Shown here: one piece after another, positions 1-34,052 of the stretch
How positions within the stretch are numbered: the first letter of the stretch is position 1
Layout of the letters: each line of letters begins with the position of its first letter
Source of the DNA: Pelagibacterales bacterium SAG-MED19
GTDB taxonomy: Bacteria > Pseudomonadota > Alphaproteobacteria > Pelagibacterales > Pelagibacteraceae
Length of the DNA: 34,052 nt
Direction of reading: 5' to 3'
NCBI GenBank assembly: GCA_014654035.1
Contig: JACWDQ010000012.1
Coordinates: 1 to 34,052, forward strand
The notes under the pieces: generated by a model
Told to the model about the DNA's origin: nothing
Database searches by the model: none
The model's input: the letters and a program-made list of their open reading frames with translations, nothing else
Translations under genes and position numbers: made by a program

Positions 1-1255
1 CAATACTGAATAAATCACCGAAAACTTCTTTTCCTAGACCAAATTTTTTTGCTGTTTCGCTTAGTTTATCAACTCCTAGTTTACGAGCAATCTCGTAAAA
101 ATAAGTATCACATGATTGTTTCATTGCATTTCTAAGACTGACAAAGCCATGTCCTTTTTTTTTCCAACAATGATACGTTTGACCATACATATCAGTTTTG
201 CCAGTGCATTTTACCGTAAAATTCGTGTTAATGATTCCATTTTCTAAAGCTGACAAAGCTACGATTGGTTTAATTGTTGATCCTGGAGAATAATTGCCTT
301 GTAGAGTTTTGTTTACCAATGGTTTCATAGGGTTATTACGTATTATTTGCCATTCATCTTGACTTATTCCAAAAACAAACAAGTTGGGATCAAAAGATGG
401 AGAAGAATGCATTGCAATTATAGAGCCTGTAAATATATCCATTACGCAGATAGATCCTGCTTTATCTTTCAATAATTCATTTGCTAACTTTTGAACCTCC
501 GTATCTATGGTTAGTCTCAAAGTTTTCCCTTTTTTACCTTTTTGAAATTCTAATTGACTAATTCTTCTTCCGTAGGCATTCACTTCATATCTCTCGATAT
601 CATTCGTCCCCAACAATTTTTCTTCAAGAGATTTTTCTAAACCGACTTTGCCTACTTTGAGTCCAGGCACAAAGTTTTTTTTAATTATTTCATTTTTTTC
701 AATATCATTCTCATTAGCTTGACTTACATAACCAATTATATGAGTAAAATTTTCTCCGAATGGATAATTTCTTGAAATAGAAATAACAGGTTTTACTCCA
801 TTTAAGTCATATAAATGATTGTTTATTTTAGAAAATCTCTTCCAGTCTAAATTATCTGAAATAATTAATGTCTCCCAAGGTTTGCTCTCATTCTTTTTTT
901 TTAATACCTTTTTGAATTCTTTATCTGATAATTCTAATAAATCTTTTAATCTGTAAATTACATATCTAAAATCTTCGACTTCTTCTGGAATTATATGAAG
1001 CTGGTATGCTTCAAAATTTCCAGCTATTACGTTTCCAAAATAGTCAAGAAATTCACCCCTTACAGGTGCTAATTTCCATTCTCTAATCCTATTTTTGTCT
1101 GACAATGTTAAGTATTTCTTATTTTCTTTGACCTGTAAAAAAAATAATCTACTCACCAACCCAATCATAACCATAAACTTTAAAGATCCAGTAATAAACA
1201 TTCTTCTATTTATTGAATTAAGTTTTGTTACATTATCGCTTGAAGAACTAATCAT
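1..1255 (-). CDS. mrdA: Penicillin-binding protein 2 (peptidoglycan transpeptidase), C-terminus beyond the window
   Basis: I translated this from the minus strand: it starts with MISSSSDNVTKLNS at 1255 and stays open to base 1, so about 418 residues are present and the C-terminal part of the transpeptidase domain is missing. A membrane anchor lies near residues 20-36, followed by the PBP dimerisation domain (VRGEFLDYFG near residue 60). The active-site SxxK motif sits in GNYSPGSTIKP, with the nucleophile Ser at about residue 326, close to its place in E. coli PBP2. In the family this enzyme crosslinks lateral-wall peptidoglycan in the periplasm as part of the elongasome with MreBCD and RodA. 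The start overlaps the mreD stop by 8 bases (ATGATTAG), which indicates translational coupling. The SxxK sequence and the mre context favour PBP2 over PBP3/FtsI. Confidence 0.93.
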   Translation of the reverse strand, partial: MISSSSDNVTKLNSINRRMFITGSLKFMVMIGLVSRLFFLQVKENKKYLTLSDKNRIREWKLAPVRGEFLDYFGNVIAGNFEAYQLHIIPEEVEDFRYVIYRLKDLLELSDKEFKKVLKKKNESKPWETLIISDNLDWKRFSKINNHLYDLNGVKPVISISRNYPFGENFTHIIGYVSQANENDIEKNEIIKKNFVPGLKVGKVGLEKSLEEKLLGTNDIERYEVNAYGRRISQLEFQKGKKGKTLRLTIDTEVQKLANELLKDKAGSICVMDIFTGSIIAMHSSPSFDPNLFVFGISQDEWQIIRNNPMKPLVNKTLQGNYSPGSTIKPIVALSALENGIINTNFTVKCTGKTDMYGQTYHCWKKKGHGFVSLRNAMKQSCDTYFYEIARKLGVDKLSETAKKFGLGKEVFGDLFSI

Positions 1256-1754
1256 TTAAAGTTTTAAGGTAAAATTTAAAAATTGAGACAAAAATTATAT
1301 AAAATAAAAATGTGAAAAAAGTATTAACAAGATAGCTCATTAAAACCAAATTAAACGAAAAAAATAATGTAAGGATAGAATAATTTATTGAATTTATTAA
1401 GCTTACTACAAATAAAAAATAAAACCAATCTTTAATGGGATTTGGTCTAATTGTTATATTTCTAAAATAGGAAGTTGCAATACAAATTAAAATATATGAC
1501 AAGCTACTTACGCCTAATGGTAATCCCACGACTGTATCATTAAATAATCCAGCTATAAAAACTAAAATGTAATCAAAGTTTTTAAAATCTTTTAAAGTAA
1601 AGAAAAAAATTAGTATAAATGGAAAATTAAATGAGAAATAATCTAAATTTAAATAATTAAAATCAAATTCATTAAAAACAGATATAAATAAAATTATCAA
1701 TGGTAACCATGAATAAAATTTTAAAAATGATCCTTTTGATCTTAAACTAGTCAT
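1248..1754 (-). CDS. mreD: Rod shape-determining protein MreD
   Basis: This is a 168-residue, very hydrophobic protein with about five predicted membrane segments, the usual size and layout of MreD. MreD sequences are poorly conserved, so the call rests mainly on position: it lies between mreC and mrdA, overlapping each by 8 bases. The segment FNDTVVGLPLGVSSLSYI resembles the family's conserved stretch of the type D-x-x-x-G-x-P-x-G. MreD is an inner-membrane partner of MreC in the complex that links cytoplasmic MreB to periplasmic peptidoglycan synthases. No unusual residues or base composition are visible. Confidence 0.88.
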   Translation of the reverse strand: MTSLRSKGSFLKFYSWLPLIILFISVFNEFDFNYLNLDYFSFNFPFILIFFFTLKDFKNFDYILVFIAGLFNDTVVGLPLGVSSLSYILICIATSYFRNITIRPNPIKDWFYFLFVVSLINSINYSILTLFFSFNLVLMSYLVNTFFTFLFYIIFVSIFKFYLKTLND

Positions 1755-2973
1755 TTACCTTTTTTCCTTTATTTAAAATACATTTTTTATATTCTGGTGT
1801 TCCCACTTTAAAACCAGTACTAAATAATTTTTTGGTTTGACATTTATGACTATAAATCAGATTTAATCGTAAAAATTCTAATTCCTCTTTATCTAAGTCA
1901 AATTGATTAATTTTTTCTTTTTGTCTTGTTATTTCGTTATTTAAATCAAAAACTTGATCATTTAGATCATTAATTTTTACTTTTAAGTTCTCATTTTCCT
2001 CTTTAAATTTTACATTAGTGTCCTCAATAATTTCAATCTCATCCTCAAGGATTTGAACTTTTGCATCTATCGGATTTTTTTTTTGATTATTTGTATTTTC
2101 ATTATCCAAGTTTTGTATTGGTGTGTTAGTTAATATTTCGGCAAAAACATATTTTAATTGAGAGAAATCTGAATAAAATTGAACCTTTAATTCTGTACTT
2201 ATTTCATTTTTTAAAATTTTTAATTTTCCTATTGGAACACCACTTTTAAAAATAGCACCAGTCCCAGAAGTATACACAATACTATCGTTTTCTAATTTTT
2301 CAGAAAGACCATCTTTAATATACTTAATCTTTCCATTATTATCACCTATTCCAGTTATAATCGCTTGAATATTTTGAGGAGCAATAGTAACTGGAACATT
2401 TGAGTTTAAATCAGATAATAATAATACTCTTGAGGATTTATAATTTACCTCAATAACTCTACCTACAAGATAAGATTGATCATAAATATTTGTTCCAATC
2501 TTAATATCATCTTTACTACCTTTGTTAATAATAATACTTTTTAAAAAAGGACTATTATGGTCAACAATAATTTTTGCTAATAATTTGTCAGAACTTGAAA
2601 CATAATTATTGATTAATTCTTTTAATTCTTTGTTTTCATTTAAAATAATTTCATTAGATATATTTTTAGATTTAAATTGATCTAATTCATCTTTATTTTT
2701 TTTATATTTATTAAAAAATGTTGTGTATTCACTTATTTCAGAAAATGTGCTTATCAATAAATTTTCTGGAATCGAGACCACAAATGAAGATCTATACACA
2801 AATTCATTTATGCCAACTTTTATAAATTTTATTACTTTCAATTCTAAACTAGATAAAACAATTATAAAAACTGAAATAAATACTAATGTAAGTAACGAAA
2901 ATTTTTGTTGAGTACTTTTTTTTAAGAATGCAGAACGTATTGCGATAATAAAATCATCTCTGCTTGAGGCCAT
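1747..2973 (-). CDS. mreC: Rod shape-determining protein MreC with extended coiled-coil C-terminus
   Basis: The 408-residue protein has a short cytoplasmic N-terminus, one membrane segment (about residues 25-45), a coiled coil (about 80-115) and the periplasmic MreC beta domains (about 115-285, including GTNIYDQSYLVGRVIEV and TSGTGAIFKSGVPIGK). MreC scaffolds the elongasome and binds PBP2 and MreD. Unusually, about 120 residues follow the beta domains: a linker, a charged heptad-like coiled coil (about 300-370, rich in E, K and N) and a tail with Cys378 and Cys398 around the segment GFKVGTPEYKKC. Such a tail is not part of the textbook MreC fold. The gene lies 5 bases after mreB and overlaps mreD by 8. 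The N-terminal two thirds are secure; the role of the tail is unknown. Confidence 0.93.
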   Translation of the reverse strand: MASSRDDFIIAIRSAFLKKSTQQKFSLLTLVFISVFIIVLSSLELKVIKFIKVGINEFVYRSSFVVSIPENLLISTFSEISEYTTFFNKYKKNKDELDQFKSKNISNEIILNENKELKELINNYVSSSDKLLAKIIVDHNSPFLKSIIINKGSKDDIKIGTNIYDQSYLVGRVIEVNYKSSRVLLLSDLNSNVPVTIAPQNIQAIITGIGDNNGKIKYIKDGLSEKLENDSIVYTSGTGAIFKSGVPIGKLKILKNEISTELKVQFYSDFSQLKYVFAEILTNTPIQNLDNENTNNQKKNPIDAKVQILEDEIEIIEDTNVKFKEENENLKVKINDLNDQVFDLNNEITRQKEKINQFDLDKEELEFLRLNLIYSHKCQTKKLFSTGFKVGTPEYKKCILNKGKKVND

Positions 2974-2978
2974 CGGTC

Positions 2979-4013
<1,035 letters not shown>

Positions 4014-5579
4014 TTAAATACCTCTTACTTTTTCTTTATCTTGTTCAATCTCTGGAGCCGTTTTGTCTCTTTTGATTATCATCTTGTTCAATGCACTCAA
4101 GTATGCATTTGCAGATGCGACTAATGTATCTGTATCTGCTGCTTGTCCAACTGTTGTTTTTCCATTTTCCTCAATTCGAACACTTACAGTTGCTTGAGCA
4201 TCAGTTCCTTCAGTAACAGCATGAACTTGATATAATAAAAGTTTAACATCATGAGGATATAAAACTTTTATGCATTTAAAAATTGCATCAACAGGACCAT
4301 CTCCTGTTTCTGAGGTCTTCTTTACCTCTCCATAAACATCTAAAGTCATTTCTGCTTTTTGTGGCTCACCTGTGCCAGCAAAAACTTTAAGAGATTTTAA
4401 ATTTATAACGTTTTTTTCTAAGACCATACTATCATCAACTAACGCTGCAATATCATCATCATAGACATGTTTTTTTTTATCAGCTAAAATCTTAAATTTT
4501 CCAAAAGCAGTTTGAATTACATCGTCAGTCACATCCACATAACCAAGATCTGATAATTTTTCTTTAAAAGCGTGTCTGCCTGAATGTTTTCCCATGACTA
4601 AAGATGTTTTTTTAACCCCAACACTCTCAGGTGTCATGATTTCATAAGTTTCTCTATTTTTAAGCATTCCATCTTGATGAATACCTGCTTCATGTGCAAA
4701 AGCGTTCTTTCCTACTATCGCTTTATTAAATTGGACTGGAAATGTTGCATTTGAAACAACTTTCGAAGCTTTACTTAATAGTTCTGTTTTTATACCAGTG
4801 GTAAATGGCATTAAATCATTTCTAGTTCTAATTGCCATTACAATTTCTTCTAGAGCAGCATTTCCTGCTCTTTCACCTATTCCATTAATTGTACATTCTA
4901 CTTGTCTTGCTCCTGCAGAAACTCCCGCTAATGAATTAGCAACAGCTAACCCCAAATCGTTATGACAATGAACAGATAAAATTGCTTTATCAATATTTGG
5001 AACTTTATTTTTTAAAGTTTTGATAATTTTTGTAAATTCTGAGGGCGTAGTATAGCCAACTGTATCTGGAATGTTTATAGTTTTTGCACCAGAGTTAATA
5101 GCAAGTTCAACTATTTTACACATAAAATCCATGTCAGTTCTTGTCCCGTCCTCACACGACCACTCAACATCGTCAGTTAAATTCCTCGCATACGTAACAC
5201 TTTCTTTTATTGCATCCAATACTTGTTCAGGTGTTTTATTTAACTTATGTTTCATATGAAGAGCGCTAGTTGAAATAAAAGTATGAATTCTAAATCTAGG
5301 TGCAGACTTCAAAGCTTCATGACATGCATCAATATCTTTTTTACTCGCTCTTGATAAACCAGCAGGAATAGAATTTTTTAAAATTTTACTAATTGCTTTC
5401 ACTGACTCAAAATCTCCTGGAGAAGCTATTGGAAAACCTGCTTCTATAATATCAATTCCTAGTTCATCGAATACTCTTGAAATTTGAATTTTTTCTTCGA
5501 GACTCATTGATGCTCCAGGTGATTGTTCACCGTCTCGCATTGTTGTATCAAATATAAAAACTTTGTCTTTATCACTCAT
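4014..5579 (-). CDS. leuA: 2-isopropylmalate synthase
   Basis: The enzyme condenses 2-oxoisovalerate with acetyl-CoA, the first committed step of leucine synthesis. The HMGL-like TIM barrel begins with FDTTMRDGEQSPGASM (catalytic Arg and metal-binding Asp), contains the metal motif HCHNDLGLAVANSL and continues with INGIGERAGNAALEE. A linker and a C-terminal regulatory domain (leucine feedback site in the family) follow, giving about 521 residues, normal for bacterial LeuA. I start at ATG 5579 (MSDKDKVFIF). A TTG at 5609 would add ten unconserved residues and would lie on top of the likely promoter. The gene follows ilvC by 78 bases and abuts mreB. Confidence 0.96.
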   Translation of the reverse strand: MSDKDKVFIFDTTMRDGEQSPGASMSLEEKIQISRVFDELGIDIIEAGFPIASPGDFESVKAISKILKNSIPAGLSRASKKDIDACHEALKSAPRFRIHTFISTSALHMKHKLNKTPEQVLDAIKESVTYARNLTDDVEWSCEDGTRTDMDFMCKIVELAINSGAKTINIPDTVGYTTPSEFTKIIKTLKNKVPNIDKAILSVHCHNDLGLAVANSLAGVSAGARQVECTINGIGERAGNAALEEIVMAIRTRNDLMPFTTGIKTELLSKASKVVSNATFPVQFNKAIVGKNAFAHEAGIHQDGMLKNRETYEIMTPESVGVKKTSLVMGKHSGRHAFKEKLSDLGYVDVTDDVIQTAFGKFKILADKKKHVYDDDIAALVDDSMVLEKNVINLKSLKVFAGTGEPQKAEMTLDVYGEVKKTSETGDGPVDAIFKCIKVLYPHDVKLLLYQVHAVTEGTDAQATVSVRIEENGKTTVGQAADTDTLVASANAYLSALNKMIIKRDKTAPEIEQDKEKVRGI

Positions 5580-5600
5580 AACTAAAATTTTGGAAAATCT

Positions 5601-5628
5601 ATAATACAATCTCTATTAGAAATTGCAA
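5601..5628 (-). promoter_or_regulatory. Candidate sigma-70-type promoter for leuA
   Basis: Reading the minus strand in the 78-base gap after ilvC, there is TTGCAA (5628-5623), a 16-base spacer and TATTAT (5606-5601). Transcription would start near 5594, leaving a leader of about 15 bases before ATG 5579. The -10 matches five of six consensus bases and the -35 four of six. Chance matches are common in AT-rich DNA. Its placement supports the shorter leuA start. Confidence 0.4.
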
Positions 5629-5657
5629 AATGTTTATAAAGAATTAAGCTCTTTTAA

Positions 5658-6695
<1,038 letters not shown>

Positions 6696-6699
6696 TTAT

Positions 6700-7248
6700 T
6701 TATTTAAAAATTTCTGCACCCCTAGTCATTGCTATAGCCCCAGTTCTTGAGGTACTTGTAAGACCTAGAGTTTTTAATTTTTTAGACATTTTATCAATTT
6801 CTCTTCTTAAAGCAGTTATTTGTATTACAACAGATAACTTTGTTTTATCTAATACTACAGGATTAAAGTTTTTACAGGCTTTAAGGCATTTTTCTATCTT
6901 TTTTTTATTACCAACAACTTTTAACAAAGCCATTTCTTTAAAAATTACTTTTTTATCCTCTCTTTTAAAATCAGCAACTTTATGAACTGGTACTAATTTT
7001 TTTAATTGAAGTTTAATTTGATCAATCACTTGAGGGGTTCCTGTAGTTACGATAGTTATTCTTGATATATTCTTTGTCTGATCAACTTCTGCTACAGCTA
7101 ATGACTCAATATTATATCCTCTTCCAGAAAATAGACCAACAACTCTTGCAAGTACTCCCGCTTCATTATCAACCCATACAACAAATATATGTGTATCTAA
7201 CTTGCCCTTTTTTGTTGGAATACTATATGCAGATTTAGGTTTTACCAT
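6700..7248 (-). CDS. ilvN: Acetolactate synthase, regulatory (small) subunit
   Basis: The 182-residue protein begins with an ACT domain (about residues 18-95) containing VDNEAGVLARVVGLFSGRGY, the valine-binding region in IlvH/IlvN proteins. The C-terminal ALS small-subunit domain follows (KMALLKVVGN-like segment and residues to about 175). It activates the catalytic subunit and confers feedback control by valine. The start overlaps the ilvB stop by one base (TAATG), a coupling arrangement that helps set subunit stoichiometry. By length and motif it is closest to IlvH-type subunits; I use the symbol ilvN in the generic sense. Confidence 0.95.
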   Translation of the reverse strand: MVKPKSAYSIPTKKGKLDTHIFVVWVDNEAGVLARVVGLFSGRGYNIESLAVAEVDQTKNISRITIVTTGTPQVIDQIKLQLKKLVPVHKVADFKREDKKVIFKEMALLKVVGNKKKIEKCLKACKNFNPVVLDKTKLSVVIQITALRREIDKMSKKLKTLGLTSTSRTGAIAMTRGAEIFK

Positions 7249-9014
7249 TAAACTAACGCTTTGCCTTTACCAGTTATTTTGTTTTCATCTTTGTCATTAG
7301 GACCAAGGATCATTTGATTGTGAGGTTTTCCTGATGGAATCATAGGAAAACAATTTTCACTTGGATCAACATGACAATCAAAAATTACAGGTCCATTGTG
7401 ATCAACCATTTCTTTAATCTTCATGTCTAATTCTTCAGGTTTTTCAGCCTTAATTCCTTTACATCCATAAGCATCTGCTAACTTAACAAAGTCTGGCAAT
7501 GCCTCTGAATAACTTTCAGAATAATTTTTTTCGTGAAGTAATTCCTGCCATTGTCTTACCATTCCCATATACTGGTTGTTGAGTATAAAAATTTTAATAG
7601 GTAAATTATATTGAACAGCTGTAGACATTTCTTGCATTGTCATCAAAATTGATGCTTCGCCCGCAATGTCGATAACAAGTTTATTTGGGTGAGCTATTTG
7701 CACACCAACTGCAGCTGGGAGACCATATCCCATTGTTCCAAGTCCTCCAGAAGTCATCCATCTATTTGGTTTATTAAACTTATAATGTTGTGCAGCCCAC
7801 ATCTGATGTTGACCTACTTCCGTTGTAATGAAGGTATCCTGATTTTTTGTTAATTCATATAATCTTTTCACAGCATGCTGAGGTTTAATTGTACTTTCGC
7901 TATTAATAAAACCCAAAGAATTTTTTGTTCTCCATTTTTGAATCTGTTCCCACCATTTTGCAATTTTTTGTTTATTTGAGTCATTAAAACCATTTTGTTT
8001 TTTATTTATTTTTTTTATAGTTGCTTTTAAAACTTCATTAACATCTCCAACTATTGCTAAATCTACTTTGATAATTTTGTTAATTGAAGAAGGGTCGATA
8101 TCAATATGAACCTTCTTTGATTTTGGGGAAAATTCGTCTATCTTTCCTGTAATTCGGTCATCAAATCTTGCACCAATATTAATCAATAAATCACAATCGT
8201 GCATAGCATTATTAGCTTCATAAGTTCCATGCATGCCTAACATTCCAATAAATTGATTGTCATCACCTGGAAATGCCCCGAGACCTTGTAAAGTTGAAGT
8301 AATTGGAAAACCTATCAATCTTATAAACTCTCTTAAAGACTGACTTGCATCTGGTCCTGAATTTATAACTCCACCACCTGTGTAAACCACTGGTTTTTTA
8401 GCTTTGGAGATTAAATTAATTAATTCATCTATCTCATTTTGATTAAATCTATTATTAGATTTGCCATTTTGTTTTTTTTCTTTTTTTGGTTTTGAATAAT
8501 TTGCTTTAGCAAATTGAATATCTTTTGGTATATCTACCAAAACCGGCCCTGGTCTTCCAGTTGTTGCAACTCTAAAAGCTTCATGTAAAGTTTTTGATAA
8601 ATCTTTTATGTCTTTAACTAACCAATTATGTTTTGTGCATGGTCTGGTAATTCCTGTGGTATCACATTCTTGAAATGCATCAGTACCTATTAAATGTGTT
8701 GGTACTTGTCCTGAAATACAAACTAAAGGAACCGAATCCATGTAGGCATCAGTTAAAGCAGTAACTACATTGGTTGCACCAGGACCTGAAGTTACAAGCA
8801 CAACACCTGGTTTACCGCTAGATCTTGCATAACCTTCAGCCGCATGTCCTGCTCCCTGTTCATGTCTTACTAAGATATGTTTTATTGACGAATGATTTTT
8901 TAATTCATCATAAATTGGTAAAACTGCTCCACCCGGATACCCAAAAATATGTTCAACATCTTGGTCTTCAAGACATTTAAATACAATTTCGGCTCCTGAA
9001 AATAATTTAGACAT
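7248..9014 (-). CDS. ilvB: Acetolactate synthase, catalytic (large) subunit
   Basis: This 588-residue thiamine-diphosphate enzyme makes acetolactate or acetohydroxybutyrate from pyruvate. The N-terminal Pyr domain has GYPGGAVLPIYDEL and the catalytic Glu52 in VRHEQGAGHAAEGYA; a central FAD-binding domain lies near residues 195-350; the C-terminal PP domain has GLGTMGYGLPAAVG and NNQYMGMVRQWQELL. The metal/thiamine motif normally reads GD(G/A)S with a distal Asn. Here it is GEAS, with Glu453 replacing Asp and Asn480 at the expected distance of 27. The rest of the enzyme looks intact, so I expect it to be active. It starts the ilvB-ilvN-ilvC set, 53 bases after miaA. Confidence 0.96.
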   Translation of the reverse strand: MSKLFSGAEIVFKCLEDQDVEHIFGYPGGAVLPIYDELKNHSSIKHILVRHEQGAGHAAEGYARSSGKPGVVLVTSGPGATNVVTALTDAYMDSVPLVCISGQVPTHLIGTDAFQECDTTGITRPCTKHNWLVKDIKDLSKTLHEAFRVATTGRPGPVLVDIPKDIQFAKANYSKPKKEKKQNGKSNNRFNQNEIDELINLISKAKKPVVYTGGGVINSGPDASQSLREFIRLIGFPITSTLQGLGAFPGDDNQFIGMLGMHGTYEANNAMHDCDLLINIGARFDDRITGKIDEFSPKSKKVHIDIDPSSINKIIKVDLAIVGDVNEVLKATIKKINKKQNGFNDSNKQKIAKWWEQIQKWRTKNSLGFINSESTIKPQHAVKRLYELTKNQDTFITTEVGQHQMWAAQHYKFNKPNRWMTSGGLGTMGYGLPAAVGVQIAHPNKLVIDIAGEASILMTMQEMSTAVQYNLPIKIFILNNQYMGMVRQWQELLHEKNYSESYSEALPDFVKLADAYGCKGIKAEKPEELDMKIKEMVDHNGPVIFDCHVDPSENCFPMIPSGKPHNQMILGPNDKDENKITGKGKALV

Positions 9015-9020
9015 TTATGC

Positions 9021-9050
9021 AATCTAGCTGAAGTTGCACTGATTGGTCAA
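9021..9050 (-). promoter_or_regulatory. Weak candidate promoter for ilvB with a TGCAA/TTGCA inverted repeat
   Basis: In the 53-base gap between miaA and ilvB, minus-strand TTGACC (9050-9045) is followed after 18 bases by TAGATT (9026-9021). The start point would fall at or within a few bases of the ilvB ATG at 9014. A TGCAA/TTGCA inverted repeat (9034-9038 and 9018-9022) overlaps the -10. This gap is noticeably less AT-rich than the neighbouring spacers. The -10 match is only four of six, so read-through from miaA is equally possible. Confidence 0.25.
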
Positions 9051-9067
9051 GGCTAAGTGAGAGATAT

Positions 9068-9976
9068 CTAAAATTTTTTTAAAAATTTATTTAAAGAGTT
9101 TGGACTCATCTTGTCCCAATTTTGCATGTTGCCTCTTCCCCATGTACTTTGTCTCTTTGCATATTGCCTAGTCTTTATTGATATTTTTTCAATAACTTCC
9201 TCTATTTCTATTTTTTTGGAGAGAAATTCTCTAACTTCAGCAATACCAATAGCTTTACTTGCACTTTTGTTCTTTTTTACATTAAGATTAACAAACCTTT
9301 TAACCTCAGATATAGCCCCATTTTCAATCATTTTCTCAGCTCTCATTTTAATTTTATCTAATAACTCACCTCTAGGGAAATCAATATAAATTTTATAAAA
9401 ATCTTCCTTCTCATAAATTGACCTCGTATTTTTGAACCAATCATACATAGATTTTTTTGTAAATAATTTAACTTCGTAGGCTCTTATAGATCTTTGTGTA
9501 TCAGAAGGGTTAATATGATTTTTTACTAAGGGATCAAGTTTTACTAAATTTAAAAAAAACTTTTTAGATCCAATTTTTTTATGCAAAGATCTTATTTTTT
9601 CTCTAAATTTCAAAGGCACATTAGGAATATGAACTAAACCTTCAGTTATAGCCTTAAAATACAAGCCGGTGCCCCCCACTAGTATAGGAATTTTTTTTTT
9701 TCCTCTTATTTCTTTAATCTTTTTATTAACTAATTTTAACCAATCACCTGTTGAAAAATTTTTCTTCACACTTTGAAAACCATATAAATGATGTTTTATT
9801 TTTCGACAATCTTTTGAAGATGGCCTTGCAGAAAGAATTCTTAGTTCTTTATAAACCTGCATACTATCTGCATTTATTATTTCACCATTTATTTTTTTTG
9901 CAAGCTTAATTGCAAATTGAGATTTGCCGGAAGCAGTAGGTCCATAAATTAAAATAATTTTGGATTTTAAGTCCAT
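9068..9976 (-). CDS. miaA: tRNA dimethylallyltransferase
   Basis: MiaA adds a dimethylallyl group to A37 of tRNAs that read UNN codons. The N-terminal P-loop is IYGPTASGKSQFA (residues 9-21), followed by the substrate motif GEIINADSMQVYKEL, with HHLYGF near residue 62 and VGGTGLYFKAITEG near residue 100. All are diagnostic of the family, and 302 residues is a normal length. The gene begins 3 bases after the htrA stop, so it probably belongs to the hflK-hflC-DUF2065-htrA transcript. Its substrate, dimethylallyl diphosphate, comes from the MEP pathway, whose first gene, dxs, is also in this window. Confidence 0.96.
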   Translation of the reverse strand: MDLKSKIILIYGPTASGKSQFAIKLAKKINGEIINADSMQVYKELRILSARPSSKDCRKIKHHLYGFQSVKKNFSTGDWLKLVNKKIKEIRGKKKIPILVGGTGLYFKAITEGLVHIPNVPLKFREKIRSLHKKIGSKKFFLNLVKLDPLVKNHINPSDTQRSIRAYEVKLFTKKSMYDWFKNTRSIYEKEDFYKIYIDFPRGELLDKIKMRAEKMIENGAISEVKRFVNLNVKKNKSASKAIGIAEVREFLSKKIEIEEVIEKISIKTRQYAKRQSTWGRGNMQNWDKMSPNSLNKFLKKF

Positions 9977-9979
9977 AAA

Positions 9980-11386
9980 TTAATTTAATTTAATTCCAAT
10001 GTATCTTCTTTGATTTTGACTATTATAAATGACTAATAATATTGTTTTTTGATTACTTTTTAATACTTTTGAAACAGTTTGTTCCAAGTCGTCTATTTTT
10101 GTAATTTTCTTCTTTTGAGCTTCTAAAATAATACTATTTATCTCTATTGTATTTAATAGAGGACTATCATTTTCAATTTTTGTAATTACCAATCCTGTTG
10201 TTTGATTTGGTAAATTCCTAATTTTAATATCTTCTTTTGTAATTTCTCTTACCGAAATTTTTAAATTTTCTATTTTAACTTCCTTTTGTGGTTTATCTTT
10301 TTCAGCAACTTTAAAATCTTCAGATGTTTCAAGTCTACCGAGTGTAATTGTTTTTATTATCTCTTTTTTGTTTCTCCAAATTTTTACTTTTACTTTTTTT
10401 CCAACTTCAGTTCTTGCAACTATAATTGGTAACTCTTTCATTTCTCTTATTTCTTCTCCATTAAATTCTAAGATTATATCTCCTGCTTTAACGCCTGCTT
10501 TTTCCGACGGACTATTTTGAGCAACGCTAGCTACTAATGCACCCTTCGGTTCATTCAATTTTTCTACATCTGCAATTTCTTTTGTTACATCTTGAATACG
10601 AACCCCTAACCATCCCCTCTTTGTTTCACCAAATTTAATTAATTGATCAATTACTATTTTCGCACTATTGGATGGTATAGAAAAACCAATTCCAATTGAA
10701 CCGTTTCTACCTAAAATAGCAGTATTGATTCCAATGACATCTCCATTCATATCAAATAACGGTCCACCAGAATTTCCAGAATTTATAGATGCATCAGTTT
10801 GTATATAATCTTCATATCTTGATAATCCTATTGATCGATTTCTTGCTGAGATAATTCCTGAAGTAACAGTTCCTCCAAGTCCAAAAGGATTTCCTATAGC
10901 TATAACCCAATCGCCAATCCTAGCTTTATCTGAGTCTCCAAATTTTACAGGAATAAATTTTTCTTTTGTATCTAATTGTAATACAGCAATATCTGAAAGA
11001 GGATCAGCACCAATAACTTTAGCTTTAAATTCCTTATCACCATTTACACGAACAATTATATCCTCTGCATCTGCGATTACATGATTGTTTGTTACAATAA
11101 TTCCTTTTTCTTCAATAATAAAACCTGATCCAAGAGCAGCAGATTGTCTTTCTTGGGGTGCTCCAAATTCCTTGAACATATCTTCAAAAGGTGATCCAGG
11201 AGGAAATTGAAAAGGAAAGGGGTTTGACTGTGTGGTAATTGTAGTTGTAGTTGAAATATTTACCACTGAAGGCATAAGTCTCTCAGCTAAATCTGCAAAT
11301 GAGTTTGGTATATTTTGAGAGATCGAATTTGATTGTAAATTCAAAAATAATACTATTGAAAATAAATATAACTTAAACTTATTCAT
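9980..11386 (-). CDS. degP: Periplasmic serine protease of the HtrA/DegP family
   Basis: The 468-residue protein opens with a signal peptide (residues 1 to about 23, hydrophobic core LYLFSIVLFL). The trypsin-like domain contains the catalytic triad His102 (VTNNHVIADA), Asp132 (DPLSDIAVLQL) and Ser206 (NSGNSGGPLFD). A PDZ domain covers about residues 265-355 (GWLGVRIQDV, SPSEKAGVKAGDIILEFNG), and a second, more divergent PDZ-like domain fills the C-terminus. HtrA proteins degrade or refold damaged envelope proteins. The start overlaps the DUF2065 gene by 4 bases (ATGA), tying it to the HflKC genes upstream. DegP and DegQ cannot be separated from sequence alone. Confidence 0.93.
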   Translation of the reverse strand: MNKFKLYLFSIVLFLNLQSNSISQNIPNSFADLAERLMPSVVNISTTTTITTQSNPFPFQFPPGSPFEDMFKEFGAPQERQSAALGSGFIIEEKGIIVTNNHVIADAEDIIVRVNGDKEFKAKVIGADPLSDIAVLQLDTKEKFIPVKFGDSDKARIGDWVIAIGNPFGLGGTVTSGIISARNRSIGLSRYEDYIQTDASINSGNSGGPLFDMNGDVIGINTAILGRNGSIGIGFSIPSNSAKIVIDQLIKFGETKRGWLGVRIQDVTKEIADVEKLNEPKGALVASVAQNSPSEKAGVKAGDIILEFNGEEIREMKELPIIVARTEVGKKVKVKIWRNKKEIIKTITLGRLETSEDFKVAEKDKPQKEVKIENLKISVREITKEDIKIRNLPNQTTGLVITKIENDSPLLNTIEINSIILEAQKKKITKIDDLEQTVSKVLKSNQKTILLVIYNSQNQRRYIGIKLN

Positions 11387-11574
11387 ATTATTTCTTTTAT
11401 ATAATAAATAATAATAAAACCTAAAACTGCAAAAACTAGCCCACCTGTTCTTAATTGACTGTCCTTCACTAAATCTAATTTTTTAAGAATATTTTTCATT
11501 TTTGATGGAAATATGGCATACAAAATACCTTCTATAAATAAGAACAGACCAAAAGCTATGATCAACTCTCTCAT
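11383..11574 (-). CDS. DUF2065 (YjeT-like) small inner-membrane protein
   Basis: This 63-residue protein has two membrane segments (about residues 4-20 and 44-60) joined by a basic loop, FPSKMKNILKKLD, followed by LRTGGLVFAVLGF. Size, the two-helix hairpin and the R-x-x-G-L motif match DUF2065, whose E. coli member YjeT also lies directly after hflC. Its function is not established. It sits 7 bases after hflC and overlaps degP by 4 bases, so a link to membrane-protein quality control is plausible from context only. Confidence 0.85.
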   Translation of the reverse strand: MRELIIAFGLFLFIEGILYAIFPSKMKNILKKLDLVKDSQLRTGGLVFAVLGFIIIYYIKEII

Positions 11575-11581
11575 TTAAACT

Positions 11582-12451
11582 TTAATTTGATTTAGGTTTT
11601 ATATTCCCAAAAAACTTAAAAAACTCACTGTCAGGAGATAAAATTAGAGAGGTTTCACCTCCAATAAGAGCTTTTTCATAAGCTTGCATCGCTCTATAAA
11701 ATGCAAAAAATTCAGGGTCTTGTCCAAATGCACTTGCAAAGATATTGTTTCTTTTACCATCCCCTTCACCCTTCATTATCTCTGATTTTTTTTGAGCATC
11801 GGCCAATATAACTGTAACTTCTTTATCTGCAGTTGAAGTAATAGTAACTGCCATCTCAGCACCTCTTGCTCTAAATTCTTTTGCTTCTCTCTCCCTTTCA
11901 GTTTGCATTCTTCTAAAAATTGCATCACTATTTGCTTGGGGAAGGTCTGCTCTTTTAATTCTTACATCATTAATTTTTATTCCAAAATTTTCAGCTTCAT
12001 TATTTACACCTTCTTGGATTAAGGCCATTTGTTTAGTTCTATCTTCAGATAATAGTGTTTGTAGTTCTTGCTGACCTAAAACGTTTCTTATTCTTGAATT
12101 TATAATTGTTGCTAATCTTGATCTTGCCACTCTCTCATTTCCAACAGAAATATAAAATTTAAGAGGGTCAACAATTTGAAATCTTGCAAAAGCATCAACA
12201 ATTAATCTTTTTTGATCTGATGCAATAACTTCTTCTGGTGGAGTGTCTAAGTTTAAAATTCTTTTATCTAAAAAAACAACATTCTGAATAAATGGAATCT
12301 TAAAATTCAATCCAGGTTTTGAAATTATTCTTTTTGGATCACCAAATTGGAGAACAATAGCTTGATTAACTTCTTTAACTATAAAAATTGAAAAGAATGC
12401 TACTGCTGCTATCGCTACAATTATTCCGGCTAAAACTTTTCCCATGTTCAT
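11582..12451 (-). CDS. hflC: HflC, SPFH/band-7 regulator of FtsH
   Basis: A single N-terminal membrane segment (about residues 5-24) precedes a band-7/SPFH domain beginning VKEVNQAIVLQFGDPKRIISKPGLNFKIP in outline. A helical stretch follows with RMQTEREREAKEFRARGAE and the GEGDGKRNNIFA segment typical of HflC. At 289 residues it is near the usual length. With HflK it forms a large periplasmic-facing cage around the FtsH protease in the inner membrane. It lies 2 bases after hflK and is translated with it. The short C-terminus after SPDSEFFKFF is normal for the family. Confidence 0.95.
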   Translation of the reverse strand: MNMGKVLAGIIVAIAAVAFFSIFIVKEVNQAIVLQFGDPKRIISKPGLNFKIPFIQNVVFLDKRILNLDTPPEEVIASDQKRLIVDAFARFQIVDPLKFYISVGNERVARSRLATIINSRIRNVLGQQELQTLLSEDRTKQMALIQEGVNNEAENFGIKINDVRIKRADLPQANSDAIFRRMQTEREREAKEFRARGAEMAVTITSTADKEVTVILADAQKKSEIMKGEGDGKRNNIFASAFGQDPEFFAFYRAMQAYEKALIGGETSLILSPDSEFFKFFGNIKPKSN

Positions 12452-12453
12452 AA

Positions 12454-13560
12454 TTAATTTGTCGCTTTCTTTTTACTTAATTCAGGTAATGGAAGATAAG
12501 GAACAACGCCTGATCCTGCATTTTTCTCAATAATAACTTTATCTATATCTGCTAAAACTTTTTCCATTGTCTCTAAATACATTCTTTCTTGTGTTACTGA
12601 TTTTGCATTTTTATATTCATTATAGATTGCTAAAAATCTACTTGCTTCACCTTCTGCTTTAGCAACAACTTCTTTTTTATATGCCTCTGCAGCTTGAAGT
12701 ATTTTTTGAGCCTCACCTCTAGCTCTTGGAATTACATCATTAGCGTAGGCTTCGGCTTCATTTTTTGATCTTTCCATATCTGCTCTTGCTGCTTGAACAT
12801 CTCTAAATGCATCAATAACTTGATCAGGTGGGTCTGCTTTTTGCGTTTGAACTTGGGTAATTTGAATACCACTAGTGTATTCATCTAAAATTTTTTGAAT
12901 TATCTCTTGAGTGTCAGTTTCTATTAACGATCTTCCTTCTGTTAAAATTGGCTGAATATCTGATCTTGCAATAACTTCTCTCATAGCTGTTTCAGCTGCT
13001 GCTTTTACTGTTCCTTCGGGATCTTGAATTTTAAATAAAAAATTTCCTGCATCTTTAATTACCCAAAATACTGAAAAGTCAATATTCACAATATTTTCAT
13101 CTCCAGTTAACATTAAACTCTCTTGTGGAACATCAGCTACTCCTCCTGATGAAGAGAAGCCACTATCTCTCTCCGATCTAAAACCTATGTCTATTCTATT
13201 AACTTTTGTAACCTTGGGAGTTAAAACTGACTCTACTGGAAATGGGATATGGTAATTTAATCCAGGTTGAGTAGTTTTTATAAATTTTCCAAATCTCAAA
13301 ACTACACCTTGTTCATCAGGTAAAACTCTATAGAGGCCACTAGCTAACCAAATAAAGCCTAAAATAATTAGTGCTAAAACAAATTGCTTGCCACCTGAGG
13401 AACTTCCACCTGGTAAAAATTTTTTTATCTTTTCTTGAAACTCTCTAATTATTTTATCAACATCTGGGGGTGTTGGACCTCTACCAGACCCATTACCATT
13501 TCCTCCTCCTGGGGGCGTTCCCCAAGGGCTTCCACCTCTTTGTTGAAAATCATCAGACAT
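12454..13560 (-). CDS. hflK: HflK, SPFH/band-7 regulator of FtsH
   Basis: The 368-residue protein starts with a Gly/Pro-rich cytoplasmic region (QRGGSPWGTPPGGG), characteristic of HflK and absent from HflC. A membrane segment (about residues 62-82) and the band-7 domain beginning YRVLPDEQGVVLRFGKF follow, then a long helical region with AARADMERSKNEAEAYAND and AEGEASRFLAIYNEYKNA. HflK pairs with HflC to enclose FtsH. It is the first gene of the minus-strand hflK-hflC-DUF2065-degP-miaA run and is divergent from the Mrp gene across 50 bases that hold a short dyad. Confidence 0.95.
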   Translation of the reverse strand: MSDDFQQRGGSPWGTPPGGGNGNGSGRGPTPPDVDKIIREFQEKIKKFLPGGSSSGGKQFVLALIILGFIWLASGLYRVLPDEQGVVLRFGKFIKTTQPGLNYHIPFPVESVLTPKVTKVNRIDIGFRSERDSGFSSSGGVADVPQESLMLTGDENIVNIDFSVFWVIKDAGNFLFKIQDPEGTVKAAAETAMREVIARSDIQPILTEGRSLIETDTQEIIQKILDEYTSGIQITQVQTQKADPPDQVIDAFRDVQAARADMERSKNEAEAYANDVIPRARGEAQKILQAAEAYKKEVVAKAEGEASRFLAIYNEYKNAKSVTQERMYLETMEKVLADIDKVIIEKNAGSGVVPYLPLPELSKKKATN

Positions 13561-13578
13561 ACACTATCTATATAGTGT
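13561..13578. promoter_or_regulatory. Perfect 7-bp inverted repeat at the hflK start in the hflK/mrp divergent spacer
   Basis: ACACTAT (13561-13567) and ATAGTGT (13572-13578) form a perfect inverted repeat around a 4-base centre, directly next to the hflK ATG at 13560. It could be a regulator binding site, or a hairpin in the hflK leader if transcription starts upstream. On the plus strand, a weak -10-like TAAGAT (13599-13604) lies 6 bases before the mrp ATG. No experimental support is available. Confidence 0.35.
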
Positions 13579-13610
13579 CTAAATAATTAAAAACAAGTTA
13601 AGATCATTTT

Positions 13611-14441
13611 ATGAATGAGAAAAAACCAGAACTAAGTGCCGCAATGAAAAGTAAGGTAGAGCCTAAGGTTTTTAAAAAAAATCCAATAATTGGAACAAAA
13701 TTCACCATTGCTATCTCTAGCGCAAAGGGAGGTGTAGGAAAATCCACATTCGCAACAAATTTAGCACTAGCTCTAAAAAATTTAGGATGTAAAGTTGGAT
13801 TATTGGATGCTGATATTTATGGTCCATCAATTCCAAAAATGTTCAATATAAATGAAAAACCAAAAAGTGATGGTCAAAAATTAGAACCTATAACAAAATA
13901 TGATATTCAATGTATGTCAATAGGTTTCTTGACAGATCAACAAACGCCTATGATTTGGCGTGGTCCAATGGTGACAAGTGCAATTAAAACTTTTACTCAA
14001 AAAGTTAATTGGAAAAATTTAGACTTTATAATTGTTGATATGCCACCAGGAACTGGGGATACTCAATTAACGTTTTCACAAGAAATTAAAATGGATGGTG
14101 CAATTATAGTTTCTACTCCTCAAGAAGTAGCTTTGCTTGATGTCAAAAGAGGTATCAAGATGTTTGATAAATTAGGAGTTAAAATTTTAGGTTTAGTAGA
14201 TAACATGAGTTTTTTCACTGGAGATGATGGTAAAAAATATAAAATTTTTGGAGAGGGTGGTGTTAAAAAAACTGCTGAAGATTTTCAAAAAGAATTTTTA
14301 GGAGAAATTCCAATAAGTCCTGAGGTTGGTAAATGTGGAGATAACGGAAAACCAATTGTAGAGGAAAATCCAGATCATGAAATTTCAAAAATATATGCAG
14401 ATTTTGCTAATAAAATTAAATCTCTGTACTTTAAAAATTAG
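13611..14441 (+). CDS. mrp: Mrp/ApbC-type P-loop ATPase (Fe-S carrier family), short form
   Basis: The 276-residue protein has the MinD/Mrp ATPase core: deviant Walker A AISSAKGGVGKST (about residues 34-46, Lys39 and Lys44), LLDADIYGPSIPKM, WRGPMVTSAIKTF and VDMPPGTGDTQLT. These identify Mrp/ApbC rather than MinD or ParA. Family members carry Fe-S clusters during cofactor assembly in the cytoplasm. Two usual parts are absent: the N-terminal MIP18/DUF59 domain (only about 30 residues precede the ATPase) and the CxxC pair after VDNMS, replaced here by FFTGDDGKKYKIFGEGG. The gene stands alone, divergent from hflK and convergent with the next gene, overlapping it by 4 bases. Confidence 0.88.
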   Translation: MNEKKPELSAAMKSKVEPKVFKKNPIIGTKFTIAISSAKGGVGKSTFATNLALALKNLGCKVGLLDADIYGPSIPKMFNINEKPKSDGQKLEPITKYDIQCMSIGFLTDQQTPMIWRGPMVTSAIKTFTQKVNWKNLDFIIVDMPPGTGDTQLTFSQEIKMDGAIIVSTPQEVALLDVKRGIKMFDKLGVKILGLVDNMSFFTGDDGKKYKIFGEGGVKKTAEDFQKEFLGEIPISPEVGKCGDNGKPIVEENPDHEISKIYADFANKIKSLYFKN

Positions 14442-15064
14442 ATATTAAAATTGAAATACTTTAAAAGAATTTTATTAAGCTTTTGTTTAATTAAAAAAAG
14501 AAGATAAGAGTTTTTTTCAATTTTACAAACTCCTCTTATATTTGTTGTCATTAAATTATATATTAATGTTATTCTATTAGATACACCATCGGACTCATAA
14601 CTATGAAAACTATTTTGAGTTCTTGAAAAAAAAAGGGCTCTATTTTTTTTCCATTCTATATTTTTTTTTTCTTTTTTGTCCATGCTAAAAATATTTGTCC
14701 CAAAATTTTTATCAGGACTTAAATAAACAACCCCACTCAAGAGTTTATTATGGGTATCATTATGAATAGGAAAAGAGTGATCTTTACCAGCAATTACAAT
14801 ATGAAAATCAGAATATTCATATAGTTTTTCTTTCTCTGGGGAATACTTGCGAAGCAGATCAATAGCTTTGGAATGGTAATTGTTATGTAATTTTTTAATA
14901 GTTTCTTTTTTGATGCATGAAGATTCTATAGTTCCATTTTTAAATATCCTATTATGGTATACTTTTTTTTCTTTACTATTTACATCATTTAATTCTAATG
15001 AACACAATTCATTAAAATCATGTTCATTCATAAAATTATCAATTACCTCATATTTAAAAAACAT
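14438..15064 (-). CDS. Putative 2-oxoglutarate/Fe(II)-dependent oxygenase
   Basis: I do not recognise a named family. The 208-residue protein has the double-stranded beta-helix oxygenase signature: His101-x-Asp103 in SFPIHNDTHNKLLSGVVYL, distal His154 in QNSFHSYESDG and Arg164 ten residues on in SNRITLIYNL. This is the HxD...H...R pattern for Fe(II) and 2-oxoglutarate binding. Hydroxylation of a small molecule, sugar, lipid or protein side chain is therefore likely; the substrate is unknown. A basic, hydrophobic C-terminus (about 185-208) might touch the membrane. The gene follows the FkbM methyltransferase gene by 15 bases, suggesting shared function. Its composition is even more AT- and Lys/Asn-rich than the core genes. 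Confidence 0.7.
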   Translation of the reverse strand: MFFKYEVIDNFMNEHDFNELCSLELNDVNSKEKKVYHNRIFKNGTIESSCIKKETIKKLHNNYHSKAIDLLRKYSPEKEKLYEYSDFHIVIAGKDHSFPIHNDTHNKLLSGVVYLSPDKNFGTNIFSMDKKEKKNIEWKKNRALFFSRTQNSFHSYESDGVSNRITLIYNLMTTNIRGVCKIEKNSYLLFLIKQKLNKILLKYFNFNI

Positions 15065-15079
15065 ATATTGAAGCCTAGC

Positions 15080-15940
15080 CTATCTTATAAATACATAATT
15101 GAAACTATTTAAATGATTTTTTGATTTTAATAATTTTTTATTCTGTTTTTTATGTAAAATTTTAAAATCAAATGATTCCATGATTTTAAGTGTTCTTTCA
15201 TATTGATCTTTAAAATTTTCATTAATTTCTATAGAAAGACTAAGCAAGTTTTCGTTATTTAAATATTTATCAGCACCCTCTAAAATAAGGTGCTCTATAC
15301 CATCTACATCAATTTTAATATAATTTGGAACATCTAATATTTTTTTTTCTAAAATAGAATTTATAGATCTTCCGACTAGACAATACCTATTTGAAGACAA
15401 AATTTTTTTTCCTTCAAAATCAAATTCTTCTCCAAAAGTATTTAATGCAGCACCTTCACTGAATTGACTTTCATTCATGTTTAAAAATTTATTATCTTTA
15501 TTTGATAGTGGACTTGAAAAAATTTTAATCCTATCTTGTAAATTATTAATAGAAATGTTTCTGCTTAAACACCTAAGGTTGCTAGTAGATGGTTCAAAAC
15601 TTACTATATTGCAGTTTTTATACTTTGTTGCGGCGTAGATTGAAAAGAGACCAATATTTGCTCCTATATCCCAAAATATATTTTCTTCATTTTCTCTGAA
15701 TTTATTAATCCATTCGATTGTTTCAGGCTCTTTAGTAAAAATTGTGTTTACTCGATATTCTGTAATTTGGTTTGGTACAAAGAAATTTATCTTTTTTCCT
15801 AAAATATCTATAGCTTTGTAAGAGTCTTTTTCAAAAAACTCTTTAATCCAGTATAAAAAATTTTTTTTAAATAAGAGTTTAAAAAAATTATCAAAAAGTT
15901 TTAGAATTAAATAACAAATATATGAGAAATTCTTAAACAT
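15080..15940 (-). CDS. FkbM-family SAM-dependent methyltransferase
   Basis: The 286-residue protein has the class I SAM-binding motif FWDIGANIGLFSIYAATKY near residues 88-106, the acidic strand-2 motif IVSFEPSTSNL, and YIKIDVDGIEHLILEGA near residues 213-229. Together these are characteristic of FkbM methyltransferases, which usually O-methylate sugars, polyketides or other glycans. The N-terminal 40 residues are basic and aromatic and may associate with membrane, but they show no clear signal. The gene lies 21 bases after thyX and 15 before the oxygenase gene. FkbM genes often occur in surface-polysaccharide clusters, in keeping with the glycosyltransferases beyond ssrA. The substrate is unknown. 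Confidence 0.88.
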   Translation of the reverse strand: MFKNFSYICYLILKLFDNFFKLLFKKNFLYWIKEFFEKDSYKAIDILGKKINFFVPNQITEYRVNTIFTKEPETIEWINKFRENEENIFWDIGANIGLFSIYAATKYKNCNIVSFEPSTSNLRCLSRNISINNLQDRIKIFSSPLSNKDNKFLNMNESQFSEGAALNTFGEEFDFEGKKILSSNRYCLVGRSINSILEKKILDVPNYIKIDVDGIEHLILEGADKYLNNENLLSLSIEINENFKDQYERTLKIMESFDFKILHKKQNKKLLKSKNHLNSFNYVFIR

Positions 15941-15961
15941 TTAAATTTGATATAATTAATA

Positions 15962-16909
15962 TTAAATTAACTTATCATTTAAATTGAATGAAATCATCAA
16001 TTCGTTCCATTCTCTTTTTGACAATCCAGAGTCATCTATACTCACTTTTTCACCTTTGATTAATTTTTGAATTATAATTTTTCCTTTAGCAGAAACTTCT
16101 GTTCCACCTACTCTATAATCCATGAATGCATCATAAGTTATTGGAACCCATTTTTTTACTGTATCCAACATAATATCTGCATAAACTCTTATTTCATATT
16201 GAGCATGGTGGTCAGCTCTTAATCTTAAAAAATTCATTAGATTAAGCAAATCTGTTTTCCAATACCATTGAGTATACGTATTTAAAGTTAAGTTCATTCT
16301 GGCTAACTCTCTTGCTAATCCTTTTTTATTTTCATCTATAGTAGAGCCATCAAATCTTTCGTTGAGCATCATTTCATAATTATCATAAGTTCTTTCTGCA
16401 TCATTTTTTAAAAGTTCCAAAACTTCTTTTGCTTGTTCTCCTTCAATGACTTCTCCTCTACCTTGTCTATTGCTAGATGATTGTGCAGCTAAATTTTCTT
16501 TTGAGGGCAAATAAAATTCTTTATCCAAAATTGAATATCGTGCAGAATATTCATTTACATTTGCAGTCCTATGCCTAATCCATTGTCTAGCAATAAATAT
16601 TGGTAGCTTTACATGATATTTAATTTCACACATTTCAAAAGGAGTACTATGCCAATGTCTCATCAAATATTTAATTAAACCAGAGTCTGTCGAAACTTGT
16701 TTAGTTCCTTTTCCATACGAAACTCTTGCAGACTGTACAATCGAAGTGTCATCACCCATATAATCAATTACTCTTACAAATCCATGGTCTAAAGCTGGCA
16801 TTGCTTCATATAGTATTTTTTCTAACTCGGGGGATACGACTCGCTTTGTTGAATTTTGTTGAGACTGTTGATCTTTTATCTCTTTTAATTGGTCTTTTGT
16901 TAATTTCAT
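15962..16909 (-). CDS. thyX: Flavin-dependent thymidylate synthase
   Basis: ThyX makes dTMP from dUMP using methylenetetrahydrofolate, with FAD and NADPH. The diagnostic RHRx7S motif is present as Arg112-His113-Arg114 through Ser122 in [15 protein letters not shown]. Further family features are the early [11 protein letters not shown] segment and the C-terminal region with [18 protein letters not shown] start at ATG 16909 ([13 protein letters not shown]), giving 315 residues. A longer open frame reaches 17032, but its extra 41 residues are antisense to the tmRNA acceptor piece and have no protein-like conservation, so that start is false. The gene is divergent from ssrA and precedes the FkbM and oxygenase genes. 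Confidence 0.95.
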
Positions 16910-16917
16910 GATTTTTA

Positions 16918-16947
16918 TTGAATCTCTTTTAATTGTTTTTATATTAA
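16918..16947 (+). promoter_or_regulatory. Candidate promoter for ssrA
   Basis: TTGAAT (16918-16923), an 18-base spacer and TATTAA (16942-16947) lie between the divergent thyX start (16909) and the first paired bases of the tmRNA acceptor piece, placing the transcript start near 16953. The region is short and AT-rich, so the match is only suggestive; the fit with the RNA's expected 5' end is the main support. Confidence 0.35.
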
Positions 16948-17031
16948 TACTGTTGGCTTGCCAACTACGACGATAAACGAATTTCGTAATAACCATTGCG
17001 GACGTGGGGGCAGTACCCACCACCTCCACCA

Positions 17032-17043
17032 TTTACAACTTAT
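17032..17043 (+). other. tmRNA internal transcribed spacer
   Basis: These 12 bases separate the encoded CCA of the acceptor piece from the first G of the coding piece. In permuted tmRNA precursors this spacer is removed, with tRNA-type processing at both sides, leaving two RNAs. It is very short, closing the acceptor stem as a small loop. Confidence 0.85.
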
Positions 17044-17125
17044 GGGGGTGAAATAGATTCGACGGGTGACTAAAAGTTATTCTTTCGTTCGGAATTGTTC
17101 CACCGTAACGGGCTAAATTATAATT

Positions 17126-17155
17126 GCTAACGAAAGTTACGCACTTGCTGCCTAA
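17126..17155 (+). other. tmRNA tag reading frame (ANESYALAA, stop)
   Basis: GCT AAC GAA AGT TAC GCA CTT GCT GCC TAA encodes ANESYALAA, ending in the LAA/ALAA degron recognised by ClpXP-type proteases. The resume codon GCT follows TAATT, similar in position to other tmRNAs. The TAA stop opens an 8-bp perfect stem (17153-17160 with 17164-17171, loop TTT). A second hairpin GGGGC/GCCCC (17186-17190 and 17206-17210) closes the coding piece. Confidence 0.9.
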
Positions 17156-17266
17156 TTAACTTTGTTAATTAAGTAGACGGGGTTTGGGGCACCTGGCAAC
17201 AGAACGCCCCTATAAAAAAAATAATCATTACATCTCAATACTTTTTCCATTTCAAATTGAAAAAAT

Positions 17267-17288
17267 AACTATGTACCAACTATGTACC
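17267..17288. repeat. Tandem 11-bp direct repeat downstream of ssrA
   Basis: AACTATGTACC occurs twice in immediate succession (17267-17277 and 17278-17288) in the 82-base gap between ssrA and the convergent glycosyltransferase stop. The rest of the gap is an A-rich run and a TTTTTC/GAAAAA inverted repeat (17242-17247 region and 17259-17265 region) that could act as a weak bidirectional terminator. No integrase or other mobility gene is nearby. Confidence 0.7.
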
Positions 17289-17292
17289 TAGA

Positions 17293-18000
17293 TTACGAAA
17301 TTAAAAAATATTTAAATATACAGAATAATGCAATAACACCATCTTTCGCTCTAATTTTTTTTCCATCTTTATAAGTTCTTGCATAATATGAAATACCTGT
17401 TTCTGTGAATCTATAATTTTTTTTAGCTAACTTAATTGTAACCTCTGGTTCGAATCCAAATCTTTTTTCAGATAAATTGATACTTTGAATTACATTTTTC
17501 TTAAAACATTTTAATCCTGTTTCCATGTCATTTATCTTAAGTCCAGTTAAGAGATTTGTTAATGCTGTAAGAATAAAATTTGCAATTCTATTAGCAATAT
17601 ATAAATTTATGTTAGAATTTTTCGTTCCTTTAGAAAACCTATTTCCATAAACGACATCTGCATTATCATTTTCCATTACTTTAATTAACTTTTTGTGATC
17701 TGATGGTTTATATTCTAAATCAGCATCTTGAATAATTACAATTTGACCTTTTATGTGTTTTATTGCGCTCTGAATACAAGCTCCTTTTCCCATATTTTTT
17801 TTATGATAAATTACCTTATCTACTGAATTTTCAATTTTATTCTTTAGTAGTTTTTTTGTTCCATCTGTTGAAAAATCATCAACAATTATAATTTGCTTAT
17901 CTTTAATTCTATTTTTTTTTACTCTTTTTACTACTTTTTCTAAAAACTTAATTTCATTATAACAAGGAATTATTATTGTAATTTTATTTTTAGATTTCAT
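17293..18000 (-). CDS. GT2-family glycosyltransferase, dolichyl-phosphate-mannose-synthase-like
   Basis: The 235-residue protein is a GT-A fold family 2 transferase: ITIIIPCYNE at the N-terminus, IIIVDDFSTDGT near residues 37-48, HKKNMGKGACIQSAI near 66-80 and the metal-binding Asp92-Ala-Asp94 in IIQDADLEY. GNRF and ETGLKCFKK further on resemble polyprenyl-phosphate sugar synthases (DPM1-like). It has no C-terminal membrane helices, so it is the soluble type. Such enzymes load a sugar onto a lipid carrier for use by a GT-C transferase, which fits the large membrane protein two genes upstream. The start overlaps the radical SAM stop by one base (TAATG). The sugar and acceptor cannot be told. 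Confidence 0.88.
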   Translation of the reverse strand: MKSKNKITIIIPCYNEIKFLEKVVKRVKKNRIKDKQIIIVDDFSTDGTKKLLKNKIENSVDKVIYHKKNMGKGACIQSAIKHIKGQIVIIQDADLEYKPSDHKKLIKVMENDNADVVYGNRFSKGTKNSNINLYIANRIANFILTALTNLLTGLKINDMETGLKCFKKNVIQSINLSEKRFGFEPEVTIKLAKKNYRFTETGISYYARTYKDGKKIRAKDGVIALFCIFKYFLIS

Positions 18001-19316
18001 TATATAAAACTAAAAAAGTGTTTAGCTACCCATCTAAACCTAAAATAATATCTAGAATAAGCTTTACTTAGAAAAAATCTAATTTTTTTTGCGTCAAATA
18101 ATTCATGACGATAAACAAGATTATATTGATCAAATGATTCATATTTCTTTACTGATATCTTATCTTCAAACTTTTTAAAAATTGGTGTGCCGGGATATGG
18201 TGTCCAAACACTAAATTGAGCAAAAGAAGTATTCAAAGATTTTGCATACTCTATTGTGTTATTAATTGTTTTTTCTGTATCAGTTGGAAAACCAATTATA
18301 AACATAGCTGAAACCATAATCTTATTCTGTTCAAGTTCGCGTATTTTTGTTAATTGAGCATCTTTTGAAACAGTAAACCTATCCGCATTACTTAATACCT
18401 CCGCATTTGCACTTTCAACACCAACTTTTGTACCTTTTAATCCACATCTTAAAAGTTCTTTTATTAAATTTGTATCAAGTATCCTTAAGTGGGTTTCTAT
18501 AACAAACTTTATATTTAAGTTCCTCTCATATAGCTCTTTACAGAATTCAAGAGTATGTTTTTTATTTATGGAAAAAACAGGGTCTCTGAAAATGAACATG
18601 TTAATTCCAAATTTTTTTTTCCAGTATTCCATTTCATCAACTATTTTTTTTGGATCTCTTTGACGAACTTTTCTTCCTTGTTGAAGAGGATAGACACAAT
18701 AAGTTTGACAAGAGTAAGGACAACCGCGAGTACCTAAAATAGGAATACTTTTATTTCTTCCAAATAAATTATTAACAGTGTCAAAGTTTTTAATTACTTT
18801 ATCCCAGGGTGGATAAGGAAGGTCATCAACAGTGAAATCGTGGTTAAATTTAATAATTTCTTTATTAAGGTCTTCTTCAAATTTTTTATTTCCTAAAAAG
18901 TAAAACTCTGACTCTCCACTAATAACTGAGGCACCTGCCTCATAATATTTTTTTGGAATATTTGTTGCAAAAGGTCCAATTACAAAGATTTTTTTACTAT
19001 TTGATTTTAAAAGTTTGATTATTTCAATTTCGGTTTCGCAACAAACTATTGATGAGACAATTATAAATAAGTCATAACTCATAAAATCATCTGGGAGCTC
19101 TTCTTTATAGATAACTTGGTGACCCTTTTTTTCTAAAACAGCATAAGTATAAACAGCATGCATGGGTGGCCAGTGACTATTTTTTTTAATAAGATATTTT
19201 AATGCATTTGGTACTAAAGTATCACCAAAATCATTACCTGTTCCATATCCGCCACTTGTATCTTTGCTAATCCTATGACTTACTTTTCTTTGGGGATCCA
19301 ACAATAAAATTTTCAT
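18000..19316 (-). CDS. Radical SAM protein with B12-binding-like N-terminal domain, CX3CX3C cluster motif
   Basis: The 438-residue protein has a Rossmann-like N-terminal region resembling B12-binding domains (about 1-150: MKILLLDPQ, MHAVYTYAVLEKKGHQV, LFIIVSSIV) and a radical SAM TIM barrel (about 190-400). The cluster motif is Cys199-Pro-Tyr-Ser-Cys203-Gln-Thr-Tyr-Cys207, i.e. CX3CX3C, not the canonical CX3CX2C; I checked it codon by codon. GVESANAEVL and FIIGFPTDTEKTI are typical of the B12-type class (HpnP, BchE and related methyl or ring transferases). The B12-contact motif DxHxxG is not evident. It probably modifies a lipid, sugar or peptide. It lies between two glycosylation-type genes, one base from the GT2 gene. 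Confidence 0.85.
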   Translation of the reverse strand: MKILLLDPQRKVSHRISKDTSGGYGTGNDFGDTLVPNALKYLIKKNSHWPPMHAVYTYAVLEKKGHQVIYKEELPDDFMSYDLFIIVSSIVCCETEIEIIKLLKSNSKKIFVIGPFATNIPKKYYEAGASVISGESEFYFLGNKKFEEDLNKEIIKFNHDFTVDDLPYPPWDKVIKNFDTVNNLFGRNKSIPILGTRGCPYSCQTYCVYPLQQGRKVRQRDPKKIVDEMEYWKKKFGINMFIFRDPVFSINKKHTLEFCKELYERNLNIKFVIETHLRILDTNLIKELLRCGLKGTKVGVESANAEVLSNADRFTVSKDAQLTKIRELEQNKIMVSAMFIIGFPTDTEKTINNTIEYAKSLNTSFAQFSVWTPYPGTPIFKKFEDKISVKKYESFDQYNLVYRHELFDAKKIRFFLSKAYSRYYFRFRWVAKHFFSFI

Positions 19317-19363
19317 AATTTAAAACATGATTAATTTAATATTTAGATAATATCTGTTTTATC

Positions 19364-21142
19364 TTATTTAACTGGTTCACATTTATTTTTTTCTAAAAAA
19401 TTTAATAACACAAATTTCTCATAATTATAACCTGGAATTTGTAAATATTCATTGTAGGATGCAGCCCAATCAACACAGCTAAAATTTTTTCCCTTAATAT
19501 TATCATTTAATGGTACAGATTTTAGTTGGGAAAAAAATATTAATTGAAAAAAAATTGATATTACAAAAACTAATAATAATAAATAAAGCGACATAAAATT
19601 GGGTAATCTTTTCAGATAGTAGGTTGTAATTGAAAATATATTCTTATGATATTTTGTAAATGTAAAAGAAATCAAAAAAATTAAAGGAAGAAGATAAGGT
19701 CTATTATTATATTGGAAAAGTAATAAAGCTAAATAAGCGATAATGGTTGTCAAAACCAAAACACATATTAAGAAAAACAATTTGTTAATTTTAAGAGAAA
19801 TTTTTAAATACAAGGATAATAATATAATAAAAAAAATCGAGAAAAATAAAATTATATTATCTTTTTGAAAACTATTCCTATCAAATAAATCTTGTTTATT
19901 ACTTAAAAATGAATTTAAATTTTTAAAACTTGTCTCACCTAAACCTAGTATATACGATTGATATATCATTACTAAAATTATTACAAAAATAAAAGAATTG
20001 CTTAATGAAATCGACTTAATTTCTTTTTTTAATTTAAGCAAAGAGTAAAATATTAAAACTGAAATTCCAGAAAAAGTTCTCGACCCGAAAGTTCCAGTTC
20101 CTTCCCACCAAATAAAAAAAGCTGATTGCATAAGAAGTTGACCAAGAAAAGCAAATATTACACTTACACATATTAAATTTTTTGTATTGAAAAATTTTTT
20201 GTTAAATAAGATTTTCTTACATAAGTAAAAAAAAGAAAAAAGTAAAACAGGATGATAGAATATCATTCCATGTAATGGAGAAAATAAAATTTCAAAAGTT
20301 TTTAAATTTTTAAAATCAAGACTTGAAAATGGGTGATCTGTAATATTGTAAGGACTTAAAAGAATATTACCATTTATAATCAGATGATATACCGACATCA
20401 TAGCAACTGCTATGAAAGGTATAATTGCTAAAATAAATAAAATTTTTAAAATATACTTATAATTTGCTGAAAATATCATCTTCTTTTTTGGTATTGATGA
20501 AAGAAAAATTACAACTAAACATAAACAAGTAAAAATATTTGTAGCTTTTACTAAAATTAAAAAATAATTGATAATTCCTATCATGACTGGTGCTACGTAA
20601 TGAGAATTTTTAAATTTTTCATGATTAATTTCTGATATAGTTAATGATATTAAAATTAATAATATTGATAAACTTTCTGTTGAAAATTTGTTAAAATAGT
20701 ATCCTGCTGGGGTAAATAAAAAAAAAGAAAAAAAAATTAATAAAAAAAATTTATTATCTTTTAAATTCTTTTTTAAAATAAATATTAAAAGTGAAAAATT
20801 TATTAAACTTAAAATAGATGATAATGCACTTGCCCGTATTGAATTATGATGAAATGGTTCAAAAAATTTTTCGATAAATATCTCTATTCCAAATAACTTG
20901 TTAATTATTGCGCCTATAAGACCAACCCCATATTGCCATTGAACCAAAGGTTTTCCATTAATACTTTTTGAATATTCGTCCCATAAACTTAAGTCAAATT
21001 CAGTAAAATATTCTGCCCATTTGGAATATTCTCCAAAATCTGCACCTCGCCCAGATGTAATTATTATCAATAAAGAAAAGAAAATTAATGTAAAATACTC
21101 AAATTTGAAATTTGTGATTTTTCTTTTTAATAAATTTTTCAT
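19364..21142 (-). CDS. Large polytopic membrane protein, probable GT-C-type glycosyltransferase
   Basis: The 592-residue protein has roughly eleven to thirteen hydrophobic segments and a soluble C-terminus of about 50 residues with two cysteines (FSCVDWAASYNEYLQ, NFLEKNKCEPVK). After the first membrane segment comes an acidic stretch GRGADFGEYSKWAEYF (Asp35, Glu38), where GT-C transferases such as PMT/ArnT types carry catalytic acids. I infer, but cannot prove, that it transfers a sugar from a polyprenyl-phosphate donor in the periplasm; the neighbouring GT2 could make that donor. An O-antigen-polymerase or unrelated transporter role is possible. It precedes the radical SAM gene by 47 bases and follows the lipoprotein by 34. 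Confidence 0.6.
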   Translation of the reverse strand: MKNLLKRKITNFKFEYFTLIFFSLLIIITSGRGADFGEYSKWAEYFTEFDLSLWDEYSKSINGKPLVQWQYGVGLIGAIINKLFGIEIFIEKFFEPFHHNSIRASALSSILSLINFSLLIFILKKNLKDNKFFLLIFFSFFLFTPAGYYFNKFSTESLSILLILISLTISEINHEKFKNSHYVAPVMIGIINYFLILVKATNIFTCLCLVVIFLSSIPKKKMIFSANYKYILKILFILAIIPFIAVAMMSVYHLIINGNILLSPYNITDHPFSSLDFKNLKTFEILFSPLHGMIFYHPVLLFSFFYLCKKILFNKKFFNTKNLICVSVIFAFLGQLLMQSAFFIWWEGTGTFGSRTFSGISVLIFYSLLKLKKEIKSISLSNSFIFVIILVMIYQSYILGLGETSFKNLNSFLSNKQDLFDRNSFQKDNIILFFSIFFIILLSLYLKISLKINKLFFLICVLVLTTIIAYLALLLFQYNNRPYLLPLIFLISFTFTKYHKNIFSITTYYLKRLPNFMSLYLLLLVFVISIFFQLIFFSQLKSVPLNDNIKGKNFSCVDWAASYNEYLQIPGYNYEKFVLLNFLEKNKCEPVK

Positions 21143-21176
21143 TTAAAATATTTAAAACAAGATAATAATTAAGTTA

Positions 21177-21359
21177 TTACTTTAAGTCTAAATCTCCACA
21201 TTGAGTATCAGTAAATATACAAGTGCTATAATGATGGATTGTTTTAACATCTTTGATAATACCACGGCCTGTTCCCTCAACTGTTCCTGTCACTGTATTA
21301 CAGGCGCTAAGAAAATTTAATAACATTAAAAAACCATAGAGTAATACTTTACGAATCAA
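21177..21359 (-). CDS. Entericidin-like small lipoprotein
   Basis: The 60-residue protein begins MIRKVLLYGFLMLLNFLSAC, a typical lipoprotein signal peptide with lipobox LSAC and lipidated Cys20. The following NTVTGTVEGTGRGIIKDV resembles entericidin EcnA/EcnB (CNTV-x-G start and Gly-rich helix). The start codon is TTG (21359-21357); it supplies the basic n-region that the internal ATG at residue 12 would lack, so I prefer it. The C-terminal part, with two further cysteines, is not entericidin-like. It stands 94 bases after ppdK. Its role is unknown. Confidence 0.7.
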   Translation of the reverse strand: MIRKVLLYGFLMLLNFLSACNTVTGTVEGTGRGIIKDVKTIHHYSTCIFTDTQCGDLDLK

Positions 21360-21394
21360 TGTTTAATTTTAGCATAAAAAAAACAATTAAACAT
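21359..21394 (-). repeat. 10-bp inverted repeat at the lipoprotein start
   Basis: ATGTTTAATT (21359-21368) and AATTAAACAT (21385-21394) form a perfect 10-bp inverted repeat with a 16-base, T-rich (minus strand) loop. In the minus-strand transcript the stem ends exactly at the TTG start codon, so it could restrict initiation or act as an attenuator. The rest of the 94-base gap after ppdK holds nothing I recognise. Confidence 0.5.
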
Positions 21395-21453
21395 CACAGA
21401 TATACAGCATTGCAGAACACCCCATTGTATTAATGAGTTATGAAAAAAAGATA

Positions 21454-24114
21454 TTACTTCTTAAGTAGTTCCGCTTGAGCAGCAGCTAATCTAGCGATAG
21501 GAACCCGATACGGTGAACAGGATACGTAATGTAAGCCTGCATTAGAGCAAAAATTAATACTTTTTGGATCACCCCCGTGTTCACCACAAATTCCTAATTT
21601 AATTTTTTTATTTTGTTTTTTTCCTTTAAAAACAGCTATTTTAATCAAGTCTTCTACTCCCTCATCTATGGAAACAAATGGATCTACATTAAAAATTCTA
21701 TTATCAATGTAATCATTTAGAAATTTTCCACTATCATCTCGACTAATTCCAAAAGTAGTTTGCGTTAAATCATTTGTACCAAAGCTAAAAAATTCAGCAT
21801 GTTTTGCAATATCCTTTGCTTTAATTGCGGCTCTAGGCAACTCAATCATTGTTCCAACTAAAAATTTTATTTTTGTTTTATTTTCTTTTTGAACTTTTTT
21901 TGCTACACTAATTACAAGATCTTTCATTATTTTTATCTCTGCCTCAGTTGAAACCAATGGTATCATTATTTCAGGAAAAGCTGATTTTTGTTTATTTTTT
22001 TTTAAATCAGATAAAGCCTCAAATATAGCTCTGCATTGCATTTCGTAAATCTCTGGAAAGGAGATGCCTAATCTACAGCCTCTATGGCCAAGCATTGGAT
22101 TTTGTTCATGAAGTTCATCAATTCTTGATTTTACTTCTTTAATATCAGCGCCAACAACTTTTGCTACTTCATTTATTTCTTTTTCTGATCTTGGTAAAAA
22201 TTCATGCAATGGTGGATCAAGCAGTCTTACAGTTACTGGAAGTCCATGCATTATTTTAAAAATTTCAATAAAGTCTTTTTTTTGATGAGGTAAAAGTTTT
22301 TCTAAAGCTTTGGCTCTATCATCTTGTGTTTTGGATAAAATCATTTCTCTTACAGATAAAATTCTTTCCTCATCAAAAAACATATGTTCTGTTCTACAAA
22401 GGCCTATTCCCTCAGCGCCAAAATCTCTTGCAGTTTTTGTATCAAGAGGAGTTTCAGAATTAGTTCTTACTCTCAATTTTCTTATTTTATCAGCCCAACT
22501 CATCAATTTTGAAAAATCACCAGAAATTTCTGGTTTTACAGTTGGAACATCTCCTAAAATAATTCTTCCAGTAGAACCATCAATAGTAATTATATCACCC
22601 TCCTTGACTTCAAAATTTGATGTTTTGAAAAGTTTTTGCTCATAGTTAATGTCAATTTCACTAGAACCAGAAACACATGGTCTACCCATCCCTCTTGCAA
22701 CGACTGCTGCATGACTTGTCATTCCACCTCTTGCCGTTAAGATTCCTTTTGCTGCATGCATACCTTGAATATCTTCTGGAGATGTTTCAACTCTAACTAA
22801 AATTGTGTCTTGCATCATATCATTTAGTCTCTCAGCTTCTTCCGAGGTAAAAACTACTTTCCCACTGCAAGCACCAGGAGATGCTGGTAATCCATTTGCA
22901 ATTACTTCGATTGATGTTTTTTCATCTAATGTTGGATGTAATAAGGTATCAAGTGAGTTTGGATCTACTCTTAAAACTGCCTCATTTTTTGAAATTAACT
23001 TTTCTTTAACCATGTCTACTGCTATCTTTACAGCTGACTTTGATGTTCTTTTGCCAGAACGAGTTTGTAAAATCCAAAGTTTATTATTTTCAACAGTAAA
23101 CTCAACATCTTGCATATCTTTATAATGTTTTTCCAATTTTTTTAAAATTTTATATAATTCAACGTAAACTTTTGGCATACACTCTTCCATGGATGCTTCT
23201 TTTACTTTAGCTTCCTTTTTAGCTTTTTTAGTTATGTATTGTGGTGTTCTAGTACCAGCAACTACATCCTCTCCTTGAGCATTAATTAAATATTCACCAT
23301 AAATATCATTAGATCCATTTGAAGGATTTCTGGTAAAAACAACTCCAGTCGCACAATCATTGCCCATATTTCCAAAAACCATTGACTGAACGTTTACAGC
23401 TGTTCCCCACTCTGCGGGAATTTGATTTAATTTTCTATAAATTTTTGCTCGATTACTCTCCCATGATAAAAACACTGCACTAATTGCACCTAACAATTGT
23501 TCATAAACATCTTGAGGAAAATCTTTATTCGTTTTTTCTTTAATAGTTTTTTTAAAGTCTTTTATTAAGCCATTCCAGTCATTTTCATCTAGATCTGTAT
23601 CTAATAGTACACCTTTAGTTAATTTATAATTTTCAATTAATTCCTCAAAATGATAGCTCTCAACACCCATAACTACATTTCCATACATTTGTATAAACCT
23701 CCTATAACTATCCTTGGCAAATCTTTCATTAGAAGTTTTATTTGTTAGAGCAATTACGGTTTTATCATTTAAACCAAGATTTAAAATTGTATCCATCATA
23801 CCAGGCATAGAAACTCTTGCACCAGACCTTACAGATAATAAAAGAGGATTTTTTAAGTCCCCAAATTTTTTTGATACATCTTTTTCAATTACTTTTAATT
23901 CTTTTTTAATTTGGCTAATTAATTTCATGTTTAATTTTTTTTTGTTTTTATAAAAAATTTCACAAACTTTTGTTGTTATTGTAAAGCCCGGAGGTACTGG
24001 TAGGCCCATTCTTCCCATTTCAGACAAATTTGCTCCTTTGCCTCCTAAAGAATTTTTTGGACTTTTAATTTTTTTTGAGTCTTTTGACTTAAAGTTAAAA
24101 ATTAATCTATTCAT
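21454..24114 (-). CDS. ppdK: Pyruvate, phosphate dikinase
   Basis: PpdK interconverts pyruvate, ATP and phosphate with PEP, AMP and diphosphate. The 886 residues cover the N-terminal ATP-grasp domain (KNSLGGKGANLSEMGRMGLP; LLSVRSGARVSMPGMMDTI), the central swivelling domain with the catalytic His in GGMTSHAAVVARGMGRPCV, and the C-terminal PEP/pyruvate barrel ending in GICGEHGGDPKSI with the active-site Cys. The diphosphate-type length (about 880) separates it from PEP synthase PpsA (about 790). In a genome of this type it would link glycolytic and gluconeogenic flux. The start overlaps the glyS stop by 8 bases (minus strand). Confidence 0.97.
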   Translation of the reverse strand: MNRLIFNFKSKDSKKIKSPKNSLGGKGANLSEMGRMGLPVPPGFTITTKVCEIFYKNKKKLNMKLISQIKKELKVIEKDVSKKFGDLKNPLLLSVRSGARVSMPGMMDTILNLGLNDKTVIALTNKTSNERFAKDSYRRFIQMYGNVVMGVESYHFEELIENYKLTKGVLLDTDLDENDWNGLIKDFKKTIKEKTNKDFPQDVYEQLLGAISAVFLSWESNRAKIYRKLNQIPAEWGTAVNVQSMVFGNMGNDCATGVVFTRNPSNGSNDIYGEYLINAQGEDVVAGTRTPQYITKKAKKEAKVKEASMEECMPKVYVELYKILKKLEKHYKDMQDVEFTVENNKLWILQTRSGKRTSKSAVKIAVDMVKEKLISKNEAVLRVDPNSLDTLLHPTLDEKTSIEVIANGLPASPGACSGKVVFTSEEAERLNDMMQDTILVRVETSPEDIQGMHAAKGILTARGGMTSHAAVVARGMGRPCVSGSSEIDINYEQKLFKTSNFEVKEGDIITIDGSTGRIILGDVPTVKPEISGDFSKLMSWADKIRKLRVRTNSETPLDTKTARDFGAEGIGLCRTEHMFFDEERILSVREMILSKTQDDRAKALEKLLPHQKKDFIEIFKIMHGLPVTVRLLDPPLHEFLPRSEKEINEVAKVVGADIKEVKSRIDELHEQNPMLGHRGCRLGISFPEIYEMQCRAIFEALSDLKKNKQKSAFPEIMIPLVSTEAEIKIMKDLVISVAKKVQKENKTKIKFLVGTMIELPRAAIKAKDIAKHAEFFSFGTNDLTQTTFGISRDDSGKFLNDYIDNRIFNVDPFVSIDEGVEDLIKIAVFKGKKQNKKIKLGICGEHGGDPKSINFCSNAGLHYVSCSPYRVPIARLAAAQAELLKK

Positions 24115-26179
24115 TATTTGTTTTTAATAATTGAAAATTTATAAAATTTTGAAAGGTTTTACATAACATATTGATAAGTTCCAATCTGTTTTTTCTTAAA
24201 GTTTCATTTTCTTCATTTACTTTCACATTATCAAAAAAATCAAAAACCTCTTTTTTAGCACCTGCTAAAATGGACAATGATTGTTCATAATTTTCATCAT
24301 TATTGATATTTGAATAATATTTTTTTATCTCGCTTATCTTTTTAAATAGATTTTTTTCAAAATCAGTTTTAAAAATACCAGGATCAGTTGTATTATTTAT
24401 TTCAATTTCATTATCTTTCATCTCATGATCTAAAATATTTGACGCTCTTTTATAGCTAGAAGTAATATCAAGACCTAACTGATTATTAATAACCTTATTT
24501 AAACTTTTAGCTTTTTCAAAAGATGAATTTAGTTTATCTAATGAGAAGGAATGAATTGAAGCATCAATTATATCAAAACGAATTTGTTTTTCTTTCATGT
24601 AATACCTGAATCTATCTTTTAAAAAATTATATAGTTCTTTTTGTAAATTTTGATTGTTAAAATTATGTTTTTGATGTTGATATAAACTAGACGTGTAACT
24701 TAATAAATCATTCAATTTTAAATCTTTTTTATTTTCAATTATTATTCTAATAATTCCAAGTGCAACTCTTCTTAATGCAAATGGATCTTTTGAACTTGTA
24801 GGTTTTTCATTAATACCAAAAAAACCAACCAGAGTATCAATTTTATCTGTAAGTGATAATGCAACACTAAAAGGTTTTTTTGGAGCTCTAGAATTTAGCC
24901 CTATTGGTAAATATTGTTCGTTTATTGCTAAAGAGATATCTTTATCAAACCCCTGGTATATTGAAAAATATCCCCCCATAACTCCTTGAAGTTCGGGAAA
25001 CTCTCCAACTAAATCAGAGGTCAAATCTGTTTTACAAATTGAAGCTGCTAATTCAATCTTTTCTTTACTTATTAACATTTCATCTGAGATCATCCCACCT
25101 AGTTTTCTCATTCTTTGAACTTTGTCAAAATAAGTCCCTAAACCCTTAAAAAAATTTACTAATCTTAATTCAGATACTTTTTTAACTAAATTTTGAGTCT
25201 TATCTTTATTCCAAAAAAATTCTGCATCACTCAATCGAGCTTCAATAACTCTTTCATTTCCAATTTTGATAAATCCTTTCTGATCTTTTTTATTCGCAAC
25301 AATCAAAAATTCATTAGTAATTTGATTTTTGTTATCAAAAATTGGAAAATATTTTTGATGTGTCTGCATAGTCAAAGTTAAAATCTCTTTCGGAATAGAT
25401 AAAAACTTCTTATTAAAGCTACACAATAAAACATTAGGGCTATCAACTAAATTTACAACTTCATCGAATAATTTTGGGTTATTTTGTATTGTTGATTTTT
25501 TTTTATTAAGTATTTTTAAAAATTCTTTTTCTATAAATTCTTTTCTTTTGTTTTGATCTATCAATGCTCCTTGGCTTTTAAAAAATTTTTCAAAAGATTT
25601 AAAATTTAAAAAAACTTTTTTTTTTTCTTCAAAATCTTTGTCAATGAAAGTCATATTTGATGAAGAAATATGATAAAAGTTAAAATTAACAACTTTTTTT
25701 TCAAAAACCGACAAAATTGATTTTAGAGGTCTTCCCCAATTTAGTTCAGATTCTCCCCATTTCATGGATTTTTTCCACTGATGACTTCCTAATAATTTTG
25801 GAATAAATTCAGTTAACAAATCATGAGTTTTTAAAGATTTAGATTTCGTTTTATAAAAATAAAATTCACCTTTATCAGTTTTTTTTTGAAATAAGTTTTT
25901 TTTTTCTATTTTATTTGATCTTAAAAAACCCTCTAATGCTTGTGGTGGTGCATTTGTTTTTGGCCCTTTAATTTCCTCAGATGAAACATTTGCCTGTTTA
26001 TCTAAACCTTCAAAAACTACAATTAATCTATTAGGAGTTGATAGTGAAAAACCTTTTTTAAATTTTAAAGATTTTTCTGATAAAAATTTTTTAAATTCCT
26101 CTAAAAGTTTTTCTCTCAAATTCTTTTGAAGTCCTGCTGGAATTTCTTCACTAAATAACTCTAAAAAAAATTCAGCCAT
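24107..26179 (-). CDS. glyS: Glycyl-tRNA synthetase, beta subunit
   Basis: This is the large subunit of the bacterial alpha2beta2 GlyRS. The N-terminus MAEFFLELFSEEIPAGLQ is the family hallmark. Other markers are KSMKWGESELNWGRPLKSI, LTMQTHQKYFPIFD, LVGEFPELQGVMGGYFS and, further on, DPFALRRVALGIIRI. An anticodon-binding-type domain fills the C-terminus. I start at ATG 26179, giving 690 residues, near the family norm. A longer frame to 26212 adds eleven residues that overlap the end of glyQ and are not conserved. With this start the gap to the glyQ stop is a single base, so the subunits are coupled. Confidence 0.96.
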   Translation of the reverse strand: MAEFFLELFSEEIPAGLQKNLREKLLEEFKKFLSEKSLKFKKGFSLSTPNRLIVVFEGLDKQANVSSEEIKGPKTNAPPQALEGFLRSNKIEKKNLFQKKTDKGEFYFYKTKSKSLKTHDLLTEFIPKLLGSHQWKKSMKWGESELNWGRPLKSILSVFEKKVVNFNFYHISSSNMTFIDKDFEEKKKVFLNFKSFEKFFKSQGALIDQNKRKEFIEKEFLKILNKKKSTIQNNPKLFDEVVNLVDSPNVLLCSFNKKFLSIPKEILTLTMQTHQKYFPIFDNKNQITNEFLIVANKKDQKGFIKIGNERVIEARLSDAEFFWNKDKTQNLVKKVSELRLVNFFKGLGTYFDKVQRMRKLGGMISDEMLISKEKIELAASICKTDLTSDLVGEFPELQGVMGGYFSIYQGFDKDISLAINEQYLPIGLNSRAPKKPFSVALSLTDKIDTLVGFFGINEKPTSSKDPFALRRVALGIIRIIIENKKDLKLNDLLSYTSSLYQHQKHNFNNQNLQKELYNFLKDRFRYYMKEKQIRFDIIDASIHSFSLDKLNSSFEKAKSLNKVINNQLGLDITSSYKRASNILDHEMKDNEIEINNTTDPGIFKTDFEKNLFKKISEIKKYYSNINNDENYEQSLSILAGAKKEVFDFFDNVKVNEENETLRKNRLELINMLCKTFQNFINFQLLKTNNE

Positions 26180-26180
26180 C

Positions 26181-27062
26181 TTAAATTTGAGTATCCATCC
26201 AAACTGAGGCAACTAGCTTAGTTATCTCTCTAATTTTTCCAATATATTCTGCTCTTTGGGCAACACTAATTGCACCACGAGCATCTAATATATTAAATAC
26301 ATGACTTGCTTTTAAGCATTGATCATAAGCTGGTAAAGATATCTTTTTTTCAGCTAATGACTTTGCTTCACCCTCATACATTTCAAACATCTTAAAGAGA
26401 TTTTCTGTATTAGCATGTTCAAAATTATATGCAGAAAATTCTTTTTCAGATTGATGAAAAACTTCTCTATATTTGATATCTTCATTATTCCAAATTAAAT
26501 CATAAACATTTTTTTTCTGTTGGGTGAACATACATATTCTTTCTAAGCCATATGTAATTTCAACAGAAACAGGTTTACATTCAAAGCCAGCCATTTGTTG
26601 AAAATATGTAAATTGAGTTATTTCCATACCATCACACCAAACTTCCCAACCAAGTCCAGCTGCTCCCAATGTAGGACTTTCCCAGTCGTCTTCGACAAAT
26701 CTGATATCATGATTTTTATGATCAATTCCTATTACTGATAAACTATTTAAATAAAGTTTTTTTATATTCGAAGGAGAGGGTTTTATTATTACTTGAAATT
26801 GATAGTAATGCTGAAGTCTATTTGGATTATCACCGTATCTTCCATCGGTTGGTCTTCTAGAGGGTTGTACATAAGCAGCTTTCCATGGCTTAGACCCAAG
26901 GGATCTTAAAGTAGTTGCTGGATGAAATGTTCCCGCTCCTACTTCTATATCATAAGGTTGTAAAATTATACAACCATGCTTACTCCAAAACTTTTGTAAA
27001 TTTAAGATTGTATCTTGAAAAGTTTGAAACTTTTGTTTTTTTTTTAAATTTTTAGAGGCCAT
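26181..27062 (-). CDS. glyQ: Glycyl-tRNA synthetase, alpha subunit
   Basis: The class II catalytic subunit is recognised by [39 protein letters not shown] in outline, [37 protein letters not shown] and [20 protein letters not shown] start at ATG 27062 ([12 protein letters not shown]), giving 293 residues, typical for GlyQ. The longer frame to 27113 lies inside sppA and adds seventeen unconserved residues. With the chosen start the gene overlaps the sppA stop by 11 bases. GlyQ activates glycine and joins GlyS to charge tRNA-Gly. Confidence 0.96.
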
Positions 27063-27858
27063 ATCTTTGCCAGACTGATTTTTCATCCAGTATATTTGCC
27101 AATTGGTCAACATGGTCGTTTGATGATGATAATTTTTTACTTAACCAGCCTTTTGTTTTTTCAAATTTTTTGATTACTACATCTTCCCCGAATTTTTCTT
27201 TTAATACCTGATTAGCATCTCCAATCTCATCTATTAAACCAAGATCTTTAGCTTTGCTACCAGACCAGAATTCTCCAGAAAAAAGTTCTATTTCAGATTT
27301 TTTAAGTTTAGAACCTCTACTTTTTTCAACAACGTTAATAAAATCTTTATGCAAATCTAATTGAATATTTTTTAATCTTTCTATGTCTTCTTTTTTTTCA
27401 TCAAGAAAAGGGTCAAGGGTACTTTTGTTTTTACCAGCGGTATGAACTCTTCTTTCTATCCCAATTTTTTTTATGAGTTCTGTAAATCCGAAAGAGGAGT
27501 AAATAACACCTATAGAACCAATTATTGAACTAGAGTTTGCATATATTTCATCACCAGCACACGCAATTAAATACCCACCTGATGCAGCAACATCTTCAGC
27601 AAAGACAATAACTTTTTTTTTATTTTTTTTTGCCTGCTGTCTTATAAAATTATAAATAAGGTGTGATTGAACTGGAGATCCACCTGGTGAATTAATAGTT
27701 ATCGCAACACAAAGTGCTTTTTTAACAGAAAAAGCTTTTGAAATAATTTCTTCTTGGCTTGAAAAATCTATCCCTTGCTTAAATTTACCTACATTTCCTA
27801 TTACCCCACTCAATTTTATATGAGGGATAATTTTTTTCTTTTTAAAAAAAGAGAACAT
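27052..27858 (-). CDS. sppA: S49-family peptidase, SppA/SohB-like
   Basis: The 268-residue protein has the single-domain signal-peptide-peptidase fold: [17 protein letters not shown] near residues 53-69, nucleophile Ser93 in [19 protein letters not shown], and general-base Lys145 in [12 protein letters not shown]. The 52-residue spacing of Ser and Lys equals that of B. subtilis SppA. These enzymes degrade cleaved signal peptides or small membrane peptides. No N-terminal membrane helix is visible: the start [16 protein letters not shown] is basic and amphipathic, so the enzyme may be peripheral rather than anchored. It leads the sppA-glyQ-glyS-ppdK run and is divergent from ispB across 115 bases. 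Confidence 0.9.
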
Positions 27859-27926
27859 TTTAAACCTTTATAGAATTTTTAAATGAATATAAAGACACCT
27901 TATAATTGAAGATTCAGGTGCGTCAA

Positions 27927-27958
27927 TTGATAAGTAATAAATTTAAAGTTATTATACT
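27927..27958 (+). promoter_or_regulatory. Candidate promoter for ispB in the sppA/ispB divergent spacer
   Basis: TTGATA (27927-27932) and TATACT (27953-27958) face the plus strand with a long 20-base spacer; transcription would begin near 27965, about 9 bases before the ATG at 27974. The rest of the 115-base spacer is AT-rich, and TATAAA-like sequence upstream of sppA may serve the minus strand. Confidence 0.3.
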
Positions 27959-27973
27959 AGTTTATGCACTTAA

Positions 27974-28987
27974 ATGGGAACTGTAGTCCAACTAAAAAAC
28001 CAAATTAATAATTCTTATTTTCAACTTAAAAACTCAGTTGAGGATAAATTAATATTGGTAGAAGAAAAAATTAAATCAAAACTTAGTAGTGATGTAGAAC
28101 TAGTTCAAAAAATGACTAGCTATCACCTGGGTACAGGTGGAAAAAAGTTGCGAGCTTTATTAACATTGGGTTCTGCTAAAATGTGTGGTTATTCAAAAGG
28201 TACTAGAGATATAAATTTGGCTGCCTGTGTTGAATTAATACACTCTGCAACTCTAATGCATGATGATGTTATTGATAATGGATCTCTCAGAAGAGGTAAA
28301 AAAACATTAAACAAAATTTGGGACAATCACTCATCTGTATTAATTGGAGATTACTTGCTGAGTAGATGCTTTGAAATGATGGTTGAAGATGGAAATTTAG
28401 AGGTATTAAAATTACTATCTTCTACGTCTTCAAAAATTGCTCAAGGAGAAATATTACAACTTCAACACCAGGGTGAAGTTGATATGCTCGAAGAAACTTA
28501 TCTTAAAATTATATCTGCAAAAACTGCTGAATTATTTGCAGCAGCAACAAAAGTTGGAGCAATATTATCAAATATGAAAAATAAAGAAAAAGAAGCTTTA
28601 GAATTTTATGGAAGAAACCTTGGTTTAACATTTCAAATTGCTGATGATACTTTAGATTATAATTCCGAATTAAAATTATTTGGAAAAAAAATTGGACAAG
28701 ATTTTTATGAGGGAAAGATCACTTTACCTATAATTCTATTATTTCAAAAAGCAAACATTCAAGAGAAAAAGTTTTTAAAAGATATTTTCTTAAAAGATAA
28801 TAGAAGCGAAAATGACTTAGATTATTCTTTATCATTAATTAAGAAATATGATGTGATTAAAGCATGTTATCAAAAAGCAGAGCATTATATTAACCTTGCT
28901 TCAAATGCTTTATCATTATTTAAGGACTCTGAAGAAAAAAATATCCTTGAAAATTTAACTTCTTTTAGTTTAGAAAGAAACTTTTAA
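27974..28987 (+). CDS. ispB: Long-chain polyprenyl (octaprenyl-type) diphosphate synthase
   Basis: The 337-residue trans-prenyltransferase has the first aspartate-rich motif LMHDDVIDNGSLRRG (DDxxD at 97-101), preceded by GGKKLRALLT (IPP binding), and the second in FQIADDTLDYNS. The DDxxD form without an insertion, and the small residues before it, fit long-chain synthases that make the ubiquinone side chain, unlike the DDxxxxD of ispA at the other end of the window. Chain length (eight to ten units) cannot be fixed from sequence. It is divergent from sppA and its stop overlaps that of pdxH by 4 bases. Confidence 0.92.
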   Translation: MGTVVQLKNQINNSYFQLKNSVEDKLILVEEKIKSKLSSDVELVQKMTSYHLGTGGKKLRALLTLGSAKMCGYSKGTRDINLAACVELIHSATLMHDDVIDNGSLRRGKKTLNKIWDNHSSVLIGDYLLSRCFEMMVEDGNLEVLKLLSSTSSKIAQGEILQLQHQGEVDMLEETYLKIISAKTAELFAAATKVGAILSNMKNKEKEALEFYGRNLGLTFQIADDTLDYNSELKLFGKKIGQDFYEGKITLPIILLFQKANIQEKKFLKDIFLKDNRSENDLDYSLSLIKKYDVIKACYQKAEHYINLASNALSLFKDSEEKNILENLTSFSLERNF

Positions 28988-29610
28988 GGACTTAAAAGAG
29001 TTTTAATCCAAATATTTTTCTCGTTTAAGGTATACTTTAACCTTTCATGTATCCTGTTGTCACCATCTAGCCAAAATTCAATACTTGATGGTTTTAAATT
29101 CCAGCCAGACCAATGATCAGGTCTAGGTACATTTTTTATATCATTATATTTTTTTTTGAAATTTTCTAAATTATTTAAAAGTTCTTCTCTACTTTTTAAA
29201 ATGCTACTTTGTTTAGAGGCCCAAGCCCCAATTCTACTTTCATAAGCTCTAGTTTTATAATAATTGTCAGCAATTTTATCGTCTACTTGTTTTAATCTTC
29301 CATTAATTCTTATTTGTCTTAATAGACTTTTCCAATGAAAGCACATTGTTGCGTTTGGATTTTCTTTTATTTCATTTCCCTTTTGACTATTTAAATTTGT
29401 GTAAAACACAAATCCATTTTTATCAAAATCTTTAAGAAGAACCATTCTTACAGAAGGAATACCTTTTTTATTAGCTGTTCCTAAGGCTAAAGCGTTTGGA
29501 TCATTAATTTCTTTACTTTTTGCCTCTTCAAACCATTTTTCAAATAGTTCAAATGGGTTATCAAGATCTAAAAAGCATTTATCAAGCCCTAATGAGTTTT
29601 TTTCATTCAT
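28984..29610 (-). CDS. pdxH: Pyridoxine/pyridoxamine 5'-phosphate oxidase
   Basis: PdxH makes pyridoxal 5'-phosphate with FMN and oxygen. The 208 residues contain PFELFEKWFEEA, SVRMVLLKDFDKNGFVFYTN (FMN binding), MCFHWKSLLRQIRINGRLK, GAWASKQSS and the C-terminal RPDHWSGWNLKPSSIEFW with DNRIHERLKY, the signature of the PdxH dimerisation region. The extreme C-terminus reads TLLSP where most members have RLxP. The gene is divergent from aroC across 33 bases and convergent with ispB. Confidence 0.95.
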   Translation of the reverse strand: MNEKNSLGLDKCFLDLDNPFELFEKWFEEAKSKEINDPNALALGTANKKGIPSVRMVLLKDFDKNGFVFYTNLNSQKGNEIKENPNATMCFHWKSLLRQIRINGRLKQVDDKIADNYYKTRAYESRIGAWASKQSSILKSREELLNNLENFKKKYNDIKNVPRPDHWSGWNLKPSSIEFWLDGDNRIHERLKYTLNEKNIWIKTLLSP

Positions 29611-29630
29611 AATTTAAACAAAATATTCTA

Positions 29631-29636
29631 TATAAT
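29631..29636 (+). promoter_or_regulatory. Consensus -10 box immediately before aroC
   Basis: TATAAT matches the -10 consensus exactly and ends 7 bases before the aroC ATG at 29644. Transcription starting six to eight bases downstream would begin at or next to the start codon, so the mRNA would be leaderless. The whole divergent spacer to pdxH is only 33 bases. No clear -35 is seen. Confidence 0.45.
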
Positions 29637-29643
29637 ATAGATA

Positions 29644-30726
29644 ATGTCATTTAATACTTTTGGAAAGTTTTTTCGTTTTACTACCTGGGGAGAGTCCCAT
29701 GGTCCTGCGATTGGCTGTATAATTGATGGTTGTCCTCCATTAATTCAGCTTAAAGAGCATGATATTCAAAAAGAATTGGACAAAAGAAAACCTGGTCAAT
29801 CAAAATTTACAACTCAAAGAAAAGAGAGTGATAAAGTTGAAATCCTTTCTGGTGTTTTTGAAGGAAAAACGACTGGAACCCCTATAGCGCTGATCATTTA
29901 TAATGAGGATATGAGATCAAAAGATTACAAGAGTATTAAAGATAAGTTTAGACCTGGTCATGCTGATTTTACATATTTTAAAAAATATGGAATTAGAGAT
30001 TACAGAGGTGGAGGAAGGTCCTCTGCTAGAGAAACGGCATCAAGAGTTGCAGCAGGTGCAGTTGCCAAAAAAGTTTTAGAAAAAAAATTAGGAAAAAAAT
30101 TTAAAATTTCTGCTGCAGTAACACAACTTGGTATTCTAGGTTGTGATACTACAAAATGGGATGATAAAATAATAAATAAGAATCCATTTTTTTGCCCTGA
30201 CAAATCAATCTTAAAGATATGGGAAAAGTATCTCCTAAGCATCAGAAAAGCGGGTTCATCTTGCGGTGCCATAATTGAGGTAAGAGCCAATGGCATTCCA
30301 GCAGGATTAGGGGCACCAATTTATTCTAAATTAGACTCGGACATCGCATCAGCAATGATGAGTATTAATGCAGTAAAAGGTGTAAATATTGGTTCTGGAA
30401 TGAACTCTGCTCAATTATCTGGTGAGGAAAATTCAGATGAAATTTCTCAAAATAAAACAAAAATGAAATTTAATTCAAATAATGCTGGTGGAATTCTTGG
30501 TGGTATTTCCTCTGGACAAGAGATTATTGTATCATTTGCTGTTAAACCAACATCTTCAATTTTAAAAAGTAGAAAAACAATAAATAAATTTGGAAAAAAT
30601 ACTACAATATCTGTAAAAGGCAGACATGATCCTTGTGTAGGCATTAGAGCAGTGCCAGTAGGTGAAGCTATGCTTTCATGTGTTTTGCTAGACCATTATC
30701 TTATGCACAAAGCTCAGTGTGATTAA
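29644..30726 (+). CDS. aroC: Chorismate synthase
   Basis: AroC converts EPSP to chorismate using reduced FMN, the last step of the shikimate pathway. The 360-residue protein carries the three family signatures: [21 protein letters not shown] in outline at the N-terminus, [20 protein letters not shown] near residue 123 and [18 protein letters not shown] near the C-terminus (about 327-344). Length and motifs are complete. It stands alone between divergent pdxH and convergent dxs (5-base gap), so it is probably a single-gene transcript. Confidence 0.97.
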
Positions 30727-30731
30727 GTTGA

Positions 30732-32645
30732 TTATTTCTGTTTTTGTAAAACAATATTTGAATTCAAAACATCTAAAACTTTTTCTTCAATTGAATAAGA
30801 ATCTAAATTAGCAGCTTTATACATCTTATCAGGTGTATCCTGATCTATAAAAATATCAGGTAATGTCATGGATCTAAATTTTAAATTTGAGTCCATTAAA
30901 CCTTTTTTTGTTAAAAAATTAATAACATGTGAACCAAAACCTCCTATAGAGCCTTCCTCAATAGTCAAAATTGCCTCGTGTGTCGTAGCTAATTGCCAAA
31001 TAAGATTCTCATCCAAAGGTTTTGCAAATCTAGCATCTACTATTGTCATGTTAATACCCTTTTTTTTCAAACTTTCAGATGCTTTTAAAGTTTCATTCAA
31101 TCTTGCTCCAAAATTTAAGATAGCAATTTTTTTTCCATCATTGATAATTCTGGATTTTCCTATCTCAATCTTTTCATTTATTGAAGGTAGGATAGAACCT
31201 ACTCCTGTGCCTCTTGGATACCTGAAAGCACATGGCCTATCATTAATTTCTGTTGAGGTATTTATCATTCTTACTAATTCTGCTTCATCACTAGCAGCCA
31301 TTACAACAAAATTTGGCAATGTAGATAAATAAGTTGTATCAAAACTTCCAGCATGTGTGGGTCCATCCGCGCCAACCAATCCTGCTCTGTCAATTGCAAA
31401 TCTTACAGGCAGGCTTTGAATTGCTACATCATGAACTACTTGGTCATAGGCTCTTTGCAAGAAGGTTGAATAGATTGCTGCATAAGGTTTGAAATTTTCG
31501 GTAGCCAATCCTGCAGCAAACGTTACAGCATGTTGTTCTGCAATTCCAACATCGAAAGTTCTTTCTGGAAATTCTTTTCGAAAAATATCTAGACCTGTCC
31601 CATCTGGCATTGCTGCAGTTATAGCAACAATTTTACTATCTTTTTTTGCATGCTGAACCAAAGTATTAGCAAAAACTTTTGTAAATGATGGTAAATTATT
31701 TGAGCTTTTTGTTTGTTCACCGGTTTTTACATTAAATTGTGATACTCCATGGAAATTATCTTTTGCTTTTTCAGCAAAAGAATAACCTTTTCCTTTTTTA
31801 GTTTTAATATGAATTAAAATTGGCCCCTCATGTTTTGAGTCTCTAGCATTCTTTAGTATCGGAATTAACGAACTTAAATCATGGCCGTCAATCGGACCAA
31901 TATAATAAAATCCAAGTGAACTAAATAAAGTTCCACCTGTTACAGCTGACCTGAGTAAATCCTCAGCTTTACCAGCTTTTGCACTAAATCTTTTAGAAAA
32001 TGCAGAGGTAATAAGTTTAATAGTTTCTCTTAAACTAAAATAAATTTTACCTGAAAAAATTTTAGCTAGATAAGTACCCATTGCTCCAACAGGTCTAGCA
32101 ATCGACATATCATTATCATTCAGAATAACAATCATTTTTGTTTTAGAGGCTCCAGCATTATTCATTGCTTCATAAGCCATACCTGCGCTGATAGCACCAT
32201 CACCTATGACTGCAACAACATTATCTGATTTATTAGAAAGTTTATTGGCTTCAGCAATACCTAAAGCAGAAGAAATTGAAGTTGAACTATGTGCTGCTCC
32301 AAAAGGATCATATTCACTCTCCGATCTTTTTGTGAAACCAGAAAGACCACCTCCTTGTCTTAGTGTTCTAATCTTATCTTTCCGTCCTGTTAAAATTTTA
32401 TGAGGATAGCATTGATGACCCACATCCCATACTAACTTATCATTTGGTGTGTTAAAAATATAATGAAGAGCAACCGTTAACTCAACAACTCCAAGGCTTG
32501 CTCCTAAATGACCTCCTGTGATAGATACTGCATCAATCATTTCATTTCTTAACTCATGAGCTACTTCTTGTAATTTTGATACAGGAACCTTTTTAAGGTC
32601 TGATGGAAAATTTATTTTATCTAAAAATTTATATTCTTTTTTCAT
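30732..32645 (-). CDS. dxs: 1-deoxy-D-xylulose-5-phosphate synthase
   Basis: Dxs condenses pyruvate with glyceraldehyde 3-phosphate, opening the MEP isoprenoid pathway. The 637 residues have [36 protein letters not shown], the thiamine motif [20 protein letters not shown] with [24 protein letters not shown] (catalytic Glu) and [18 protein letters not shown]. All are intact. The start overlaps the ispA stop by 4 bases (ATGA), giving the conserved xseB-ispA-dxs order also found in E. coli. Products feed ispA, ispB and miaA. Confidence 0.97.
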
Positions 32646-33514
32646 TTATTTCTATTCAAAATATAGTCTAAAGTCTCAGATAGATTTTTTGATTTTGAAC
32701 CATATTTTTTTAATTTATTATTTATTTTAAAAATTAGTTTATTTCCATATTTAATAGTATTTTTGTAACCCAGTAAACTAATTAGAGTTGCTTTGCCCTT
32801 TTTTTTATCTTTACCAGTTTTTTTTCCCGCAACCAGTGAACTACCCCTATAATCAATTAGATCATCTGCAACCTGGAACAGTAGTCCAATATCAGCACCT
32901 ATGTTCTCAAATTTTTTGATTTCTTTGTTATTTCTTTTTTTTAAAATTAAAGGAGCTATACAACAAAAACTAAAAAGTTTTCCAGTTTTTTTAACCTCCA
33001 TATCAATAATTTTTTTTTTTGAAATTCTTTTATGCTCAAAACTTAAATCTAAATATTGCCCTCCAGCTATTCCAAGATGCCCTGAACTTTCTGAAATTTT
33101 ATTAATTAAGTTAATTTTAATTTTTTCAGTTATGTTTAAATTTTTGTTACTTAAAATTTCAAATGCCATTGTTAAAAGTGAGTTGCCAGCAAGAACAGCT
33201 GTGGACTCACCAAATTTAACATGCGTTGATGCTTTGCCTCTTCTTACCAAGTCATTGTCCATACATGGTAAATCATCATGTATTAATGAGTAAGCATGTA
33301 TACATTCAACTGCAGATCCTATTATGATTAATGATTTATAATCTAATTTAAATAATGTTCCAATATCAATCAAAATTTTTGATCTTATTTTTTTACCTCC
33401 TGAAAATAGACCATATTTCATAGGTATGATTAATTCTGATTTTTTTTGTTTTTTGATAAATCTTTTTAAAAATGAATTAGTGTCTTTGGCAATTTTATTT
33501 AATTTTTTTTGCAT
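32642..33514 (-). CDS. ispA: Short-chain polyprenyl (farnesyl-type) diphosphate synthase
   Basis: The 290-residue protein has the bacterial FPP-synthase form of the first aspartate motif, [20 protein letters not shown] (DDxxxxD), and the second in [13 protein letters not shown], with [14 protein letters not shown] near residue 38 for IPP binding and [13 protein letters not shown] in between. The Lys-rich C-terminus ([18 protein letters not shown]) is usual. It makes farnesyl, or possibly geranylgeranyl, diphosphate as precursor for the long-chain enzyme. It overlaps xseB by 20 bases and dxs by 4. Confidence 0.94.
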
Positions 33515-33749
33515 TTTTTTTTGAAATAATTTTCAATATATTTTGTTTTGTTTTTTCATTAATATTCTTAACATCTTTTTGAAACTTTTTTTCAATGATA
33601 TTATTAAGTTTTAATAAGTTTTGGTAATTTTCTATAGAATTTCCTAGATCTTTTTGATTTTCTAAATCCTCAATCATCATGGTGGCTTCTTTGGTTAATT
33701 CCTCAAGAGATAAAGAATTATAATCGTTTGGTAAATTTTTATCTTTCAT
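33495..33749 (-). CDS. xseB: Exodeoxyribonuclease VII small subunit
   Basis: The 84-residue protein has the XseB pattern: YNSLSLEELTKEATMMIEDLENQKDLGNS in outline, i.e. a helical hairpin with a regularly spaced acidic/hydrophobic first helix, then IENYQNLLKLNNIIEKKF. The C-terminal basic tail [15 protein letters not shown] extends a little beyond the usual end. XseB binds the large subunit XseA, which is not in this window. The position before ispA is conserved. The start lies only 20 bases from the divergent tsaC/sua5 start. Confidence 0.88.
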   Translation of the reverse strand: MKDKNLPNDYNSLSLEELTKEATMMIEDLENQKDLGNSIENYQNLLKLNNIIEKKFQKDVKNINEKTKQNILKIISKKNAKKIK

Positions 33750-33768
33750 ATAATACTCTCAGATAATA
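33749..33768. promoter_or_regulatory. Overlapping divergent -10 boxes between xseB and tsaC/sua5
   Basis: The start codons are only 20 bases apart. TATAAT (33749-33754) on the plus strand would start the tsaC/sua5 transcript near 33761, and TATTAT on the minus strand (33768-33763) would start xseB near 33756. Both leaders would be under about ten bases, and the two -35 regions would lie inside the opposite genes. The motif matches are good; function is inferred. Confidence 0.4.
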
Positions 33769-33769
33769 C

Positions 33770-34052
33770 ATGAAGATTAATCTTGCAAATATTAAAAAAG
33801 CTAAAAAACTACTAAATAATAGAGAGTGTGTGGCCATACCTACTGAAACTGTTTATGGACTGGCTGGAAATGCTTATTCTGATGTTGCTTGTAAAAAAAT
33901 ATTTAAACTTAAAAAAAGACCTAAAAACAATCCTCTTATAGTTCACTATTATAATAGCCAAAGCTTAAAAAAGGATTGTAGTTTTAATAATACTTTTTTA
34001 AAATTGTATAAAAAATTTTGTCCTGGACCTATTACATTTATTTTAGATTTAA
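33770..34052 (+). CDS. tsaC: YrdC/Sua5-family threonylcarbamoyl-AMP synthase, 3' part beyond the window
   Basis: I translated 94 residues from ATG 33770 to the window edge: MKINLANIKKAKKLLNN, then CVAIPTETVYGLAGNAYSD, the family's phosphate/threonine-binding start, KIFKLKKRPKNNPLIVHYYN, matching the KxR...NPL substrate motif, and FCPGPITFILDL, the conserved PGP(I/L)T segment. The enzyme makes threonylcarbamoyl-AMP for the t6A37 modification of tRNAs reading ANN codons. Whether it is the short TsaC or the longer Sua5 form depends on the missing C-terminus. Confidence 0.93.
   Translation, partial: MKINLANIKKAKKLLNNRECVAIPTETVYGLAGNAYSDVACKKIFKLKKRPKNNPLIVHYYNSQSLKKDCSFNNTFLKLYKKFCPGPITFILDL

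Follow-up and report, generated by a model that had tools for sequence, protein, structure and literature searches.

In apramycin biosynthesis the radical SAM enzyme AprD4 serves as a sugar 1,2-diol dehydratase alongside the NADPH reductase AprD3; AprD4 is not known to bind cobalamin. Other described systems modify sugars on a lipid carrier. In the Arn pathway (ArnA, ArnB, ArnC, ArnD, ArnEF, and ArnT), a family 2 glycosyltransferase (GT2) loads the carrier, the sugar is edited there, and a membrane enzyme transfers it; Gtr O-antigen modification uses GtrA, GtrB, and an acceptor-specific Gtr. DprE1 and DprE2 oxidize and then reduce a polyprenyl-phosphate pentose, and HpnJ, a further radical SAM enzyme, also takes a lipid-linked sugar as its substrate.

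The window examined here, a 34,052-nucleotide stretch of Pelagibacterales bacterium SAG-MED19 (contig JACWDQ010000012.1), carries four minus-strand open reading frames (ORFs) separated by gaps of -1, 47, and 34 bases, an arrangement proposed in a first-pass annotation and borne out by ORF calling. They encode a GT2 of 235 aa (17293-18000), a radical SAM protein of 438 aa (18000-19316), a polytopic membrane protein of 592 aa (19364-21142), and a small lipoprotein-like product of 60 aa with a TTG start and a lipobox-like LSAC (21177-21359). The run is bordered by ssrA, encoding a permuted tmRNA, on the plus strand (16937-17246 by ARAGORN; Rfam RF01849, 226 bits, Rfam coordinates 16914-17214), and by a minus-strand ORF taken to be ppdK (21454-24114). 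On a tentative reading of the sequence, a little short of an even call, the first three genes (17293-21142) would be a cassette that builds a lipid-linked sugar and modifies it, including a radical dehydration-reduction step.

Such a cassette would resemble the Arn or Gtr pathway with this radical step added. With Arn it shares a GT2-loaded polyprenyl sugar that would be edited and transferred, and a UDP-glucuronate decarboxylase is found at one related locus (L077); however, the run has no ArnA-, ArnB-, ArnD-, or ArnEF-like gene, and editing would be done by a radical SAM protein. Likeness to Gtr lies in the GtrB-like GT2, the variable membrane neighbor, and GtrA at two related loci (L078 and L079), whereas GtrA is not among the window's four ORFs, a radical SAM step is added, and the radical SAM family was not found in viral contigs. 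A DprE1 homologue (below the NCBIfam cut-off) adjoins the radical SAM gene and the SDR (short-chain reductase) gene at L067, and an FAD protein of the same cluster occurs at L082, but neither DprE1 nor DprE2 is in the four-gene run, and a search of the own genome for DprE1, run without a positive control, gave no match. Among open-licence PubMed Central papers, judged by title and start of abstract, no account of such a system was found.

The radical SAM protein

The protein encoded at 18000-19316 (Pfam PF04055, E 7.7e-14) is AprD4-like as judged by sequence, tree, and predicted fold, all of which place it closest to AprD4 among solved structures. AprD4 (6fd2) was the best PDB sequence match (E 1.6e-31; runner-up 2.2e-6), and a 32-row profile searched against the PDB gave the same entry at E 7.1e-40 (runner-up 1.5e-10). 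With the predicted fold (pLDDT 89.6), Foldseek ranked AprD4 first (E 3.8e-26; second entry 8.6e-16) and VIA aligned 411 residues with it at Z 38.0, rmsd 2.7, and 23% identity (next Z 26.1), in a list from which the absence of a family carries no evidential weight. In the tree AprD4 joins the marine radical SAM family with support 100/94, on a long branch whose placement the tree tool flagged as unsure; the window protein stands in this tree twice (also as L087), and an 83-aa fragment (L074_8067_8318) and rows with fewer than 150 core residues or a late start were left out beforehand.

The motifs agree with this assignment. A CX3CX3C cluster and the stretch FRDPVFS are present in all 35 members of the family; CX3CX2C is found in the 47 other radical SAM rows compared, as it is in HpnJ, in BchE, and in two plasmid proteins. 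One row (L029) also shows the CX3CX3C pattern, owing to an additional cysteine that precedes its CX3CX2C; two rows of the set have FRDETF, which is near FRDPVFS, and PMC9692996 reports CX3CX3C for NifB as well. The DxHxxG cobalamin motif is absent from the 35 members and no B12-binding Pfam domain was matched, so that the earlier label of a 'B12-type' radical SAM protein gives way to an AprD4-like one. Against the NCBIfam AprD4 model NF033070 the protein scores 129 bits, under the cut-off of 500, and is therefore filed as AprD4-like and not as AprD4 itself; across the phylum this model matches 128 of 299 genomes, none over the cut-off, and it gives other radical SAM proteins up to 140 bits; these unspecific scores were therefore not used as evidence of membership.

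The cassette is like AprD4/AprD3 in its cysteine cluster, its FRDPVFS stretch, its full-length fold, and the reductase that neighbors many of the radical SAM relatives; it differs in its low identity and sub-cut-off score, in its organisms, in having glycosyltransferase and not aminoglycoside neighbors, and in having no adjacent reductase in the window. The family is marine, mostly from Pelagibacteraceae with SAR116 and a few others, and its gene is present in 7 of 197 genomes of the bacterial family. AprD4 is known from aminoglycoside biosynthesis. In very abundant ocean bacteria, oxygen removal from a sugar by an enzyme of this kind would, if the reading is true, be unexpected chemistry.

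Neighbors of the radical SAM genes

The GT2 at 17293-18000 matches Pfam PF00535 (E 1.9e-32), and its nearest solved relatives are DPMS and ArnC, the best PDB match being the dolichol monophosphate mannose synthase 5mlz (E 9.5e-17). It also matches the GtrB-like phrog_841 (E 4.8e-26), and its NCBIfam scores for AglJ (116 bits, cut-off 325) and PpgS (86 bits, cut-off 370) lie under the cut-offs. Its earlier description as polyprenyl-phosphate-sugar-synthase-like holds, the likeness being to the DPMS/GtrB/AglJ kind.

At the 34 loci with related radical SAM genes, an SDR reductase is encoded no more than three genes from the radical SAM gene in 21, polytopic proteins are nearby in 22, and a GT2 that scores on the cluster profile of the window's GT2 lies within three genes in 12, with no such GT2 found at that distance in the other 22. 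Counted by ORF, SDRs make up 21/196 within three genes vs 1/248 farther out, GT2s 13/196 vs 1/248, and polytopic proteins (helices called from hydropathy only) 23/196 vs 7/248, in a comparison whose two sides come from the same loci, whose profiles for SDR and GT2 derive from clusters of those very loci, and whose loci are partly close kin (L051 and L053) or cut by a contig end (L058 and L084), so that its p-values are not for independent events. Among 286 background ORFs, drawn from 18 similar regions, there were no SDRs, one GT2, and four polytopic proteins.

The 592-aa protein (19364-21142) is a possible GT-C transferase. It matched nothing in Pfam (up to E 0.1) or NCBIfam; a PDB profile search with four relatives returned one meaningless match only, hhalign of its 2-row profile against 21 neighboring polytopic entries reached a probability of 4.7 at best, which is not convincing, and an AlphaFold2 model from the 2-row alignment had a pLDDT of 42.9. 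Relatives occur in two genomes (G092 and G116). Among the 34 related loci only L058 holds one (at E<=10): a 592-type protein, represented by a C-terminal piece, beside a GT2 and the radical SAM gene, at a contig end, on the opposite strand, and at another chromosomal site; the polytopic partner, if it is a partner, therefore differs between loci. The polytopic neighbors elsewhere mostly have no Pfam family, the exceptions being Glyco_transf_22 at L074 (E 4.2e-32), DUF6311 at L075, and PMT_2, which is over the cut-off at L056 and below it at L039, L040, and L041. Of the earlier proposal, the link between GT2, radical SAM, and polytopic genes is upheld by the neighbor enrichment and by L058, whereas a fixed four-gene system is not.

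No SDR adjoins the radical SAM gene in the window; the nearest match in this genome lies on another contig (G000:C48:28502-29248), is the likely candidate for its reductase, and belongs to a type widespread in SAR11. The type-1 SDR is found in at least about 142 of the 197 genomes (at >=54% identity, among the matches listed and counted by eye), and adjacency to it is therefore weak proof of pairing and may reflect an insertion site. Strong matches to the type-2 SDR over its full length come from 3 of the 197 genomes (E 6e-46 or lower, the following match at 4e-18), and all three genomes are among the seven that carry the radical SAM gene; the query's own genome is one of them, and with it excluded the chance of both others falling there is 7.8e-4.

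Taken together, the neighbors suggest, at the level of gene content, deoxygenation within a lipid-linked-sugar pathway. At L077 the UDP-glucuronate decarboxylase, a UDP-xylose synthase, adjoins the GT2; its orthologue was not found in the own genome (best 29%; genome 84% complete), and UDP-xylose is not claimed as the donor in this genome.

A candidate pathway and its alternatives

In the proposed pathway, the GT2, by analogy with its family, would transfer a sugar from its nucleotide to polyprenyl phosphate. The AprD4-like enzyme would abstract hydrogen from a sugar carbon and the neighboring hydroxyl would leave, as with AprD4, giving a keto-deoxy sugar, whose ketone an NAD(P) reductase, here perhaps the C48 SDR, would reduce. 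Moving the deoxy sugar onto a glycan or lipid of the envelope would fall to a flippase, for which no gene was seen in the run, and to a membrane transferase, a role that the 592-aa protein may fill. More broadly, and more doubtfully, a CX3CX3C radical SAM dehydratase and an SDR may edit a sugar, possibly a pentose, on polyprenyl phosphate in both SAR11 and SAR116, with swappable transferases placing it at the surface. If true, this would be deoxygenation at the carrier level that does not depend on the nucleotide-sugar 4,6-dehydratases normally used; the radical SAM family, in its gene company and at a variable site in the window, would offer a testable route to SAR11 surface sugars, which may bear on phage recognition.

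Unlikely, yet with an appreciable share of the probability, is a scheme in which the radical SAM protein and SDR act on a nucleotide sugar or on a free metabolite to give a deoxy compound, the GT2 and membrane genes being fellow residents of glycan islands. The 22 loci without a nearby GT2 are in keeping with it, as are three (L051, L053, and L060) where an SDR is the sole labeled neighbor, and PMC5461906 gives the AprD4 substrate as a soluble pseudodisaccharide. However, the GT2s that recur near the radical SAM genes belong to one cluster, and the DprE1 homologue at L067 (DprE1 is named for a decaprenylphosphoryl sugar) and GtrA at two loci speak against it.

It is improbable that the radical SAM protein and the common SDR act instead on membrane lipids. 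In eight of nine relatives fetched, the type-1 SDR has a DUF3833-type gene next to it or one gene away, in a conserved block with other genes that look lipid-related, and five loci (L051, L053, L054, L055, and L076) show an insertion of the radical SAM gene next to this SDR. At L063 and L068, however, whose genomes are 62% and 88% complete and may be missing another SDR copy, the SDR and the radical SAM gene stand together elsewhere, and three relatives per genus keep the SDR at the DUF3833 block; other loci use a different SDR, and membrane lipids would leave the GT2 company without account.

A small probability goes to an enzyme of the HpnJ or calditol-synthase type, by which the ring of a lipid-linked sugar would be contracted or rearranged and not dehydrated. 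HpnJ is the second NCBIfam match of the radical SAM protein (118 bits), and its gene lies between hpnI and hpnK; the HpnJ checked, however, has the CX3CX2C form and no RDxxF stretch, and AprD4 remains the best match in both sequence and fold.

An ordinary B12-dependent radical SAM methylase residing in a surface-glycan island is very unlikely: the whole model, N-terminal domain included, does align with B12 enzymes such as TsrM and OxsB at Z ~24, and radical SAM proteins in general are common (154 of the 197 genomes match at E<=0.001), but the cobalamin motif is missing throughout the family and AprD4 is the nearest structure. A dedicated four-gene system glycosylating the small lipoprotein, suggested by the shared strand and short gaps, is barely credible, since the lipoprotein occurs in 7 of 81 genomes of the genus, the window included, and no radical SAM, GT2, or 592-aa relative was found in the stretches fetched around any of the six other occurrences; the 60-aa ORF (no Pfam match up to E 0.1), earlier cast as member or target, is probably not part of the system.

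The interval between ssrA and ppdK

A viral origin of the cassette was considered and set aside, since the viral contigs held no relatives and phage records gave three weak, partial matches, two from the same phage. PMC7029224 reports radical SAM cassettes in host-recognition islands of pelagimyophages, which could not be tied to the AprD4-like family. A weak match was present in 98 plasmid records, none at >=60% identity, and a look for attachment-type repeats between ssrA and ppdK yielded AT-rich repeats only, judged to be chance.

The cassette occupies a swappable chromosomal site, one whose content varies between genomes. Of the 18 regions fetched, 12 contain a relative of ppdK (L118, L119, L121, L122, L125-L131, and L134), and the genes between ppdK and ssrA differ among the genomes compared. 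In this comparison, which the first-pass annotation had put forward, one other genome has a GT2, a radical SAM gene, and an SDR within the interval.

A radical SAM protein resembling AprD4

The protein encoded at 18000–19316 has the radical SAM core as its sole Pfam match, and its closest known structure is that of AprD4 (PDB 6fd2), the radical SAM 1,2-diol dehydratase of apramycin biosynthesis. AprD4 was the best match in a PDB sequence search (E 1.6e-31; runner-up 2.2e-6) and with a profile of 32 relatives (7.1e-40; runner-up 1.5e-10). A model predicted from 32 sequences (pLDDT 89.6) retrieved 6fd2 first in Foldseek (E 3.8e-26; second entry 8.6e-16) and aligned with it in VIA over 411 residues (Z 38.0, rmsd 2.7, 23% identity; second entry Z 26.1). 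Phylogenetic analysis of 84 core segments placed AprD4 as the sister of the marine family (support 100/94), on a long branch whose position the tool marks as unsure. By sequence and predicted fold, the protein is a putative AprD4-like enzyme, not AprD4 itself; the label is so limited because the NCBIfam AprD4 model gives 129 bits, below its 500-bit cut-off, and up to 140 bits on other radical SAM proteins too.

A scan of genome contigs found relatives at 34 loci, mostly in Pelagibacteraceae; the others are from SAR116 (loci L078, L079, and L080), a MarineAlpha6 bin, a record labelled Hydrogenophilales, and one alphaproteobacterium. Among 197 genomes of the same family, seven, including the window's own, encode a relative of almost full length (E at most 4.3e-111; next best match 3e-40). 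The cluster motif GCPYSCQTYC has the form CX3CX3C, where CX3CX2C is common, and all 34 relatives and the window protein carry both CX3CX3C and FRDPVFS. CX3CX2C is found in the 47 other radical SAM proteins compared, one of which (L029) fits CX3CX3C as well through an extra upstream cysteine, and in HpnJ, BchE, and two Citrobacter plasmid proteins. The motif is not proof by itself, because NifB is also reported with CX3CX3C (PMC9692996). The B12-type assignment of the first-pass annotation is withdrawn: DxHxxG is absent from the window protein and its 34 relatives, and the closest structure is AprD4. At L074 (7001–8318) a frameshift or sequencing error divides the radical SAM frame between two ORFs of 367 and 83 aa, which overlap. 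A Citrobacter plasmid (L154, 1186–3924) has two adjoining radical SAM genes with CX3CX2C, next to GH3-type and N-acetyltransferase genes.

Gene company and a possible lipid-linked sugar pathway

At most three genes away from the radical SAM gene ("near"), a candidate reductase (SDR) occurs at 21 of the 34 loci, a GT2 of the window's cluster at 12, and a polytopic protein (at least 380 aa and eight or more hydropathy-predicted helices) at 22. By ORF, near versus far, the counts are 21/196 versus 1/248 for SDRs, 13/196 versus 1/248 for GT2s, and 23/196 versus 7/248 for polytopic proteins, the loci not all being independent. Other neighbors include a DprE1 homologue at L067 (NF053785, 339.5 of 500 bits; 4aut, E 4.9e-63), a UDP-glucuronate decarboxylase adjoining the GT2 at L077 (2b69, E 3.8e-123; first match outside that group 1.2e-36) with proteins of its cluster at L074 and L078, and GtrA at L078 and L079, with a protein of the latter's cluster at L080. 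At L077, L078, L079, and L080 a 219–260-aa protein (cluster c15), Rossmann-like by eye, stands where the SDR would be; the L077 copy, the one scanned, has no Pfam match.

The window's GT2 (17293–18000) is closest in structure to DPMS (5mlz, E 9.5e-17) and ArnC-type enzymes, in NCBIfam to the AglJ and PpgS models (both cut-offs missed), and also to the GtrB-like phrog_841; its acceptor would thus be polyprenyl phosphate. The 592-aa polytopic protein (19364–21142) has relatives in genome G092 (35–38%), as a fragment in G116, and as a 181-aa piece beside GT2 and radical SAM genes at the contig end of L058; among 397 genomes of the order, besides its own, no match was found. No family was assigned, structure prediction gave no usable model, and no profile match linked it to the polytopic neighbors at other loci, a few of which are GT-C types by Pfam. 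An acidic stretch follows its first helix, as in the G092 relative; from this and the gene company, a GT-C role is a guess.

The window has no SDR beside the radical SAM gene; elsewhere in its genome, on contig C48 (28502–29248), lies a 55% relative of the SDR of L035. SDRs of this type are common: among the matches listed, about 142 of 197 genomes have one with at least 54% identity. In 8 of the 9 relatives retrieved, a DUF3833-type gene is adjacent to the SDR or separated from it by one gene. The SDR (for example, L049 7994–8752) is part of a conserved block that also contains DUF3833 and further genes, near genes that we take to be glycine-cleavage-like. Radical SAM genes beside the SDR of this block (L051, L053, L054, L055, and L076) are therefore weaker evidence for pairing than at first sight. 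At L060 the radical SAM gene lies between the SDR and a hydrolase, where the sister genome G007 lacks it. At L063 and L068 (genomes 62% and 88% complete) SDR and radical SAM genes stand together at other sites, and three relatives per genus keep the SDR at its usual site. For a second type of SDR, strong matches over the full length occur in 3 of 197 genomes, each of them one of the seven that have the radical SAM gene (chance 7.8e-4 for the two genomes other than the query's own). Pairing of the radical SAM protein with an SDR is likely.

The most likely scheme, to which we give somewhat less than an even chance as a whole, is that the GT2 would produce a polyprenyl-phosphate sugar, the AprD4-like enzyme would dehydrate it, an SDR would reduce the resulting ketone, and a membrane protein would transfer the product outward. 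The AprD4 reaction and its reductase, AprD3, are described in excerpts of PMC5461906. GT2, DprE1, and GtrA in relatives suggest a substrate at the carrier level, and DprE1 and the decarboxylase suggest a pentose; searches of the window's genome (84% complete) found neither of the latter two. In the parts of the open-licence literature covered, neither AprD4-like enzymes in SAR11 nor the dehydration of lipid-linked sugars by radical SAM enzymes is reported.

The ppdK–ssrA interval

The window corresponds to contig 4 in a 50-contig assembly of 1.01 Mb. ORF calling reproduced the four minus-strand ORFs, with gaps of –1, 47, and 34 bases, as first annotated, between ssrA (16937–17246) and an ORF that is presumably ppdK (21454–24114). 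The fourth, a small lipoprotein (21177–21359) initially counted as part of the system, is dropped from it because its six other copies (7 of 81 genus genomes have one, window included) have no radical SAM, GT2, or 592-aa relatives around them in stretches of 11.6 to 19.5 kb, one reaching a contig end.

This interval was compared across relatives, as had been proposed. GT2 and radical SAM genes recur between ppdK and ssrA at L062, with an SDR and a different polytopic protein; a radical SAM gene of this family is in none of 18 regions surveyed, chosen among the genus genomes that matched thyX (61 of 81). Twelve of the 18 have ppdK and ssrA together, with the interval empty (L121, L125), holding one or two genes (such as L118, L119, and L126), or more (L122, L128); in the other six, different genes lie upstream of ssrA and ppdK is absent from the stretch. 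The interval is therefore variable, and the window and L062 have cassettes of this type there. L084, where a radical SAM gene adjoins ssrA and thyX and the sequence ends at a contig end, is perhaps another.

Between thyX and a 276-aa gene, the window has genes for an FkbM methyltransferase and for a protein with weak resemblance to 2OG oxygenases (14438–15940); the pair appears to be a second inserted cassette, since thyX and the 276-aa gene are direct neighbors in several relatives (L120, L121, and L122). As called, the thyX ORF begins within ssrA (16937–17032). Among the matches listed, 19 genomes, including the window's own, match thyX from residue 1; most others begin at residue 21–41, with the leader piece separate or containing stops; translation may therefore start at a later codon. 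Multi-gene inserts also lie between ssrA and thyX elsewhere (L125 7190–15270; L135 12607–15592), and thus both flanks of ssrA are variable.
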